Part shown: positions 1-64,000 of the stretch, piece by piece
Numbering within the stretch: the first letter of the stretch is position 1
How the letters are laid out: the number at the start of each line of letters is the position of its first letter
Source of the DNA: Salegentibacter sediminis
GTDB taxonomy: Bacteria > Bacteroidota > Bacteroidia > Flavobacteriales > Flavobacteriaceae
Direction of reading: 5' to 3'
Assembly (NCBI RefSeq): GCF_002078605.1
Contig: NZ_MSJR01000002.1
Coordinates: 124,001 to 188,000, forward strand
DNA: 64,000 nucleotides
Made by a program: the position numbers and the translations under genes
Notes under the pieces: generated by a model
Database searches by the model: none
What the model was told of the DNA's origin: nothing
What the model saw: the letters and a program-made list of their open reading frames with translations, nothing else

Positions 1-1
1 A

Positions 2-499
2 GCTAATAATCACGGAATCTTAAATGAGGTCCTAAAGCCTGAAATTAACGGAAACGTAAATTTTATAGCCAATGAAATTGCCTGTTCATTTAGCGAGCGA
101 AGAATGGATTTACTGTTCGGAACAGATCACCAAAAGTGTATTCTAATTGAATTAAAAAATAAGTTTGTTTACAATGAGTCCATTTATAATCAGATAAAAG
201 AATATGCGAGATGGATTTCAGCATATAAAAGTCAGTATAAAAATATTATTCCCATTCTTATTCTCAAAGCACCTCCTGAAGTTCCTAAGAATAACAGAGG
301 CAAATATTTCCAATTTTTAACAAAGGAAAAAAGTAGAAAAGGTATTTTATCCCCTTGGTACCTCACAATGAAAAATAAATTTAAAAAAGAACAGGAAAGA
401 TTACTTAAGGAAGGAATTCCAAATCTTGAAAAATTAGAGGTTTACTCATTTTCAATAGATGAAAATCACGTACTCACAAAAATTACCCAACTAGCGTAA
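2..499 (+). CDS. PD-(D/E)XK nuclease-like protein, 5' end outside window
   Basis: The reading frame is open from the left edge of the window, so the start lies upstream; about 165 C-terminal codons are visible. An internal ATG at 104 is unlikely to be the start because similar-looking protein sequence continues before it. The visible part has the layout of a PD-(D/E)XK nuclease core: an acidic residue in ERRMDLLF, then about 15 residues later the beta strand and motif ILIELKNK (E-x-K), followed by an amphipathic helix IYNQIKEYARWI with the usual QxxxY. The rest is Lys-rich without obvious domains. It ends 27 bases before the HNH restriction gene on the same strand, which suggests a shared defence role. 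I infer a DNA nuclease of DUF91/NucS-like or restriction-enzyme type; the exact family is not resolved. Confidence 0.6.
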   Translation, partial: ANNHGILNEVLKPEINGNVNFIANEIACSFSERRMDLLFGTDHQKCILIELKNKFVYNESIYNQIKEYARWISAYKSQYKNIIPILILKAPPEVPKNNRGKYFQFLTKEKSRKGILSPWYLTMKNKFKKEQERLLKEGIPNLEKLEVYSFSIDENHVLTKITQLA

Positions 500-526
500 T
501 AGATATTCACAAAATCCTCTTATAAG

Positions 527-1156
527 ATGAAAAAACATGAACTCTTTATTGAACTTGCTAAACCTAATGAAAAGGGAATTTCCAGGTGGGTGAATACTTC
601 AGAATTTGTAGGGAAGTATTCCCAACTGGAGCTATTAAATGGTTTAAGTTGGGGCCGTAGATCCTCAGTTTTAGCTAAGACTTATAATGTCGAAACTGAT
701 AAAACAATTACTCCCGGGGTTAAAATTGACCGTATAAGATTAAATGGTTTGAACAACTCTGAATCAAGTAAATTATCGCAAACTATTAGAGCTGATATTA
801 AAAAAGAAATTTCTTCTAAAAGATGTATAGTTCTCGGTACAAGAAGAAGTTGTGATCATAAAACGGAAGTAGATCATAAGGATGGCCGGAAAGATAACTT
901 AGAAGTTATGAATTCTGCCAGCCAAAAATTAAATGATTTTCAGCCCTTATCCAAACCTGCTAATGATGCAAAAAGGCAATTCTGTAAAGTCTGTGTACAA
1001 ACTGGGGAAAGATATGATGCAAAACTATTAGGCTATACCGTTTCCTATATTAAGGGCAGTAAACTATATGATGTTTCTATAGGCTGTGAAGGTTGTTTTT
1101 GGTTTGATCCGATTGCATTCAGGCAAGCTCCTACGTTAAAAAGAAATAACAAATAG
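527..1156 (+). CDS. HNH type II restriction endonuclease, NlaIII/ICEA-like
   Basis: A 209-residue protein. The central segment TEVDHKDGRKDN (about residues 113-124) is an HNH/beta-beta-alpha-metal active site with the DH pair at 116-117. Two cysteine pairs (C154/C157 and C188/C191) could hold a structural zinc. The N-terminus ELFIELAKPNEKGISRW, the block DFQPLSKPANDAKRQ and the C-terminal GCEGCFWFDP match what I remember of R.NlaIII and the Helicobacter IceA1 family (Pfam ICEA), which cut CATG. Pairing with the D12-class methyltransferase 47 bases downstream fits the NlaIII gene order. Recognition of CATG is inferred from similarity recalled from memory, not from an alignment. The gene appears complete. 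Confidence 0.75.
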   Translation: MKKHELFIELAKPNEKGISRWVNTSEFVGKYSQLELLNGLSWGRRSSVLAKTYNVETDKTITPGVKIDRIRLNGLNNSESSKLSQTIRADIKKEISSKRCIVLGTRRSCDHKTEVDHKDGRKDNLEVMNSASQKLNDFQPLSKPANDAKRQFCKVCVQTGERYDAKLLGYTVSYIKGSKLYDVSIGCEGCFWFDPIAFRQAPTLKRNNK

Positions 1157-1176
1157 AGTCAACTGCTAGGATATTT

Positions 1177-1184
1177 TATATTTG
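1177..1184 (+). promoter_or_regulatory. -7 box of methyltransferase promoter (TATATTTG)
   Basis: TATATTTG is a full match to the Bacteroidota -7 element TAnnTTTG. It lies in the 47-base gap after the restriction gene and 19 bases before the methyltransferase ATG, so the modification gene may have its own promoter. No clear -33 TTTG is visible. Confidence 0.45.
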
Positions 1185-1203
1185 CGCTCAATAATATCCA
1201 GAT

Positions 1204-2208
1204 ATGAATTATATAGGATCCAAAAATAAACTAAATCCATTTATATTAGAGAACGTACAAAAAGTTGTTGGGGCAGATCTTTCCAATAAAATTTTCTGTG
1301 ATCTTTTTGCCGGTACTGGAATAGTGGGACGTAATTTCAAAAAACTTGTAAAACAAGTAATCAGCAACGATTTTGAATACTATAGCTATGTTCTTAATCG
1401 GAATTATATTGGAAACCACCTCCCATTGGATAAAAAAGATTATTTCATTAAAAGATTAAATGATCTTTCCCCTGTTAAAGGGTTTATTTATAGTAATTAT
1501 TGTATTGGAGAAAAAGGATCTAGGCAATATTTCTCAGATGAGAATGGTAAAAAAATCGATTCCATTAGGATTCAAATCCAAAAGTGGAGGAATGAAGGCA
1601 CAATAGATAATGCGACTTATTTTTTTCTACTGGCTAGTTTGTTGGAAAGTTCTGACAAAGTAGCAAATACAGCCTCAGTCTATGGTGCCTATCTCAAGAA
1701 GCTTAAAAAATCAGCTCAAAAAGATTTAATTCTAGAACCTGCGGACTACCAATTGAATAAGAATGAACATCTTGTTTTTAACCAAGACAGCAATGAACTT
1801 ATAAAAACAATTGAGGGGGATATTTTATATTTGGATCCTCCATATAATGCTCGACAATATGGAGCAAACTATCATCTTTTAAATACAATAGCGCTTTATG
1901 ATGAATTTACTCCAAAAGGCAAAACAGGCTTAAGAGATTACAATCGATCTCAGTATTGCAGCAAGGGAACCGTGTTAAGTGCTTTTGACAACTTAATCAA
2001 ATATTCTAATTTCAAGTATATATTTTTAAGTTACAACAATGAAGGGTTAATGTCGAAGAAAGAGGTGCAGGATACAATGGAAAAATACGGTAATTACCAA
2101 TTAGTTTCGAAAGAATATCAAAGGTTCAAGGCAGATAAAACAGAAAACCGAAACCATAAGCTTAATAAAACTGAAGAATATCTTCATATACTTGAAAAGA
2201 AATTTTAA
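1204..2208 (+). CDS. D12-class DNA adenine-N6 methyltransferase
   Basis: A 334-residue protein. The N-terminus MNYIGSKNKL is typical of Dam/D12 methylases. Motif I (AdoMet binding) is DLFAGTGIVG around residues 33-42 and the catalytic motif IV is DPPY at 211-214, preceded by GDILYL. The order (AdoMet motif first, DPPY second, target-recognition region between) is that of the alpha group of N6-adenine methyltransferases, to which M.NlaIII belongs. It presumably protects the host from the HNH enzyme encoded just upstream by methylating the adenine of CATG; the site is inferred. It converges on fdhD with 30 bases between stops. Confidence 0.85.
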   Translation: MNYIGSKNKLNPFILENVQKVVGADLSNKIFCDLFAGTGIVGRNFKKLVKQVISNDFEYYSYVLNRNYIGNHLPLDKKDYFIKRLNDLSPVKGFIYSNYCIGEKGSRQYFSDENGKKIDSIRIQIQKWRNEGTIDNATYFFLLASLLESSDKVANTASVYGAYLKKLKKSAQKDLILEPADYQLNKNEHLVFNQDSNELIKTIEGDILYLDPPYNARQYGANYHLLNTIALYDEFTPKGKTGLRDYNRSQYCSKGTVLSAFDNLIKYSNFKYIFLSYNNEGLMSKKEVQDTMEKYGNYQLVSKEYQRFKADKTENRNHKLNKTEEYLHILEKKF

Positions 2209-2238
2209 TGAACCTTTCTTGAATCTACAGTTTTATCT

Positions 2239-3012
2239 TTAAGAGTATAAGGTGGCTTTGTTCCCCCTGGAGAAGCCAATGAGACGAATCCCAAACTCTT
2301 TCGCAAAATCTACAGCCAAACTTGAGCAGGCAGAAACGGCTATCACATAGGGGATATTTGCTATAAAAGCTTTCGAAATAATTTCGTAGGAAACCCGCCC
2401 GCTAACCAGCATACAATTGGCAGTTTTTAAAGAGTCTTTCATCAATAATTCGCCAATAACTTTATCAACGGCATTGTGCCGGCCAATATCTTCTTTTACA
2501 CTTAGCAGCTTGTAATTGATATCGAATAATGCGGCCGCATGCGATCCGCCTGAAGCTGTAAAAGTTTCTTGCCGCTGTTTCATTTCAGCAAACATTGCTT
2601 CAATTTTCTGAAAATCGAAACCGGAATGATTGGCCAGTTTGCATCCTTTTACTGCAATATCTTCAAGTTTTTGTTTTCCGCAAATTCCACAAGAAGAAAC
2701 AGAGAGTAGGGTTCTTTTGTTTAAGTAGCCTTTTCCCAAAGATTTTTCAGGGATGCTCACATTTACAATAGAGAATTCCTGCTCCCGTTCTTCAATAACT
2801 TCAAAACCGGGATTAGCTGTATGCTGGTAAATGTCTTCGGCATATAACAAGCCGCGTATTAACTCGAAATCATCGCCAGGAGTTCTCATAACAACCGTGT
2901 AGGGCTCCTTATTGATGTTTATCTGCAAGGCAGCCTCAACAACTAAAGCATCGTCTACTTTTTTCTGAATTCCGTTTTCTATGTGTAAACCTTCGTAGGT
3001 TAGTGTCTGCAT
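2239..3012 (-). CDS. fdhD: formate dehydrogenase accessory sulfurtransferase FdhD
   Basis: A 257-residue protein of normal length for FdhD, which moves sulfur from a cysteine desulfurase to the molybdenum cofactor so that formate dehydrogenase becomes active. The two conserved cysteines lie in SSCGICGK (C108 and C111). Other family blocks are visible: MRTPGDDFELIRGLLYAED, EDIGRHNAVDKVIGE and the C-terminal SACSSLAVDFA with GFSRG. It is the last gene of a minus-strand operon and starts 9 bases after the catalytic subunit's stop, which matches its role as a dedicated maturation factor for that enzyme. Confidence 0.95.
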   Translation of the reverse strand: MQTLTYEGLHIENGIQKKVDDALVVEAALQININKEPYTVVMRTPGDDFELIRGLLYAEDIYQHTANPGFEVIEEREQEFSIVNVSIPEKSLGKGYLNKRTLLSVSSCGICGKQKLEDIAVKGCKLANHSGFDFQKIEAMFAEMKQRQETFTASGGSHAAALFDINYKLLSVKEDIGRHNAVDKVIGELLMKDSLKTANCMLVSGRVSYEIISKAFIANIPYVIAVSACSSLAVDFAKEFGIRLIGFSRGNKATLYS

Positions 3013-3021
3013 ATTTTTTAA

Positions 3022-5736
3022 TCAAATACGTTCAAAATCGACTGCCACAACCTTATATTCAGGAGTCATGGTTTCTTTATCTCCAACACTTCCTGTAATA
3101 AGGTTGATGAACACTTCAGGCTGATGGAAAGTGGTTCTTAAAACGCCTCTTTTGACGTTTTTGGAATATTTTATGGGTACGTGCACACTTCCTCTATCAG
3201 AAAAAATTCGCACTGTTTCATTATCTTTAATCCCTTTTTCTTTGGCATCTCGTGGATGTACTTCTAATACATCTTTTGGAAGAATTGTTTGATTATCTGT
3301 TCTACGGGTCATGGTTCCGGAATTGTAATGTTCCAGTTCTCTTCCCGTGGTTAAAATAAAGGGATATTTTTCTCCGTGGGAGCTAATTTCAGGGCTTTCT
3401 TCAAAATCGAAATGATGAAAAGTACCGATTCCTTTTTTAAAATGCCCATCTATATGAAGCATTTTAGTATCTGTTCCGTCTTCTTTAATAGGCCATTGTA
3501 AGCCATTTTCTCCTAAACGTTCCCAGGATAATCCTTTCATAAATGGGATAACATCAGCTATTTCTTCGATAACTTTGGCAGCGTCGTAGGTTAGACCGGT
3601 GGGTTGGTCGTAGCCTAAACGGCTCATCACATCAATAACCATCTGGCCGTCTGGTTTTGTGTTTCCAATAGGTTCAATGACTTTATTAACGCGCTGTACT
3701 CTTCGTTCTCCATTGGTAAAGGTTCCATTTTTTTCAAAGTAGGAGGAAGCCGGCAAGACTACATCTGCCATCCTGGTTGTGGCAGTCATGAATAGTTCCT
3801 GAACAACAATTAATTCCAGATTTTCAAAAGCTTTAATGCTATGATTGGTGTTGGGATCGGTCATAATAGTGTCTTCCCCCATTATGTAGAGCGCTTTTAA
3901 CTTACCTTCAATGGCTGCATCGAGCATTTCCGGAATTTTCAAGCCTTCAAACTCCGGCATTTTTTCAACCCCGTATTTCTCTGCATAGTATTTTTGATTT
4001 TCAGGATTATTAACATCCATATAACCGGCACCTTGATGTGGTTGTACCCCCATATCTGCAGCACCCTGAACGTTATTTTGCCCACGTAACGGATTTAGCC
4101 CCACTCCATGTTTTCCAATATTCCCGGTCATCATGGCCAGATTGGATAATAACATTACGGTTTTACTACCCTGAAAATGTTCTGTAACTCCCAAACCATG
4201 AAATTCCATGGCTCTTTCAGACTTCGCATAGGCAATAGCAGCTTTCCTGACCAGGGCTTTAGAAACTCCTGTGAGGGTCTCTAATTCATCCATATCCAGA
4301 TTTTCAACATGTGCTTTAAATTCCTCGTACTTTTCGGTATAAGCATCAATAAAATGTTGGTTAACCAGGTTTTCTTTGATAATGTAATGTGCTATCATAT
4401 TTAAAATAGCCACATTGGTTCCCGGTCTAATTTGTAAATGAAAATCTGCCAATTCAGCCAGACTTGTTTTGATAGGATCTACCACAATAGAGGTCACTCC
4501 TTTCATAAAAGCCTGTTTAATTTTTGCTCCGGTTACCGGATGAGCTTTTAGCGGATTCGCTCCAAAAAGGAAAATTGCATCGGTTTGTTTTAAATCTTCA
4601 ATGGAGTTTGTTGCTGCGCCTGTTCCAAAAGATTCCTGCATTCCATAGGCAGTAGGAGCGTGGCATACACGTGCGCAACCATCAATATTATTGGTTCCTA
4701 TCGCAGCCCGAATCATTTTTTGCATTAAATAATTTTCCTCATTGGTAGCTCTGGAGGAAGATATGGCTCCAATACTATCTGCGCCGTGCCTGTTCTTTAT
4801 ATCTATTAATTTGTGAGCGATAAAATCGTATGCCTCATCCCAGGAAACTTCTTCAAATTTGCCGTTTTTCTTAATCATCGGTTCGCGTAAACGGTCTGGG
4901 TGATCATAAAACTGAAACGCAAAACGACCTTTTAAACAGGTATGACCTTCATTGACTTCAGCAGTTTCGGGAGCCTGAATGCCCCTGATTTTTCCATCGA
5001 TTACCGAAACATCCAATTGGCAGCCAACGCCGCAATACGTACAGGTTGTTCTTACCGTTTTATCGGCGATCAAAGTCTTGGTTTCAAATTTATCGGTTAA
5101 AGCTTCTGTTGGGCAGGTCTGTACACAGGCGCCACAAGAAACACAGGCAGATTCATCAAAAGTTTCATCAAAGCCTTTAATGATATTGGTGGCAAAACCA
5201 CGACCGGACATTCCTAAGATCATCTCCCCCTGGATTTCCTCACAGGCTCTAACACAGCGAAAACAGTTGATGCATTGTGACAGATCTGATTTTATATAGG
5301 GATGTGATCTGTCCGGCTCAAGCTCTAAATGATTTTCTCCTTCGGGATAGCGCACATTAGGAATTCCTATTTGGGCGATGGTTTCCTGAAAAGGGGTTGC
5401 TTTTTTATCTTCAGCAGGAAAGACTTTATCAGTAGGATAATCTGATAAAACCAGTTCAACAATATTCTTGCGAAGCCTTTTTATTTTTTCTGTATTGTGA
5501 TAGATGTATAAATCTTTAGTAACCGGGGTGTGGCAGGAAGCCATTGTTTTTGTTGGTCCGTCTTTTTGAAGGGCCACTTCCACAGAACAAACTCTACAGG
5601 AACCAAAATTTTCCAATCTGTTATCCTGACACATTGTTGGAATGGCGTTTTTGTTGTTTTCAATTCTTCTAACGAAATCCAGGATGGTTTCACCTGTGAT
5701 AAAATCGTATGCTATGTTGTTTATAAAAGCTTTCAT
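3022..5736 (-). CDS. fdhF: NAD-linked formate dehydrogenase, molybdopterin catalytic subunit
   Basis: A 904-residue protein that oxidises formate to CO2 at a bis-MGD molybdenum site. Domains in order: an N-terminal 2Fe-2S ferredoxin domain with four cysteines (including GSCRVCS) at roughly 1-80; two 4Fe-4S clusters (CINCFRCVRAC and CVSCGACVQTC) at about 150-210; the catalytic domain beginning with CTYCGVGC and ending its cluster motif at HTCLKGR; and a C-terminal cofactor-binding domain. The molybdenum ligand is cysteine (C358 in ARVCHAPT), not selenocysteine, and the following histidine is kept. It lies 7 bases after the NuoE/F-like gene, so electrons probably pass to NAD through that subunit. 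A name such as fdhA would be equally valid. Confidence 0.93.
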   Translation of the reverse strand: MKAFINNIAYDFITGETILDFVRRIENNKNAIPTMCQDNRLENFGSCRVCSVEVALQKDGPTKTMASCHTPVTKDLYIYHNTEKIKRLRKNIVELVLSDYPTDKVFPAEDKKATPFQETIAQIGIPNVRYPEGENHLELEPDRSHPYIKSDLSQCINCFRCVRACEEIQGEMILGMSGRGFATNIIKGFDETFDESACVSCGACVQTCPTEALTDKFETKTLIADKTVRTTCTYCGVGCQLDVSVIDGKIRGIQAPETAEVNEGHTCLKGRFAFQFYDHPDRLREPMIKKNGKFEEVSWDEAYDFIAHKLIDIKNRHGADSIGAISSSRATNEENYLMQKMIRAAIGTNNIDGCARVCHAPTAYGMQESFGTGAATNSIEDLKQTDAIFLFGANPLKAHPVTGAKIKQAFMKGVTSIVVDPIKTSLAELADFHLQIRPGTNVAILNMIAHYIIKENLVNQHFIDAYTEKYEEFKAHVENLDMDELETLTGVSKALVRKAAIAYAKSERAMEFHGLGVTEHFQGSKTVMLLSNLAMMTGNIGKHGVGLNPLRGQNNVQGAADMGVQPHQGAGYMDVNNPENQKYYAEKYGVEKMPEFEGLKIPEMLDAAIEGKLKALYIMGEDTIMTDPNTNHSIKAFENLELIVVQELFMTATTRMADVVLPASSYFEKNGTFTNGERRVQRVNKVIEPIGNTKPDGQMVIDVMSRLGYDQPTGLTYDAAKVIEEIADVIPFMKGLSWERLGENGLQWPIKEDGTDTKMLHIDGHFKKGIGTFHHFDFEESPEISSHGEKYPFILTTGRELEHYNSGTMTRRTDNQTILPKDVLEVHPRDAKEKGIKDNETVRIFSDRGSVHVPIKYSKNVKRGVLRTTFHQPEVFINLITGSVGDKETMTPEYKVVAVDFERI

Positions 5737-5743
5737 ATTGATT

Positions 5744-7396
5744 TTAGTTTGAAGTGAAATACTGGTTTAACTCCTCTTTAAAATACATCAATCCATTTTT
5801 TATTGGTAAGGGAACTCCTCCGCCAAGTGCACATAAAGAACCAATTTCCAGGGTTTCTAATAAATCAGCGAATAAGTGCTGGTCAATTTTATAGTCTTCA
5901 TTTTGTGCTTTTTGAAGTAACTCCATACCTCTAAAAGAGCCAATCCTACACGGGTAACATTTTCCGCAAGATTCATCGGCAGTGAATTCTAATAAATGTT
6001 CCAGGAATTTAATCATTGGAAAATCTGTTGGGATAGAAACTACGCTGGCATGACCTAAGAGGAATCCGTTTGACTTTAAACTTTCAAAATCTAAACTCAG
6101 CTCTTCGATTTTATGCATTGGAATGATACCGCCTAAGGGGCCACCAAGTTGAAATGCTTTAATGTCTGATTTTACCCCTTTCCCAAACTCGTTAAAAACG
6201 GTGGCTAAGGGAGTGCCCATTTCAATTTCATATATTCCCGGAGCATTGAAAAAGCTGTCCAGGGAAACCAGTTTTGTGCCCGTAGATAGTTTTGTTCCCA
6301 GGGAGGCATAAGCCGCGCCACCATTTTCTAAAATCCAGTGAATATTTGCGAAGGTTTCTACATTGCTCAAGACCGTTGGTTTGCCATACAAACCATATTG
6401 AGTTGGATAAGGTGGCCGCACCCGCACTTCAGGGCGTAAACCTTCAATGGAATTCAATAAGGCGGTTTCTTCCCCACAGACATACGAGCCCTGCCCGCGA
6501 ATTATTTTAAATTTAAAATTGCCAATCAGCTTGTTATCTTTTAATTCCTGAATCGCATTGGAAACAATTCTGATTGAATCAGGATATTCCCCACGTATGT
6601 ATAAAACCCCGGTATCGGCTCCAACGCTTAAGCCGCTCATATACATCCCGAACAAAACTTTATGCGGCTGATGTTCCAGTAGATACATATCGGAATAGGC
6701 TCCCGGATCACCTTCATCTGCGTTACACACAATGTATTTTTGGGTTTCCTCTCCGGTGGCGTTTAAGGGTTCTTTAATGACAGCATCTAACTTAAACCAA
6801 AACGGAAAACCCGCCCCACCACGGCCTCTTAAATTTGAGGTTTTTAGTTCCTGGATAACCTGTTGAGGATTTGCTTTAAATTTTTCGGAAAGCGCATAAA
6901 AATTAGAAACCTTCTCAATCTTTGAAGTTAGAACAGGCGTGGTATTGGAAGCTATATTATAGCTATTATTGGGAGTTCCCGATTGCCCCCGCATTGACAG
7001 GATTTCTGTTAATTCCTCATTTGTAGCTGCTGAAAATGTTTTATCATCGAACATGAAAGCATTATTGGTATGGCAATGACCTACACAGGCAGCGTGACCA
7101 ATTTCCTCTTTTTTGAAATGCTTTTCTATATTCTTTTGGAGATTTGTTTGAGTTTTGGCCACCATACAAGCTGTTCCACTGCACACATGGATTTTTTTAG
7201 CCCGGTTTTCTTCCCTGGTAAAATCGTAGAAAGAAGATGTGCCAACTATCACGGAATCATCGACCAAAAAGCGTTTTGCCAATTTCTGGAAGTCTTTTTT
7301 TGGTGCGTTTTTATGCGATAATTCTGCTATATTTTCGAACAAATTATCATCTAAACCTTTACGGGACGATAATGATCGTATGTTTTTATTTGCCAT
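5744..7396 (-). CDS. fdhB: formate dehydrogenase diaphorase subunit (NuoE-NuoF fusion)
   Basis: A 550-residue protein. About residues 65-130 form a thioredoxin-like 2Fe-2S region with VCSGTACM and ACVGHC, like NuoE. From about 160 it is NuoF-like: the NADH site RGRGGAGFP, the FMN-binding CNADEGDPGAY, and near the C-terminus the 4Fe-4S motif ESCGKCYPCR plus a later cysteine in GSLCALGG. This is the subunit that passes electrons between the formate-oxidising subunit and NAD+. It is the first gene of the three-gene minus-strand operon. The fused E-F architecture is common in soluble NAD-dependent formate dehydrogenases and NAD-reducing hydrogenases; the neighbour decides in favour of formate dehydrogenase. 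Confidence 0.92.
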   Translation of the reverse strand: MANKNIRSLSSRKGLDDNLFENIAELSHKNAPKKDFQKLAKRFLVDDSVIVGTSSFYDFTREENRAKKIHVCSGTACMVAKTQTNLQKNIEKHFKKEEIGHAACVGHCHTNNAFMFDDKTFSAATNEELTEILSMRGQSGTPNNSYNIASNTTPVLTSKIEKVSNFYALSEKFKANPQQVIQELKTSNLRGRGGAGFPFWFKLDAVIKEPLNATGEETQKYIVCNADEGDPGAYSDMYLLEHQPHKVLFGMYMSGLSVGADTGVLYIRGEYPDSIRIVSNAIQELKDNKLIGNFKFKIIRGQGSYVCGEETALLNSIEGLRPEVRVRPPYPTQYGLYGKPTVLSNVETFANIHWILENGGAAYASLGTKLSTGTKLVSLDSFFNAPGIYEIEMGTPLATVFNEFGKGVKSDIKAFQLGGPLGGIIPMHKIEELSLDFESLKSNGFLLGHASVVSIPTDFPMIKFLEHLLEFTADESCGKCYPCRIGSFRGMELLQKAQNEDYKIDQHLFADLLETLEIGSLCALGGGVPLPIKNGLMYFKEELNQYFTSN

Positions 7397-7927
7397 TTTA
7401 CTGAAAATGATTAGCTAAGTTACTGAAAATTAAGGACCTTGGTTGGCGCATCAATTTATAATTTTTTACAGAGAAGAAATGTAACTTTTATTGCATGAGA
7501 TGCTAAATAGAAGGATCATGACAGCTAGTGGGAATAAATAACACCAGATCGCGGCCCCTGAAGATTTAATTATTTATAAGCTTTCTGCAACTTTTCTTTA
7601 ATTTCCTGTTTCAGGCTTTTGGATTCCAAAATATGGTTTCCAGATGAAAGCCACTCCATCCTGAAATCATAGGTAGGTCTCGAATATTAGCTGAATTTTA
7701 AATCTTTCAAATATGTGCTGTAGAAAGATTTTATTAGATCCCGGCTCCTGTTTTTATTTGCTGCCACGATTAAAAAAGAGTACTAAAAAGTAAAAGAGTG
7801 TTCGTTTACAAATACAGCTTTTATGAGCCCTTTTGTAAATTGAAGAAAATTATAAAGATGGAAGTTTTTCTGAATGGAAAGAACTTGAATTTATAAGTAC
7901 AGAAATGAGGGATTAAAACCTAAATCA
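7397..7927. other. 531-base intergenic region without an intact gene
   Basis: Apart from the short remnant at 7570-7686 I see no coding frame, RNA gene or repeat here. The region lies upstream of both the formate dehydrogenase operon (minus) and the truncated methyltransferase copy (plus). No convincing TAnnTTTG box was found for the formate dehydrogenase operon. Confidence 0.5.
7570..7686 (-). pseudogene. possible C-terminal gene remnant
   Basis: A minus-strand frame of about 38 codons ends at 7570 and contains RPTYDFRMEW, NHILESKSLKQEI and a basic tail ending in QKAYK. It reads like the C-terminal helix of a real protein, but a stop codon lies just upstream (about 7687). I do not recognise the family. 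It could be a decayed gene end or a coincidence. Confidence 0.25.
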
Positions 7928-8209
7928 GTGTCAAAAAAGAAACAGGCAAAAATGCCCTGGCCCACAAAAGATGCTATGGCGCAGATCTATGAAAAGAATT
8001 TGTGGGGTGGCGAGGAATCTGAATATTATTCCGGGTTGGGCTCACATCATCTTGAAGTAGTAAACCCATATATAGCTGTAGTACCTGTTCTTTTTAGAGA
8101 TTTTGGAAGACTTTGTGCAGCATGGGGGACAAGGTTTTCGGCAATCGAAATTCCAATAACCACAAGAACAATTTTACCAAACCTACCGGAAGTCGATGCA
8201 GGGTTCTGA
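7928..8209 (+). pseudogene. truncated copy of class I methyltransferase gene
   Basis: The first 55 or so residues (GTG start) are almost the same as the N-terminus of the intact methyltransferase at 9536-10201: both contain PWPTKDAMAQIYEKNLWGG and EESEYYSGLGSHH followed by EVVNPYIA. The DNA is also closely similar over roughly 7930-8105. After that the sequence diverges completely; the AdoMet-binding motif (DLGCG in the intact copy) is missing and translation continues into about 38 unrelated residues. It is best read as the 5' fragment of a duplicated gene and not as a functional enzyme. Confidence 0.7.
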
Positions 8210-8261
8210 AGCGCTTTATCAAGGACTTTTAGAGCATTGAAGAGGATTGAGGAAACAGTTT

Positions 8262-9416
8262 TTAAAATGTTTTCTTTACCATTCCTTCTTTAAGAGGTTC
8301 AGAAGTATTTTTAATCACAAAATCCACAACACCAAGTACCAGTTCCTCTTCTGTAATTACATCAACTTTCCATTGGCCTTCCCTAAGGTTGTTTTTATAA
8401 GTATATCCCCGGTAACCACGATCACGCCCACCGGCAACTTCAAAGCCAATATCATCTGTTACTTCCCATTTCCCGGTTTCGGGATTGTAGCGTTTCCACC
8501 TGTGAAAAATGGACTTTTTTAAATCTGTAGGTGCAAAAACAGAAGTGAACACATAAACCCTCTGACCTTCCTGCCGAAGAAAATTAATGTCATATTTACG
8601 CCAAAATACATACCATTCATTCTTCTGGTAAGTAACGATGTATTCGTTATTTATTTTCCGCACTTCATGAGCCACCATCCCGGTATCCATAGCCAGCGGC
8701 ACCGGGGGAATAAGGTTGAAATAGTAAAAAACATTGATTGTTAAATAAATAGAAAAGATAATACCGAGCAGTTTTTTCAGACTAATCTCAGCTCTTGTGC
8801 CCGGGCTTGACCTGTAAATAAAACTGATGAGTGCCAGCGTACACCCCAAACTTACAAGTCCGGAAATGATAAAAATAAAGGTATTCATTTCCCTAATCAG
8901 CGTGGGAATCATGAAGGTGAAAAAGGTAAAACTTATAAAAAAATAAACACTAAACTGAAGGTATTTATTGGAGATCTTCTTTTTAAGAAACTCGTTTGCA
9001 AATAAGAGCAGGACCAGCAATATGAAAAAAAATATAGTTTTTGACATAGACACACTTCTGAAAAAATAGATGACAAAAGCACTTGAAAGTGCGCCAAAGA
9101 AGAACTGTATAGCCAGCGGCAAATATTCGGAATAACGGCTAATAAAAGTACCTTCCCACTTATCATTATTCACTGTATTATATAAATAAAGCGTTATGGA
9201 TAATAATGTCATATGTGAGCAAAGTACTACCGTATCATAAACACGATCTATTCTCCCTAAGGTCAACGTATCAAAGATAAAACCACCCATAAAAAAAAGA
9301 ATGGGAGCGTACTTTTGATTGCGAGTAACATAACTTCCAAAAGCACTTTTTCTATATCTTACTAAAGCTCTTTTCATAATCTTTAAAGTAGTGCCAAATT
9401 TAGCGTAAAACTTCAT
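8262..9416 (-). CDS. multi-pass membrane protein with C-terminal DUF2914 domain
   Basis: A 384-residue protein. About residues 35-245 contain six or more strongly hydrophobic segments. The last 100 residues match my memory of DUF2914: VYVFTSVFAPTDL, HRWKRYNPETGKWEVTDDIG, GGRDRGYRGYTYK and a final WKVDVITEEELVLG. The function of DUF2914 is unknown; the domain probably lies outside the membrane. The gene is flanked by the two copies of the methyltransferase 5' region and points opposite to both. The first 13 residues may be non-coding; an alternative ATG lies at residue 14 (MKRALVRYRK). Confidence 0.75.
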   Translation of the reverse strand: MKFYAKFGTTLKIMKRALVRYRKSAFGSYVTRNQKYAPILFFMGGFIFDTLTLGRIDRVYDTVVLCSHMTLLSITLYLYNTVNNDKWEGTFISRYSEYLPLAIQFFFGALSSAFVIYFFRSVSMSKTIFFFILLVLLLFANEFLKKKISNKYLQFSVYFFISFTFFTFMIPTLIREMNTFIFIISGLVSLGCTLALISFIYRSSPGTRAEISLKKLLGIIFSIYLTINVFYYFNLIPPVPLAMDTGMVAHEVRKINNEYIVTYQKNEWYVFWRKYDINFLRQEGQRVYVFTSVFAPTDLKKSIFHRWKRYNPETGKWEVTDDIGFEVAGGRDRGYRGYTYKNNLREGQWKVDVITEEELVLGVVDFVIKNTSEPLKEGMVKKTF

Positions 9417-9500
9417 ACGGATATTTGCTTTGACTTTAATACCAGAGCGCTTATGAATAAAAGCGGAATCAGGATCTTATCGAATATTATTTTAATCCAT

Positions 9501-9508
9501 TACTTTTG
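9501..9508 (+). promoter_or_regulatory. -7 box before methyltransferase (TACTTTTG)
   Basis: TACTTTTG matches TAnnTTTG exactly and predicts a transcript start near 9515. This makes the upstream TTG at 9506 impossible as a start and supports ATG 9536, which is also the start equivalent in the truncated copy. Confidence 0.5.
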
Positions 9509-9535
9509 AGTGATGATCCGGTATTGATCTTTTCA

Positions 9536-10201
9536 ATGACAAAAAACAAAAAAGCAAAAAAGCCCTGGCCAACTAAAGATGCTATGGCGCAGATCTATGA
9601 AAAAAATCTGTGGGGTGGCGAGGAATCTGAATATTATTCCGGTTTAGGCTCACATCACCCTGAAGTAGTAAATCCATATATAGCTGCGGTATCTGCTTTT
9701 TTAAAAGATTTTGAGACTCCCCCGGTAGTTTGTGATCTGGGTTGCGGGGATTTTAATATTGGGAAAGAACTGGTAAAATACTCCAAAAAGTATATCGCAC
9801 TGGATATAGTTCCTGGGCTTATAGCCTATAACAAGAAAGCCTTTCAGGCAGATAATTTAGAATTTCATGCTTTAGATATTACAACAGATGAATTGCCTTC
9901 GGGAGATTGCGCGATTCTAAGGCAGGTTTTACAACATCTATCGAATGCGGAAATAAAAAGTGTAGTTGAAAAATTATACAATTATAAATATGTTATTCTA
10001 ACCGAACACTTACCGGAAGAAGATTTTGAACCCAATAAAGATATTATCTCAGGGCAGGGAATCAGGCTTAAAAAGCAAAGTGGAGTAAAACTTTTAGCGT
10101 CGCCGTTTAACTTGAAGGTTAAAGAAGAAAAACAAATATTATCTGTAAAATCTCCCGGTTTTAAAGGAGTTTTAGAGACGACACTTTACCAAATAAATTA
10201 A
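9536..10201 (+). CDS. class I SAM-dependent methyltransferase
   Basis: 221 residues from the ATG at 9536. The AdoMet-binding motif I is VVCDLGCGDFNIG, followed by an acidic residue at the end of the next strand (YIALDIVPGL) and a motif resembling IV/post-IV (GDCAILRQVLQHL, where DxxxLxHL-type sequences are common in small-molecule methyltransferases). The substrate cannot be told. The conserved N-terminal block PWPTKDAMAQIYEKNLWGG precedes the Rossmann fold and is shared with the truncated copy at 7928. It has its own promoter box at 9501. The neighbours give no pathway context. Confidence 0.8.
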   Translation: MTKNKKAKKPWPTKDAMAQIYEKNLWGGEESEYYSGLGSHHPEVVNPYIAAVSAFLKDFETPPVVCDLGCGDFNIGKELVKYSKKYIALDIVPGLIAYNKKAFQADNLEFHALDITTDELPSGDCAILRQVLQHLSNAEIKSVVEKLYNYKYVILTEHLPEEDFEPNKDIISGQGIRLKKQSGVKLLASPFNLKVKEEKQILSVKSPGFKGVLETTLYQIN

Positions 10202-10243
10202 AAATGGGGTTTATATATAGCCTGGCAGGAATAGTATTAGACC

Positions 10244-10666
10244 TTAATACATCTCTGGGGTAACATCTATATTCAGGATAAACTTGCCGTTTTTATCATA
10301 ATAATTATAGCTCATCGTGATATTATTATCCCGGAAATCTTTTAGATCGGGGCTTGAGCTTACATTTTCAATGATGCCCGGTCTAATATATTTTTCTACA
10401 GTATCTGTATTTACCTCTTGCTTAGACATATTTACCAGGGTATAGTGATATTTAAAAACCTGATCGCTCACGGCAGAGGCGCTGTCGAGCCGGGAATATT
10501 CATCGACCATCTTAGAGGAAATTTTATTGACTTCCCGGGCCGCATCGGCAAGTTGTTCTTCCAGGTTTTTGGTATTAAAGAAAAAATACTGAACAGCAAA
10601 GAAAGCTATTCCAAAAGTTATGGCGAAGGAGATGCTTTGTAGGATTAAATCCTTTTTTGATTTTCC
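10244..10666 (-). CDS. membrane-anchored protein of unknown function
   Basis: About 140 residues from the ATG at 10666 (MGKSKKDL); an in-frame ATG at 10789 would add 41 basic residues that look non-coding. One N-terminal transmembrane segment (ISFAITFGIAFFAVQYFFF) is followed by a predicted coiled-coil-like helix (LEEQLADAAREVNKISSKMVDE) and a small C-terminal region. This resembles single-span periplasmic proteins but I do not recognise a family. It is convergent with the methyltransferase. Confidence 0.55.
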   Translation of the reverse strand, partial: GKSKKDLILQSISFAITFGIAFFAVQYFFFNTKNLEEQLADAAREVNKISSKMVDEYSRLDSASAVSDQVFKYHYTLVNMSKQEVNTDTVEKYIRPGIIENVSSSPDLKDFRDNNITMSYNYYDKNGKFILNIDVTPEMY

Positions 10667-10789
10667 CATAGGTTTAATGCCAGCTTGAAGTTGTTTTTTA
10701 GGAAAGTCTAAAGTATAGTTTTTTATTGAAAAGCTTCTTTTTTTAGTTGAATTAAAGTTTTTCACAGAAATAGTTAATAACCTGTTCAT

Positions 10790-11076
10790 TACTTATTTAT
10801 GAAGGGATTCAAATTAGACTATATTTTTTTAATTTAGTTATAGCTATAAACTACAGATTTATAGTCTTGTAAAGCGATGAACTTTTGAGCAATGTACTGA
10901 AGATGCTTTAGCGTTTTGATTAGATATTAAAAACCGGCTATACCTACTACGTTGGTTGTTGTTATAAGATTAATTTTCCGGATCCCGGATCATAAGGTGA
11001 TTGCTGTGCGCCTATTAATGGCGCGAACATAAAGAATTGCCTTTGCGATCTTTTTCCGGAACATACTATAGCCCCA
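10790..11076. other. intergenic region with one small hairpin
   Basis: No gene is visible. GCGCC (11008-11012) and GGCGC (11020-11024) form a short hairpin about 50 bases before the sulfotransferase-like gene. A tandem CCGGATC pair lies near 10979. A weak promoter-like TGCCTTTG sits near 11038, which would fit a start for the gene at 11077. Confidence 0.3.
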
Positions 11077-11862
11077 ATGAAAAGTAAATTCGATTGTTTG
11101 GTAATTGCCTCGCAGTATAGTGGTGCCAGGGAGGTTTTTGATCTCTTAAAGCAGAATATAAAAACCGGTACTGCTCCTGAAATCCTTCAGAATAAAGCTA
11201 TCCTGGAATGTAAATCGGTTGAAGAAACTGAAAATCTACGGGTAGGGATCTTCGAATTCGAAAGCCTGGAGGAGCTTCGTCAAACCGATATTTCTGAATA
11301 TTTATTACCACAGGCCAGGGTTTATCTGATGCTTAGGAATCCCGTATGGCGCGGTTTTGCTGCCTACCGAAAAAACCGGGAAGAAGGTACAGAGCGTTCC
11401 AGTTTTATAGAAGCTGTAAAATGGGATAGTAGTCCGCCGGAAGTGGGGCTGGGGCCACAGAATACGAGTTATATCATCGCAGGAAAATATTCCGAAGGGA
11501 TAAGATCTTTGCTGCAACAAACCGAAGAACACCGGCTTCAAATCCTGGAATTTGAAGAACTACGGCGTGCGCCTTTTGAGATCTTGCTGGAACTTAAAGA
11601 AAGTCTCGGACTTCAATTCAAGCTTTCCCCTGAAGAGATCAGCCTTAATTTAGGCAAACAAAAGGTGGCCGGAAGGAGACTGGGAATATTCAGGACGCTT
11701 AGACAAAACCCTGCTGAACTCGATGAGGAAACGGCAAAATATATCTACTACACCTATTTTAAAAGAGATATCGAAGAGGTGGAAGAACTGCTTTCATCCA
11801 GTTTCAACTCCTGGAAGTTTACAGAAAAGGCACCGGCCGGTAGTTATATCGGGTTACTTTGA
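11077..11862 (+). CDS. sulfotransferase-like protein
   Basis: A 261-residue protein. The middle segment ARVYLMLRNPVWRGFAAYRKNREEG corresponds to the 3'-phosphate-binding region of PAPS sulfotransferases (R and S/A positions after the RNP), and LQILEFEELRRAPFEILLEL matches the later FEDLxxDP helix. A tail ending in WKF also resembles the family. The usual N-terminal 5'-phosphosulfate loop (GxxKSGTT type) is not recognisable: the equivalent place reads LVIASQYSGAREVF. It may therefore be a diverged or inactive member, or use a different donor. Confidence 0.6.
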   Translation: MKSKFDCLVIASQYSGAREVFDLLKQNIKTGTAPEILQNKAILECKSVEETENLRVGIFEFESLEELRQTDISEYLLPQARVYLMLRNPVWRGFAAYRKNREEGTERSSFIEAVKWDSSPPEVGLGPQNTSYIIAGKYSEGIRSLLQQTEEHRLQILEFEELRRAPFEILLELKESLGLQFKLSPEEISLNLGKQKVAGRRLGIFRTLRQNPAELDEETAKYIYYTYFKRDIEEVEELLSSSFNSWKFTEKAPAGSYIGLL

Positions 11863-11928
11863 ACTTTCGTTTCCGCTAACTTAAGTGGGATCTTTAAAGC
11901 GAAGAGAAGGAGAGTTTTTCTCAAAGGC

Positions 11929-13014
11929 CTACTCAAGACTTAGCCTCTCCCCATTCCTGCCTGCCGATTCATAGATCTTTTCCAGGATCGCGATATCCCG
12001 CAAGCCTTCCTCGCCGGGGACCAAAACCGGGGTGTCGTTTAAAATTGCCCGGGCGTCATCATCCATTTGTACCGCCTGCTGATTTTTCCCGAAGGGCGGC
12101 AAGATAGTGCCATCGCTGGCCTTGCCTTTTACCCCGCTATAACTCTGAAAAGGCCTTAAATAATACCATCCGTTTTTACAATTTATTTCCAGGTTGTTCA
12201 GGTTTTCCCAAAAACTGGTCTTGCAGCTGGCGGTGATCCCATTGGGGAATTCGAGTTCGAAGTTGGTGGTTTCGTCTACCTCTGTAAAGATCTCCGGGCG
12301 CTTAGTGCTATGAGTGGCGCTAACAGCAATAGGTTCCATCCCCGTGCTGTACCTTGCCGCATTTAAGGGATATACACCCATATCATACATGGCCCCGCCA
12401 CCCATTTCTTTTTTTAATTTCCAGGGGTTCATCGGGGAGCCATAATACCCCGCCTGGGCTTCAAGATTTTCAATGGTCCCAAAAGGCCTGGTCTCTGCCC
12501 ATTTCATTATTTTTCGGGTATTGGTCTCGTGCTGCATGCGGTATCCTATAGAAAGTTTTACCTTATTTTCTTCGCAGGCATTAATGATGTTCCTGCATTC
12601 ATCTGCAGTACGCGCCATAGGTTTTTCACACCAAACATGCTTGCCGGTTTCGGCGGCTTTAATTGCATATTTGGCATGCAAGCCGGTTGGCAGGACGATG
12701 TAGATCACATCGATCTCCTCATTATTGGCCATAGCCGTCATATTTTCATAATTGTAGACATTCCTGTCTTTTATGCCGTATTTCTCCTGCCATACCGGAA
12801 TTTTTTCCGGGCTCCCGGTAACTATGCCTCTTAATTCGCACAAATCGGTTTCCTGAAGAGCCGGGGCCAACTGAGTGCTGCTGTAATAACCTAAACCTAC
12901 AAGGGCAATACCGAGTTTTTCTTTTTTCTTCGGAATCATAAAATTGGGGAAGGGCAGGGCACTGGCAGCAAGTAAAAGCCCAGTTTGTTTTATGAAAAGT
13001 CTTCTATTAGGCAT
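11929..13014 (-). CDS. Gfo/Idh/MocA-family oxidoreductase with Tat-like signal
   Basis: A 361-residue protein. The N-terminus MPNRRLFIKQTGLLLAASAL resembles a twin-arginine export signal (RRLFIK), so the enzyme may act in the periplasm like glucose-fructose oxidoreductase. The NAD(P)-binding motif is IALVGLGYYSS and the catalytic lysine lies in WCEKPMA (about residue 130). The second half is the alpha/beta dimer domain with GGGAMYDMGVYPL. The substrate is unknown, probably a sugar derivative. It stands alone, convergent with the sulfotransferase-like gene. Confidence 0.85.
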   Translation of the reverse strand: MPNRRLFIKQTGLLLAASALPFPNFMIPKKKEKLGIALVGLGYYSSTQLAPALQETDLCELRGIVTGSPEKIPVWQEKYGIKDRNVYNYENMTAMANNEEIDVIYIVLPTGLHAKYAIKAAETGKHVWCEKPMARTADECRNIINACEENKVKLSIGYRMQHETNTRKIMKWAETRPFGTIENLEAQAGYYGSPMNPWKLKKEMGGGAMYDMGVYPLNAARYSTGMEPIAVSATHSTKRPEIFTEVDETTNFELEFPNGITASCKTSFWENLNNLEINCKNGWYYLRPFQSYSGVKGKASDGTILPPFGKNQQAVQMDDDARAILNDTPVLVPGEEGLRDIAILEKIYESAGRNGERLSLE

Positions 13015-13153
13015 AGTGCTAGGTTTTTGAATCTATAATTTATAAAAAACGAGACTCTTTTTCTCTGTAATGGGCTGGTTTTTAACGATTATTTAATCCA
13101 GATACCTGTAGGATTTAGTAAATTAAGCTTGCTTAGCTTTAAATGATTTTATT

Positions 13154-13729
13154 ATGAAAAAAATACTCTTCCTTACCGGCGATTTCGCTGAGGACTATGA
13201 AACTATGGTGCCATTTCAAATGTTGGAAATGCTTGGTTATACCGTTCATGCGGTATGCCCCGATAAAAAGAAAGGCGATAAGATAAAAACCGCCATCCAC
13301 GATTTTGAAGGAGACCAGACCTATACCGAAAAGCCGGGGCACCTGTTTGAGCTTAATTTTTCTTTTGATGAGGTCACAGCCTCAGATTACGAAGGCCTTG
13401 TTATCGCCGGGGGGCGGGCACCGGAATACCTGCGGCTTAATGAGCGCGTGCTGGAGATCACTAAATATTTCTTTGATCAGTATAAACCTGTGGCAGCGAT
13501 TTGCCATGCAATACAGATCCTTACGGTAGCTAACCTGGTGGAAGGTAGAACCCTCACCGCCTACCCGAGTATAGGACCTGAAATTGAACTGGCCGGCGGC
13601 ACCTATAAAGAAGTGAAACCCACCGAAGCTGTGGTAGATGGGAACCTGGTTACTTCTCCGGCCTGGCCCGGTCACGCACCATTTATAAGAGAGTTCGTGA
13701 AATTACTGGGAGCAAAAATTGAATTATAA
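13154..13729 (+). CDS. DJ-1/PfpI family protein
   Basis: A 191-residue protein. The nucleophile-elbow cysteine is in [10 protein letters not shown] (about residue 117) and the family's early segment [15 protein letters not shown] is present. Members include proteases, glyoxalases and deglycases; which of these applies cannot be read from sequence. A -7-like TAGCTTTA at 13134-13141 lies very close to the ATG. The gene is followed by an inverted repeat at 13741-13777. Confidence 0.85.
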
Positions 13730-13740
13730 TTTATGCGTTT

Positions 13741-13777
13741 TACAGGGCATCAATCTCTTTAAGAATGCTGCCCTGTA
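13741..13777 (+). terminator. hairpin after DJ-1/PfpI gene
   Basis: TACAGGGCA (13741-13749) and TGCCCTGTA (13769-13777) form a perfect 9-base stem with a 19-base loop, starting 12 bases after the stop codon. There is no strong T tract, so termination is uncertain. Confidence 0.35.
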
Positions 13778-13954
13778 CCTTTACCTGGCATCCCGGGCGT
13801 TTAATTCTGTACCGGTCTCTTTGTTTTAGCAAAACAAATAAAGCGCAATCCCTTGAATCTTTCTGAAAGTTGTTCCTCCCCAAGCCGACTTATGGAATTC
13901 TTTACATTCTTGTCTAAGGTCGTATCCGGTTTTTAATTGCATCAGGAAAATAAC

Positions 13955-13970
13955 TGGCACGTACATTGCA
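13955..13970 (+). promoter_or_regulatory. sigma-54 (RpoN) promoter
   Basis: TGGCACGTACATTGCA matches the RpoN consensus TGGCACGNNNNTTGCA at every fixed position, with GG and GC at the required 10-base spacing. It predicts a transcript start near 13982 on the plus strand. The first downstream frame is the 49-codon ORF at 14046. An enhancer-binding protein site should lie 80-200 bases upstream, but I cannot point to one. Confidence 0.65.
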
Positions 13971-14045
13971 ACAAATCTTAAGGAAATGTGAAAGTCTTGT
14001 GCTTAGGATTTTTGCAGACCTTTTTACTCTTAAAAGAAAAAGATA

Positions 14046-14195
14046 TTGAAAATAAACAAAACAGCAGCTGCATTGGTTCCTGTACTAAGGAAAGGGAAAT
14101 CCTGGTTTTATAATAAAGGCCATTATGTTTTTATAAGCTTCTTTATTTTAATCCTGCTGGCTTTCGCCCTTTGGTTTATTTCTCTCTTTTACTGA
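14046..14195 (+). CDS. small single-span membrane protein (49 aa)
   Basis: A 49-codon frame from TTG 14046 to TGA 14195, too short for a usual gene call. The N-terminal half is basic (KINKTAAALVPVLRKGK) and the C-terminal half is one hydrophobic helix (YVFISFFILILLAFALWFI), as expected of a small inner-membrane protein. It lies 64 bases after the predicted start of a sigma-54 transcript, which argues that it may be expressed. I do not recognise a family. The start codon is not certain. Confidence 0.42.
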   Translation: MKINKTAAALVPVLRKGKSWFYNKGHYVFISFFILILLAFALWFISLFY

Positions 14196-14510
14196 TTTCC
14201 AGTTCGCTAATTCAGAATGCTTGTAACTTATTTCCACATATTTCTGCGGAAATTTTTCCTACTACTATTAACAAGTAAAGTTTATCACTTACTCCTGTCA
14301 AATAAATCCATTTAGGCTTTTTCTTTATTTGAAATGGAGCACGGCTTTCTGACCTCAATTATTCCCATTTCACTCCTGTGGTAAGACCCGGGGATAAATA
14401 AATTTAATCTTCCCGTTTTTTTTAAAATAAAAAGCGAAAATATAAAAAGTACGTTATCAGTAAATTACAGGGATGGGGATTTTCATCTTCATTTTTATAA
14501 GCAAATGGAG
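14196..14510. other. intergenic stretch before TonB receptor
   Basis: No coding frame or clear RNA structure is seen between the small membrane ORF and the receptor promoter. The sequence is AT-rich and without repeats. Confidence 0.4.
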
Positions 14511-14541
14511 TTGTTTTTTATTTAGATTGATTCTACATTTG
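14511..14541 (+). promoter_or_regulatory. promoter of TonB receptor with overlapping Fur-like box
   Basis: A -33 TTG at 14511 and a perfect -7 box TACATTTG at 14534-14541 are 20 bases apart. Between them, TAGATTGATTCTA (14523-14535) is a partial palindrome (TAGA...TCTA) of the kind I associate with Fur boxes before flavobacterial siderophore receptors. Binding at this place would block the promoter when iron is plentiful. The Fur assignment is an inference. Confidence 0.5.
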
Positions 14542-14583
14542 ACCTCAATTTAAAACCAGTCTAAATAAAAACAGTTTGTAAAA

Positions 14584-16938
14584 ATGAAACATTTCATCAT
14601 TCTATGTGCAGTAATACTGGGAGTATTATCCAGCGCTGCACAAGAGGATAAAACAGGTCTGCAGGGAACGGTGACCGACCAACAGAATAGACCAATTCCA
14701 TTTGTAAATGTAGTTCTCGAAGGCACTTCCATGGGCACGACTTCTAATATCGATGGGGTTTACCAATTACAGGATGTGAAGCCGGGAAGTTATGACCTCA
14801 CATTTTCGGCTATCGGATATGAGTCGGTTACCAAAGAGGTTAATCTTCTTAGGGGAAAAATTCAGAGTATTGATATAAGTCTAAATCAAGACCAGCAGGA
14901 CCTTGGAGAGATAATAATTACTTCCAACAGGTCCCGGGAGACTTTGGATGAAGTTCCTTCTTCGGTATCAATTCTAACTTCGGGGGAGATAGAGCGGCTT
15001 AACAAGACCAGTAATTCGGTTGCGGCGCTATTAACCGAAATCCCGGGGATATCTCTTAGTACCAACCGAACCAGTAATACGGGCCAGACCTTAAGAGGAA
15101 GAAATATGCTGGTTTTAATCGATGGGATCCCACAATCCACACCTTTAAGAACCGGCGGTCGCGATATTAATACTATAGATCCAAATACCATTGAACGTAT
15201 TGAAGTTATAAAAGGAGCTACCGCGATTTACGGGAACGGAGCCGACGGCGGGATTATTAACTACATCACCAAAAAACCGGGTACCGGCCGAAAGCTACAG
15301 AGCACTACCGAGCTTAGTGCCCAGGGTTCCCTGGTGAATGTTGAGCATACAATAGGTTCTAAACTATCACAGACATTTTCTGGAAGTACTGAAAAACTAG
15401 GTTATGTTTTTTCCGGGAATTTTCAGCAAACGGGAATCTTCAGAGATGCAAAAGGCGAGGTGGTTTCTCCTACCTACGGTTTGGGGGAGACCAACCAGTA
15501 CAGCCTGTTCGGGAAACTGAACTACGATCTTGCTCAGGATCATTCCGTAGAAATCATGTATAACTACTTCAGCAGTAATCAGGACACCGAGTATGTAAAT
15601 CAAAACGGAGTTTATGGAGAACGCCCCGCAATTGGAGTTATTGGGGAAGTGCTGGGAGTAGATCAGGGGAACCGGCATAATCATAATGCCCAGCTCACTT
15701 ATGACGCAATTGATCTCGTAGGAAATACCGATCTTAAATTGAATCTTTACATGCAGGATTTTAAGACGGTGTATGGTTTTAGCGACTATTTCTATAATGC
15801 TGAAGAAGGCTATGAGGGTGGCCAGTCTACAGTAGAATCGGCGAAAAAAGGATTACGGCTTAACTTTAAATCTCCGTATATGATAGGTGATGATATCTCC
15901 GGGGATTTGTTATACGGCTTGGATGTGCTTAACGATAAAACTTCTCAAAAACTCATAGACGGAAGAGTGTGGGCCCCGGAGATGGATATGACCAACCTGG
16001 CGCCGTATGCACAACTTAAAACACTTTACAGGGATTTCGTACTTAAAGCCGGACTTCGCTTTGAGAATATCAATATTGATGTGCCAGATTACAGTACTAT
16101 ATACATCTTTCCCTATGGTGGAGAAACACCCAATGGAGGGGTTAGTGTAGATGGAGGGGAAATAACCTACGATGCCACCACCTATAATATTGGGCTGAGG
16201 TATAATGGTCTTAAGCTGTTTAATCCCTTTGTGAGCTTCTCCCAGAGTTTCTCTATTGCAGATCTTGGTCGTACCCTGAGAACCGCTACTGAGAATACGG
16301 TAAGTCTGATCTCTTCGGAAGCGGTAATCGCTAATAACTATGAGGTAGGGTTTAACAGTAATTTTGGGGCTACCCGGTTAAGCGGAGCCTATTTTATAAG
16401 TACTTCAGATCTTGGAGCAACTTATCGCGAAGTAAATGGTATTTTCCAGATTGCCCGGCAACCGGAGAAGGTCTATGGATTTGAATTGGCTTTGGATACC
16501 AGGATAAGTCCCGACCTAAGTTTTGGTAGTTCGGTTTCCTGGACCGAAGGAAAATTGGATTCGGAAGATAATGGAGACTATGATACTTATATGAACGGCG
16601 ACCGCATACCACCATTAAAAACGGTAACCTACCTGGCCTACGACATAAATAAGAACTGGGAGGCAAGGTTATCGCATGTGTACAGTGGGAAAAGAGATCA
16701 TTTTGATCCTGATGCCAACGGCAATTATATCTACGGAAAAGGTCCCGTAGAAAGCTTTAACCTGGTAAATCTTACCAGTACCTACCGTTTAACAGAGAAC
16801 ACCAGCCTTGGTTTGGGGATCGAAAACCTGCTGAATGAAGATTACTATAATCTTATCTCGCAGTGGAGCGCGCGAGACTCCAATTATATAAAGGCCAATG
16901 GGGCACGCTTTAACCTGTCTCTTAAAGTGGAACTCTAA
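14584..16938 (+). CDS. TonB-dependent siderophore-type receptor
   Basis: A 784-residue outer-membrane receptor. After the signal peptide (cleavage near SSAAQ) residues about 26-105 form a carboxypeptidase-regulatory-like domain (GTVTDQQNRPIPFVNVVLEG), usual in Bacteroidota. The plug domain follows (about 115-230; VPSSVSILTSGEIERL, GRNMLVLIDGIPQ, IERIEVIKGATAIYGNGADG) and then the 22-strand barrel, ending in the signature of a C-terminal beta strand NLSLKVEL. Architecture, the Fur-like box and the PepSY membrane gene just downstream all point to ferric siderophore uptake. The particular siderophore cannot be told. Confidence 0.88.
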   Translation: MKHFIILCAVILGVLSSAAQEDKTGLQGTVTDQQNRPIPFVNVVLEGTSMGTTSNIDGVYQLQDVKPGSYDLTFSAIGYESVTKEVNLLRGKIQSIDISLNQDQQDLGEIIITSNRSRETLDEVPSSVSILTSGEIERLNKTSNSVAALLTEIPGISLSTNRTSNTGQTLRGRNMLVLIDGIPQSTPLRTGGRDINTIDPNTIERIEVIKGATAIYGNGADGGIINYITKKPGTGRKLQSTTELSAQGSLVNVEHTIGSKLSQTFSGSTEKLGYVFSGNFQQTGIFRDAKGEVVSPTYGLGETNQYSLFGKLNYDLAQDHSVEIMYNYFSSNQDTEYVNQNGVYGERPAIGVIGEVLGVDQGNRHNHNAQLTYDAIDLVGNTDLKLNLYMQDFKTVYGFSDYFYNAEEGYEGGQSTVESAKKGLRLNFKSPYMIGDDISGDLLYGLDVLNDKTSQKLIDGRVWAPEMDMTNLAPYAQLKTLYRDFVLKAGLRFENINIDVPDYSTIYIFPYGGETPNGGVSVDGGEITYDATTYNIGLRYNGLKLFNPFVSFSQSFSIADLGRTLRTATENTVSLISSEAVIANNYEVGFNSNFGATRLSGAYFISTSDLGATYREVNGIFQIARQPEKVYGFELALDTRISPDLSFGSSVSWTEGKLDSEDNGDYDTYMNGDRIPPLKTVTYLAYDINKNWEARLSHVYSGKRDHFDPDANGNYIYGKGPVESFNLVNLTSTYRLTENTSLGLGIENLLNEDYYNLISQWSARDSNYIKANGARFNLSLKVEL

Positions 16939-16944
16939 TATTTC

Positions 16945-16974
16945 TACTGCGGCCATCCCTGGATGGCTGCAGTA
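16945..16974 (+). terminator. hairpin between receptor and PepSY gene
   Basis: TACTGCGGCCATCC and GGATGGCTGCAGTA form a 14-base stem with one mismatch and a 2-base turn, followed by the T-rich run TTATTTTTC. It ends 12 bases before the PepSY gene starts, so it may act as a partial terminator that lowers expression of the second gene. Confidence 0.65.
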
Positions 16975-16986
16975 TTATTTTTCTAA

Positions 16987-18048
16987 ATGAATAACCGGAA
17001 ATTACTAAAATATCACTCCTGGTTTGGGCTTATTGCCGGACTTTTTCTATTAATTATGGGGGTGTCGGGTAGTATCCTGGTATTTCATAAGGAATTGGAT
17101 TTCTGGTTTTTTAGGACACAATATGAGCAGGATTATTCAGGGGAATTGCAATTAGACAGGGCTATAGAGGAAGTCCAGGCGGTATATCCCGGTTGGGATA
17201 CTCGATTGAAGCAATTTGAACCGGGAAAAGTCCTGGTCTTTGATTTACGGCATCAGCAGCAACGAGCCTATCTTTTTGTTCACCCCACCTCGGGAAAGAT
17301 TTTGAGAGAAGTAGATGCCAACACGCATTTTACATCCTGGCTTTTAAAGCTACATTATTCCCTGCATTCGGGGGCTGTAGGGCGGATAATTATCCTGCTG
17401 GCTGGAATCGTATTTTTCCTTTCCCTGCTTAGTGGGATAATCCTTTACCGCAAATCTATTTTTAAAGTCTTTGCTTTTAGGATCAGGCTTAGGCCTCACA
17501 ATAAACGGAGTTTCTATTCTTCGCTGCACCGGTATGTAGGGGTCTGGGCTTTATTCCTGAACCTGGTTTTGGTGGTGACGGGAATTATACTTGCCTATAC
17601 GGTTGCTAAAGCCGGCCTTAATCCATTACCGGCACCATCGGGTCCGAAATTGGAGATCTCGCTGAATGAAAGTATGGCCGAATTGAAAACAGATTTTCCT
17701 CAATTCACCCCAACTTATATACGGCTTCCTCTAAATAAAAATGCTGATATCACCGTCTTCGGAAAATTTGCTGGGGATGCTTTTTATTTCAGTGAATTCT
17801 ATAATTACATCCGCCTGGATTACCAGACCGGGCAGGTCACTTCAGTAAAAAAGGTGACGGGATCCTCTTTTTCCAATCAACTCGCCAGCACGGTAATGCC
17901 TTTGCATTATGCTGAATTTGGAGGGCTGACTGTTAAAATTCTCTATAGCCTAATCGGGCTCTCCGGGCCTTTTCTTTCCATAACCGGATTTCTGATCTGG
18001 CTGAAGGGAAGAAGAAAGAAACGCCAGAAAAGAAAGAAGCTTTCCTAA
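16987..18048 (+). CDS. PepSY-associated membrane protein (iron-uptake type)
   Basis: A 353-residue protein with four transmembrane segments: residues about 12-32, 125-150, 185-210 and 310-335. The N-terminal segment LLKYHSWFGLIAGLFLLIMGVSG and the histidines in HYSLHSG, SLHRYVG and PLHYAEFG are features of the PepSY_TM family, whose relatives (PiuB, FhuF-unrelated reductases such as FoxB/FegB) work in reduction or passage of ferric siderophores at the inner membrane. It lies 49 bases after the receptor, behind a hairpin. The conserved histidines could bind haem. The role in siderophore reduction is inferred. Confidence 0.8.
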   Translation: MNNRKLLKYHSWFGLIAGLFLLIMGVSGSILVFHKELDFWFFRTQYEQDYSGELQLDRAIEEVQAVYPGWDTRLKQFEPGKVLVFDLRHQQQRAYLFVHPTSGKILREVDANTHFTSWLLKLHYSLHSGAVGRIIILLAGIVFFLSLLSGIILYRKSIFKVFAFRIRLRPHNKRSFYSSLHRYVGVWALFLNLVLVVTGIILAYTVAKAGLNPLPAPSGPKLEISLNESMAELKTDFPQFTPTYIRLPLNKNADITVFGKFAGDAFYFSEFYNYIRLDYQTGQVTSVKKVTGSSFSNQLASTVMPLHYAEFGGLTVKILYSLIGLSGPFLSITGFLIWLKGRRKKRQKRKKLS

Positions 18049-18260
18049 TTAAAGTTAGCGGAATCAGGTTTGCTTAAATCGGCTTATAGAAGCCGGAAGG
18101 AAAGTAGAATTTGAAATAAATTTTTTTTCCTGTCTCTAAATCAAAAAAATAAAAGTTCAGCTTACGAAGAAATAATTTTTACCTTCGCCGGCTTGAATTT
18201 GAAAACTTTTTGAGGATAGCCGGGGTTTAAGCCCTTCATGATTTGATAAATCAACCAGGA

Positions 18261-20084
18261 ATGAAAAGAAATCTACTTTTTTTTGCAGTCGTATGTATGA
18301 CATTCGGCTTTAGCCGGGCACAGGATAACCCGGAACAACCAGAACAACTTGAAGAAGTGATGCTCACTGCAGGTCGCATCGATCTTCCTTTTTCCAGAAA
18401 TTCCCGAACTATTAAGCTCATTTCTTCAGAAGAAATAAAAAATTCCGGGGCAAATAACCTTGCTGATTTGCTGCAGCAGGTAACCGGAGTGGATATTCGG
18501 CGTAGAGGTACCGGTGGGGCCCAGGCCGACCTTTACATACGTGGGGGAAGCTTTGACCAGACTTTACTGCTAATTGACGGGATTAAAGTAGAAGATGCGC
18601 AAACGGGACATCATACGCTTAACCTCGCTTTGCCGATGGAAGTTATTGAACGCATAGAGATCATTAAAGGCCCTGCCGCCCGGGTCTATGGCCAAAATGC
18701 ATTTACCGGTGCCGTTAATATTGTTACCAAAGATGCTTTCCGCAATGAAGTATCGATAGGGCTGGAAGCGGGTTCTTATGAGCAAAAAAATGCTTCGGTG
18801 ACTGTTAGCAGTAAGCTGGAGAAATCTTCGCATATCATAAATTATACGCGGCAGCTTTCAGATGGATATCGCTACAATACCGATTATGATAATCAGCAGT
18901 ATTTTATAAAAAGTAATTTTGATTCTGAAAGCTTACCTATCGAGATGATCGCCGCTTTCGCCGACCGGAAATTTGGAGCTAACGGGTTTTATGCTTCCCC
19001 TGAAGCCGTAGACCAATATGAAGAAACCCAGGCCAGCCTTTTAGGCTTCTCCAGCATTATCGAGAAAGGAAATCTCAGCCTGAAACCGAGGGTGTACTGG
19101 CGAAGAAATGAAGATGAATATATTTATTTGAGGCAGGATCCCTCTGTTTACAGGAACCTGCACATCAGTAATAAAGTGGGCGCTGAAGTAAATGCTTCAT
19201 ACACTTCAAATCTTGGGGTAACCGGATTTGGGGTTGATATGGCAAAGGTTTTTCTTTCCAGTAACAACCTGGGAGACAGGGAACGTTTTATGACGACTCT
19301 GTTTCTGGAACATCAGTTCAAATTGCTAAACGACCGCCTCGATGTAACTCCCGGCCTGGCCGTTAATTATTTTTCAGATTTTAAATTTCACGCCTTTCCC
19401 GGGGTAGATGTAGGTTACCAGTTGGCCGACAAATGGAGAGCCTATGGGAATATCGGCTATACTTACCGAATACCTACCTACACCGATCTTTATTACGAGT
19501 CTCCCAATACCATTGGGAATGAAGATCTTGAACCCGAAGAAGCTGTTTCAGAAGAATTTGGCCTGAAGTATTTGGCTTCCCAATTGCAGTTTTCTGTGGC
19601 ATTGTTCAACCGCGATGCGCGCAATCTAATAGATTACGTGAAAGAAAATCTAGATGATCTCTGGCAGGCAAAAAATGTACGGGACGTAAATTCAAAAGGG
19701 GTAGAGGCTAATCTTTCTTATGGCTATAATATCAATAATCACCGGCAACACCTTGACCTGGGGTATACCTACCTTAAGGATAATATAAAAGATCTCGATC
19801 TGGATTTTTCCCAGTACTCTATTAATTCTCTCAGGCATCATTTCACGGCAACATACACTTCACAATTCATCAAAAACCTGAGCCACAGTGTTATCTATTC
19901 CTATGCTGAGCGTAGCCTGGGAGAATCTTACAGCCTTGTGGATTTCAACATTCGCTTGAGCCTGGATGATTTGGAAATATATGTAGCGGCCAATAATATC
20001 TTCAATACGGAATATACCGAAACCAACCTGGTGCCTATGCCTAAAGGGAATATGCTTTTTGGATTAAGGTATAATTTAAGATAG
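18261..20084 (+). CDS. BtuB-like TonB-dependent receptor
   Basis: 607 residues from the ATG at 18261, which begins a clean signal peptide (MKRNLLFFAVVCMTFGFSRAQ); an upstream TTG at 18243 is less likely. There is no carboxypeptidase-like domain. The TonB box region is LEEVMLTAGR, the plug includes ANNLADLLQQVTGVDIRRRG and RIEIIKGPAARVYG, and the short 22-strand barrel ends in GLRYNLR. The length and the plug resemble vitamin B12 receptors (BtuB), and the organism carries a B12-dependent ribonucleotide reductase at the other end of this window. I see no cobalamin riboswitch upstream, so a different ligand is possible. Confidence 0.8.
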   Translation: MKRNLLFFAVVCMTFGFSRAQDNPEQPEQLEEVMLTAGRIDLPFSRNSRTIKLISSEEIKNSGANNLADLLQQVTGVDIRRRGTGGAQADLYIRGGSFDQTLLLIDGIKVEDAQTGHHTLNLALPMEVIERIEIIKGPAARVYGQNAFTGAVNIVTKDAFRNEVSIGLEAGSYEQKNASVTVSSKLEKSSHIINYTRQLSDGYRYNTDYDNQQYFIKSNFDSESLPIEMIAAFADRKFGANGFYASPEAVDQYEETQASLLGFSSIIEKGNLSLKPRVYWRRNEDEYIYLRQDPSVYRNLHISNKVGAEVNASYTSNLGVTGFGVDMAKVFLSSNNLGDRERFMTTLFLEHQFKLLNDRLDVTPGLAVNYFSDFKFHAFPGVDVGYQLADKWRAYGNIGYTYRIPTYTDLYYESPNTIGNEDLEPEEAVSEEFGLKYLASQLQFSVALFNRDARNLIDYVKENLDDLWQAKNVRDVNSKGVEANLSYGYNINNHRQHLDLGYTYLKDNIKDLDLDFSQYSINSLRHHFTATYTSQFIKNLSHSVIYSYAERSLGESYSLVDFNIRLSLDDLEIYVAANNIFNTEYTETNLVPMPKGNMLFGLRYNLR

Positions 20085-20211
20085 TGGGCTATAGAATTTA
20101 TAGTTTACCCGTAGGGAGTAGAACTTTCCATTCTGGCTTAGATGATTTTAATCATTTTGAATAAGATCTTATTTCTTAATTTTAAAGGACTTATCTTAAA
20201 ATGTATGGATC

Positions 20212-20535
20212 ATGGTAAAGGTGAAAAATAAGACTACTGAAGTTGTCTACTGGATATTGATTATTCTCGCGGTGCTTCTTGGAATTCTTTTTTATGGGGT
20301 GTTGGAGGCTGATTTTAGCCTTAGTTTTTTGATCCTCTTTTCAGGCTTACCCTTCTTACTTTTCGTAGTAGGAGCCTTCGGCTTGCTATGGCCCAGGATT
20401 AAACCCACCGGGGACAGTACTTATATCATTCACGCCATCGTGATGGGGGTTTTGTTTTTTATCCTCTTTCTGATACATACCTGGGTGATACTACCACTTA
20501 TTTGTCCCGACTTTGGAAGGAATCTTGGAATGTAG
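20212..20535 (+). CDS. small three-span membrane protein of unknown function
   Basis: A 107-residue protein made of three hydrophobic segments (about 12-30, 36-60 and 72-95) separated by short loops, with a basic N-terminus MVKVKNK. No motif or family is recognised. It lies 127 bases after the BtuB-like receptor on the same strand and may be transcribed separately. Confidence 0.6.
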   Translation: MVKVKNKTTEVVYWILIILAVLLGILFYGVLEADFSLSFLILFSGLPFLLFVVGAFGLLWPRIKPTGDSTYIIHAIVMGVLFFILFLIHTWVILPLICPDFGRNLGM

Positions 20536-20896
20536 AAATAGCGGAGAAACTGATTTTTAATGAGACAAAGAAGAAAGATAGGGATCAGGTGTCGTCCCGG
20601 TTATGTTCCTTACTAAACTTTACCAGAAGGTATAAGGCGGCTCCCCCAATAAAAGAAGCAAGGACGGCTATGAATATTAAGAGATAATCCAAAATTTAAA
20701 TTTTAAAGCTTATCAGTCGGTGTATTAATTTGATAGTAAATAGAAAACCGATGTTCTATTTTCAAATGTAGACACTTTGGAAAATCAGAGCTTAGGGCCC
20801 CACGTTAAATGAATGGTAAATCTCAGGCCTATATTGCAGTTCATCTACAGAAAGGGGTCATTTATCGAAAAGTCAGTTTCGAATTAGGTCCTGGAT
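20536..20896. other. intergenic region before response regulator
   Basis: Apart from the possible 35-residue ORF on the minus strand (20585-20692) I see no gene, repeat or RNA structure here. Confidence 0.35.
20585..20692 (-). CDS. possible 35-residue membrane peptide
   Basis: A minus-strand frame with a TTG start gives one hydrophobic helix (YLLIFIAVLASFIGGAALYLL) followed by a charged tail (VKFSKEHNRDD). The composition looks coding, but there is no other support; the start and expression are uncertain. A frame on the plus strand over the same bases looks like a shadow of it. Confidence 0.3.
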   Translation of the reverse strand: MDYLLIFIAVLASFIGGAALYLLVKFSKEHNRDDT

Positions 20897-21325
20897 TTAT
20901 TCTGCGAAGACTTCAGAATTAAAAAAGGGGTTAAGTACTTTTATGTTTAAAAGTTCTTTGTAATCTTCGTGTTCGAGAAATTTATTGTTAAAGCTAATCA
21001 CTTGGGGGTAAGAAAGCGCTTTTTTCTTATCTGCCGGAAATAGTGAAGAGGTGAGCATAACCACAAAAATATTCTTATGAGCATATAACTCATTGATCTG
21101 GTCTAAAACTTCCCAGCCATCCATTACAGGCATATTAATATCTAAAAAGATTAGAACTGCTTTCCGCTCTTCGATTACATTGTGAAGATGATTCATTAAG
21201 GTTTTTCCGTTCCAAAAGCATTTTAAGGGGGAATCCACCAGTTTAACTAATTGTCTTTTCTGCAACTCGGTAATAAGCTGATCGTCTTCTGCGATAAGAA
21301 TTTCAAGGGGAAATGTATGGGTCAT
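20897..21325 (-). CDS. stand-alone response regulator receiver domain
   Basis: A 142-residue CheY-like protein without an output domain. The acidic pocket is EDD at 13-15, the phosphorylated aspartate is D62 in LDINMPVMDG, the threonine follows in VVMLTSS, and the lysine is in NNKFL, where the usual proline after it is replaced by Phe. Such single receivers in Bacteroidota commonly work next to hybrid histidine kinases, but no kinase lies in this window, so the partner is unknown. Confidence 0.88.
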   Translation of the reverse strand: MTHTFPLEILIAEDDQLITELQKRQLVKLVDSPLKCFWNGKTLMNHLHNVIEERKAVLIFLDINMPVMDGWEVLDQINELYAHKNIFVVMLTSSLFPADKKKALSYPQVISFNNKFLEHEDYKELLNIKVLNPFFNSEVFAE

Positions 21326-21563
21326 CCAGCCAGAAATTTATGTCCTGCAGGTGAAATCTGAAGGCTGGTAAAGGTATAAAACCAAAAGAATTAAGAATAA
21401 TTTTTTTTAAGAAGATGTAAATAAACTGACGAAGATCAGTCCATGACAGGAATAATAGAAAGGATTCTCCCCGCGCTTTCTTTTTTAACGCTTTCTTGGC
21501 TAAGGATATCAGGCTCAAAATTTATATTAGATAAGGAATATACCCAAATTTCAGCCCTTACTA

Positions 21564-22496
21564 TTGAGCAAATATATTCACCATATTAACCTGTTTTTGA
21601 TAAGCTTTTTTATCCTGGTTCTCCAGGGATGTGGTAGAGAAATGGAAGGCTCAGGGAGGGCATTGCCCCAGCAGAGCCCTTTTGTGCAGGATACTTTTTT
21701 TAAAGCTTCCAGAGACAGCATATCCCATACTTTCAAACTTAAATACCGCCGGGATTCTATTAAAAACTGGTCACAGCTGGAACAACTTCTTAAGGATTAT
21801 TCGCAGGTACAAAAGGAAATTATTTATAGCCTTAACCGTATAGATCCTCACCGCTTAAAATCGGGCTTAGAACTTATTAGGCCAGATAGTATTTCAGAGA
21901 ATTTTTTCGATTATAGCCCCTTTCCTGAACACCTGGATTTGTTGGATTCGCTGCCAAAGACCCTCCTGGTAAATCAGCGGGTGCAGGCCTTTGGAGTTTA
22001 TGAATACGGGCAATTGTGCCGCTGGGGCCCGGTAAGTTCCGGGAAACAATCTACGCCCACTCCCAACGGGCTTCACTATGCAAATTTCAAAGCTAAAAGG
22101 AAGGTAAGTACCGTGAACTCCTCCTGGATTATGCCGTATTATTTTAATTTCATGAATTTTGAAGGAATTGGCATTCATCAGTATACCTTACCGGGATTTC
22201 CAGCCAGTCATTCCTGTGTGAGGCTTTTTATGGAGGATGCGAAGTATATTTATTACTGGGCTGATATGTGGCAGTTAAAAGGGAATCAATTGCTTAAAAA
22301 TGGTACCCCGTTTATTGTTTTCGGAACTTATAATTTCAATGAACCTGCTCCCTGGCTAAAACTTGCTGAAAATCCTTTGGCCAATTTTATAAATAAAGAG
22401 GAACTGGATTCCTTAAAGAACTATATTCAGGCTTATAAAGCCGATTCTCTTAATTTTAAAAACCTGGTAAATCCTGAAAATCAAGTTATGCAATAA
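21564..22496 (+). CDS. lipoprotein L,D-transpeptidase (YkuD domain)
   Basis: A 310-residue protein starting at TTG. The N-terminal signal ends in a lipobox (LVLQGCGRE), so it is a lipoprotein. The catalytic YkuD motif is IHQYTLPGFPASHSCVRLF, with the nucleophile cysteine near residue 218 and the upstream histidine in GIHQ. These enzymes make 3-3 cross-links in peptidoglycan or attach proteins to it. The region before the catalytic domain (residues 40-130) is helical and unassigned. It is monocistronic. Confidence 0.88.
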   Translation: MSKYIHHINLFLISFFILVLQGCGREMEGSGRALPQQSPFVQDTFFKASRDSISHTFKLKYRRDSIKNWSQLEQLLKDYSQVQKEIIYSLNRIDPHRLKSGLELIRPDSISENFFDYSPFPEHLDLLDSLPKTLLVNQRVQAFGVYEYGQLCRWGPVSSGKQSTPTPNGLHYANFKAKRKVSTVNSSWIMPYYFNFMNFEGIGIHQYTLPGFPASHSCVRLFMEDAKYIYYWADMWQLKGNQLLKNGTPFIVFGTYNFNEPAPWLKLAENPLANFINKEELDSLKNYIQAYKADSLNFKNLVNPENQVMQ

Positions 22497-22551
22497 TAGA
22501 ATGCCGAATCAAAATGGGATTTTATAAATTAGTGAACTAAATATCTAAATT

Positions 22552-23313
22552 ATGAAAAGTACATTCAATCTGGTATTAACTATCCTGGTATTATTCTTTT
22601 CCGCGGGAAATCTATTTGCCCAGGAAACTAAAATTATGGTAAGGGCTGGTGCTAATGATGCCAAATTTATTGGGACTTCCATGGGTGGTGCCAAAATCAT
22701 CATTAGGGATGTAGAAACCGGAAGAATACTCGATGAAGGGCTTACTACAGGGATAACGGGTGATACCGGGACCATCCTGATCTCACCAGTGCAGCGCTAT
22801 AAAAGAATCACCACTGAAAAGACTGCCGGCTACCAGGCCAGTTTGGAGCTGGAGAAGCCCACTTTTGTAAGTATAGAAGCCCATGGACCCATGAGTAAAA
22901 AACAGGCTAAAGCGGTGTCTTCAACCCAATTATGGATTATCCCGGGAAAGGACATTACTGGAGATGGCATTATTTTAGAAATCCCCGGTTTTGTGGTAGA
23001 TATTTTATCGCCTCAAACTCATGAAACTATAAGTTCAGAAAGCAACATAGAGATAAAAGCTAATATTGTAATGATGTGTGGATGCCCCGTAACCGAAGCG
23101 GGTACCTGGGATGCCTCGGGTTATGAGATTAAGGCGCTTATTTCTTCGGATGGGAAAGAACAGAAGGAGGTCGATCTAAAGCCTACAGGTAAAGCGAGTA
23201 CTTTCTCTGAAACTGTACAACTGGGAGAAGGCGATTATGAAATTGAGGTCTATGCCTACGATCCAAAAACAGGCAATACAGGCCTTGATAAACTTAATAT
23301 TATTGTGAAATAG
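22552..23313 (+). CDS. secreted protein of unknown function with Ig-like C-terminus
   Basis: A 253-residue protein with a signal peptide (cleavage after NLFAQ). Residues 25-140 contain a beta-rich repeat-like region (GARIIIRDVETGRILDEGLTTG type). The last 100 residues have the alternating pattern of an Ig-like or transthyretin-like domain ending in DYEIEVYAYDPKTGNTG, preceded by the odd Cys-rich motif MMCGCPVTEAGTWD. I do not recognise a named family. It lies 55 bases after the L,D-transpeptidase and converges with the HAD phosphatase. Confidence 0.65.
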   Translation: MKSTFNLVLTILVLFFSAGNLFAQETKIMVRAGANDAKFIGTSMGGAKIIIRDVETGRILDEGLTTGITGDTGTILISPVQRYKRITTEKTAGYQASLELEKPTFVSIEAHGPMSKKQAKAVSSTQLWIIPGKDITGDGIILEIPGFVVDILSPQTHETISSESNIEIKANIVMMCGCPVTEAGTWDASGYEIKALISSDGKEQKEVDLKPTGKASTFSETVQLGEGDYEIEVYAYDPKTGNTGLDKLNIIVK

Positions 23314-23322
23314 GCCTGGGTT

Positions 23323-24141
23323 TTAATTGTGGAGCAGTCCTAGTTCTTCTATTGTCTTTAAAACGCCGTTTTCATTATTACTGTACCGGGTTACAAAATT
23401 ACTTGCCTGCTTGATCTCGGGATGAGCATTTTTCATGGCGTAGCTGTATTTTGCATTTTTCATCATTTCCAGGTCATTCAGGTAATCGCCGAATACCAGG
23501 GTTTCCTCAGGCAAAATATTCAATTCCCGTTGTACGTCTTTTATCGCATTTCCCTTGTTGGCGTCTAATGCGGTAATATCGATAAAAACCTTTGCTGCAA
23601 TAGCAACCTTGAACCTATCGGTATAATTTACAAAATGCGGGTAGGTATGTTCCTCGACCCCTTTATCATTGCACAGGGTCACCTTTAGAATAACGTCATT
23701 AACTTTGGTAAGATCTTCAACCGGTTTTAGACGCTGGTAAAATTGGGAAATATGAGCGATAAAGTCCTTATCCCTGGTTTCTACATATGCCGATTCCTTT
23801 CCACAGAGCACTAATTTGGTGTCTTCCAGTTTGCGGCCCATTTTAATAAAACCAATGGCGTCTTCATGATTGAGAGGATTAACGTAGAGCTCTTTCCCTT
23901 TATGGGAAACAAAGGTGCCGTTTTCAGCAAAGAACATCATCCTGTTTTTAATCGGTTCGAAGTTAGCTTCGAGATTATAGAATTGCCGGCCGCTTGCAAC
24001 CGAGAACATGATACCTTTTTCAGAAAGCCTTTTTTCGATTTCCCAGAAATCGGGATGGATTTCGTGCCGGTCATTCAGCAGGGTTCCATCCATATCGGTA
24101 ACGATTAGTTTTATATTTTTCTGGCCGTTAAGAGTTTCCAT
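23323..24141 (-). CDS. Cof-type HAD-IIB phosphatase
   Basis: A 272-residue protein. Motif I is VTDMDGTLLND near the N-terminus, with the nucleophile aspartate and the acid/base aspartate two positions later; motif II is in FSVASGRQF; motif III/IV is DANKGNAIKD followed by VFGDYLNDLEMM. The C2 cap places it in the Cof/YidA group, which acts on sugar phosphates, FMN or similar. A perfect -7 box lies on the minus strand at 24171-24178. Confidence 0.9.
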   Translation of the reverse strand: METLNGQKNIKLIVTDMDGTLLNDRHEIHPDFWEIEKRLSEKGIMFSVASGRQFYNLEANFEPIKNRMMFFAENGTFVSHKGKELYVNPLNHEDAIGFIKMGRKLEDTKLVLCGKESAYVETRDKDFIAHISQFYQRLKPVEDLTKVNDVILKVTLCNDKGVEEHTYPHFVNYTDRFKVAIAAKVFIDITALDANKGNAIKDVQRELNILPEETLVFGDYLNDLEMMKNAKYSYAMKNAHPEIKQASNFVTRYSNNENGVLKTIEELGLLHN

Positions 24142-24170
24142 ATTTTATTTCCTATGCTACATCAAACCGG

Positions 24171-24178
24171 CAAATATA
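24171..24178 (-). promoter_or_regulatory. -7 box of HAD phosphatase (TATATTTG on minus strand)
   Basis: The complement reads TATATTTG, an exact TAnnTTTG match, about 30 bases before the ATG at 24141. A clear -33 element is not visible. Confidence 0.4.
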
Positions 24179-24245
24179 GGGTATCATTTGCCTCTGATTG
24201 TTAATTCTGTATCAAATTTGTTTATACGGATATTAGGGGAAAAAA

Positions 24246-24277
24246 AGATGCTCCGGAAACACTTGTTTCCGAAGCAT
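24246..24277 (-). terminator. terminator of the phage-holin-like/SanA genes
   Basis: A 15-base stem with one mismatch (GATGCTTCGGAAACA paired with TGTTTCCGGAGCATC on the minus strand) is followed there by a run of seven T. It lies 22 bases after the stop of the gene at 24300. Confidence 0.8.
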
Positions 24278-24299
24278 CAGAAGAAAAGTGTGAATTAGC

Positions 24300-24656
24300 C
24301 TAAAATAAGATGGCGTCTACTATCCCTCCAACTATAGCCAAAAGAATGGCTAGCCAGAGCGATGGTAGGAAACCAACGGTTTTAAAATCTTTACTGAATT
24401 TATCGGCGATCTCGATAATAATGGCATAGGCGATTACCCGGGTTACAAAGCCGAGTCCCAGAAAATAAAATATGCCAAGGGTTGCCACATTCAGAATACC
24501 GGTGAGTAACCAGCTGAGCAGGAAGCTAAGCACTCCAATAATGAGGGCAACCAAAATTGCCGTTTTAAAGCCTTTTAGCTCTACTTTAGACATCATATTT
24601 GCTGCAGCCAGTAATACCAGGGCATCAATGATAATGTGGATTAGCCATTGAAACAT
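24300..24656 (-). CDS. YvlD/phage holin family 4 membrane protein
   Basis: A 118-residue protein with four hydrophobic segments and the typical motif GILNVATLGIFYFLGLGFVTR. This matches the Phage_holin_4_2 (YvlD) family of small inner-membrane proteins. Despite the name, most bacterial members are not phage genes, and nothing phage-like lies nearby. The function is unknown. Confidence 0.75.
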   Translation of the reverse strand: MFQWLIHIIIDALVLLAAANMMSKVELKGFKTAILVALIIGVLSFLLSWLLTGILNVATLGIFYFLGLGFVTRVIAYAIIIEIADKFSKDFKTVGFLPSLWLAILLAIVGGIVDAILF

Positions 24657-24722
24657 TTTAGTTTGGTTTTATGGTTAGTATAACTAAAGATACGAAAAAA
24701 CCTTTAAGAAAATATTATAAAC

Positions 24723-25352
24723 TTAAAGCCTGTCTTCCAGGGTAGTAGGCTCTTTTTTCAATAGCACTTCATAGAGTGCCTTAAAATTGGCCAGGAGCTC
24801 TCGGCGTTCTATTTTATTGGTGGTTTTGTAGGAATGGCTTCGGGCGGCAAACCCGGTATAAGGAAGCTTTAAGCCTTTTGCGATAAAAATAGTTCGGGGC
24901 AAATGGAACTTTTGTGTCACTACAATGGCGTCTTCTACTCCCAGAACAGCATTCGAGCGGTACATGCTATCATAAGTATCCAGGCCGGCGTGATCGAGGA
25001 GGATCTTACTTTCGGGAATTCCCCTTTTCATCAGGTAATTTCCCATTGCGTTAACTTCATTGTAATCGTCGGTAGTGTGATCCCCGGTGACCAGGAAACG
25101 TTTTACCTTTTTATTCCTATATAGTTCAAGGGCGGTATCTACGCGGTCTTTTAGGATAGGGGATAGTTTCCCGTCAGAATGTACACTGGCACCAAGCACA
25201 ATAACCGTTTCTGAAGGTGGAACCAGCGAAATATCCTCAAAAATAAGGTGCTGGGTATCTCTTTCAATGTATGCTTTTAGACCCAGAGCGATCAAAATGG
25301 CAATAATTAAGGAAAGTACTGTGGCGAGAATTACCTTTTTAATTTGTTTCAT
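24723..25352 (-). CDS. SanA/YdcF-like DUF218 protein
   Basis: A 209-residue protein with one N-terminal transmembrane helix (about 5-27). The DUF218 core shows IVLGASVHSDGKLSPILKDR, FLVTGD, NEVNAMGNYLMKRGIP and IVVTQKFHLPRTIFIA. SanA-like proteins influence envelope permeability and vancomycin sensitivity. It is 66 bases upstream of the YvlD-like gene and probably cotranscribed with it. Confidence 0.85.
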   Translation of the reverse strand: MKQIKKVILATVLSLIIAILIALGLKAYIERDTQHLIFEDISLVPPSETVIVLGASVHSDGKLSPILKDRVDTALELYRNKKVKRFLVTGDHTTDDYNEVNAMGNYLMKRGIPESKILLDHAGLDTYDSMYRSNAVLGVEDAIVVTQKFHLPRTIFIAKGLKLPYTGFAARSHSYKTTNKIERRELLANFKALYEVLLKKEPTTLEDRL

Positions 25353-25424
25353 TTTCTCCGGCTATAATACATTCATAAAGATAGGTCATATTATTATACC
25401 TATAGTTTTATTTTATTCCTTAAC

Positions 25425-25456
25425 GTTTACCGGGCTGGTAACATTGTTTACCTTTG
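25425..25456 (+). promoter_or_regulatory. promoter of nitroreductase gene
   Basis: The -7 box TACCTTTG (25449-25456) is an exact consensus match; GTTTA near 25425 can serve as the -33 element at 20-base spacing. The start of transcription would be about 16 bases before the ATG at 25479. Confidence 0.55.
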
Positions 25457-25478
25457 TGCCAAATAAAAGCACAGCAAT

Positions 25479-26111
25479 ATGGGCAATATAAAGGCATTGG
25501 AATGGCGTTATGCTACCAAAAAATTTGATGCTGAAAAAGAATTAACCAGCGAAAAGATCGAGATCCTTAAAAAGGCATTTAATCTTACAGCTACTTCCTA
25601 TGGTTTGCAGCCATTAAAGTTGGTGATAGTTAAAAATAAAAAGCTTCAGGAAAAGCTCCAGAATTTTTCATTTAACCAGAAACAGGTGGGCACGGCTTCT
25701 CATGTGCTTGTTATTTGCATCGAAAAGAAGGTAGGGAAGGAGTTTATTGAAAATTACTTTAAACGGGTAAAGCATGTTCGTGAAACTCCGGAGGAAATCC
25801 TTGCGCCTTTCAAAGAATTTTTAATCGGGGATTTTGAAGCGAAAGCTTCTACCGAAATCACCCAATGGGCCATCAACCAGGCTTATTTAAGCCTGGGGAA
25901 TTTACTTACAGTTTGTGCGATCGAAGAAATTGATGCCTGTCCTATGGAAGGTTTTCAGCCCGATGAATACGATAAACTCTTAAAACTTGAAGACCGTAAC
26001 CTTAGGTCGGTGCTGGTACTTCCTGTTGGGTACCGTGCCGAAGATGATATGTTTTCCAGTTTCAAAAAAGTGCGCAGGCCCCTGGAAGATGTGATAATTG
26101 AAATGGATTAG
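25479..26111 (+). CDS. NAD(P)H-dependent nitroreductase-family oxidoreductase
   Basis: A 210-residue flavoprotein of the NfsB/FRase type. Recognisable elements are WRYATKKFD at the N-terminus (FMN phosphate contact by the arginine), the segment ATSYGLQPLKLVIV (the family usually has SSxxxQPW here), and a C-terminal VLPVGYRAEDD. It probably reduces quinones or nitro compounds. Its stop overlaps the end of ribB on the opposite strand by 4 bases. Confidence 0.85.
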   Translation: MGNIKALEWRYATKKFDAEKELTSEKIEILKKAFNLTATSYGLQPLKLVIVKNKKLQEKLQNFSFNQKQVGTASHVLVICIEKKVGKEFIENYFKRVKHVRETPEEILAPFKEFLIGDFEAKASTEITQWAINQAYLSLGNLLTVCAIEEIDACPMEGFQPDEYDKLLKLEDRNLRSVLVLPVGYRAEDDMFSSFKKVRRPLEDVIIEMD

Positions 26112-27277
26112 TAATTTACATACCTGGTGATTTCCAATCCATACCCAATCATTCCCACTCGTTTGGTTTGCTGCGAATTTGAAAGCAGCTTGAACTTATG
26201 AATTTCCAGGTCGTGAAGGATCTGCGCGCCTATTCCAAAATCCTTATTGTCCATATGAATTGGGGGAGCTTTTGTCTCGCCTTGTTTCTGAAGATCTTTC
26301 AGTTCAGAAAGCCTGTTTAAAAGGTTTAGGGACTGGCTGGCTGGATTGATAAAGACAATGGCCCCACGCCCTTCTTCGTTAATAGCCTGGAACATACTGT
26401 CCAGCTTTTTATCGGCATCATTAGTGAGAGTTCCCAGGATATCGTTGTTGATAAGGGTAGAATTAACACGCACCAAAACTTCTTCATTAGACTTCCAGCT
26501 CCCTTTTGTTAGAGCGATGTGCACTTGATTATTGGTGGTTTGCAGGTAAGCTCTTAGCCTGAATTTCCCAAAGCGGGTTTCCAGATCAAAATCCTCCTTC
26601 TTCTCGATAAGAGAATCGTGCTGCATCCTGTAGGCTATTAGGTCTTCAATGGAGACCACCTTAAGATCGAATCGCCGGGCAACTTCCATAAGCTGTGGTA
26701 GCCTGGCCATGGTACCATCTTCATTCATGATCTCTACGATCACACCGGCAGGTTCAAAACCTGCAAGGCGAGCAAAATCTATTGCGGCTTCAGTGTGTCC
26801 TGTTCTTCTTAAAACCCCGCCTTCCCGGGCTTTAAGTGGAAAAATATGCCCTGGCCGATTTAGGTCGGTAGCTTTGGTTGCCGGGTCGATCAGGGATTTT
26901 ACGGTTTTAGCCCTGTCTGCAGCTGAAATCCCTGTAGTTACTCCCTGTCCTTTAAGGTCTACCGAGATGGTAAAAGCGGTTTCAAGAGGGTCGGTGTTTT
27001 TACCAACCATCATTTCCAGCTTGAGATCGCGGCAGCGTTCTTCGGTTATTGGGGCACAAATTAGCCCGCGTCCATGAGTAGCCATAAAATTGATCATTTC
27101 TGGGGTCACCATTTCGGCGGCTGCCACAAAATCACCTTCATTTTCACGATCTATATCGTCTACAACGATAATGACTTTTCCTGCGCGAATATCATCAATG
27201 GCGTCTTTGATATCATGCAATTTAATATTGTGCTGGGTTGAAGTTTTCTGCGGCATTTTTGCGGTATTTGGCTGCAA
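26108..27277 (-). CDS. ribB: 3,4-dihydroxy-2-butanone-4-phosphate synthase with degenerate GTP cyclohydrolase II domain
   Basis: A 389-residue protein. Residues about 15-220 are a full RibB (DIDRENEGDFVAAAE, HGRGLICAPIT, RRTGHTEAAIDFARLAG), which makes the four-carbon unit of riboflavin from ribulose 5-phosphate. The rest has the fold markers of GTP cyclohydrolase II (EEGRGAI, NKDFGIGAQIL, IGYGLEI), but the zinc site of that enzyme (C-x5-8-C-x-C) is gone: the place reads NNDILGTLTNDADKKL with no cysteine. Only the RibB activity is expected. A separate RibA should be elsewhere in the genome. It is the last gene of the ftsK operon, 6 bases after lptF/G. Confidence 0.92.
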   Translation of the reverse strand: MQPNTAKMPQKTSTQHNIKLHDIKDAIDDIRAGKVIIVVDDIDRENEGDFVAAAEMVTPEMINFMATHGRGLICAPITEERCRDLKLEMMVGKNTDPLETAFTISVDLKGQGVTTGISAADRAKTVKSLIDPATKATDLNRPGHIFPLKAREGGVLRRTGHTEAAIDFARLAGFEPAGVIVEIMNEDGTMARLPQLMEVARRFDLKVVSIEDLIAYRMQHDSLIEKKEDFDLETRFGKFRLRAYLQTTNNQVHIALTKGSWKSNEEVLVRVNSTLINNDILGTLTNDADKKLDSMFQAINEEGRGAIVFINPASQSLNLLNRLSELKDLQKQGETKAPPIHMDNKDFGIGAQILHDLEIHKFKLLSNSQQTKRVGMIGYGLEITRYVNY

Positions 27278-27283
27278 AGATAT

Positions 27284-28732
27284 TTATTCTATTTCGGTTT
27301 TCCGGCGCAATAGGCCGGCTTTTTTAAGGCCTTTCTTAAAGGGGTCGATTAAATTATCGAAGGCAAAAAGTCCCTGGTCGGTGGTAGCCCTGTAGGTGAG
27401 GTAAATTCCAAGAGGTAACATGATAAGGGTGGAGAGCCAACTCGCCAGAAATGGACTCACACTCCCATCCTCTGCACTGTTTTTGGCAAAGATCCCGATA
27501 AAATGATAGGTAAGAAAAATAAGGATGGCAACTACCATAGGTAAACCCATACCTCCCTTACGAATTATGGCACCAAGAGGAGCACCCACAAAAAACAGCA
27601 CGATACAGGCAACAGCCAGTACATATTTTTCGTGCAGCGCGATTTCAAACTTGTTGAGTTGTTTTGTAGCCGTTCTGAATTCATTTTTCTTCAGGATAAG
27701 ATGAGACATAGAACCGTTTACATTTCCTAAAGCCAGGTTTACGATTTGTATTGCCTCATTATTATCATAATTTTCCAGGATAGAATTTTCTATCACTTTT
27801 ACAGTATCTGCCGGCTCAAGATTGGTGTTTATATTTCGCAGGCCTGTACGGTTAAACATATTCCTGGAGAATTCCTTAATATTGGTATTATAGCTGGTAG
27901 AAAAAGAATCTATACTTTGGTTTAATTCTGAAATCTTGAGCATGCCCTGGGTGTTGCTATAAGACTCGTCTTCCAGATCTACATTGTTAATGTCTGACAG
28001 GTCCAGGTTAATGGTGTATTCCTTAAAGTGACTCTTGGCAAAGGGCTTATTCCTTCGTTTGGAAAGATCTGAAGGTTGTATCTCATCGTAATAGTTCCCA
28101 TCCTTTAGGATTAGAGATAAAACATCAGAGTCTGTACTCCCTACAAGTTCTCCTTCTACAGCTTTGATCACGGTAAAATTCCCGCTTCTTGCAGTTTTTT
28201 GATGGATGATTACATCGTCGAGGTATTGATCGTTAGGCCCGCTTTTTTTATCGACTTTAATATTAATGGTCCCCACTTCATTAAAAACCCCTTCGGTTAT
28301 AGCCATCGCGGGTTTAAGCTGAGCAATGTTTTTGCGAAGGTTTATAGATTTAAATTCGGCGGCTGGAATAACGTTGTTAGCAAAGAAAAAGGCTGTTAGA
28401 CTCACCAAAAGGATAAAGAAAGTGAGGCTACGCATGGCTCTCTGCAGGGAAATGCCGGAAGATTTCATAGCCGCAAACTCATAGTTTTCGGCGAAATTCC
28501 CAAAGGTCATAATAGAGGTAAGCAGGATGGTAAGCGGTAAAACCAGGGGCACCAGTTTGGGAGAAAAATAGAGCAGGAATTTAAAAATCACCTCAGCGTC
28601 AAGGTCTTTACCAGCGAGTTCACCTATGTACAACCAAATGGTTTGGAGCACGAAGATGAACATAAGGATGATAAAAACTGTAAAAAATGTTTTGAGGTAG
28701 CTGATTAATATGTACCTGTCTAATATTTTCAA
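27284..28732 (-). CDS. LptF/LptG-family LPS export permease
   Basis: A 482-residue protein of the YjgP/YjgQ family. Six transmembrane segments appear as three N-terminal (about 10-120) and three C-terminal (about 375-455), with a large periplasmic domain of about 250 residues between them. The start MKILDRYILISYLKTFF is typical. The family forms the inner-membrane permease that lifts lipopolysaccharide to the periplasmic bridge. The start overlaps the end region of lolA with 1 base between, which supports a single operon for envelope transport. Confidence 0.9.
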   Translation of the reverse strand: MKILDRYILISYLKTFFTVFIILMFIFVLQTIWLYIGELAGKDLDAEVIFKFLLYFSPKLVPLVLPLTILLTSIMTFGNFAENYEFAAMKSSGISLQRAMRSLTFFILLVSLTAFFFANNVIPAAEFKSINLRKNIAQLKPAMAITEGVFNEVGTINIKVDKKSGPNDQYLDDVIIHQKTARSGNFTVIKAVEGELVGSTDSDVLSLILKDGNYYDEIQPSDLSKRRNKPFAKSHFKEYTINLDLSDINNVDLEDESYSNTQGMLKISELNQSIDSFSTSYNTNIKEFSRNMFNRTGLRNINTNLEPADTVKVIENSILENYDNNEAIQIVNLALGNVNGSMSHLILKKNEFRTATKQLNKFEIALHEKYVLAVACIVLFFVGAPLGAIIRKGGMGLPMVVAILIFLTYHFIGIFAKNSAEDGSVSPFLASWLSTLIMLPLGIYLTYRATTDQGLFAFDNLIDPFKKGLKKAGLLRRKTEIE

Positions 28733-28733
28733 T

Positions 28734-29375
28734 TTAGTCGAGTCTGTTTATATAGTAAGAATCGTAGCGAGCTTCGTCAAAGGTAAACAGGTTTTGTGAA
28801 AGCGGCTGATTGGTTTTAAAACTTTTTACCGTAATGGTTATTTTGGTATCGTTATCCTGAGTTTGAATGAGGTTGTAGATGTGTTTAGTCTGGCTGTCTA
28901 TTCCCAGCAGGATATTTTTTACTTCGGCATTGCTGTCTTTTGGAGTAAGCTTGATATACTGAATTTGTCTCCCTTTTACGTTTTTGGCGATATCCCATTC
29001 GTAATTATACCCTTCTTCATAGAAACTGAACATCTTTGAAGGAGTAATGTTATTCTCGTTCTCTTCTACATAGGTAGAGATGTTTATCTCTTCGTCTTCC
29101 GGAATTATGGTATAGATTTTTTCTCCATCGAACATCTGGGTGGTACCCATAAGATTAAGAAGATATTTCTCTCCTTTAATGCTCACATCCCCACGAGTTT
29201 CCTGGTTTACATTCTCTGCGGTGTTTTCTAAAGAATATTTAAAGTCTATTACCATATTATCGTAAGCTTTCACTTTTGAGGAAACCTCATTTAAAAGCTT
29301 TTCGGCTTTTTGTGAATTCTGGGCACTAAGATTAATGCTAACCAGGGCTGCAATAATAAATACTAATTTTTTCAT
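28734..29375 (-). CDS. LolA-like outer-membrane lipoprotein carrier
   Basis: 213 residues from the ATG at 29375, which begins a standard signal peptide (MKKLVFIIAALVSINLSAQ) and leaves 7 bases after the ftsK stop; an upstream ATG at 29402 would overlap ftsK. The mature protein has the LolA pattern KYLLNLMGTTQMFDGEKIYT and a C-terminal FTFDEARY. It carries lipoproteins across the periplasm, or forms part of the Bacteroidota LolA family with a related role. It sits between ftsK and lptF/G. Confidence 0.87.
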   Translation of the reverse strand: MKKLVFIIAALVSINLSAQNSQKAEKLLNEVSSKVKAYDNMVIDFKYSLENTAENVNQETRGDVSIKGEKYLLNLMGTTQMFDGEKIYTIIPEDEEINISTYVEENENNITPSKMFSFYEEGYNYEWDIAKNVKGRQIQYIKLTPKDSNAEVKNILLGIDSQTKHIYNLIQTQDNDTKITITVKSFKTNQPLSQNLFTFDEARYDSYYINRLD

Positions 29376-29382
29376 TACTTTT

Positions 29383-31755
29383 TTAGGTGTTTGGTTCTTC
29401 ATTTAATAATTGATCTAATGCAACGAGATCTGTAATCAAAACCTGGCGGGCTTTACTGCCTTCAAACGGGCCAACTATTCCTGCGGCTTCCAGCTGATCT
29501 ATAATCCGGCCGGCACGGTTGTAGCCAAGTTTTAATTTACGTTGCAATAATGAAGCCGAGCCTTGTTGTGCTGTGACAATCACTTCTGCGGCTTCCCGAA
29601 AGAGTTTATCTCTCTCGCTCACATCTATATCAACTCCTGTGCCACTATCTTCCCCTTCGTATGCCGGAAGTTGATGGGCATCGGGATAGGCTTTTTGAGA
29701 GCCAATAAATTCTGTAATCTTATCCACTTCGGGAGTGTCTACAAAAGCACATTGTAACCTTTTTAATTCGTTACCCTGGGTGAAAAGCATATCTCCCCGG
29801 CCAATTAACTGATCGGCGCCCTGGCCGTCCAAAATGGTCCTGGAATCTATTTTAGAAGTAACCCTAAAGGCAATCCTCGCAGGGAAGTTGGCTTTTATAA
29901 TTCCCGTAATTACATTTACCGAGGGCCGTTGGGTTGCAATTATTAAATGGATTCCGATAGCCCGGGCTAACTGCGCCAGCCTGGCAATAGGTGCTTCCAC
30001 TTCTTTTCCGGCGGTCATTATCAGGTCGGCAAATTCGTCTACCACCAATACGATATAAGGCAGGAATTTATGCCCGTTTTCAGGGTTGAGCTTGCGGGCT
30101 TTGAATTTAATATTATATTCCTTGATGTTACGTACCATGGCATCCTTTAGCAGTTCGTACCTGTTGTCCATCTCGATACACATGGAATTAAGGGTATTTA
30201 TTACCTTGGTATTATCGGTTATAATAGCATCTTCAGTGTCGGGTAATTTTGCCAGGTAATGACGCTCTATCTTATTGAAAAGGGTGAGTTCAACCTTTTT
30301 CGGGTCTACCAGTACGAACTTCACTTCTGCAGGATGTTTGGAATAAAGGAGGGAGGTAAGAATCGCATTCAAGCCCACTGATTTTCCCTGCCCTGTGGCC
30401 CCGGCCATAAGCAGGTGAGGCATTTTTGCCAGGTCTACTACAAAGGTTTCATTGGAAATAGTTTTTCCGAGGGCCATAGGAAGTTCCATCTCGGCATTCC
30501 TGAATTTTGAGGAGGCGATCACCGAGCGCATGGAAACTATAGAGGCATTTTTATTCGGAACCTCGATCCCGATGGTTCCTTTCCCCGGGATGGGGGCAAT
30601 AATTCTTATTCCCAGCGCCGAAAGTGAAAGCGCAATATCATCTTCCAAGTTTTTGATCTTGGAGATCCTGATACCAGCCTCGGGTACGATCTCGTAAAGA
30701 GTAACCGTGGGCCCCACCGTCGCTTTTATTTGCGCGATCTCTATTTTGTAATTTTTAAGGGTATCAACAATCCGGTTCTTGTTTTCCTCGAGTTCTTCCT
30801 GGTCTACGGTAATAGTGCCTCCGTAATCTTTTAATAATTCCAGGGTAGGGAAGGTGTAGTTGCTAAGTTCCAGGGTGGGGTCAAATTCCCCGAAATCTTC
30901 CACCAGTTTTCTGCTTTGCTTATCCTCTTCCACTTCTTCCTCTGGCGGTGTTTCCACTTCCATAGCCACTTCATCGTGAGCTACAGGTTTTTTCTCTTCT
31001 GAAACTTTGTTTTCTTTATTCTTCTCTTCTGAAGGAGTCGGGTCCAGATTTACTTCAGAAGTTTTTGGTTCTGGTTTTTTTATGGTTTCTTCTTTCCAGC
31101 TTAACTCCTCATCGGTTTCGGAGGCTGCAGGCTTATCTGAATTAAATTCATTTTGAAAGTTCTTATGTTTTCGACTTATAAACCCGCCTACCATTTCAGG
31201 AGTGATCCTGAGTCTTAAACTTAAATACGCGATAAGCAAGAACAGCATTAGCAGTGCTGTGCCGAAAAAACCAAGGTAATCCTGAAGGAAATCGTTGGTT
31301 TCAAAACCAACCCTTCCGCCTAAAAGCGCATTGCTTTCAGCAAAAAAACCAAAAAATACCGAAATCCAAATCATCACCAGAATTCCCCAGAACCAATAGA
31401 TCCCAAGTCGCAGGGACTTCAGATTAAAAAACAGGGAGATCCCACTTATGCCTATTAAGCCCGCAAATACGAACGCAGCCAGGCCAAATCCTTTGTATAT
31501 GAAAAAATCACTCACCAAAGCCCCAAATTTACTTAGCCAGTTTCTGGCTTCTATTTCTCTGTTTCCAAATTCAGAGAGGGTGCTTTGGTCCGCGTGCCAG
31601 TTGAATAAGAATGAGGTGAAAGCTATGATTAGGGCAATGCCAAATAACATTAAAAAACTCCCTAAAACCACTTTCTGCTGCCTGTTTAATTTGAGCGAGA
31701 CCTTATTGTTTTTCCTGGTGGTGGTTTTTTTGTTTTTAGTTTTTTTTCTGGCCAT
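29383..31755 (-). CDS. ftsK: DNA translocase FtsK
   Basis: 790 residues from the ATG at 31755 (MARKKTKNKK). The ORF has an earlier in-frame ATG at 31788, but a perfect -7 box lies between (31778-31785), so translation must start at 31755. Four transmembrane segments occupy about residues 25-185, an acidic linker rich in E and K follows to about 290, then the motor with Walker A GATGQGKSVG and Walker B VVDEFADL, and the C-terminal gamma winged helix (ASLLQRKLKLGYNRAGRI) that reads KOPS. It pumps chromosome termini through the septum. It heads the operon ftsK-lolA-lptF/G-ribB. Confidence 0.97.
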   Translation of the reverse strand: MARKKTKNKKTTTRKNNKVSLKLNRQQKVVLGSFLMLFGIALIIAFTSFLFNWHADQSTLSEFGNREIEARNWLSKFGALVSDFFIYKGFGLAAFVFAGLIGISGISLFFNLKSLRLGIYWFWGILVMIWISVFFGFFAESNALLGGRVGFETNDFLQDYLGFFGTALLMLFLLIAYLSLRLRITPEMVGGFISRKHKNFQNEFNSDKPAASETDEELSWKEETIKKPEPKTSEVNLDPTPSEEKNKENKVSEEKKPVAHDEVAMEVETPPEEEVEEDKQSRKLVEDFGEFDPTLELSNYTFPTLELLKDYGGTITVDQEELEENKNRIVDTLKNYKIEIAQIKATVGPTVTLYEIVPEAGIRISKIKNLEDDIALSLSALGIRIIAPIPGKGTIGIEVPNKNASIVSMRSVIASSKFRNAEMELPMALGKTISNETFVVDLAKMPHLLMAGATGQGKSVGLNAILTSLLYSKHPAEVKFVLVDPKKVELTLFNKIERHYLAKLPDTEDAIITDNTKVINTLNSMCIEMDNRYELLKDAMVRNIKEYNIKFKARKLNPENGHKFLPYIVLVVDEFADLIMTAGKEVEAPIARLAQLARAIGIHLIIATQRPSVNVITGIIKANFPARIAFRVTSKIDSRTILDGQGADQLIGRGDMLFTQGNELKRLQCAFVDTPEVDKITEFIGSQKAYPDAHQLPAYEGEDSGTGVDIDVSERDKLFREAAEVIVTAQQGSASLLQRKLKLGYNRAGRIIDQLEAAGIVGPFEGSKARQVLITDLVALDQLLNEEPNT

Positions 31756-31777
31756 ATAAGCTTTGAGAGATTTTGGG

Positions 31778-31785
31778 CAAAAATA
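31778..31785 (-). promoter_or_regulatory. -7 box of the ftsK operon (TATTTTTG on minus strand)
   Basis: The complement is TATTTTTG, an exact match to TAnnTTTG. It predicts transcription from about 31771, 16 bases before the ATG at 31755, and so fixes the ftsK start. Confidence 0.55.
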
Positions 31786-31979
31786 CAAATTAGATCATCT
31801 AATGTAAGCAAAAGCTATTTTGTATTTAAAATTAACATTTTCGGTAGATCAATAACTCAAAAATTGAGGAAATATGACACCGGTCAACTATTTCTTTTCC
31901 TGTTTTCACCTTTAACAACCCATAAACCCTTAACTTTAAGAGACGAATTTTCTTCTTTTTCTTTCTAAAAAATACCGGT

Positions 31980-32786
31980 ATGAGAACTATTATTGTCGCA
32001 TTGGATTTTTCTCATGAATCTGAGAACGCCCTTAATTATGCCGCCGAATTTGCTAAAAATTCAGGGGCACGTTTGGTTTTGTTTAATTCTTTCAGCATTC
32101 CTATTCATGTGGCCAACTCAATAATGCCAGCCGAGACTTTAAAGCATCTGGAACAGGAAAATATTGAACAGTTGGATAGGAAGGCTCAGGAAATAGGGGA
32201 AAAATTTGATTTGGAGGTAGGGTATGAGTCGGGACTACTTATGGATGTGAGCAGGGCCCTGGAAAAAATCTACAAAAAGTATGAGGCCGATCTTATCGTA
32301 ATGGGAATGGGGGCCCAATCTATCGCTCAGGATCTCTTTGGAAATACCACTACCGAGGCAATTATGAAACTGAGCTATCCGGTTTTAGCTGTTCCGGCAA
32401 AAAGCAGTTTTTCGGGTATACATAAGATCCTCTTTGCCATTGATAGATTCAGGGAGGATGAACAACTTATTTCAGAAAAAATAAAGGAATTGGCCAGGGT
32501 TTTTGAGGCCGGAGTAGAGGTGTTACATGTAAAAGCAGATAATAGAAAGAGGGTGTCGAAGGAGTTATTGGAAAATGCCCTTGCAGAGCTTAACTACAAT
32601 TACATGGAAATAGAATCGGAAGAAATAATTGGGGAGATCGAAAAGGAGATTAAAAAATTACCTGCAGATATCCTGGTAATGATCCCACATAAATACAGTT
32701 TCTGGGAGTCTCTTATCCATCGCAGCAAAACCCGAATGATGGCCTCCAGGGCTGCTGTTCCGGTGCTCTCTCTGCCTTTTTCCTGA
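31980..32786 (+). CDS. tandem universal stress protein
   Basis: A 268-residue protein with two USP domains (about 1-140 and 148-268). The first has the ATP-binding signature MGMGAQSIAQDLFGNTTT; in the second the same place (MIPHKYSFWESLIHRSKTR) keeps only part of it, so only the first half may bind ATP. Its orientation is opposite to the genes on either side (dgkA and ftsK), suggesting an insertion into an otherwise minus-strand block. TAACTTTA at 31931-31938 is a possible -7 box. Confidence 0.88.
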   Translation: MRTIIVALDFSHESENALNYAAEFAKNSGARLVLFNSFSIPIHVANSIMPAETLKHLEQENIEQLDRKAQEIGEKFDLEVGYESGLLMDVSRALEKIYKKYEADLIVMGMGAQSIAQDLFGNTTTEAIMKLSYPVLAVPAKSSFSGIHKILFAIDRFREDEQLISEKIKELARVFEAGVEVLHVKADNRKRVSKELLENALAELNYNYMEIESEEIIGEIEKEIKKLPADILVMIPHKYSFWESLIHRSKTRMMASRAAVPVLSLPFS

Positions 32787-32787
32787 T

Positions 32788-33150
32788 TTAAAAGAGGTAG
32801 GGGATATAGATAAATCCACCGATGATTACGGCGATAAGGGCTGCAAAGAAGACTCCGCCGGCTGCCACATCCTTGATATGGCCAATTTTGCTGTGAAAAT
32901 CAGGATGGACAAAATCTGCCAGGGCTTCAATAGCAGAGTTTAGCCCCTCAGCAGCCATCACCAGCCCGATGGCTGTAAACTGGAACAGCCATTCGGTTTT
33001 AGTGATGTCAAAATAGATTCCTGTGATCGTTATAATGATGGCTATCCCAAACTGAACCTGAATACTGGGTTCATGCCGCAGCAACAGCCAGGCTCCTTTT
33101 ATGGCATATCCACCACCTCGTATGCGTTTTCCGAGGAAAGAATCCCGCAT
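32788..33150 (-). CDS. dgkA: undecaprenol/diacylglycerol kinase
   Basis: A 120-residue inner-membrane protein with three transmembrane segments and the family signature AAEGLNSAIEALADFV, followed by IGHIKDVAAGGVF. Family members phosphorylate diacylglycerol or undecaprenol; in Bacteroidota the lipid is not established here. The ATG shares its A with the last base of the tpx stop codon, so translation is coupled. Confidence 0.9.
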   Translation of the reverse strand: MRDSFLGKRIRGGGYAIKGAWLLLRHEPSIQVQFGIAIIITITGIYFDITKTEWLFQFTAIGLVMAAEGLNSAIEALADFVHPDFHSKIGHIKDVAAGGVFFAALIAVIIGGFIYIPYLF

Positions 33151-33650
33151 TATAACAGGTTTTTAAGTGCCGCCAGGTAGTCTGGCTCTTCGGCGATTTC
33201 CGGTACCTGCTGGCTGTGGATTACTTTTCCGTTTTCATCTAAAACAATAACAACCCGCGAAAGCAATCCTTCCATAGGGCCGTCAATCATTTCCAAGCCG
33301 TAATCTTTTCCAAAATTCCGCTCTCTGAAATCTGAAAGATTTACCACATTTTTCAAGCCCTCATCATTTACAAATCTTTTTTGAGCAAAAGGCAGATCCC
33401 TCGAAATGCATAGCACCACGGTATTGTCAAGTTCAGTAGCTTTCTGGTTGAAATTCCTCACTGAAGTAGCACAAACCCCTGTATCTATACTGGGGAAAAT
33501 ATTCATAATTACTCTTTTACCCTTAAAATCCTCAAGGGTTGCAGTTGATAAATCGTTTTTTACTAATTGAAAATGCGGGGCTTTTTCCCCTTTTTCTGGA
33601 AGACTTCCATAGGTACTAACAGGCTCTCCTTTTAAAGTTATCTGAGACAT
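33150..33650 (-). CDS. tpx: thiol peroxidase Tpx lacking the usual resolving cysteine
   Basis: A 166-residue peroxiredoxin. The peroxidatic cysteine is C60 in FPSIDTGVCATSV. A second cysteine is C81 in VVLCISRDLPFAQ. In E. coli Tpx the resolving cysteine C95 lies in RFCGAEGL; here that position is valine (KRFVNDEGL), and no other cysteine exists. The enzyme may therefore work as a one-cysteine peroxidase or use C81 or an external thiol. It is cotranscribed with dgkA. Confidence 0.92.
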   Translation of the reverse strand: MSQITLKGEPVSTYGSLPEKGEKAPHFQLVKNDLSTATLEDFKGKRVIMNIFPSIDTGVCATSVRNFNQKATELDNTVVLCISRDLPFAQKRFVNDEGLKNVVNLSDFRERNFGKDYGLEMIDGPMEGLLSRVVIVLDENGKVIHSQQVPEIAEEPDYLAALKNLL

Positions 33651-33725
33651 ATCATATTTTATTGGTTAAGGAGGATAAATTTAGGATTTATGTGACAGGC
33701 TTTTACTAAAATTATCATAAAAACA

Positions 33726-33756
33726 AACAGGCCGCTTCTTTGGAAAGCGGCCTGTT
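33726..33756 (-). terminator. terminator of the peroxiredoxin-thioredoxin operon
   Basis: AACAGGCCGCTT and AAGCGGCCTGTT form a perfect 12-base stem with a 7-base loop, followed on the minus strand by TTGTTTTTA. It lies 22 bases after the last stop (33779). Confidence 0.88.
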
Positions 33757-33778
33757 CTTAAGGGTTTTTGAAGAATGT

Positions 33779-34027
33779 TTATTGGTCTATAGACCCAATT
33801 ACCTTCTTCATAAATCCGTTGGCGGCATCTTTTTCATCAGCGCCGTCATCAATCATTTTCTGCACTTCTACAGCTCCACAAAGGTTGGAAACCAATTCCC
33901 CAATCACGTCCATCTCATCATCTTTAACAGAGCGGTGCTCGGTGTAGTTTTCCAGGACCTCTATGGCATTTTCAAGCTTTTCCAGCTCGTTATTGCGTTG
34001 TAGGTGCCTAATTATTGGTAACTTCAT
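33779..34027 (-). CDS. small protein of unknown function in redox operon
   Basis: An 82-residue, mostly helical acidic protein without signal or membrane segment (MKLPIIRHLQRNNELEKLE at the N-terminus; one cysteine in SNLCGAVEV). It overlaps the end of the thioredoxin gene by 20 bases and is the last gene before a strong terminator, so it is very likely translated. I believe it belongs to a small flavobacterial family of unknown function that accompanies thioredoxins, but I cannot name it with certainty. Confidence 0.7.
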   Translation of the reverse strand: MKLPIIRHLQRNNELEKLENAIEVLENYTEHRSVKDDEMDVIGELVSNLCGAVEVQKMIDDGADEKDAANGFMKKVIGSIDQ

Positions 34028-34322
34028 TTACTAAGTCTTTTAGGGGCTCGAATTTATTGGTCTGAACCTGGTTTTTAAAACTTCCGTTTTTAAAAGTCGC
34101 GAAAGTTGGCAGGTTATCCACCTTAGCCAGTTTTCTTGACTCCGGAAATTTTTCGGCATCTACCATTAAGAACGTGGCGTTCTCATTTTCTGAAGCCAGT
34201 TTCTTGAACTTAGGCTTCATCAAGCGGCAGTTACCACACCATCCGGCCATATATTGAACAACAACAGTATCGTTATTCTCAACAATCTCGCCCAGGTTAT
34301 CCTGATCTAATTCTTTTACCAT
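34008..34322 (-). CDS. thioredoxin-family protein (CGNC active site)
   Basis: A 104-residue thioredoxin fold. The active site is WCGNC (C29 and C32) in place of the usual WCGPC, and the cis-proline is in NLPTFATF. It lies 18 bases after the peroxiredoxin gene, so its likely job is to reduce that enzyme. The loss of proline between the cysteines would raise or lower its redox potential compared with Trx1. Confidence 0.9.
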   Translation of the reverse strand: MVKELDQDNLGEIVENNDTVVVQYMAGWCGNCRLMKPKFKKLASENENATFLMVDAEKFPESRKLAKVDNLPTFATFKNGSFKNQVQTNKFEPLKDLVNEVTNN

Positions 34323-34340
34323 AACAGTGTTTGAGTTTTT

Positions 34341-34979
34341 TTAGTTTAAGCTTAGGTAAGAGGCAACTCCATCGCGGTTAGCGTTCATCGCTTCTTTCCC
34401 TTCCTCCCAGTTAGCCGGGCAAACCTCACCTTTTTCCTGTACGTGAGTATAGGCATCGATCAATCTTAGGAATTCAGCAACATTTCTACCAAGTGGCATA
34501 TCGTTTACACCTTCGTGGAAGATCTTTCCTTCCTCGTCGATAAGGTATGTAGCACGGTAAGTTACGTTGTCTCCTTCTAAAGTAAGATCTCCGGTTTCCT
34601 CATCATAAGACTCTCCGGTGATATCCAAGATACCAAGACGTGAGCTTAGGTTACGGTTTGTATCGGCAAGAATTGGGTAAGTTACGCCTTCAATACCACC
34701 ATTGTCTTTTGGAGTATTTAACCAGGCGAAGTGTACTTCAGGAGTATCACAAGAAGCACCAATTACCATAACATTTCTCTTTTCAAATTCTTCTAAAGCC
34801 TGTTGAAATGCATGTAGTTCGGTGGGGCAAACAAAGGTGAAATCTTTTGGGTACCAGAAAAGCAATACTTTTTTATTGTTTTTCTGAGCTTCTTCAAGAA
34901 CATTGATCTTGAAAGTGTCTCCCATTTCATTCATTGCATCTACGCTAAGGTTTGGAAATTTTTTTCCTACTAATGACAT
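34341..34979 (-). CDS. 2-Cys peroxiredoxin (AhpC/Prx1 type)
   Basis: A 212-residue peroxidase. The peroxidatic cysteine is in DFTFVCPTEL (about residue 51) and the resolving cysteine in GEVCPANW (about residue 187), the typical 2-Cys arrangement. It reduces hydrogen peroxide or alkyl hydroperoxides and needs a thioredoxin-like donor, supplied by the next gene. A -7 box lies on the minus strand at 35028-35035. A separate AhpF is not present here. Confidence 0.94.
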   Translation of the reverse strand: MSLVGKKFPNLSVDAMNEMGDTFKINVLEEAQKNNKKVLLFWYPKDFTFVCPTELHAFQQALEEFEKRNVMVIGASCDTPEVHFAWLNTPKDNGGIEGVTYPILADTNRNLSSRLGILDITGESYDEETGDLTLEGDNVTYRATYLIDEEGKIFHEGVNDMPLGRNVAEFLRLIDAYTHVQEKGEVCPANWEEGKEAMNANRDGVASYLSLN

Positions 34980-35027
34980 ATTGTTCTAATTTTTAAAATT
35001 TGATTTATTGGTTTTTATTTCTGCGTG

Positions 35028-35035
35028 CAAATTTA
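35028..35035 (-). promoter_or_regulatory. -7 box of peroxiredoxin operon (TAAATTTG on minus strand)
   Basis: The complement is TAAATTTG, an exact TAnnTTTG match, about 50 bases before the peroxiredoxin ATG. No OxyR-like site was recognised. Confidence 0.4.
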
Positions 35036-35138
35036 CAGAATGACTTCAAAGTTCATACAGATTCAAATTTTTATTGTTTATCTGATTATAAATTTTGCTT
35101 ATGCTAAAATTATTTCTAAATAGAAAAGTTCTATTTAA

Positions 35139-36617
35139 TTAAGATGCTTTTTCGCTAAGTTGTTTGATCTTTATACCGAAGGCGGCAAAGATCAATGTCA
35201 TAAACGGACTCAAATAATTAAAGATTGCATAACCAAAATAGGAGGCTACCGGCACACCCAGCACTCCGCTATGATAAGCGCCGCAGGTATTCCAGGGTAC
35301 TAATACTGAAGTTACCGTACCCGAATCTTCCAGGGCACGACTAAGGTTTTCGGGAGCAAGGCCTTTATCCCTGTATGCTTTCGCAAACATTTTGCCGGGC
35401 ACCACGATGGCCAGATATTGATCTGAAGCGGTAGCGTTAAGGGCTAGACAGCTAAATACCGTACTTGCAAAAAGCCCGAAGGTGGTGTGAAATAAATTCA
35501 GTAAAGCTTTACTTATTCGGGCAAGTGCACCAATAGCATCCATAATTCCGCCAAAGACCATGGCGCAAATAATAAGCCAGATGGTACCAAGCATCCCGGC
35601 CATTCCCCCTGCAGAGAACAGGTCATTAAGGTTTTCATTATCGGTTTCTACGGCAGTATCTACGGTAATGGCCTGCATTACCCCTTTGTAACCGCTTACA
35701 AAAGTAAGATCATCTGCTCCAGCGATTTGAGCTACTATCCCGGGCTGGAAAATTAATGCGGCTGCTGCTCCCAGAAGGGTTCCCAATAAAAGAGCAATAA
35801 GTGGAGATATCTTTTTAACGATCAAAAGAATTACTACCAGAGGTACCACAAAAAGCCAGGGCGAAATTGTAAATGAATTTTTTATAGATGCAAGAATAGC
35901 GGAGGTGTCGGTTATTCCTGTAGGTTCCAGGTTTAAGCCAATAATTACAAAAACAGCAATCGTTATAAGAATGGTGGGAACCGTAGTAAGGGTCATATAC
36001 CGAATATGGGTAAAAAGATCGGTACCAGCCATAGCCGGTGCAAGGTTTGTGGTGTCGCTTAAAGGGGAAAGTTTATCTCCAAAATAAGCTCCTGAAAGGA
36101 TGGCCCCGGCTGTCATACCTACTGAGATTCCTAATGCCTCAGCAATACCAATTAGGGCAATACCCACAGTGGCCGAGGTAGTCCAGCTACTCCCTGTTGC
36201 TACCGATATTACCGCACAGATCACTACGCAGGCTGCAAGAAAAATTGTGGGATTTAGAATTTGTAAGCCATAATAGATCATGGTGGGGATTATGCCAGAA
36301 ATTAGCCAGGTGCCTGCCAGGGCCCCAACCATTAATAGAATAAGAATCGCTCCCGCCGTGCTTTGAATGTTTGAAGCCACTTCATCTATCATTTTATCAT
36401 ACTTCGTATTATTGAAGTAACCCACGATAGCTGCAACCGCACCGCCAAGTAAAAGAATAAATTGATTGGAACCGCTAAGCGCGTCATCCCCGAATACATA
36501 CACATTAAAAGCAAGCATCGCTACGAGCGCAATAACGGGGATTAAGGCTTCCAAGATATTTAATTCTCTATTTTCTACAATTTGTTCATCCTGTGGGCTG
36601 GTAGATTCGTTTTCCAT
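35139..36617 (-). CDS. nhaC: NhaC-family Na+/H+ antiporter
   Basis: A 492-residue inner-membrane protein with about 11-12 hydrophobic segments. NhaC features include ATGSSWTTSATVGIAL, GAYFGDKLSPLSDTTNLAPA and near the C-terminus DSGTVTSVLVPWNTCGAYH. It exports sodium in exchange for protons, as suits a marine bacterium. It is preceded by a 100-base leader with nested stems that could regulate it (36631-36707). Confidence 0.92.
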   Translation of the reverse strand: MENESTSPQDEQIVENRELNILEALIPVIALVAMLAFNVYVFGDDALSGSNQFILLLGGAVAAIVGYFNNTKYDKMIDEVASNIQSTAGAILILLMVGALAGTWLISGIIPTMIYYGLQILNPTIFLAACVVICAVISVATGSSWTTSATVGIALIGIAEALGISVGMTAGAILSGAYFGDKLSPLSDTTNLAPAMAGTDLFTHIRYMTLTTVPTILITIAVFVIIGLNLEPTGITDTSAILASIKNSFTISPWLFVVPLVVILLIVKKISPLIALLLGTLLGAAAALIFQPGIVAQIAGADDLTFVSGYKGVMQAITVDTAVETDNENLNDLFSAGGMAGMLGTIWLIICAMVFGGIMDAIGALARISKALLNLFHTTFGLFASTVFSCLALNATASDQYLAIVVPGKMFAKAYRDKGLAPENLSRALEDSGTVTSVLVPWNTCGAYHSGVLGVPVASYFGYAIFNYLSPFMTLIFAAFGIKIKQLSEKAS

Positions 36618-36630
36618 TTAGGGCTTTTAT

Positions 36631-36719
36631 ATCGTAAAACCTCCCTGAGAATAATTCTTCGGGGAAGCGGGGATTAAAATTATCGTTTCTGTCCGTAATT
36701 TTACGATTTTACAGTAAAA
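36631..36719 (-). ncRNA. candidate pseudoknotted leader RNA of nhaC
   Basis: Read on the minus strand, ATCGTAAAA (36707-36699) pairs perfectly with TTTTACGAT (36639-36631). Inside, GATAATT (36684-36678) pairs with AATTATT (36656-36650), and the loop's CTTCCC (36667-36662) can pair with GGGAGG (36645-36640) just after the inner stem: an H-type pseudoknot closed by an outer stem. TTTTAC-A-GTAAAA next to it (36707-36719) offers an alternative pairing with the outer stem. This looks like a compact riboswitch or a protein-binding leader 14 bases before the nhaC start. I do not recognise a known class. Confidence 0.4.
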
Positions 36720-36745
36720 CCGACAAGTTTTAGGGGGGGCTAAAA

Positions 36746-37327
36746 TTAAAAACGATATCCCATCCCGAACTGAATGGCAAATCCTGAAAGCTTTGAGTGA
36801 TGATTTTCCTTTTCAAAAGGAATTAAAGCGTAATACCTGAAATTGGGGTTCACAAACATTACAAAGTTTCTTATATAATGATTTAATCCTATTCCGGCGC
36901 TAATACCGATACCCGATTGTGAATCGAAACTATTGTCGGAATTCTGAAAATCAAGAACCGGTCCGCCGTTTAGAAAGAAAAATTCCAGGAACCTGTAATT
37001 TAGCAGAACCGGGATAGAGGTAATCTGGAGTCGTTCCCTTCTGGAAGTTTGCTCAGGCATTGGGGCCGAAGTTATTTCGATATCGCCGGTCCAGAAACCC
37101 ACCCCGCCTTCAAGACCAAGCCCGTTCTGCATTCTAAGGATGTACCTCATACCAAGCTCATAGGCGGTTTCAGGATCATAACTGGCTGCGCCAATAAGGT
37201 CTTGATTATTTCCAAAACTGTTGGAGGAAATACCATAATAGGCCCGAATTTCACTTTGGTTTTGAGCAAGGCTGTTAAGGCTGAAACTGAAAAAAAGAAG
37301 GATGAGCAAAAATTTTAAGATCTTCAT
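36746..37327 (-). CDS. outer-membrane beta-barrel (porin-like) protein
   Basis: A 193-residue protein with a signal peptide (MKILKFLLILLFFSFSLNSLAQ) and an eight-stranded barrel pattern of alternating residues, ending in an aromatic residue (GMGYRF), as is usual for outer-membrane barrels. The strand-turn content resembles the OmpW/PorT-like outer_membrane_beta-barrel family. The function is unknown. Confidence 0.75.
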   Translation of the reverse strand: MKILKFLLILLFFSFSLNSLAQNQSEIRAYYGISSNSFGNNQDLIGAASYDPETAYELGMRYILRMQNGLGLEGGVGFWTGDIEITSAPMPEQTSRRERLQITSIPVLLNYRFLEFFFLNGGPVLDFQNSDNSFDSQSGIGISAGIGLNHYIRNFVMFVNPNFRYYALIPFEKENHHSKLSGFAIQFGMGYRF

Positions 37328-37387
37328 GAAGCGTGAAATTAGAATTCAGAATATAACTTATTTTATTAAAGATAGTCAACTAAAAAT

Positions 37388-37422
37388 AAAAGACCTCATT
37401 GCAAATCTGCGATGAGGTCTTT
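37388..37422 (-). terminator. terminator of the methionine gamma-lyase-like gene
   Basis: AAAGACCTCATTGCA and TGCGATGAGGTCTTT form a 15-base stem with one G-T wobble and a 5-base loop; the minus-strand side continues with TTATTTTTA. It lies 33 bases after the stop at 37456. Confidence 0.85.
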
Positions 37423-37455
37423 GTTGATTTAAATCCTGAAATAATTAAAGCCTTG

Positions 37456-38661
37456 CTATTTATTAAGAACTCCAACTTCCTCCATACATTCCTTCATCAT
37501 TTGGAAGGTTCTTTCAATGTCGTTGTCCAGGCCAATGCTGAAACGGATAAGCCCGTCACTTAGTCCCATTTCCTGTTGCTCTTCCTCCGGGATTTCAGAA
37601 GAGGTAGAACTTCCGGGTGCGCTAAATAGTGTTTTGTAGAAGCCTAAGCTCACGGCAAGATATCCCAGGTTTTTCTTTTGCATCAATTCCATAAGTTCAT
37701 TGGCTTTTTCCAGACTACCCACATCGAGAGTAAGTAACCCCCCAAAACCATAATCTTCATTCATCATCTCTTTGAAAGTTTCATGGCCTGGGTGTGATTC
37801 AAGTCCGGGATAAACGGTTCTCAGCCCTTCAGCCTGGAATTTTTTTGCCAGGTACATCGCATTGTGGCTATGCTGTTTTATACGGATATGAAGTGTCCTG
37901 AGATTCTTTAAAATAGAAGCAGCTCTCATACTGTCCATGGTAGGACCTAAGAGCATATTGGCCCCGTCATTTACGCTTCTAAGAGAGTCTATAAATTCCT
38001 GACTTCCGCAGGTAACTCCGCCCACGGTATCACTACTTCCGTTAATAAATTTCGTCAAACTATGGATCACGATATCCGCACCCAGTTCTTTTGGACTAAT
38101 GGAAAGTGGAGAAAAAGTATTATCCACAACAAATGTGAGCCCATGTTTTTTGGCAATTTTTGCAAGTTCCGGAAGGTTGGCTACTTCCAGTAATGGGTTG
38201 CTCACGGCTTCGCAATACAAAACTTTAGTGTTTTCGGTGATAGCCGCTTCAACTTTTTCGACATTAGTAATATCAACAAATGAAGTGTTGATGTTGAGTC
38301 GGGGTGCGAAATTCTTCAGGAACGCATAAGTGCCTCCGTATATGGTGCGGCTGGAAACAATATGGTCTCCGGCTTTACATAATTGAAGCAGGGCTGGGGT
38401 GATAGCGCCCATTCCGCTGGCGGCAACGTTTGCGGTTTCGGTGCCTTCCATCGCTGCAAGGGCTTCACCAAGGTAAAGATTTGAAGGAGAAGAATGCCTT
38501 GAATATAGATAACAACCGTCTGCATTTCCTTCAAAGGTGTCAAACATAGTCTTGGCTGAAAGAAAAGTGTAAGTGGAAGAATCGGATATGGAAGGATTCA
38601 CCCCTCCAAATTCTCCAAAGTATTGTAAATCCTGAATTTTATCTGCTGGTTTATATTTCAT
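37456..38661 (-). CDS. PLP-dependent Cys/Met metabolism enzyme (methionine gamma-lyase-like)
   Basis: A 401-residue protein of the trans-sulfuration family. The PLP lysine is in IHSLTKFINGSSD, the upstream VVDNTFSPL holds the cofactor-stacking/aspartate region, and YSRHSSPSNLYLGEALAAMEG is the N-terminal phosphate-binding segment. The presence of an Lrp-type regulator diverging from it by 160 bases resembles the mdeA-mdeR arrangement, so I favour a methionine or cysteine-degrading lyase. Cystathionine synthase or lyase activity cannot be excluded from sequence. It ends in a strong terminator. Confidence 0.85.
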   Translation of the reverse strand: MKYKPADKIQDLQYFGEFGGVNPSISDSSTYTFLSAKTMFDTFEGNADGCYLYSRHSSPSNLYLGEALAAMEGTETANVAASGMGAITPALLQLCKAGDHIVSSRTIYGGTYAFLKNFAPRLNINTSFVDITNVEKVEAAITENTKVLYCEAVSNPLLEVANLPELAKIAKKHGLTFVVDNTFSPLSISPKELGADIVIHSLTKFINGSSDTVGGVTCGSQEFIDSLRSVNDGANMLLGPTMDSMRAASILKNLRTLHIRIKQHSHNAMYLAKKFQAEGLRTVYPGLESHPGHETFKEMMNEDYGFGGLLTLDVGSLEKANELMELMQKKNLGYLAVSLGFYKTLFSAPGSSTSSEIPEEEQQEMGLSDGLIRFSIGLDNDIERTFQMMKECMEEVGVLNK

Positions 38662-38785
38662 GGGTTTTATATTTAAGATTTTATCAAATTACAGTTATTT
38701 CAGAATAAAAATCAATAGGAGGATTAAAAATCAGTAAAATAAACTATAATAATGCTTTATTAAAGAATAATAATCTTGATTTGTG

Positions 38786-38793
38786 TATGTTTG
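38786..38793 (+). promoter_or_regulatory. -7 box of Lrp-type regulator (TATGTTTG)
   Basis: TATGTTTG matches TAnnTTTG exactly and predicts transcription from about 38800, 22 bases before the ATG at 38822. Confidence 0.5.
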
Positions 38794-38821
38794 GTTTTTA
38801 GAATAGAAAATTTTTCCGAAA

Positions 38822-39280
38822 ATGAAATTAGACGATAAAGACCAACAGATCTTAGAGTATCTGCAACAGGACAGTAAAATGACGAACAAGCAACTTTCTA
38901 TGAAACTTGATCTTTCAGTTACCGCGGTATATGAGCGTATTAAACGTTTAGAAAGGGAAGGGATAATTTCTAAATACGTAGCTTTATTAAACCCGGAAAA
39001 GGTGGAAAAAGCATTTACTGTTTTTTGCCAGATAAAACTTATTCAGCATACCCGGAATTATCTTACCCGTTTTGAAGCCGAAATTACTAGCTTGCCGGAG
39101 GTTCTGGAGTGTTTCCATGTGAGTGGGGAGTATGATTATATTTTAAAAGTTCTGGTAAAAGATATGGCTGCCTACAGGGAATTTATGGTGACTAAGCTCA
39201 CCACCCTGGATCATATTGGTAGCACGCAGAGTACTTTTACTATAGAGAAAGTAAAGAATACCACAGCCATTAAGCTTTAA
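38822..39280 (+). CDS. Lrp/AsnC-family transcriptional regulator
   Basis: A 152-residue protein. Residues about 5-60 form a helix-turn-helix (ILEYLQQDSKMTNKQLSMKL, then VYERIKRLEREGII), and the rest is the RAM/AsnC ligand domain (VLECFHVSGEYDYILKV). Such regulators sense amino acids. It is divergent from the methionine-lyase-like gene and probably controls it and itself. Confidence 0.92.
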   Translation: MKLDDKDQQILEYLQQDSKMTNKQLSMKLDLSVTAVYERIKRLEREGIISKYVALLNPEKVEKAFTVFCQIKLIQHTRNYLTRFEAEITSLPEVLECFHVSGEYDYILKVLVKDMAAYREFMVTKLTTLDHIGSTQSTFTIEKVKNTTAIKL

Positions 39281-39312
39281 TTCTTAAAGTTTTGTGAGGA
39301 ATAGGCTGTACA

Positions 39313-39343
39313 TTGGTCATTGCCCCGAATAGTTGTACTTTTG
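39313..39343 (+). promoter_or_regulatory. promoter of lpdA
   Basis: The -33 TTG (39313-39315) and -7 TACTTTTG (39336-39343) are 20 bases apart; both match the Bacteroidota consensus. The transcript would start near 39350, 33 bases before the ATG. Confidence 0.6.
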
Positions 39344-39382
39344 TGTTTACTTTGTTAAAAAATCAACACAAAAAATAAAATT

Positions 39383-40789
39383 ATGAGTAAATATGATGTT
39401 GCAGTTATAGGCTCTGGCCCCGGCGGATATGTGGCCGCTATACGCTGCGCACAACTGGGAATGAAAACTGCAATCATAGAAAAATATTCAACTTTAGGGG
39501 GAACCTGCCTTAATGTTGGTTGTATTCCAAGTAAAGCTTTATTGGATTCTTCTCATCATTACCACGATGCTGTAAAACATTTTGAAGAACACGGGATAGA
39601 TATTCCGGGCGAGGTAAAAGTAAACCTTGAGAAAATGATGGAACGTAAATCTTCGGTGGTAAGTCAAACCTGCGACGGAGTGAAGTACCTGATGGATAAA
39701 AACAAGATCGATGTTTTTGAAGGTGTAGGTTCTTTTAAGGATAAAACCCATATCAATATTGAGAAAAACGATGGGGAAACCGAAACCATCGAGGCTGCAA
39801 AAACCATTATCGCTACAGGTTCCAAACCTGCTAATCTTCCGTTTATCGAGCTGGATAAAGAACGAATAATAACTTCTACTGAAGCTTTAAAATTAAAAGA
39901 AATTCCTAAGCATATGGTCGTGATTGGCGGCGGAGTAATTGGCCTGGAATTAGGTCAGGTGTACCGTCGTTTGGGAGCTGAGGTTACTGTCGTAGAATTC
40001 TTAGACCGAATTATCCCTACAATGGATGCTGCACTTTCAAAAGAGCTTCAAAAGGTGCTTAAGAAGCAAGGTGTGAAATTCCACACTTCAACTAAAGTGA
40101 AGTCGGTAGAGCGCAATGGCGACGAGATAATCATCAAAGCCGATGATAAAAAGGATAAGGAAATCGAACTAAAGGCAGATTATTGCCTGGTATCTGTAGG
40201 GCGTAAACCTTTTACCAATGGTTTAAATGCCGATGCCGCCGGAGTAAAACTAACCGATAAGGGAATGATTGAGGTAAACGAACACCTGCAAACCAATGTA
40301 GAGAATATCTATGCTATTGGAGATGTTGTTCGTGGTGCGATGCTGGCCCATAAGGCCGAAGAAGAAGGAACTTTTGTTGCTGAAACTATCGCCGGACAAA
40401 AACCACATATCGATTATAACCTGATTCCCGGGGTAGTATATACCTGGCCTGAAGTTGCTTCCGTAGGAAAAACTGAAGAACAACTTAAGGAAGACGGGGT
40501 TAAATATAAAGAAGGTAAATTCCCTATGCGCGCCCTGGGACGTTCCAGAGCAAGTGGAGATATAGATGGATTTGTAAAAATCCTTGCCGATGAAAAGACC
40601 GATGAGGTTTTAGGTGTGCATATGATTGGCGCCCGCACCGCCGATCTTATTGCTGAAGCGGTTACTGCAATGGAATTCCGTGCTTCTGCCGAAGATATTT
40701 CGCGAATGAGCCACGCACATCCCACCTATGCTGAAGCCGTTAAGGAAGCTGCTCTTGCCGCTACCGATAACCGACCACTTCACGTATAA
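39383..40789 (+). CDS. lpdA: dihydrolipoyl dehydrogenase
   Basis: A 468-residue flavoprotein, the E3 of pyruvate and 2-oxoglutarate dehydrogenase complexes. The FAD site is VIGSGPGGYVAAIRCAQ, the redox-active disulfide is GGTCLNVGCIPSK, the NAD motif is VIGGGVIGLELG, and the C-terminal catalytic His-Glu pair is in HAHPTYAEAVKEA. It has its own promoter and a terminator directly after it, so it is a single-gene unit here. Confidence 0.97.
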   Translation: MSKYDVAVIGSGPGGYVAAIRCAQLGMKTAIIEKYSTLGGTCLNVGCIPSKALLDSSHHYHDAVKHFEEHGIDIPGEVKVNLEKMMERKSSVVSQTCDGVKYLMDKNKIDVFEGVGSFKDKTHINIEKNDGETETIEAAKTIIATGSKPANLPFIELDKERIITSTEALKLKEIPKHMVVIGGGVIGLELGQVYRRLGAEVTVVEFLDRIIPTMDAALSKELQKVLKKQGVKFHTSTKVKSVERNGDEIIIKADDKKDKEIELKADYCLVSVGRKPFTNGLNADAAGVKLTDKGMIEVNEHLQTNVENIYAIGDVVRGAMLAHKAEEEGTFVAETIAGQKPHIDYNLIPGVVYTWPEVASVGKTEEQLKEDGVKYKEGKFPMRALGRSRASGDIDGFVKILADEKTDEVLGVHMIGARTADLIAEAVTAMEFRASAEDISRMSHAHPTYAEAVKEAALAATDNRPLHV

Positions 40790-40814
40790 TTTAGAATAAG
40801 ATTTCACAGAAAAG

Positions 40815-40850
40815 CCCGGAATTTTTACGATTTCTGGGTTTTGTTTTTAT
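40815..40850 (+). terminator. lpdA terminator
   Basis: CCCGGAA (40815-40821) pairs with TTCTGGG (40832-40838) with one G-T wobble, followed by TTTTGTTTTTAT. It is 26 bases after the lpdA stop. Confidence 0.75.
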
Positions 40851-40918
40851 TTCTGGCGAATGGATTTGGTGTCTCTTCTTTGCTTATCTTTATAAGGTTA
40901 ATCCTAAAGATAGAAACG

Positions 40919-41026
40919 ATGGCAAAAGAAAAATCACCTTCGAAGAATTCGGCTAAAAAAGAGCCGGTTTTGAGTTTAAAGGAAAAGCGTGCCGCCAAAG
41001 CCGCAAAGAAGAAGAACAGAACCTAA
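40919..41026 (+). CDS. 35-residue Lys-rich protein
   Basis: From the ATG at 40919 the product is a very basic peptide (MAKEKSPSKNSAKKEPV then LSLKEKRAAKAAKKKNRT). A longer frame starts at 40841, but a -7-like box TATCTTTA at 40885-40892 lies within it and supports the ATG at 40919. A strong terminator follows directly, so this is a good small gene. It could bind nucleic acid or a ribosome surface; no family function is known to me. Confidence 0.65.
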   Translation: MAKEKSPSKNSAKKEPVLSLKEKRAAKAAKKKNRT

Positions 41027-41043
41027 TTCAGACAAGAACAGAT

Positions 41044-41075
41044 AAAAAAACCCCGCTTATGAAAGCGGGGTTTTT
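41044..41075. terminator. bidirectional terminator between small basic gene and epimerase-like gene
   Basis: AAAAACCCCGCTT and AAGCGGGGTTTTT form a 13-base stem around a 4-base loop, with an A run before and a T run after. It lies between convergent genes and can serve both. Confidence 0.9.
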
Positions 41076-41101
41076 ATTTAGAAAGAGATTTATACGGGAT
41101 A

Positions 41102-41974
41102 TTATAGAATATTAATTGTATACCCTGCCTCAAAAAACTTTCCTGGTTCCAGTTGTTCAATGCCTTCTTTGGTTTTGAGATTTTGATCGGTGCCTTCAAC
41201 ATCTGCGATGCCCAGCCAGGGTTCTATACATACATAGGGTGCACCGGGTTTGGCCCATATTCCGAGATTTTTAAAATCCGGATATTCCAGGCTTAAAACC
41301 GTTCCCGATATTTTGCTTTTAAGAGCTACTTTCTTTGATGTTATATTTTTAAAAATAAGCGCATCATTCTCAAAAAGATCCTTTTTCAGCCAGATTTTAT
41401 TTTCATTATCAAGAATGCCTTTAGTTCTTTCGCTAACCAGCCCTTCTTCATTGAGTAAATAGCTTCTAAGATCCAGCTTTTGGTCAAATTCCAGGTAATA
41501 ATCTTCGTAATTCTCATTTTCGAAAAGCGGGGCATTAAAGGCCGGGTGGCCGCCCAGGGAGAAATACATAGTTTTCGTATCTAAATTAAAGACCTTATGA
41601 GACACCTCCAGATTTTTTCCTTTTAGTTTAAATGCGATTTCGAAATTAAATTTAAACGGATAATGCTGCAGACTCTCCTCTGAATATGATAATTCAAAAA
41701 CCAGTTCGTTTTCGGTTTCTGTTTTCAACTGAATATTTTCGTTGTGACGCACAAACCCGTGCTTGGGCATTTTATAGGTTTTGCCTTCAAAATTGTATTC
41801 TCCGTTTTTTAAAATTCCAATTACAGGAAATAGATTCGGTGCCTGGCTCGCCCAGATCTCTGGATTGCCCTGCCAGAGATGTTCAATGCCGGTTTCCAGG
41901 TTTTTAATGCTGGAAAGTTCAGCGCCTACAGGATTTACGGCTATGCTAAGAAATTCATTTTTTATTTGGTACAT
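41102..41974 (-). CDS. aldose 1-epimerase family (YeaD/LACX-like) protein
   Basis: 290 residues from the ATG at 41974, which lies one base after the helicase stop codon; an in-frame ATG at 42157 would only add residues that overlap the helicase in another frame. The protein has the mutarotase fold: NPVGAELSSIKN, PVIGILKNGEY, MPKHGFVRH and the C-terminal CIEPWLGIAD. Members act on the anomeric carbon of sugars or sugar phosphates (LacX, D-hexose-6-phosphate mutarotase-like). It is the second gene of the helicase operon. Confidence 0.85.
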   Translation of the reverse strand: MYQIKNEFLSIAVNPVGAELSSIKNLETGIEHLWQGNPEIWASQAPNLFPVIGILKNGEYNFEGKTYKMPKHGFVRHNENIQLKTETENELVFELSYSEESLQHYPFKFNFEIAFKLKGKNLEVSHKVFNLDTKTMYFSLGGHPAFNAPLFENENYEDYYLEFDQKLDLRSYLLNEEGLVSERTKGILDNENKIWLKKDLFENDALIFKNITSKKVALKSKISGTVLSLEYPDFKNLGIWAKPGAPYVCIEPWLGIADVEGTDQNLKTKEGIEQLEPGKFFEAGYTINIL

Positions 41975-41975
41975 A

Positions 41976-43325
41976 TTATTTTTTTCTTCTTCGGTTAGCG
42001 TTTTTGTCCCCCCTTGTTTTGGGCTTTTTGTATTTCTTCGCAATTTCCCTTCTATAAGATCCGCCCAGGTTTTCTTTCCTGTTCTTTTCTTTTTTCTCGT
42101 GGAAAGCAGGTCCGGGAGCATCAGCATCTGAAGTTTTTGAGGGATTGTTCGCTTCAAATATCTTTGGTTGCTCTTCGGGGATCAACTCGGTAGAGATTTC
42201 AACTTCCCGCGGCAGCTCCTTTTGGGGGACTTCCATCTTCATCAGGGCCTCAATATTTTCCAGGTATTCGGTTTCAGCTTCGGTAGTTAACAAAATCGAT
42301 TTTCCTTCTTTTTCTGCCCGTCCCGTACGGCCAATGCGGTGCATATAATTTTCAGGATATTTTGGGGTGTCAAAGTTGATCACGTGGCTTACCGACTCTA
42401 TGTCCAACCCACGGGCCATTACATCGGTTGCCACTAAAATTCTGGAAAATCCGTTGCCAAATTGTTTGATGCTACGCAGCCTGTAATTTTGAGTCTTATT
42501 CGAGTGAATTACCGTACACTCATCGGGAAAATACGATTCAAGCTCTTGGTGAAGTCGGTCGGCCATACGTTTGTAGGCTACAAAGATGAGTACCTTGGAG
42601 TAGGTTTCTTTATCCTGAAGAATATGTTTCAGGAAATTCACTTTGGTATTAAAATTCGGGATTCGATAGCCCGTTTGCTGGATGTTATCCAGGGGAGTTC
42701 CGCTGGCGGCTACCGAAATTTTCTCCGGACTTTTAAAATTAGCTTCGATCAAATTTTCAACATTTTCAGTAATCGTTGCTGAAAACATTATGTTTTGTCG
42801 GTTCTGCGGAAGCAATTCGAAAATATTATTGATCTGAAATTTGAAGCCCAGGTCCAGCATGACATCTACTTCATCGATCACCAGTTTCTGGATAGATTTT
42901 AGCTGAAGCGCCCTCCTGAGAACTAAATCATAGAGTCTTCCCGGCGTGGCCACAACTATATCCTGGCCTTGCATAAGGTTTTGCTGTTGGGTATTGATAT
43001 TCACCCCGCCATAGATCCCGACAATGCGTACATTAATATAAGCGGTAAGTTTTTCAATCTCTTCCACGACCTGTACCACCAGTTCCCTGGTAGGCACGAG
43101 AATAAGTACTCTTGGATTCTTCTGTTCAGAATATTTAAGCATCCTTAAAAGAGGGAGCATATAGGCAAAGGTTTTTCCCGTCCCGGTTTGAGCAATTCCT
43201 ACCATATCTCTGCCCGACATAATGGTAGAAAAGCTTTGTTCCTGAATAGGGGTTGGGGAAGTAATCCCGAGATCATCCAATGCGTTACGCAAAGGCGTGG
43301 TAATATTTAAATCCTGAAAAGTCAC
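41976..43325 (-). CDS. DEAD-box ATP-dependent RNA helicase
   Basis: A 449-residue protein with a GTG start. All helicase motifs are present: Q motif (TSPTPIQEQSF), Walker A AQTGTGKT, PTRELVVQ, DEVD (motif II, a DExD variant), SAT, ATDVMARGLD and HRIGRTGRA. The C-terminal 70 residues are Lys/Arg-rich (RRKK end), as in RhlE/CshA-type enzymes. It likely assists ribosome assembly or RNA decay, often at low temperature. The -7 box is at 43348-43355. Confidence 0.93.
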   Translation of the reverse strand: MTFQDLNITTPLRNALDDLGITSPTPIQEQSFSTIMSGRDMVGIAQTGTGKTFAYMLPLLRMLKYSEQKNPRVLILVPTRELVVQVVEEIEKLTAYINVRIVGIYGGVNINTQQQNLMQGQDIVVATPGRLYDLVLRRALQLKSIQKLVIDEVDVMLDLGFKFQINNIFELLPQNRQNIMFSATITENVENLIEANFKSPEKISVAASGTPLDNIQQTGYRIPNFNTKVNFLKHILQDKETYSKVLIFVAYKRMADRLHQELESYFPDECTVIHSNKTQNYRLRSIKQFGNGFSRILVATDVMARGLDIESVSHVINFDTPKYPENYMHRIGRTGRAEKEGKSILLTTEAETEYLENIEALMKMEVPQKELPREVEISTELIPEEQPKIFEANNPSKTSDADAPGPAFHEKKEKNRKENLGGSYRREIAKKYKKPKTRGDKNANRRRKK

Positions 43326-43347
43326 AGTTTGAATTTTTATGGGCGGA

Positions 43348-43355
43348 CAAAGTTA
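43348..43355 (-). promoter_or_regulatory. -7 box of helicase operon (TAACTTTG on minus strand)
   Basis: The complement is TAACTTTG, an exact TAnnTTTG match. Transcription would start near 43341, 16 bases before the GTG at 43325. The hairpin repeat beginning at 43364 lies in the place of the -33 region. Confidence 0.5.
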
Positions 43356-43363
43356 GTGAAACT

Positions 43364-43553
43364 CTGGTTTTAAAAACCGCTTTAGCGGCTTTTAAAACCA
43401 GTTAGTTGAACTAATCCCGCCGTAAGGCGGGATCTCATGCAGAAAAGACCTTATTCAAAGATTAGGTTTTTGTTTAATTCTTTTGACGAACCGTTTTAGC
43501 GGCTTTTAAAACCAGTTAGTTGAACTAATCCCCCCCGCAAGGCGTGATCTCAT
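43364..43553. repeat. two copies of a 64-base three-hairpin element
   Basis: Copy 1 (43375-43438) and copy 2 (43489-43553) are direct repeats 114 bases apart. In copy 1 the upstream arm extends to 43364: CTGGTTTTAAAAACCGC pairs with GCGGCTTTTAAAACCAG (16 of 17), TTAGTT-G-AACTAA (43402-43414) forms a second palindrome, and CCCGCC-GTAA-GGCGGG (43416-43431) a third. Copy 2 keeps the core but lacks the left arm of the first hairpin and its third hairpin is damaged. It lies between divergent genes, so it is not a terminator. It looks like a REP- or MITE-type element. Confidence 0.7.
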
Positions 43554-43640
43554 CCCGAAAGAACCATTTGCACATTCTTTGCAGGCTTTTAAAAATGTTA
43601 AGGAAAACTTTCTAAGCTGTTACTCTAAATTATATTTCGG

Positions 43641-43648
43641 TATTTTTG
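43641..43648 (+). promoter_or_regulatory. -7 box of flavin reductase gene (TATTTTTG)
   Basis: TATTTTTG matches TAnnTTTG exactly, 20 bases before the ATG at 43668. A -33 element is not clear. Confidence 0.45.
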
Positions 43649-43667
43649 GGTTCAAGCTAAACCAACT

Positions 43668-44228
43668 ATGAAGAAGATACTTGCTTTTACGGGCTCCAAC
43701 AGCAGTAGGTCTATCAATTTACAGTTATTGAACCATATCACCGGGCGCATTCAGGGGCATGAGATCAAAACCATACACCTAACCGATTATGAATTGCCGA
43801 TTTATAGCGCCGATATTGAACTTGAGCGGGGCATCCCCGTAAATGCGAGTATAATTAAAAATCAGATCTCCCAGCACGAGGGCCTGGTTATTACCGTCAA
43901 TGAACATAACCGTAACATTTCTGCATTTTTTAAAAATATTCTCGATTGGCTTTCACGGCTTGATCGTAATTTCCTGGCTGGAAAAAAGATTTTACTTATG
44001 AGTACCTCTCCGGGAGCTAGGGGTGGCGCTGCAGCCCTGGAATATTGCAAAACAATTTTTCCGCGTTTTGGAGGGCAGGTGGTACAAAGTTTTAGTTTCC
44101 CATCTTTCCGGGATAATTTTCAGGATGGAAAAATATTAAATGAAGTACTGGAATTAGGGATCGAAGATGTGTTGACCAATTTCTCCCAGGATGTGGAAGA
44201 AGCCTCTGAAAACAGTATAGAAAATTAA
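43668..44228 (+). CDS. NADPH-dependent FMN reductase family protein
   Basis: A 186-residue flavodoxin-like protein. The FMN phosphate loop is GSNSSRSINLQLL near the N-terminus, and the later segments VNEHNRNISAFFKNILDWLSR and MSTSPGARGG match the family (which usually reads PxYNxSxPxxLKNxIDWxSR). The change of Y/S in the first motif to HNRN is unusual. It probably reduces quinones, chromate or flavin using NAD(P)H. Confidence 0.85.
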   Translation: MKKILAFTGSNSSRSINLQLLNHITGRIQGHEIKTIHLTDYELPIYSADIELERGIPVNASIIKNQISQHEGLVITVNEHNRNISAFFKNILDWLSRLDRNFLAGKKILLMSTSPGARGGAAALEYCKTIFPRFGGQVVQSFSFPSFRDNFQDGKILNEVLELGIEDVLTNFSQDVEEASENSIEN

Positions 44229-44321
44229 TTTTAGTTATTTCTTATCAAAAACCAACTGAATTAATTTCCAAATTATGAAAAAAGCTTTCGCAGAAGCTTC
44301 CTTCTTTAGCTTTCGTCTTTT

Positions 44322-44329
44322 TACCTTTG
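44322..44329 (+). promoter_or_regulatory. -7 box of pabB (TACCTTTG)
   Basis: TACCTTTG is an exact TAnnTTTG match, predicting a transcript start near 44336 and supporting the GTG start at 44350. A 22-codon frame overlapping this box (44276 onward) is therefore unlikely to be a leader peptide. Confidence 0.5.
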
Positions 44330-44349
44330 CCTTCCAAACTTAAGTATTC

Positions 44350-45657
44350 GTGCGCAGCGCAAGACAATTTACAGTAGAAAACCCTAAAGATTTTAAACAA
44401 AACTTACTTCATTGGAGTAGGCAGTTTCAGGAGGTAGCCTGGCTGGATAGCAATGAGTATATACAAAAGCATGGCGAATTCGATGCGCTACTTGCAGTGG
44501 GGGCTTTTACCGCTATCAAAACCGATTATCACAATGCTTTCGATAAGCTTCAGGAATATCAGGAGACAACCAAAGACTGGATCTTTGGGTATTTATCCTA
44601 CGACCTGAAAAATGATGTGGAAAAACTTTCCAGTAGAAATTTTGATGGTTTAGCTTTTCCCGACCTCTATTTCTTTCAGCCTCAGAAATTATTTCTGTTG
44701 AAGGGAGAACATCTTGAGATGCAGTACCTCAGGATGGTTGATGATGAAATGGAAGATGACCTGGAAGAAATAAAGCAAGGTGACCCTAAAAATGTTCAGC
44801 AGAAAATGGTTGAGGAGTCTCCTGCCGGGGCCTCCACAATTGTGGCCCGAACTTCGGAACAGGATTACCTGAAAAAGGTGGAGCAAATGCTAAATCACAT
44901 TCAGCGGGGGGATATTTATGAGGCTAATTTTTGCCAGGAATTCTTTTCAGAAAAACGGGTGATCGATCCTTTCAGGATTTTTGAGGAACTCAATGCAATT
45001 TCGGGACCGCCGTTTGCAACTTTTTTGCGGCTGGAAGAACATTATCTGCTTTCAGCATCACCTGAACGCTATCTCAAAAAAACAGGTTCTAAACTTATTT
45101 CCCAACCTATAAAGGGTACGGCCCGGCGAGCAGAAGATCCTATAGAGGATGCTAAAATTACCGAAAACCTAAAGAATGATCCCAAAGAACGTTCAGAAAA
45201 TGTGATGATTGTAGACCTGGTGCGTAATGACCTTTCCAGGATCGCCAAAAAAGGGAGTGTGAAGGTAGAAGAATTATGCCGTGTATATCCTTTTAAGCAG
45301 GTACATCAATTAATCTCTACTATTTCTGCAGAACTTGACGAGAATATTCCCCCGGTTGAAGCTCTGCGTGTTACTTTCCCTATGGGGAGTATGACAGGCG
45401 CGCCAAAGATTTCGGCTATGAAAATTATTGAGGAGCTGGAAGATGCCAAACGTGGACTCTACAGCGGTGCAGTTGGATATTTCACACCCACCGGGGATTT
45501 TGATTTCAATGTGGTGATACGCAGTATCCTTTATAATTCAGAAAAAAAATACGTGTCTTTTTCGGTTGGGGGAGCAATAACAGCGCAGTCAATTCCGGAG
45601 AAGGAATACGAAGAATGTCTTTTAAAGGCAAAAGCAATGCGGCAGGTGCTTTCTTAA
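44350..45657 (+). CDS. pabB: aminodeoxychorismate synthase component I
   Basis: A 435-residue chorismate-binding enzyme with a GTG start. The segment SQPIKGTARR has lysine at the position that separates PabB (PIKGT) from TrpE (PIAGT). Other active-site blocks are NVMIVDLVRNDLSR, FPMGSMTGAPK and SVGGAIT. It converts chorismate with ammonia from PabA to aminodeoxychorismate for folate. PabA and PabC are not nearby. It is followed by tilS 24 bases later. Confidence 0.9.
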   Translation: MRSARQFTVENPKDFKQNLLHWSRQFQEVAWLDSNEYIQKHGEFDALLAVGAFTAIKTDYHNAFDKLQEYQETTKDWIFGYLSYDLKNDVEKLSSRNFDGLAFPDLYFFQPQKLFLLKGEHLEMQYLRMVDDEMEDDLEEIKQGDPKNVQQKMVEESPAGASTIVARTSEQDYLKKVEQMLNHIQRGDIYEANFCQEFFSEKRVIDPFRIFEELNAISGPPFATFLRLEEHYLLSASPERYLKKTGSKLISQPIKGTARRAEDPIEDAKITENLKNDPKERSENVMIVDLVRNDLSRIAKKGSVKVEELCRVYPFKQVHQLISTISAELDENIPPVEALRVTFPMGSMTGAPKISAMKIIEELEDAKRGLYSGAVGYFTPTGDFDFNVVIRSILYNSEKKYVSFSVGGAITAQSIPEKEYEECLLKAKAMRQVLS

Positions 45658-45669
45658 ATCAGGCTTTTG

Positions 45670-45677
45670 TATCTTTG
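45670..45677 (+). promoter_or_regulatory. -7 box abutting tilS start (TATCTTTG)
   Basis: TATCTTTG is an exact TAnnTTTG match only 4-7 bases before the tilS GTG/ATG (45682/45685). If used, the transcript would begin at or next to the start codon, giving a leaderless mRNA. Confidence 0.35.
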
Positions 45678-45681
45678 AAAT

Positions 45682-46998
45682 GTGATGGAAAAAGCCTTTA
45701 AAAATCTTATCAAAAATGATTTCCCTTATCTCTGCAATTCCAGGTTATTGCTGGCGGTTAGTGGAGGCTTAGACAGCGTTGTGCTTATGCATTTGTGCAA
45801 AGCGGCCAAACTGGACATCTCCATTGCTCATTGCAATTTTAACCTGCGCGGAAAAGAGAGCGATGCAGATGAAAGCTTTGTTAAAAAGCTTGCCAGGGAG
45901 ATGGAGACCGAAGTTTTTTCTCAGAATTTCAACACCGAAAAATATGCCGGGGATAAAGGGCTTTCTATCCAGATGGCAGCGCGGGATTTGCGTTACCACT
46001 GGTTTAAAGAGTTAAGACTGCAATATAAATTTGATTATGTGCTCACCGGCCATCACGCCAACGACGATTTGGAAACTTTTCTTATAAACCTTGTTCGTGG
46101 GACGGGGCTGGAAGGCTTATCGGGGATAAACCCGGAGCATAATAAAGTAATACGCCCCCTGCTTCAATTTTCCAGGAAAGAGATTGAAGCCTATGCGAAA
46201 CAGCAACATATAAATTGGCGGGAAGATAGCAGTAATGCCTCCACCAAATATCTTCGGAACAAAATAAGGCACGAAATGGTGCCCCTTTTGGAGGAACTCA
46301 ATCCTGAGTTTTTAAAGTCTTTTTTGCAAACCCAGGCTCATTTAAAAGAAAGCCAGGACCTGGTGGAAGACTACATTAGCCTTATCTACCCCGAAACGGT
46401 AAAAAAGGGAAAGCTGGGCTATGAATTGGATATTGCTTTTCTTCAGAAGATCCCAAATACCAAATCGGTTTTATATCAGTTATTGAAATCGTTTGGTTTC
46501 ACTGAATGGAATGATGTGCATAGTCTCCTGACCGCCCAACCCGGCAAGATGGTTTTCTCGGCTACTCACAGGTTGATAAAAGACCGGGAAAAGCTTATTC
46601 TTACCGAGCTCCCTTCAGAAACACACAAACAGGATTTTTTTATTGAAGAGAATGAAGAATTTGTGATGCTGCCTATAGGTACTTTTACCTTCTCTAAGGT
46701 TAAAGCGATAGAGGAGAAGGCAGAAAATTGTATTTATGTTAATTCAGAGTTGCTTGAATACCCGTTAGTTGTGCGTAAATGGAGGAGAGGGGACTATTTT
46801 TATCCCTTCGGAATGAAAGGAAAGAAAAAGCTAAGCGACTTCTTTAAGGACAAAAAATTATCCTTACCCGAAAAGGAAAACAGCTGGCTGCTGTGTTCGG
46901 GAGAAAAAATAGTGTGGGTGATCAACCAACGGGCCGATAATCGGTTCGCAATAAGTTCCCCAGATCAGCAAATATTAAAAATCACCTGTAATTTATGA
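45682..46998 (+). CDS. tilS: tRNA(Ile)-lysidine synthetase
   Basis: A 438-residue protein. The PP-loop ATP-binding motif is AVSGGLDSVVL (about 26-36), followed by HCNFNLRG and LTGHHANDDLETF, and the C-terminal TilS domain shows RKWRRGDYFYPFGMKGKKKLSDFF. It turns the anticodon C34 of a tRNA-Ile to lysidine, so that it reads AUA, and is essential. The ATG at 45685 is an alternative start. The end overlaps dsbD by 4 bases (ATGA). Confidence 0.95.
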   Translation: MMEKAFKNLIKNDFPYLCNSRLLLAVSGGLDSVVLMHLCKAAKLDISIAHCNFNLRGKESDADESFVKKLAREMETEVFSQNFNTEKYAGDKGLSIQMAARDLRYHWFKELRLQYKFDYVLTGHHANDDLETFLINLVRGTGLEGLSGINPEHNKVIRPLLQFSRKEIEAYAKQQHINWREDSSNASTKYLRNKIRHEMVPLLEELNPEFLKSFLQTQAHLKESQDLVEDYISLIYPETVKKGKLGYELDIAFLQKIPNTKSVLYQLLKSFGFTEWNDVHSLLTAQPGKMVFSATHRLIKDREKLILTELPSETHKQDFFIEENEEFVMLPIGTFTFSKVKAIEEKAENCIYVNSELLEYPLVVRKWRRGDYFYPFGMKGKKKLSDFFKDKKLSLPEKENSWLLCSGEKIVWVINQRADNRFAISSPDQQILKITCNL

Positions 46999-49016
46999 GG
47001 TACCTGGCAAGTCTGTTTCTATTAGTTATATCAATCACAACGGCTAATGCCCAGATTTTTGACGACAACGATCAAAATTATCAGTTCTCAAATCCAATAA
47101 GCTGGGAAGCTGAGGTAGAACAAGAGAACGATAGTATTTATAAACTTGTTTTTACCGCTAAGCTGGAAGAAGGCTGGCATCTTTATTCTCAAAAGGAAGC
47201 CGATATTGAAATCGCGCCAATCCCTACTAAATTTACTTATAATAACTCTTCTGACACCTATGAACTAATAGGTCATACCGAAGAACCCGATGCCGAGCCC
47301 TATTACGATGAGGTTTTTGGCGCCGATATCATTTACTTTAATGATGAGGCTGTCTTTACACAAAAGATAAAGCTTGTTGACCCTGAGGTTCGTGAGGTAG
47401 TTGCAGAAATTTATTTTTCGGTTTGTGATGATGAGCAATGTTTGCCTCCCGAGACAGAACGTTTTACCATAAACCTACAAGAAAAACAGGTAACCGCCGG
47501 GTTTACCGATCTTGAGGTCTCCGACAGAGATCAGGAACTTGCCAATGCCCTCGATATGGACATTAAGGGGATGGAAGCTTATCATCCTGGTGATGAAGAA
47601 GGAGGGAATAATTTCACCAACATATTTTTTCTTGGTTTCCTGGGAGGGCTCATCGCTTTACTTACTCCCTGTGTTTTCCCGATGATCCCGTTAACGGTAT
47701 CTTTTTTCACAAAAGGAGCAAAAAACCGTAAGAAAGGTACGGTCAATGCCATCCTATATGGTTTTTTTATCGTTTTGATCTATCTTTTACTTAGTATACC
47801 ATTCCATCTTCTGGATAGTGTAAATCCAGAATTATTGAATAATATTTCCACCAATGTTACGCTGAATATTCTCTTCTTCGTCATCTTTATAATATTTGCT
47901 TTTTCTTTCTTCGGATATTATGAAATCACTCTGCCCAGTTCATGGAGTAGTAAAATGGATGATAAGGCTTCCAGTGTAGGAGGATTTATAGGGATTTTCT
48001 TTATGGCCCTTACCCTGGCCCTGGTTTCCTTTTCCTGTACCGGGCCAATCCTTGGTTCCCTGCTTGGAGGTTCTTTAACCAGCGATGGGGGAGCGATGCA
48101 GCTTTCAGTTGGGATGGGTGGTTTTGGCCTTGCTTTAGCTTTACCCTTCGCTCTGTTTGCCCTTTTTCCAAACTGGTTAAATTCGTTGCCCAAGAGCGGG
48201 GGCTGGCTTAATACAGTTAAGGTAACCCTTGGTTTTATCGAATTGGCGCTTGCTTTTAAATTCCTTTCTAATGCCGATCTTGTTCAGCACTGGGGACTTT
48301 TAAAACGTGAGATATTTATAGGAATTTGGATCCTTGCAGGTCTAGGTTTGGTAGCTTACCTCTTCGGTTTGCTAAGTTTCCCACACGATGGTCCTAAGCA
48401 AAGAATAAGTAAAGGGCGATTTGGCGTAGGAGTACTGGTACTTTTATTTGTGATCTATCTAATTCCCGGGCTAACCAATACCAGTCACGCCAATTTAAAA
48501 TTGCTAAGCGGATTTCCACCTCCGTTGTTTTACAGTGTGTATGATAAGGACACCGAGGCTCCCCTTGGTCTGGAAGCCTATAAAGACTGGGATAAAGGTC
48601 TTGAAGCGGCAAAGAGGGAAAACAAACCAATAATGATAGATTTTACCGGCTGGGCCTGCGTAAACTGCCGAAAAATGGAAGAACAGGTTTGGAGTGAGCC
48701 AGAAGTCTTTGAGACTATTAGAGATGAATATATCCTTATCTCTCTTTATGTAGATGATCGCAAAGAACTGGAAGAAGATGAGCAGTTTAATTACATAAGG
48801 CCAAATGGCAGTATTAAACCTATAAAGACTATTGGCGATAAATGGGCTACATTTCAAACCATCAATTTCCGAAACAACTCCCAACCCTTTTATGTGCTGG
48901 TTGATCCTGAGGTAAATATGTTACATGAGCCCGTAGGTTATATGCCAGATGCCGATAAATATTACAACTGGTTGCAGGAAGGCCTGGAAAAATTCCGGGA
49001 GGACTCTAAAAATTAA
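46995..49016 (+). CDS. dsbD: thiol:disulfide interchange protein DsbD
   Basis: A 673-residue protein with a signal peptide. The periplasmic N-terminal domain (about 25-190) has the cysteine pair in CDDEQCLP; the central part has eight transmembrane helices with the paired cysteines in LLTPCVFP and SFSCTGP; the C-terminal thioredoxin-like domain carries GWACVNCRKME. It passes electrons from cytoplasmic thioredoxin to the periplasm. Overlap with tilS by 4 bases implies coupled translation, which looks like chance operon structure and not function. Confidence 0.93.
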   Translation: MRYLASLFLLVISITTANAQIFDDNDQNYQFSNPISWEAEVEQENDSIYKLVFTAKLEEGWHLYSQKEADIEIAPIPTKFTYNNSSDTYELIGHTEEPDAEPYYDEVFGADIIYFNDEAVFTQKIKLVDPEVREVVAEIYFSVCDDEQCLPPETERFTINLQEKQVTAGFTDLEVSDRDQELANALDMDIKGMEAYHPGDEEGGNNFTNIFFLGFLGGLIALLTPCVFPMIPLTVSFFTKGAKNRKKGTVNAILYGFFIVLIYLLLSIPFHLLDSVNPELLNNISTNVTLNILFFVIFIIFAFSFFGYYEITLPSSWSSKMDDKASSVGGFIGIFFMALTLALVSFSCTGPILGSLLGGSLTSDGGAMQLSVGMGGFGLALALPFALFALFPNWLNSLPKSGGWLNTVKVTLGFIELALAFKFLSNADLVQHWGLLKREIFIGIWILAGLGLVAYLFGLLSFPHDGPKQRISKGRFGVGVLVLLFVIYLIPGLTNTSHANLKLLSGFPPPLFYSVYDKDTEAPLGLEAYKDWDKGLEAAKRENKPIMIDFTGWACVNCRKMEEQVWSEPEVFETIRDEYILISLYVDDRKELEEDEQFNYIRPNGSIKPIKTIGDKWATFQTINFRNNSQPFYVLVDPEVNMLHEPVGYMPDADKYYNWLQEGLEKFREDSKN

Positions 49017-49078
49017 AAATTCTTCCTGTTTATGCGGGTAATTTCTATCTTTAGGAACTTTAAAAATATATTCTTAAG

Positions 49079-50926
49079 ATGAATTTACTCCGAAATTTAT
49101 TTATACTATTGTTTATCAGTGGGTTTAGCATTTCGTTTGTTGCTCAAGCCCAGGAATTTAAGGTAAAAGAACACTACAATAAAACCGAAGTCGCTATCCC
49201 CATGCGGGATGGGGTTAAATTGCATACTACAATTTATTCTCCCAAAGATACTTCTAAAGAATATCCAATTCTTATGCAGCGAACTCCATATAGTTCGCGT
49301 CCCTATGGGGAAGATCAATTCCGTTCGCTTATAGGGCCTAATAAATTCCTGATGCAGGAAGGCAATATTATTGTCTACCAGGATGTGCGGGGCCGATGGA
49401 TGAGTGAGGGAAAATATGATAATATGAGGGCCTTTATTCCCAATAAAAAGGGGAATCAAACCGATGAATCCAGCGATACTTACGATAGTATTGAGTGGCT
49501 TATCAATAATGTTGAAAACAATAATGGCCGGGTAGGCACCTGGGGGATATCTTACCCCGGGCATTATGCAATAGCTTCTTTGCTGGATGCCCACCCTGCA
49601 CTAAAAGCTGCCTCTCCCCAGGCCGGAATTGGAGATTTTTATTTTGATGATTTTCACCATAATGGAGCCTATCTTTTAAGTTATTGGAGAGCAACCGCCC
49701 TTTTTGGATACCAGAAAGACGGCCCTACCGATGAAGCCTGGTATGAACTTCCGGGTCTCGGTACCCAGGATCAATACCAGTTTTTCCTGGACAATGGACC
49801 ATTGAGTAATCTTGATAAATATTACGGAGAAGACAACGAATTCTGGCAACAGCTAAAAGAACACCCTAATTACGATGAATTCTGGCAGAGTCGGGGAATT
49901 ATTCAGCATTTGGAAGACATTGAGCCGGCCGTAATGGTGGTTGGAGGTTTATTTGATGCTGAAGACTTGTACGGTCCCTTCGAAACTTATAAAAATATTG
50001 AGAAGCGCAGCGACAATTACAATACCATGGTAATGGGGCCATGGAGCCACGGTGACTGGGCACGTTTAACCGAAAGACAGGCTGTAGGGAATGTATATTT
50101 TGGAGATAATATCTCAAAAGATTATCAGCAGAATATAGAAACTCAGTTTTTTAATCATTTTCTAAAAGCTGATGCTGATAATAATTCAGGTTTGCCTGAA
50201 GCTTATTTGTATGACACCGGAAAGCGGGAATGGAATACCTATGAGCAATGGCCTCCACAGGGAGAAGAAAGAGTGTTTTTCCTGGGTGATGACCAACAAT
50301 TGACAAATGAGGCTTCAGCAACAAAAAAGAGTTTTGTAAGCGATGTAAAAAAACCGGTGCCTTATAACGATGAGATCAAGGCGGTTTTCACACCCCGCGA
50401 ATATATGACGGGGGACCAGCGCTTTGCCGCCAGAAGGCCCGATGTGCTTGTTTTTGAAACCGAACGACTTGAAGAAGATATGAAACTTGCCGGTGAAATT
50501 GAAGCCATTTTGCAGGTTGCAACCACCGGTACCGCTGCCGATTGGGTAGTTAAGGTAATTGATGTTTATCCTATGGATGCTGAAGATTACGAAGAAACCA
50601 TGCCACATCTCGATATGGATAATTATCATATGATGGTGCGAAGTGAGGTAATGCGTGGACGTTATAGAAACAGTTTTGAAAAGCCGGAGCCATTTACCCC
50701 TAATGAAAAAACAGAGTTGCGAATAAAGCTTCAGGATATAAATCATACCTTTAAAAAAGGTCACAAACTGCAAATTCAGGTGCAGAGTACCTGGTTCCCA
50801 CTTATAGATCTTAACCCGCAAACCTATGTGCCTAATATTTTTGAAGCTTCAGAAGAAGATTTCAAAACGCAAACACATACTGTTTTTGGAGATTCCAAGA
50901 TTAAATTCACCGAAATAAAAAATTGA
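49079..50926 (+). CDS. secreted CocE/NonD-family hydrolase (X-Pro dipeptidyl-peptidase-like)
   Basis: A 615-residue protein with a signal peptide (cleavage near AQAQ). The serine nucleophile elbow is GISYPGHY, preceded by YQDVRGRWMSEGKY (family signature) and followed by the histidine in GPWSHGDW. The C-terminal jelly-roll domain (about 370-600) is typical of the family, which cleaves X-Pro peptides, cocaine-like esters or glutaryl-amides. The substrate is unknown. It lies 62 bases after dsbD and 7 bases before the next gene. Confidence 0.9.
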   Translation: MNLLRNLFILLFISGFSISFVAQAQEFKVKEHYNKTEVAIPMRDGVKLHTTIYSPKDTSKEYPILMQRTPYSSRPYGEDQFRSLIGPNKFLMQEGNIIVYQDVRGRWMSEGKYDNMRAFIPNKKGNQTDESSDTYDSIEWLINNVENNNGRVGTWGISYPGHYAIASLLDAHPALKAASPQAGIGDFYFDDFHHNGAYLLSYWRATALFGYQKDGPTDEAWYELPGLGTQDQYQFFLDNGPLSNLDKYYGEDNEFWQQLKEHPNYDEFWQSRGIIQHLEDIEPAVMVVGGLFDAEDLYGPFETYKNIEKRSDNYNTMVMGPWSHGDWARLTERQAVGNVYFGDNISKDYQQNIETQFFNHFLKADADNNSGLPEAYLYDTGKREWNTYEQWPPQGEERVFFLGDDQQLTNEASATKKSFVSDVKKPVPYNDEIKAVFTPREYMTGDQRFAARRPDVLVFETERLEEDMKLAGEIEAILQVATTGTAADWVVKVIDVYPMDAEDYEETMPHLDMDNYHMMVRSEVMRGRYRNSFEKPEPFTPNEKTELRIKLQDINHTFKKGHKLQIQVQSTWFPLIDLNPQTYVPNIFEASEEDFKTQTHTVFGDSKIKFTEIKN

Positions 50927-50933
50927 TTATTTA

Positions 50934-52754
50934 ATGAATTTCAGAATAAAAAAACAATATATAATAATCCTTCTGCTGGGAGTTCTTGTTGCTTGCGGAG
51001 AAGAAAAAAACCATTATTCGGAAGCTGAAATAGAAAAAGCATCAGCTGAACTCAACCAGTATTTTGAAAAGGAGTTTCAGAAGGATGTAGATGATTCCCC
51101 GATGTTGCAAACCCGTTTGGGAGACAAATCGAATTATGGCAAATGGGATGATCTTTCTCACCTGAAATATGCTGAAGATCTAAAAAAGGCCAAAAAACGC
51201 CTTGAATACCTTAAAATGGTTGATGTGGAGGCCCTAAACGAAGAGACCCGTTTAAGCTACAGGCTTTATAAACAACAAATCGAAAATGAGATCGCCGATT
51301 ATGATTATCGGTTCTACAATTATCCCGTAAACCAGATGCATGGATACCAGGCAGAGCTGCCTGCCTTTCTTATCAACATGCATCGTATCGATTCGGTGAG
51401 TGATGCCAGGGCATATATTTCGCGCCTGGAAGGTTTTCCCGGTTTGATAGAGGATATTATAGGCAATATAAAAATAAGGGAGCAGAATGGAATAGTTCCT
51501 CCCAAATTCGTTTTTGACAAAGTGCTGGAGGACAGCAGGAATATTATAAAAGGAAAGCCCTTCGGTAAGGCCAGCGAGCGAAGTGTGCTGTTAAATGACT
51601 TTTATACAAAAGTTCAGAAATTAAATATTTCTGGCGAGGAAAAACGAAAACTCATAAGCGATGCTGAACAGGCTCTTATCGATAAGGTAAAGCCCGCTTA
51701 CGAAAACCTGATCGCTACCCTGGAAAATCAACAAAAGCGTGCAACCACTGAGGATGGTGCCTGGAAGTTTCCGAAAGGAAATGAATTTTATAATAATGCA
51801 TTAAAGAGAATTACCACCACCAATCTTACTGCGGAAGAAATTCATGAGATGGGGAAATCTGAAGTAGCCAGGATCCATGCAGAAATGGAGGTTCTTATGG
51901 AGGATGTTGGTTTTGAGGGCTCCATGCAGGAATTCTTTCAATTTATGCGGGAAGATCCTCAATTCTATTATGAAGATTCCCCTGAAGGCCGTGAAAAGTA
52001 CCTCGCTGAAGCCACCGATATTATCAACACCATGAAAGGGCGACTTGATGAACTCTTTTTAACCCAGCCCGAAGCCGATATTGTGGTAAAGGCAGTAGAG
52101 CCTTTTAGAGAACGTAGCGCCGGAAAAGCTTTTTATCAGCAACCGGCTAAAGACGGTTCAAGGCCCGGCATCTATTATGCTAATTTATATGATATGAAGG
52201 CTATGCCCATCTATCAAATGGAAGCTCTGGCCTACCACGAGGGAATTCCCGGCCATCATATGCAGTTAGCAATTGCCCAGGAACTGGAAAATATTCCTGA
52301 ATTCAGGAAGCATAGCTTTTATACTGCCTATATTGAAGGATGGGGGTTATACAGTGAGTTGGTTCCAAAAGAAATAGGTTTTTATGAAGATCCATATTCA
52401 GATTTTGGAAGGCTTGCCATGGAACTTTGGCGTTCCTGCAGGTTAGTCGTAGATACCGGAATTCACGCTAAAAAATGGACCAGGGAGGAAGCTATTGACT
52501 ATTATAAACAAAACACCCCGAATGCTGAAAGTGATGCCATTAAAATGGTGGAAAGACATATTGTCATGCCAGGGCAGGCTACAGCATATAAAGTAGGTAT
52601 GAATAAGATACTTGAGTTAAGAGAAACCGCAATGACCGAATTAGATGATGATTTTGATATTAGGGAATTTCACGATGTGGTTTTATTGAATGGAGCGATG
52701 CCGTTAAATATTCTCGAGGAAAGAGTGATGAACTGGATAGAAGAGAAAAACTAA
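50934..52754 (+). CDS. DUF885-family lipoprotein (metalloprotease-like)
   Basis: A 606-residue lipoprotein with the lipobox LGVLVACGEE. The likely zinc site is AYHEGIPGHHMQLAIAQEL (HExxxxH) with an upstream GIYYANLYD and a downstream EGWGLYSE that supplies a third ligand, as in DUF885. These proteins are thought to be peptidases. The close spacing to the CocE-like gene suggests joint peptide degradation in the periplasm. The predicted fold is all-helical. Confidence 0.88.
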   Translation: MNFRIKKQYIIILLLGVLVACGEEKNHYSEAEIEKASAELNQYFEKEFQKDVDDSPMLQTRLGDKSNYGKWDDLSHLKYAEDLKKAKKRLEYLKMVDVEALNEETRLSYRLYKQQIENEIADYDYRFYNYPVNQMHGYQAELPAFLINMHRIDSVSDARAYISRLEGFPGLIEDIIGNIKIREQNGIVPPKFVFDKVLEDSRNIIKGKPFGKASERSVLLNDFYTKVQKLNISGEEKRKLISDAEQALIDKVKPAYENLIATLENQQKRATTEDGAWKFPKGNEFYNNALKRITTTNLTAEEIHEMGKSEVARIHAEMEVLMEDVGFEGSMQEFFQFMREDPQFYYEDSPEGREKYLAEATDIINTMKGRLDELFLTQPEADIVVKAVEPFRERSAGKAFYQQPAKDGSRPGIYYANLYDMKAMPIYQMEALAYHEGIPGHHMQLAIAQELENIPEFRKHSFYTAYIEGWGLYSELVPKEIGFYEDPYSDFGRLAMELWRSCRLVVDTGIHAKKWTREEAIDYYKQNTPNAESDAIKMVERHIVMPGQATAYKVGMNKILELRETAMTELDDDFDIREFHDVVLLNGAMPLNILEERVMNWIEEKN

Positions 52755-52767
52755 TTAATTAGAAATA

Positions 52768-53763
52768 TTGGAAACGATCACAGAAAAAGAATTGAAAACC
52801 ATTCAATTGTTGAACAAACAACAAAGCAAGCTTGAAATTCTTAATTATGGAGCGGCCATTCTTAGTTTTATAATTAAAGATAAAAAGGGAAAACCCACCA
52901 ATGTGATAGTTTCTCCTAAAGCTACTGAATTTGTTAAGCCGGTATATAAAAACCATAATAAATGTTTTGGGGCCTCTGTAGGGCGTTACGCCGGCCGTAT
53001 CTCCGGCGGAAAATTTAAACTGGATGACCAAAGCTTTGAGCTTCAGCAGAAAAATGGAGTTCACCTTCACGGCGGAGAATATGGGTTTCAGTATAAAATA
53101 TGGAAAATAGAAGAACAGACTTCCGGAGAAAATCCATCGGTTACACTTTCATATTTCAGTGAAGATGGGGAAGAGGGCTACCCCGGAAATTTAAAGGCAT
53201 CAGTGAAATACTGCCTCACCGAAGAAAATGAAATTTTAATCGAATACACTGCTACCAGCGATAAGAAAACCGTCGTTAACCTAACTAATCATGCTTATTT
53301 TAACCTGAATGGAGAAGGAAGTGTGAGTGATCATTTTCTTCAAATCTCAGCAAATAAAATTCTTCAGGTGAATGAGCAAATGCTGCCAACTGGGGATTTG
53401 GTGAAACTTAAAAATAAACCAAAGGATTTTAGCAAGAGCAAGCTTATCGGAAATCGCCCGTTAGACGATAGTTTTGTTCTCAATAATGAGAAGAATGAAA
53501 ATGCAGCGGTGCTGTTTGCCCCATTAACCGGAATAAAGATGGAAGTCAAAACCAATCAGCCCGCGCTGGTGGCTTATGCTCCCGAGGAACTGCCGGATGA
53601 TTTGGAGTATAAAACCCTGATTTCTAAAGAGTATCCTTCTATTTGCCTGGAATCCCAAAATTTTCCTGATTCTCCTAATTTCAGGAATTTTCCATCGAGC
53701 GTTCTTATACCCGGGGAGAGGTATTCTAACCAGATTTCTCTAAATTTTAAGGTTGTTTCCTAA
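52768..53763 (+). CDS. galM: aldose 1-epimerase (galactose mutarotase)
   Basis: A 331-residue protein beginning at TTG 52768, 13 bases after the DUF885 gene. It has the mutarotase signatures LHGGEYGFQYKIW, VNLTNHAYFNLNG (catalytic histidine) and a terminal LESQNFPDSPNFRNFP. It turns beta-galactose to alpha-galactose, the form used by GalK. It opens the galactose locus; the symporter follows 104 bases later under what looks like its own promoter. Confidence 0.92.
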   Translation: METITEKELKTIQLLNKQQSKLEILNYGAAILSFIIKDKKGKPTNVIVSPKATEFVKPVYKNHNKCFGASVGRYAGRISGGKFKLDDQSFELQQKNGVHLHGGEYGFQYKIWKIEEQTSGENPSVTLSYFSEDGEEGYPGNLKASVKYCLTEENEILIEYTATSDKKTVVNLTNHAYFNLNGEGSVSDHFLQISANKILQVNEQMLPTGDLVKLKNKPKDFSKSKLIGNRPLDDSFVLNNEKNENAAVLFAPLTGIKMEVKTNQPALVAYAPEELPDDLEYKTLISKEYPSICLESQNFPDSPNFRNFPSSVLIPGERYSNQISLNFKVVS

Positions 53764-53777
53764 TATGATTAATAAGA

Positions 53778-53793
53778 GTAATTATTACATTTA
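53778..53793 (+). promoter_or_regulatory. candidate operator/promoter before sugar symporter
   Basis: GTAATTATTAC (53778-53788) is a perfect palindrome and resembles the GTAAAATTTAC core of the two sites near galK and 58.6 kb. As at 58643, a TACATTTA box (53786-53793, one mismatch to TAnnTTTG) overlaps its right half. It is weaker than the other two sites. Confidence 0.35.
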
Positions 53794-53866
53794 TTAATTA
53801 TTTAATCCTATATTTAACAGGTTTTTTCGGGGCACATAAAAGCTTTTCATAATAATAAATAAAAGT

Positions 53867-55543
53867 ATGGAGTTTGGATTTTTAGATCAACTGGTTTTTG
53901 TTGGATATGCCTTAAGTATCGTTGCGATAGGTTTGTGGGTTTCCCGGGGAAAGGGAAGTACTTCTGAAGATTATTTCCTGGCAGGTAAATCGCTTCCCTG
54001 GTGGGCTATTGGAGCTTCACTAATCGCTGCCAATATCTCGGCAGAGCAATTCATAGGAATGTCGGGATCTGGTTTTGCCATAGGTCTTGCCATCGCCTCC
54101 TACGAATGGATGGCAGCCTTAACGCTTCTCATTGTAGGTAAGTTTTTCCTGCCTATTTTCATCAAGAAAGGATTGTATACTATTCCTGAATTTGTGGAGG
54201 TACGGTATGGGACAAGCCTCAAAACTATCCTTGCCGTTTTCTGGATCGCTCTTTTCATTTTTGTAAACCTCACCTCGGTATTATATCTGGGAGCTACCGC
54301 CCTGGATACGATTATTGGTGATGGCGATGGTTCCATATTCCTTTATTCAATCTTTGGACTTGCTCTTTTCGCCGCAGCCTACTCGCTCTATGGAGGGCTT
54401 TCGGCGGTAGCCTGGACCGATGTTGTCCAGGTTATATTACTTATTATAGGTGGGTTGATCATGACTTATATTGCTCTTGATAATGTTACTGATGGAGGCG
54501 GAGTTATAAACGGAATGCTTTCTATTTATGAGCAGGTACCAGACAAGTTTTCTATGATTCTTGAAAGAGGCGAGATTATCACGCCAAATGGGAAAGATGC
54601 CTGGTGGGACCTTCCTGGGCTGGCTGTACTTATTGGTGGTATGTGGGTAGCTAACCTTTATTACTGGGGCTTTAACCAGTATATAATTCAAAGAACCCTG
54701 GCAGCAAAAAGCTTAAGGGAGTCTCAAAAAGGAATTGTTTTAGCTGCTTTTCTAAAGCTTGTTATACCCCTAATAGTGGTAATTCCCGGTATAATCGCCT
54801 TTGTGATGAATACAGGACCAAACGGGGAGATTTCTTCTACATTTACCGATATTTCTTTCTTTTCGGGTACGGGAAATGTAATAAACGATAATGCTGCTCC
54901 CTGGTTGATAAAGGAATTTATTCCCGCAGGACTTAAAGGCCTTGTATTAGCAGCACTGGCGGCTGCTATTGTATCGTCTGTTGCTTCTATGCTCAACTCT
55001 ACCGCTACTATATTTACCATGGATATTTATAAGCCCTATTTCCAAAAAGGAAAATCTGAAAAAGGCCTGGTAAAAGTTGGTCGAATCTCTGCTTCTGTTG
55101 CCCTTATTATCGCGGTAATTCTGGCTCCCCAATTAAAAAATCTTGGGCAGGTGTTCCAATACATTCAGGAATATACAGGAGTGGTGAGCCCTGGCATCCT
55201 GGCGGTATTTATGCTGGGACTTTTTTGGAGAAAAACTACCAATAAGGCTGCCATTTATGGAGTGCTGGCATCTATCCCGATCGCATTTTACTTTAAAATA
55301 GGACCGAACGTCTGGATTGATAGTCCCTTCTTCCTTAATCTTCCATTTATGCATCAGATGATGGCGACCTGGCTTCTTACGATGGCGCTTATGCTTATTA
55401 TTAGTTTGGTGGAAGGCAAGGGTAAAAACCACGAGAAGTCTATTCCTTTAAGTAAGGAATTATTTAAAACAGGTCGTGCGTTCAATATTGGAAGTTTCGC
55501 CGTGTTGCTTATCCTGGTTATGCTTTACGCCTTATTCTGGTAA
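53867..55543 (+). CDS. SSS-family sodium/sugar symporter
   Basis: A 558-residue inner-membrane protein with 13-14 hydrophobic segments. The N-terminal SEDYFLAGKSLPWWAIGASLIAANISAEQFIGMSG and the Na+-site segment VASMLNSTATIFTMDIYK are typical of sodium/glucose-galactose transporters (SGLT, vSGLT). Between galM and galT it most likely imports galactose. The final helices after 480 are less conserved. Confidence 0.9.
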   Translation: MEFGFLDQLVFVGYALSIVAIGLWVSRGKGSTSEDYFLAGKSLPWWAIGASLIAANISAEQFIGMSGSGFAIGLAIASYEWMAALTLLIVGKFFLPIFIKKGLYTIPEFVEVRYGTSLKTILAVFWIALFIFVNLTSVLYLGATALDTIIGDGDGSIFLYSIFGLALFAAAYSLYGGLSAVAWTDVVQVILLIIGGLIMTYIALDNVTDGGGVINGMLSIYEQVPDKFSMILERGEIITPNGKDAWWDLPGLAVLIGGMWVANLYYWGFNQYIIQRTLAAKSLRESQKGIVLAAFLKLVIPLIVVIPGIIAFVMNTGPNGEISSTFTDISFFSGTGNVINDNAAPWLIKEFIPAGLKGLVLAALAAAIVSSVASMLNSTATIFTMDIYKPYFQKGKSEKGLVKVGRISASVALIIAVILAPQLKNLGQVFQYIQEYTGVVSPGILAVFMLGLFWRKTTNKAAIYGVLASIPIAFYFKIGPNVWIDSPFFLNLPFMHQMMATWLLTMALMLIISLVEGKGKNHEKSIPLSKELFKTGRAFNIGSFAVLLILVMLYALFW

Positions 55544-55557
55544 GAAATAAATTTAAC

Positions 55558-56598
55558 TTACCGGATGGAGTAATGTTCATCTGGTAAGTCCCTTAATCTT
55601 TGCGCTGCCTGCTCTGCGGTAATATCACGTTGTGGCCCGGCAAACATTTCGTAGCCTACCATGAACTTCTTAACTGTGGCCGAGCGTAATAGCGGGGGGT
55701 AAAAACTCATATGGAAATGCCATTCGGGGTGTTCCTGGCCATCGGTGGGCGCCTGGTGTATCCCCGAAGAGTAGGGAAAAGAGGTTTCAAAGAGGTTGTC
55801 ATATTTAATAGTGAGCTTCTTAATGATTTTTGCAAAATCTACTTCCTCTTCTTTGTTTAACTGCCCGATATGTTGATAATGATTCTTCGGAATTATCATG
55901 GCCTCAAAGGGCCATACCGCCCAGTACGGAACCAGTGCAACAAAATGTTTTGTTTCTTCAAGGATGCGTTCCTGTAGTTTTAGCTCCAGGTTGAGGTAAT
56001 CTTTTAGCAGGCTACGTTTGTTTTCTTCCCAGTGTTTTTTAAGATGTTTGGATTTTTTCTGAACTTCGGTTGGAATTGAATGCTGAGACCAAATCTGCCC
56101 ATGCGGATGTGGGTTGCTGCACCCCATAATATCACCTTTATTCTCAAAGATCTGCACATAATTAATATTCTCCTCTGCGCCCAGTTCAGCAAATTCTTTT
56201 TTCCAGAGTTTTACCACTTCTGTAATATCTTTAATTTCCATTATGGGTAAGGTAAGAGAATGATCTGGTGAGAAACATACCACTTTACAGATTCCGCTTT
56301 CAGGTTCGGCCCGCAACAGATCCTGCTCTAAGGCCTCGGAAGGATTTTGTGGCAATAGCGCGGGGAAATCATTTTCAAAAGAAAAAGGTTTTTTGTAATC
56401 AGGATTGGTTTTACCACTATTTCGTGTATTTCCCGGACACAGGTAGCAGGAAGGATCGTAAGTTTCTCTTTTTTCCGAGGTATGTTTCTCTGTTTTTCCC
56501 TGCCAGGGCCGTTTTGTTCGGTGTGGCGAAACCAGAATCCATTCCCCTGTTAATATATTATACCTTCTGTGTGGAGTGGTATTGATATTTGTGCTCAT
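55558..56598 (-). CDS. galT: galactose-1-phosphate uridylyltransferase
   Basis: A 346-residue protein of normal GalT length. The nucleophile histidine lies in CSNPHPHGQIWSQ (HPHGQ), the N-terminal zinc-region CYLCPGNTR is present, and a second histidine set appears in HQAPTDGQEHPEWHFH. It moves UMP from UDP-glucose to galactose-1-phosphate. It starts 4 bases after the galK stop, so the two form an operon transcribed leftward. Confidence 0.95.
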   Translation of the reverse strand: MSTNINTTPHRRYNILTGEWILVSPHRTKRPWQGKTEKHTSEKRETYDPSCYLCPGNTRNSGKTNPDYKKPFSFENDFPALLPQNPSEALEQDLLRAEPESGICKVVCFSPDHSLTLPIMEIKDITEVVKLWKKEFAELGAEENINYVQIFENKGDIMGCSNPHPHGQIWSQHSIPTEVQKKSKHLKKHWEENKRSLLKDYLNLELKLQERILEETKHFVALVPYWAVWPFEAMIIPKNHYQHIGQLNKEEEVDFAKIIKKLTIKYDNLFETSFPYSSGIHQAPTDGQEHPEWHFHMSFYPPLLRSATVKKFMVGYEMFAGPQRDITAEQAAQRLRDLPDEHYSIR

Positions 56599-56602
56599 GA
56601 TC

Positions 56603-57745
56603 TTAGTTTCTGGTTATAATGGTACCGGCATCGGCTTCGACAATAATTGGTTCGGGATTTATCCCGAATTTCCCGAAATAGGCTTTGTCTGCTTCCTCGA
56701 TAAATTTATCAATTTTATCGGTCTCAATAAGATTGATAGTACAACCTCCAAATCCTCCGCCCATCATCCGGGCACCATAAATAAATTCCTTATCCCGGGA
56801 AAAATCGACGAGAAAATCCAACTCGGCACAGCTCACTTCGTATTTATGTTGCAGCTCGTCGTGGGAAGCATACATCAGGTTCCCAAATTCTGTGACATTA
56901 CCATTTTTAATTGCTTCGGCAGCTTTTTGAACTCTTTTGTTTTCCTCGATCACATAGCTGCATCGCTCATAGATTTTGCCGGGTAATTTATCTTTAGAAT
57001 TTTCAAGCATTTGCTCATCAATATCGCGCAGACTTTTTACTTCAGGATGAGTTTTAGCAATAATTCTTACACCTTCTTCGCATTCCTGCCTGCGGGAATT
57101 GTATTTGCTATCGGCCAGACTGTGGGAAACCCTGGTGTTCAGCAATAATATTTTACAATTTCTGAAATCGGCCGGAATATATTCAGCATCGAGGCTCTCA
57201 CAATCAAGAAGAATTAAATGATCTTTTCTGCTCATCACCGAGGCATATTGATCCATTATTCCGCAGTTGGAACCAACAAAATTATGTTCGGCCCGTTGAG
57301 CGAGTTTAATGATGTCAATTTTGCTTAGCTTAAGTTCAAACAATTCGTTTAGCCCACTGGCCAGGCCACATTCCAGGGCTGCTGATGAGCTTATTCCTGC
57401 CCCAATGGGCAGTTCACTTTTTAGAACACAATCGAAACCGCTGAGCTGTTTCCCTAGTTGCTGTATCTCATTTACAACCCCCAGAATATAGTTTTCCCAG
57501 GGGTTTTTACTTTTTGTGATCTTTTGCAAATTTAACTGAAAAGAGGAATTATAGGTTTCGCTATAAATTCGGCAAAGCGATGCTGAATTGTTTTTACCCA
57601 GCTTAAAATAGATCTTCTTGTCAATTGCAGTGGGCATCACAAAACCCTGGTTATAATCGGTATGTTCTCCAATGAGGTTTATGCGTCCGGGGGACTCAAT
57701 TTCCACCTGAACTTTAAAATCTTTAAAATTGCCGTCGCTATGCAA
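56603..57745 (-). CDS. galK: galactokinase
   Basis: About 380 residues from TTG 57745. An upstream in-frame ATG at 57799 is rejected as the start because a -7 box (TATCTTTG, 57776-57769) and an operator palindrome lie between; translation has to begin after them. Signatures: SPGRINLIGEHTDYN, the ATP loop PIGAGISSSAALECG and the C-terminal GARMMGGGFGGCT. It phosphorylates alpha-galactose. A GTG at 57706 is a second possible start. galE is not in the window. Confidence 0.93.
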   Translation of the reverse strand: MHSDGNFKDFKVQVEIESPGRINLIGEHTDYNQGFVMPTAIDKKIYFKLGKNNSASLCRIYSETYNSSFQLNLQKITKSKNPWENYILGVVNEIQQLGKQLSGFDCVLKSELPIGAGISSSAALECGLASGLNELFELKLSKIDIIKLAQRAEHNFVGSNCGIMDQYASVMSRKDHLILLDCESLDAEYIPADFRNCKILLLNTRVSHSLADSKYNSRRQECEEGVRIIAKTHPEVKSLRDIDEQMLENSKDKLPGKIYERCSYVIEENKRVQKAAEAIKNGNVTEFGNLMYASHDELQHKYEVSCAELDFLVDFSRDKEFIYGARMMGGGFGGCTINLIETDKIDKFIEEADKAYFGKFGINPEPIIVEADAGTIITRN

Positions 57746-57768
57746 AATCTGAAAATTTATATGAGTTT

Positions 57769-57796
57769 CAAAGATAATAAATGTAAAATTTACATT
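57769..57796 (-). promoter_or_regulatory. galK promoter with 17-base palindromic operator
   Basis: AATGTAAAATTTACATT (57780-57796) is a perfect inverted repeat of 8 bases around a central A. Directly after it on the minus strand is a perfect -7 box TATCTTTG (57776-57769), so the palindrome fills the spacer between -33 and -7. This is the usual place for a repressor site. The Nudix regulator gene starts 57 bases to the right. Confidence 0.65.
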
Positions 57797-57852
57797 CATT
57801 TAAATATCCATAAATTTTTCTTTTTACCTATCTTTAAGGAAAATTTAAATGG

Positions 57853-58557
57853 ATGCCCGAAACTACAGTAGACTTTTACAAGCCCAGTGATAAAATGTAC
57901 GTTGCCACAGATTGTTTGATCTTTGGTTTTGATGAGGGACAACTTAAATTGCTGGTTTTTAAACGGAGAGTCGAACCCAGGAAAGGAGAATGGTCTTTAA
58001 TAGGCAGTTTTGTGAATTTGGATGAAGATGTAGATGAGGCTGCTAAAAGAGTTCTGGCCGAAATCACCGGCCTGGAAAATGTTTTTATGGAGCAGCTAGG
58101 TGCGTATGGGGCGGCTGAACGGGATCCCGGATATAGGACTATTTCTATTGTGCAGTATGCCCTGATAAGGATAAATGATTATGACAAAAAGCTGGTTGAA
58201 TCTCATGGCGCTCATTGGTTCGATATAAATGAGGTGCCCGGACTTGTCCTGGATCATGATATGATGTTGGCCGATGGCCTTGAGAAATTACGAAGAAAAG
58301 CCCGGTATCAACCTATTGGATTTGAGCTTCTTCCCGAAAAATTTACCATTCCCCAGTTGCAAAAACTCTATGAAGTTATTTATCAGAAGGAACTGGATGG
58401 AAGAAACTTCAGAAAAAAACTTCTTTCTCTTAATGTGCTTATAAAACTTGATGAAAAAGACAAGTCTACCTCCCGCCGGGGAGCATTTCTGTATAAATTT
58501 GATCACAAAAACTATCAGAAACTATTGAAATCGGGTTACAACTTCGAAATCACCTGA
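57853..58557 (+). CDS. Nudix-fold transcriptional regulator (NrtR/AraR-like)
   Basis: A 234-residue protein. Residues about 1-150 have a Nudix fold (KMYVATDCLIFGF, RRVEPRKGEWSLIGSFVNLDEDVDEAA), but the Nudix box is degenerate: the catalytic REUXEEXG reads KRVLAEITG, so hydrolysis is unlikely. Residues 155-234 form a winged helix (FTIPQLQKLYEVIYQKELDGRNFRKKLL) as in NrtR and the Bacteroides AraR. Next to galK and a palindromic operator it is probably a repressor released by a galactose-type sugar or metabolite. A -7-like TATCTTTA lies at 57829-57836. Confidence 0.88.
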   Translation: MPETTVDFYKPSDKMYVATDCLIFGFDEGQLKLLVFKRRVEPRKGEWSLIGSFVNLDEDVDEAAKRVLAEITGLENVFMEQLGAYGAAERDPGYRTISIVQYALIRINDYDKKLVESHGAHWFDINEVPGLVLDHDMMLADGLEKLRRKARYQPIGFELLPEKFTIPQLQKLYEVIYQKELDGRNFRKKLLSLNVLIKLDEKDKSTSRRGAFLYKFDHKNYQKLLKSGYNFEIT

Positions 58558-58631
58558 TAGATACCGCTGAATGTTAAATCTAAAATTCTTGTTAAAAAAT
58601 TAAGGCTTAAATTTTTGTTTTTAATAATATA

Positions 58632-58650
58632 ATTGTAAAATTTACATTTA
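58632..58650 (+). promoter_or_regulatory. second operator palindrome before isomerase/glycosidase genes
   Basis: TGTAAAATTTACA (58634-58646) is identical to the core of the galK operator. A TACATTTA box (58643-58650; one mismatch to TAnnTTTG) overlaps its right half, 26 bases before the ATG at 58676. The same regulator would block this promoter. Confidence 0.6.
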
Positions 58651-58675
58651 TAGAAATTACAAAAAGAAATTAGTT

Positions 58676-59569
58676 ATGGGCAACAAGTATTCCAGGCGTG
58701 ATGCGCTTAAAACCATGGTATTGGGGTCGGGAGCTCTTAGTATTGGCGGAGTAGTTTCCTCTTTTGCAGCCATTAATTTTATCGATAAGCACCAGGCTGA
58801 TAAAAAGAATCTCAATATTAATCACTCTGTGTGTCGCTGGTGTTTCCAGGATATTCCCTTGAATAAATTCGCTCAGGAATGTGCAGCTTTAGGGATAAGC
58901 GCTATAGATCTTTTAAAACCTTCGGAATGGGATACCGTTGAAAAACACGGCCTGGTTTGCTCTATGGCGACCGATGATTTTGCTGATATAGAAAACGGAT
59001 TTAATGCTCCTGAAAATCACGAAACTTTGCAGAAAAATTATAAAGGACTCATTGAAAAAGCTTCAGAACATAATATAAAAAATGTTATAGTATTCTCCGG
59101 CAACCGCCGGGGGAGGGATGAGAAAACGGGGATAAGAAACTGCGTGGCCGGTCTAAAGCCCTTGCTGAAATATGCCGAAAGAAAAAATGTTAATCTGGTT
59201 ATGGAACTTCTTAACAGCAAGGTGGATCATGCCGATTATATGTGCGATAACACTGAATGGGGAGTAGCACTTGCCGATGAACTCAATGCCCCTAACTTTA
59301 AATTGCTCTATGACATTTACCATATGCAGGTTATGGAAGGCGATATAATCGCTACCATTAAAAAGCATCACAAACATATTGCCCATTACCACACTGCCGG
59401 TGTTCCCGGCCGGAATGAAATCAATGATAGCCAGGAACTAAATTATTCGGCAATTATGAACGCAATTGTGGAAACCGGGTTTGATGGTTATGTTGCCCAG
59501 GAATTTATTCCAACTTACGATAATAAAATGGTGGCTTTGAAAGAGGCTATTGAAATATGTGATGTATAA
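58676..59569 (+). CDS. hydroxypyruvate isomerase-like TIM-barrel protein with Tat-type signal
   Basis: A 297-residue protein. The N-terminus KYSRRDALKTMVLGSGALS is a twin-arginine signal, so it is likely exported. The rest is a xylose-isomerase-like TIM barrel of the hydroxypyruvate isomerase group: YDIYHMQVMEGDI and YHTAGVPGRNEI hold metal ligands, and GYVAQEFIPTYD is the C-terminal Glu strand. It may isomerise a sugar or uronate in the periplasm. It shares the operator site with galK and lies 13 bases before the glycosidase gene. Confidence 0.85.
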   Translation: MGNKYSRRDALKTMVLGSGALSIGGVVSSFAAINFIDKHQADKKNLNINHSVCRWCFQDIPLNKFAQECAALGISAIDLLKPSEWDTVEKHGLVCSMATDDFADIENGFNAPENHETLQKNYKGLIEKASEHNIKNVIVFSGNRRGRDEKTGIRNCVAGLKPLLKYAERKNVNLVMELLNSKVDHADYMCDNTEWGVALADELNAPNFKLLYDIYHMQVMEGDIIATIKKHHKHIAHYHTAGVPGRNEINDSQELNYSAIMNAIVETGFDGYVAQEFIPTYDNKMVALKEAIEICDV

Positions 59570-59582
59570 AACTTTTTAGAAA

Positions 59583-62153
59583 ATGGTTTTAAGACTACTT
59601 GTGATGTGCCTGGCCCTTTTTTTTTCGCAGGCTATCTTTTCTCAGGAAAAAGGAAATGTGTATGTAGATGATGAAGGCCTTATGAGATGGGAGCACAACA
59701 AGGAAGAAGTCAAAGGATTTGGGGTAAATTATTCGGTTCCTTTTGCCCACGCTTATCGCAGCGGCCAGAAATTGGATGTTGACCTAAAAGAAGCCATAGA
59801 TAAGGATGTATATCATTTTTCAAGGCTGGGTTTTGACCTTTACAGAATTCACGTTTGGGACACCGAAATTAGTGATGAAGAAGGAAATTTGCTGGAAAAC
59901 GAACATTTGGAAACCTTCGATTATCTCCTAAAACAATTAAAAAACAGGGGGATAAATTTTGTGATTACTCCCATTGCATATTGGGGCAACGGTTGGCCTG
60001 AACCCGATAAGGATACTCCCGGCTTCTCCCATAAATATGGAAAAGCAGAAAGCCTTACCGATTCCGGGGCTATAAAAGCACAGCAAAATTACCTGGCAGA
60101 GTTCTTAAACCACGTGAACCCATACACCGGTGTGGCCTATAAAAATGAACCGAATATTATCGCTTTTGAAATAAGTAATGAACCGCACCACAGGGGCAAA
60201 CCTGCAGAGGTGACAGAATTTATTCAGAAGATGGTTGATGCAATGCGCAGTTCGGGTACCGAAAAACCTGTTTTTTACAATGTTACTCATAGTATCAACC
60301 TGGCCGAAGCCTACTTTGATGCCGATATTCAAGGGGGAACTTTCCAATGGTATCCTACCGGGCTGGGTTTTCAGAAGGAACTGGAAGGCAATTTACTGCC
60401 AAATGTAAACGAGTATAAGATCCCATTTGATGAGGTAATCACCAAAAATAGGGCAGCTAAACTGGTTTATGAATTCGATGCTGCCGATGTGAATAAATCC
60501 TATATCTATCCTGCGATGGCCCGTAGTTTTAGAGAGGCCGGCATTCAAATCGGGACACATTTTGCTTATGAGCCTACTTACCTGGCCCACGGGAATACAG
60601 AGTACAACACCCATTATATGAACCTGGCGTATACGCCCCAAAAGGCCCTGGCCTTAATGATCGCCGGTGAGATATTCCATAGGGTTCCACTTAACAGTGA
60701 TTTCGGAACTTATCCCGATAATTTAAAATTCAAGGATTTTGAGGTTAGTTATGAAAAGGATCTGGCGGTTTTAAATTCAGAAGAGAAATTTATCTATTCC
60801 AACACAAACTCTCTACTGCCACGGTCTGTTAAAGAATTAAAACTGATTGCCGGCTACGGGAATTCAGAAGTGGTAAAATATGAAGGCCAGGGGGCTTATT
60901 TTCTCGATAAAATACAGGATGGCGTTTGGCGATTAGAGGTGATACCCGATGCGATTTTGGTAGATAATCCGTTTGGTACTAACAGCCTGGAGAAAACAGT
61001 GAGCGTTATCAATTGGAAAGAATGGCCAATGAGCCTGGATCTGCCAGATTTGTCTGATGAGTTTATTCTTGAAGCCATAAATCAAGGCAATGATTTTCAA
61101 ACTATAGCTTCTAAAAATACTTTCAATATAAAACCCGGGACCTATCTTCTTAAAAATTCAGATGTAGAATACGACAAAACTTCGGCAGATTTACAAAATT
61201 TCAGGCTGGAGGAATTCAGCGCACCAGAGTCTACGGTGGAAAGGACTTATGTAATTCATGAGCCGGTTGAGGTTATTTCTTCGGCTTCAGAATTAGTGAT
61301 TTCAGCAGAGATCGTTTCCAATGAAATGATCGAAAAGGTGGAAGCCTGGTTGCAAAACGGGAATACTTACGAAAGCATAGCCTTGGAAAATAAAAACGGC
61401 TACACTTATTCGGCTGAGGTTTCGGAAAAATTATTAACCCATGGGTTTTTACAGTATAGAATTATCGTTAAAACCGAATCGGGAGATTATACCTTCCCGG
61501 GAAATGTAACAGGCAACCCGGGGGAGTGGGATTTTCTTTCTTCTGAAGAATATAAAGTGAAAATTGTTCAAGAGGATACCCCACTTGTTCTTTTTAATGC
61601 AATAGAGGACGAAGATTATGTAGTAGGAGAGTGGTTGCCGACTCTAAATCTGGTGCCTACTCATAATGCAGGTGAAGCCGAATTTCAGGTGAATGTAGAG
61701 GAATTATACAGAAAAGATATTGAAAACCCAGAGGCTACTCCAATTTATGATTATTCCTTCAAATATAATTTCAATAGAAAAACCGAAGGAAGAAGAGCTG
61801 AATTTGCAGGGAAAAATAAATTAGTAGTTAAAGCCAGAGCTTTAAATCAAAAAAATTCAAAACTGCAGGTAGCTTTACTGATGAAAAATGGAGCTGCTTT
61901 TGGTACGATTCTCAGCCTGAGTCCGGAAACCAGAGAATATGAGATCCCCATTTCAGACTTAGAGCCGGTGAAAACGATTAGCCTCCCAAGACCTTATCCT
62001 TCATTTCTGCCTTATTATTTCGAACATAATAATTTGAAGACTTTTGATATTGAGGAGGTGGAGAGCCTTCAGTTTTCTATCGGGCCTGGCCTGAATGAAA
62101 AGGAAAAATTAGAGAAGCACGGTGTTGGAATTATAAGCGTATCGCTTAAATAG
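59583..62153 (+). CDS. secreted GH5/cellulase-superfamily glycoside hydrolase
   Basis: An 856-residue protein with a signal peptide (cleavage near IFSQ). The catalytic TIM barrel occupies about residues 25-400: the acid/base is E in AFEISNEPHH and the nucleophile probably E in KLVYEFDAADV, both in the places expected for clan GH-A. Residues 400-856 contain several beta-rich modules (about 430-520, 545-640, 690-856) that resemble carbohydrate-binding or Ig-like domains. Family GH5 or a near relative; the glycan is unknown, but the locus suggests a galactose-containing one. Confidence 0.8.
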   Translation: MVLRLLVMCLALFFSQAIFSQEKGNVYVDDEGLMRWEHNKEEVKGFGVNYSVPFAHAYRSGQKLDVDLKEAIDKDVYHFSRLGFDLYRIHVWDTEISDEEGNLLENEHLETFDYLLKQLKNRGINFVITPIAYWGNGWPEPDKDTPGFSHKYGKAESLTDSGAIKAQQNYLAEFLNHVNPYTGVAYKNEPNIIAFEISNEPHHRGKPAEVTEFIQKMVDAMRSSGTEKPVFYNVTHSINLAEAYFDADIQGGTFQWYPTGLGFQKELEGNLLPNVNEYKIPFDEVITKNRAAKLVYEFDAADVNKSYIYPAMARSFREAGIQIGTHFAYEPTYLAHGNTEYNTHYMNLAYTPQKALALMIAGEIFHRVPLNSDFGTYPDNLKFKDFEVSYEKDLAVLNSEEKFIYSNTNSLLPRSVKELKLIAGYGNSEVVKYEGQGAYFLDKIQDGVWRLEVIPDAILVDNPFGTNSLEKTVSVINWKEWPMSLDLPDLSDEFILEAINQGNDFQTIASKNTFNIKPGTYLLKNSDVEYDKTSADLQNFRLEEFSAPESTVERTYVIHEPVEVISSASELVISAEIVSNEMIEKVEAWLQNGNTYESIALENKNGYTYSAEVSEKLLTHGFLQYRIIVKTESGDYTFPGNVTGNPGEWDFLSSEEYKVKIVQEDTPLVLFNAIEDEDYVVGEWLPTLNLVPTHNAGEAEFQVNVEELYRKDIENPEATPIYDYSFKYNFNRKTEGRRAEFAGKNKLVVKARALNQKNSKLQVALLMKNGAAFGTILSLSPETREYEIPISDLEPVKTISLPRPYPSFLPYYFEHNNLKTFDIEEVESLQFSIGPGLNEKEKLEKHGVGIISVSLK

Positions 62154-62178
62154 CAAATTAAAATCTGCCATAATACAA

Positions 62179-62209
62179 AAAGGTCTTTCAGAATTACTGA
62201 AAGACCTTT
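62179..62209. terminator. bidirectional terminator between glycosidase and ribonucleotide reductase
   Basis: AAAGGTCTTTCAG and CTGAAAGACCTTT form a perfect 13-base stem with a 5-base loop between two convergent genes, with A and T runs on the outer sides. Confidence 0.88.
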
Positions 62210-62235
62210 CTTTAATCTAATCCTACAAGAGTTGT

Positions 62236-64000
62236 CTATCCACATTTGGAAGAACCGCAGTCCTGACAGGTAAGGCAGCCTTCCTGATACATAAGATTAG
62301 ATGAGCCGCAATTGCTGCATTTTTGTTTTGGAGCCAGGGTACCATCGGCGACATAACGCTTCAGGGCTCTTGCCACACCATTTTTCCAGGTGTTTATAGA
62401 CTCGCTATCCAGTTGCAGGCTGTTGATGAGGTCTACCACCTTTTCAATAGACATTCCGTGGCGCAAGGTACTTGAAATAAGTTTTGCGTAGTTCCAGTAT
62501 TCAGGATTAAACTTATGTGATAATCCTTCAATGGTAGTTTTATAGCCTCGCTTGTTCTGGTACTGAAAATCATACCTTGAGGTTCCGTCTTCGTTTCTGT
62601 TCTTGATAATCAGTCCTTCGTTTACCCATCGTGGGATAAGAATTCCATCCTCGTCATCAGAAAATCCGGTAAAGATCTCGTAAGGTCTATCGTCTATAAG
62701 TCCTATAAAGGCAATCCATTTGTCTTTGTTGTTCTGAAACCTAACCACATCGGCAGTAAGAACTTCCGGCCTGGTGGTGGGGAAATGAGAGTGATTTTCT
62801 GTTTCTTCCTCTTCTTTTTTATCTTCATTTGACAGGAGAACCCCGCTGCGAGAGCCATCCCGATATACGGTTACCCCTTTACAGCCAGCTTGCCAGGCTT
62901 CAAGATAAAGCTGACCTACTAATTCTTCGGTAGCATCGTTTGGAAGGTTAATAGTAACACTAATGGAGTGATCTACCCATTTTTGAACCGCTCCCTGCAT
63001 ACGCACTTTGCTTAACCAGTCTACATCGTTAGAGGTAGCCTGGTAATAAGGAGAAGCTTTTACAAGCTCGTCCAATTCGGCCTGGGTGTAATGGCGGTCT
63101 ACATCATGGCCATTAATTTTCATCCATTCCTTGAAACGGTGGTGGAAAACCACATACTCTTCCCAGGAATCGCCAACTTCGTCTACAAAATCAACTCGGG
63201 AATCTTTATCGTTTGGATTTACTTTTCTTCGGCGCTTATAAACAGGAAGAAAAACAGGTTCGATCCCAGAGGTGGTCTGGGTCATTAGGCTGGTGGTTCC
63301 TGTGGGAGCAATGGTAAGTAAGGCGATATTTCTTCGGCCGTACTCCAACATATCATAGTATAATTTTTCATCGGCATCTTTTAGACGGAGAATGAATGGA
63401 TTGTTCTTTTCTCTTTCTGAGTCGAAGATCCCGAAAGCGCCACGTTCTTTTGCTGCATAAACCGATGCCCGGTAAGCTTCCAGGGCAATGGTCTTATGGA
63501 TTTCTGTAGAGAAATCTATGCCTTTATCGCTACCGTATTTAATGCCCAGGGCTGCAAGCATATCACCTTCAGCAGTGATACCTATTCCGGTTCTTCTTCC
63601 TTCGTTTGCTTTCTTCTGAATATTTAGCCAAAGGTTACGCTCCACCCCTTTTATTTCAAGTCCTTCAGGATCGGCGTCAATTTTTTCAATGATCCTGTCA
63701 ATCTTTTCGAGTTCAAGATCAATAATATCATCCATAATTCGCTGAGCGGCTGCGATATGTTTTTTGAAAAGATCAAAGTTGAAACTCGCTTTTTCGGTAA
63801 ATGGATTTTCTACATACGAGAAAAGGTTTATCGCCAATAACCTGCAGGAATCGTAAGGGCAAAGCGGAATTTCCCCACAAGGATTGGTAGATACCGTTTT
63901 GTACCCAAGATCGGCATAACAATCTGGCACCGATTCGTTGATAATGGTGTCCCAGAAAAGAATTCCCGGCTCGGCCGATTTCCAGGCGTTATGAATAATC
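62236..64000 (-). CDS. nrdJ: B12-dependent class II ribonucleotide reductase, C-terminal part
   Basis: The frame is open to the right edge, so the start is outside; about 588 residues are visible. An internal GTG at 63930 is not the start because coding sequence (ending in DTIINESVPDCY) continues before it. Visible features: STNPCGEIPLCPYDSC (substrate site, with the active cysteine and glutamate N-C-E pattern), APTGTTSLM, and a C-terminal zinc region CSNCGSSNL and CLTCQDCGSSKC that holds the redox cysteines typical of NrdJ/NrdZ. It makes deoxynucleotides using adenosylcobalamin. Confidence 0.92.
   Translation of the reverse strand, partial: IIHNAWKSAEPGILFWDTIINESVPDCYADLGYKTVSTNPCGEIPLCPYDSCRLLAINLFSYVENPFTEKASFNFDLFKKHIAAAQRIMDDIIDLELEKIDRIIEKIDADPEGLEIKGVERNLWLNIQKKANEGRRTGIGITAEGDMLAALGIKYGSDKGIDFSTEIHKTIALEAYRASVYAAKERGAFGIFDSEREKNNPFILRLKDADEKLYYDMLEYGRRNIALLTIAPTGTTSLMTQTTSGIEPVFLPVYKRRRKVNPNDKDSRVDFVDEVGDSWEEYVVFHHRFKEWMKINGHDVDRHYTQAELDELVKASPYYQATSNDVDWLSKVRMQGAVQKWVDHSISVTINLPNDATEELVGQLYLEAWQAGCKGVTVYRDGSRSGVLLSNEDKKEEEETENHSHFPTTRPEVLTADVVRFQNNKDKWIAFIGLIDDRPYEIFTGFSDDEDGILIPRWVNEGLIIKNRNEDGTSRYDFQYQNKRGYKTTIEGLSHKFNPEYWNYAKLISSTLRHGMSIEKVVDLINSLQLDSESINTWKNGVARALKRYVADGTLAPKQKCSNCGSSNLMYQEGCLTCQDCGSSKCG

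Follow-up and report, generated by a model that had tools for sequence, protein, structure and literature searches.

A predicted galactose-specific paralogue of the arabinose repressor AraR at a galactose locus of Salegentibacter sediminis

Described Nudix-type regulators and the Salegentibacter locus

The arabinose regulator AraR of Bacteroides thetaiotaomicron (BT0354, here BtAraR; PDB 5BS6, 5DD4, 5DDG and 5DEQ) controls uptake, catabolic and extracellular genes, according to PMC4666351, on which we draw throughout. Arabinose acts on it in the 0.01-0.5 mM range. In the crystal with DNA the operator reads GTGT-N7-ACAC and Lys179 contacts its outer guanine, at position -7; the DNA contacts K179, R180, N181, K184, K204 and R205 are stated there to be absolutely conserved. 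Arg34, Arg86 and His131 hold the hydroxyls of the sugar, Tyr5, Phe36, Phe49 and Val92 pack on C4/C5 and Phe129 faces C2, F36 and F129 being hydrophobic positions that are Met/Ser in Prevotella. Tyr5 and Gly89 fill the region of the nucleotide cleft. The same source gives the consensus of the Nudix box as GX5EX7REUXEEXGU and an identity of only 33% between BtAraR and XylR (BT0791), a predicted NrtR-type xylose regulator described in PMC3878776. A comparison from outside sugar metabolism is NrtR from Shewanella oneidensis, the ADP-ribose-responsive repressor of NAD genes (PDB 3GZ5, 3GZ6 and 3GZ8), in which a Nudix-like domain is combined with a winged helix.

The window, by which we mean the whole 64,000-nucleotide stretch of Salegentibacter sediminis DNA analysed here, contains a regulator gene (57853-58557, plus strand) whose 234-residue product has NUDIX, NrtR_WHD and AraR_C matches above the Pfam cut-offs. 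Its best solved relative is BtAraR (5bs6, E 1e-79), with which it shares 118 of 217 residues (54%) in a gap-free alignment. A Foldseek search with its AlphaFold2 model (mean pLDDT 84.5) returned AraR as the top six PDB matches and NrtR next. As in the NrtR superfamily, the Nudix-like domain precedes a winged helix of the NrtR/AraR type and the Nudix box is degenerate; indeed it reads as broken, since in residues 52-74 (SFVNLDEDVDEAAKRVLAEITGL) the first Nudix-box glycine is replaced by serine and REUXEE by RVLAEI. The equivalog model for NrtR of NAD metabolism (NCBIfam NF050029) scores 140.9 bits, its cut-off being 400, and no NAD gene was found by Pfam and NCBIfam among the seven locus proteins scanned. 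Within the window's genome there is no second full-length relative; the other match, at 36%, covers the Nudix part only. It is a well-supported prediction from sequence that this protein is a galactose-specific paralogue of AraR that represses galTK together with an isomerase/glycosidase pair and, probably, a symporter of the vSGLT kind.

These genes surround the regulator. On the minus strand lie galK (galactokinase, 56603-57799; Pfam, NCBIfam) and galT (galactose-1-phosphate uridylyltransferase, 55558-56598; Pfam, and TIGR00209 above its cut-off). On the plus strand are a galM-like aldose 1-epimerase of the same pathway without an operator of its own (52768-53763; Pfam, NCBIfam) and a sodium/sugar symporter of the SSF family (53867-55543; Pfam), whose nearest solved relatives, 2xq2 and 3dh4 (E 2.4e-190), are labelled sodium/glucose cotransporter; we take both entries for vSGLT, the sodium/galactose symporter of Vibrio. 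Beyond the regulator, also on the plus strand, are a xylose-isomerase-like TIM-barrel protein (58676-59569; Pfam), with a leader that looks Tat-like by eye, and a GH5-like glycosidase of 856 residues (59583-62153; Pfam), with a probable secretion leader, also by eye. The solved relatives of the former are weak, namely an AP endonuclease family 2 protein and D-tagatose 3-epimerases; the latter matches GH5 mannanases, again weakly. The longest galK reading frame starts at 57799, within an operator described below, and 22 of 23 galK matches from outside the genus align only from residue 20-36 onwards, so the real start probably lies downstream of 57799. Automatic calls of the galK start are probably too long here because the longest frame begins inside the operator.

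Operators and their occurrence with the regulator

The initial annotation had reported a palindrome in the galK promoter spacer and related sequences before two other genes, and each was recovered: AATGTAAAATTTACATT, a perfect odd palindrome of 17 bases, at 57780-57796, its 13-base core TGTAAAATTTACA at 58634-58646 and a looser match, GTAATTATTAC, at 53778-53788. They form the centres of three putative operators. Operator 1 (TAAATGTAAAATTTACATTCA, 57778-57798) lies in the galK promoter, between galK and the regulator gene, and is backed by the palindrome, a genome search and relatives; operator 2 (TAATTGTAAAATTTACATTTA, 58630-58650) precedes the isomerase-like gene and is backed by the genome search and by conservation in the genus; operator 3 (TAAGAGTAATTATTACATTTA, 53773-53793), between galM and the symporter, is weaker, with two mismatches to the consensus. 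The promoter placement holds as well. A TAnnTTTG box (57769-57776, minus strand; plus-strand letters CAAAGATA, minus-strand reading TATCTTTG), presumably the Bacteroidota -7 element, begins 12 bases from the centre of operator 1. Palindrome length was rejected as evidence, since 17-base palindromes that are perfect and odd occur three times in the window.

The sequence TGTAAANTTTACA has exactly two exact copies in the genome of 3,264,253 bases, 852 bases apart and flanking the regulator gene, where a simple base-composition estimate expects 0.77 per genome. The operator consensus, TAAATGTA-N5-TACATTTA, that is ATGT-N7-ACAT, occurs with at most two mismatches at seven places in the genome, three of them in this locus (before galK, the isomerase and the symporter). 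The genes scanned at the other four are cytochrome c-like, HTH, HSP90 (with the site inside the gene) or unmatched in Pfam. With up to three mismatches there are 50 places against 66 for a reversed control. There is thus no enrichment, and the motif alone cannot call sites in one genome; the pattern being no commoner than its control, the third site is unprovable from a single genome. A scan of eight proteins, three of them without any Pfam match, found no Pfam-named sugar gene beside the four non-locus places or beside C16, a place of cognate form with three mismatches. A genome-wide regulon beyond the locus was rejected on this ground, and the regulator is treated as local.

Comparison among relatives required a division by sugar pocket. 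A galactose-pocket class of 40 regulators was defined by Val or Ile in place of Phe36 and Ser, Ala or Asp in place of Gly48, positions 129 and 179 playing no part, and was set beside 56 regulators with an AraR pocket. Half-site spacing was scored on intergenic sites reaching at least 16 of 18, with position -7 ignored. The galactose-pocket loci hold 40 such sites at N7 and 0-3 at each of eight other gaps, and their coding DNA, although almost seven times longer, holds 11 at N7; for the AraR-pocket loci the figures are 44 intergenic sites at N7 against 1 to 5 at other gaps. Beside the regulator itself, a site with at most three mismatches is found in 34 of the 40 galactose-pocket loci (28 with at most two); four shifted spacers each give such a site in 0-3 of 40. 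The initial annotation had named loci that keep the regulator and lose the palindrome as evidence that would speak against it. Next to the regulator the palindrome is kept by these 34 loci, and six (L085, L146, L147, L153, L154 and L163) have none with up to three mismatches within 300 bases.

Inside the genus, orthologues of at least 74% identity occur in 14 of 15 Salegentibacter genomes, the window's included, and are missing from one, G005. The genus was assigned from four named Salegentibacter loci whose proteins match those of genus genomes identically across the core compared. All 15 genomes have galK, in 16 copies. Although 11 of the 15 galK copies in regulator-bearing genomes do not adjoin the regulator, every one of the 15 has a site with at most three mismatches upstream, and the TAnnTTTG box stands 12 bases from the operator centre at 15 of the 16 copies across the 15 genomes. 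The galK of G005 (L123) keeps the promoter box, and its best site has four mismatches with one ACA half broken; this operator looks decayed. Downstream of the regulator a site with 1-3 mismatches is present in all 14 regulator-bearing genomes, and the gene behind it varies, being isomerase-like in most genus loci, GH2 in L070, L078 and L143 and a sulfatase in L139. Preservation of the site while the gene behind it changes suggests that the regulator takes control of those galactan-processing genes that happen to be present in a species.

Ten of the 14 genus genomes with the regulator have galK at another place, and in these the regulator has a flanking site on its downstream side only; autoregulation is thus not conserved and was rejected as a general feature. 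Ten genus loci lack galTK (L071-L077, L079, L081 and L082). Eight of them have a 529-residue symporter before the regulator that is 33-35% identical to the window's 558-residue protein, and L073 and L077 keep the 558-residue type.

A further sample comprised 33 genomes outside the genus, 22 of them with galK (23 copies), and for each copy the closest match to the consensus in the 300 bases before galK was taken. In the seven that have a galactose-pocket regulator these best sites have 0, 0, 0, 1, 1, 2 and 4 mismatches. The 15 without the regulator (16 galK copies) range from 3 to 6, where absence was assigned by a search for relatives plus residue typing, the typing covering all but the weak paralogues (36-38% identical) in G020 and G032 and a single one in G053. 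Overall, a galK site with at most two mismatches accompanies 20 of 22 copies with the regulator and 0 of 17 without it (Fisher one-sided p = 3e-9, uncorrected for kinship). Outside the genus the counts are 6 of 7 against 0 of 16 (one-sided 7e-5, or 8e-4 without G016 and G038, the two genomes from whose sites the consensus was partly written). The TAnnTTTG box recurs at the same 12-base offset in four of the seven regulator-bearing genomes outside the genus.

The association extends to unlinked galK genes: where galK does not adjoin the regulator in regulator-bearing genomes, 12 of 13 copies have a site with at most three mismatches, the exception being in G017. Put as the loss of the palindrome despite a retained regulator, the question has a clear answer at galK in 20 of 21 regulator-bearing galK genomes, which keep it, and the opposite one in G017, a genome that is 80% complete. 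The search of relatives that the initial annotation had called for thus finds regulator and operator together, also at unlinked galK genes, and its central proposal, a Nudix-type repressor of galactose genes acting through a shared operator, is supported by this co-occurrence, by the strict spacing and by the agreement of pocket class with gene neighbourhood described below. On such comparative grounds the link between regulator and operator is highly probable, and we are just as confident that galTK would be under its control.

For the symporter the picture is more graded. The window's site has two mismatches, and sites with at most three occur in 5 of 10 loci with this symporter type. Those of L070, L078, L080 and L136, with 2-3 mismatches, lie 88-162 bases before the symporter start; two loci, L069 and L143, have four mismatches, and in the remaining three (L073 and L077 of the genus, and L142) nothing better than five precedes a symporter of the same type. 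A Markov null over 350 bases reached two or fewer mismatches in 6 of 2000 draws and three or fewer in 108 of 2000. The symporter site is probably real, and control of the symporter by the regulator appears moderately likely. For galM the best upstream site in the window has six mismatches, and among 17 loci with galM none has better than five; if galM is controlled, it is not through a site of its own. The joint control of galM and symporter, galTK and extracellular enzymes that had been envisaged at the outset accordingly keeps galTK and the isomerase/glycosidase genes, retains the symporter on a weaker site seen in half of the loci, and loses a separate operator for galM.

Sugar pocket, operator base -7 and the identity of the effector

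All 40 galactose-pocket rows keep Arg34, Arg86, His131, Tyr5 and Phe49. Position 36 is Val or Ile in all 40 by definition of the class, and Ser occupies position 48 in 37 and Leu position 129 in 38; the AraR pair of F36 and F129 is not found in these rows, and the AraR set of R34, R86 and H131 is. D-galactose is L-arabinose with a CH2OH group added at C5, so a smaller residue 36 is what free galactose would need. Gene neighbourhoods divide in the same way. The galactose-pocket loci with a classified context are 23 gal and 0 ara, none of the 23 adjoining araA, araB or araD; 17 of the 40 have no clear context, holding no galK, galT or ara gene, and seven of the 40 lack any galactose or isomerase reference gene. 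The arabinose-pocket rows give 43 ara contexts (seven of these also with galK or galT) against two gal, with 11 unclear.

In a quick tree, which carried a long-branch warning and was built without columns 36, 48, 129 and 179, all 40 galactose-pocket rows fall within one clade of 47 (SH-aLRT 97). Neither the tree nor the counts include 24 loci with more distant paralogues (L062-L068 and L092-L108) or four duplicate proteins, and 31 further loci were inspected without entering the tree or the half-site counts. Tree-aware pairing of pocket class with context finds one independent change, too few for significance. The other seven rows of the clade are L151 and six from Chitinophaga (L155, L158, L160, L162, L164 and L169). 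The latter have an intermediate pocket, with V36, G48, F129 and K179, and the three best sites listed per locus include no strong operator close to the gene; they were excluded from the galactose class and possibly represent a third specificity. A histidine-kinase-like gene lies downstream in L158, the one locus annotated. L151, from Saprospirales, has F36, L129 and S179 and is followed directly by a gene of GH53, a family we take to be endo-galactanases. In four loci from Parabacteroides and Tannerellaceae (L167, L168, L176 and L208) galM, a further gene without an assignment and galK immediately precede a regulator with an AraR pocket. Two of the four loci place ara genes next to the regulator as well, and control by arabinose and by galactose may be merged in this group.

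At the DNA-binding side, position 179 is Gly in the window's regulator, whose V40 and G183 correspond to positions 36 and 179, and Lys179 is absent from 39 of the 40 galactose-pocket rows. R180 and N181 are kept in all 40, and K184, K204 and R205 vary among AraR-pocket rows too. The window's regulator thus lacks the full set of AraR contacts that includes K179, and its operator differs from GTGT-N7-ACAC in having A at -7, at identical spacing. Where Lys179 is absent, G occupies -7 in 6 of 80 half-sites, and where it is present in 60 of 100, counted from sites scoring at least 16, which were available in 30 of 42 and 41 of 71 rows, respectively. L150 (Saprospiraceae), with a galactose pocket and an adjoining galT, has kept Lys179, and its operator, TAAGTGTAAAAAAAACACTTA, has G on both sides. 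Some AraR proteins with Lys179 (L189, L235 and L240) also use symmetric ATGT sites, so the base at -7 is a preference, and tree-aware pairing finds two to three independent changes of residue 179, too few for significance, which would take at least six concordant pairs. A strict one-to-one code between residue and base was rejected on these two grounds, and the link is best regarded as a well-placed hint.

We propose that a galactose-sensing repressor arose within the AraR branch of the NrtR family, an explanation that we consider likely when taken as a whole. The sugar-free dimer would bind TAAATGTA-N5-TACATTTA through its winged-helix domains, and at the main site, which lies just upstream of the galK promoter -7 element, its geometry suggests that transcription would be blocked. 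Free D-galactose would bind the dead Nudix pocket, which retains its three hydrogen-bonding residues and has Val or Ile in place of the Phe36 that lies beside C4/C5. By homology with AraR and arabinose, binding would release the DNA, so that galTK and the isomerase/glycosidase genes, and probably also the symporter, would be switched on. In cells that hold both, the absence of Lys179, together with operators that mostly have A or T at -7, may separate the regulator from AraR. We lean towards a history in which an arabinose repressor was duplicated and one copy turned to galactose by opening its pocket at the C5 side and dropping Lys179 and its guanine together, which would have insulated the paralogues.

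The high identity to BtAraR and the retention of every residue that hydrogen-bonds arabinose would equally be expected if the locus simply held an AraR responding to L-arabinose, the galactose genes being mere neighbours or co-induced through shared plant or algal polymers; 9 of the 56 AraR-pocket rows do hold galK or galT (in Parabacteroides and some other Bacteroidales). However, six genus genomes possess an AraR with F36 and K179 besides the galactose-type regulator, these AraR genes adjoin GH127, FGGY-kinase or SusC-like genes, and ara neighbourhoods are absent from the 23 classified galactose-pocket rows, which makes an arabinose response improbable. The window's own genome has a single such regulator. 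It is very improbable that the palindrome belongs to another regulator, such as a Crp-like global sugar regulator, with the Nudix protein an unrelated neighbour: the site tracks the presence of the regulator at unlinked galK genes, has the spacing of AraR and, unlike the site of a global regulator, shows no genome-wide enrichment, although Bacteroides sugar promoters also contain a Crp-like palindrome (TATGTTnTAnAACATA; PMC3878776).

A galactose-responsive repressor might nevertheless sense something other than the free sugar, such as galactose-1-phosphate, UDP-galactose, or a galactan-derived oligosaccharide or rare sugar that is a substrate of the isomerase or glycosidase. The position of Phe36 faces phosphate in S. 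oneidensis NrtR (PMC4666351), which means that a phosphate group might fit beside a smaller side chain, and an isomerase-like protein, whose substrate could be such a rare sugar, is encoded downstream. Against this, Arg34, Arg86 and His131 are kept throughout the class, and Tyr5 and Gly89, also kept in 40 of 40 rows, argue against UDP-galactose. We therefore view these other effectors as unlikely, and the pocket makes free D-galactose, rather than galactose-1-phosphate or UDP-galactose, a reasonably likely effector.

Spread, significance and relation to known regulators

Galactose is a main sugar of red-algal galactans. No description of galactose sensing by marine flavobacteria was found among the papers listed by full-text searches of open PMC, nor was one of a Nudix-type galactose regulator recognised there, subscription literature and RegPrecise lying outside the scope of the search; the initial annotation, too, knew of no described Nudix repressor for galactose. 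The single mention of Nudix in the parts of PMC5327383 used here is a row of an expression table. A sample of 395 genomes from the order gave seven matches at E 1e-78, six with the galactose pocket, and one of 395 genomes from the phylum, queried with the L150 protein, gave 28 matches at E 1e-70, two with that pocket. The type is thus uncommon at the thresholds used, and with 6 of 395 sampled order genomes the reach of the finding is narrow.

If the proposal is correct, a local regulator of Leloir genes can be named for loci of Salegentibacter, Salinimicrobium, Christiangramia, Aquimarina and Flavicella, and residues 36, 129 and 179 would separate arabinose from galactose sensors among genes called Nudix hydrolases. 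It would be the first galactose sensor on the Nudix fold in open PMC full-text papers and would offer a natural coupled switch of ligand and operator that can be read from sequence, in a small, testable system in which both specificities changed together. Cultured relatives such as Christiangramia echinicola and Salegentibacter salarius possess the gene.

The regulator represents a new specificity inside a known family and is no new kind of system. With NrtR of S. oneidensis it shares the Nudix-like and winged-helix architecture at 28% identity; unlike that protein, and like AraR, it has Tyr5 and Gly89. XylR belongs to the same family and also serves a local Bacteroidota sugar regulon. A paralogue group in the genus (L057-L061), about 40% identical to the window's regulator and with His at position 34, adjoins genes for an FGGY kinase, for a sugar transporter and for an isomerase with a weak match, and is presumably the xylose regulator. 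The closest likeness remains that to AraR, with which the window's regulator has in common the fold, the decayed Nudix box, R34, R86 and H131 in the pocket, R180 and N181 on the DNA side, and operator half-sites in the register of the crystal with an identical 15-base spacing. It differs from AraR in Val for Phe36, Ser for Gly48, Leu for Phe129 and Gly for Lys179, in an operator of ATGT/ACAT rather than GTGT/ACAC, and in its neighbours, which are galK, galT and a vSGLT-like symporter in place of any ara genes.
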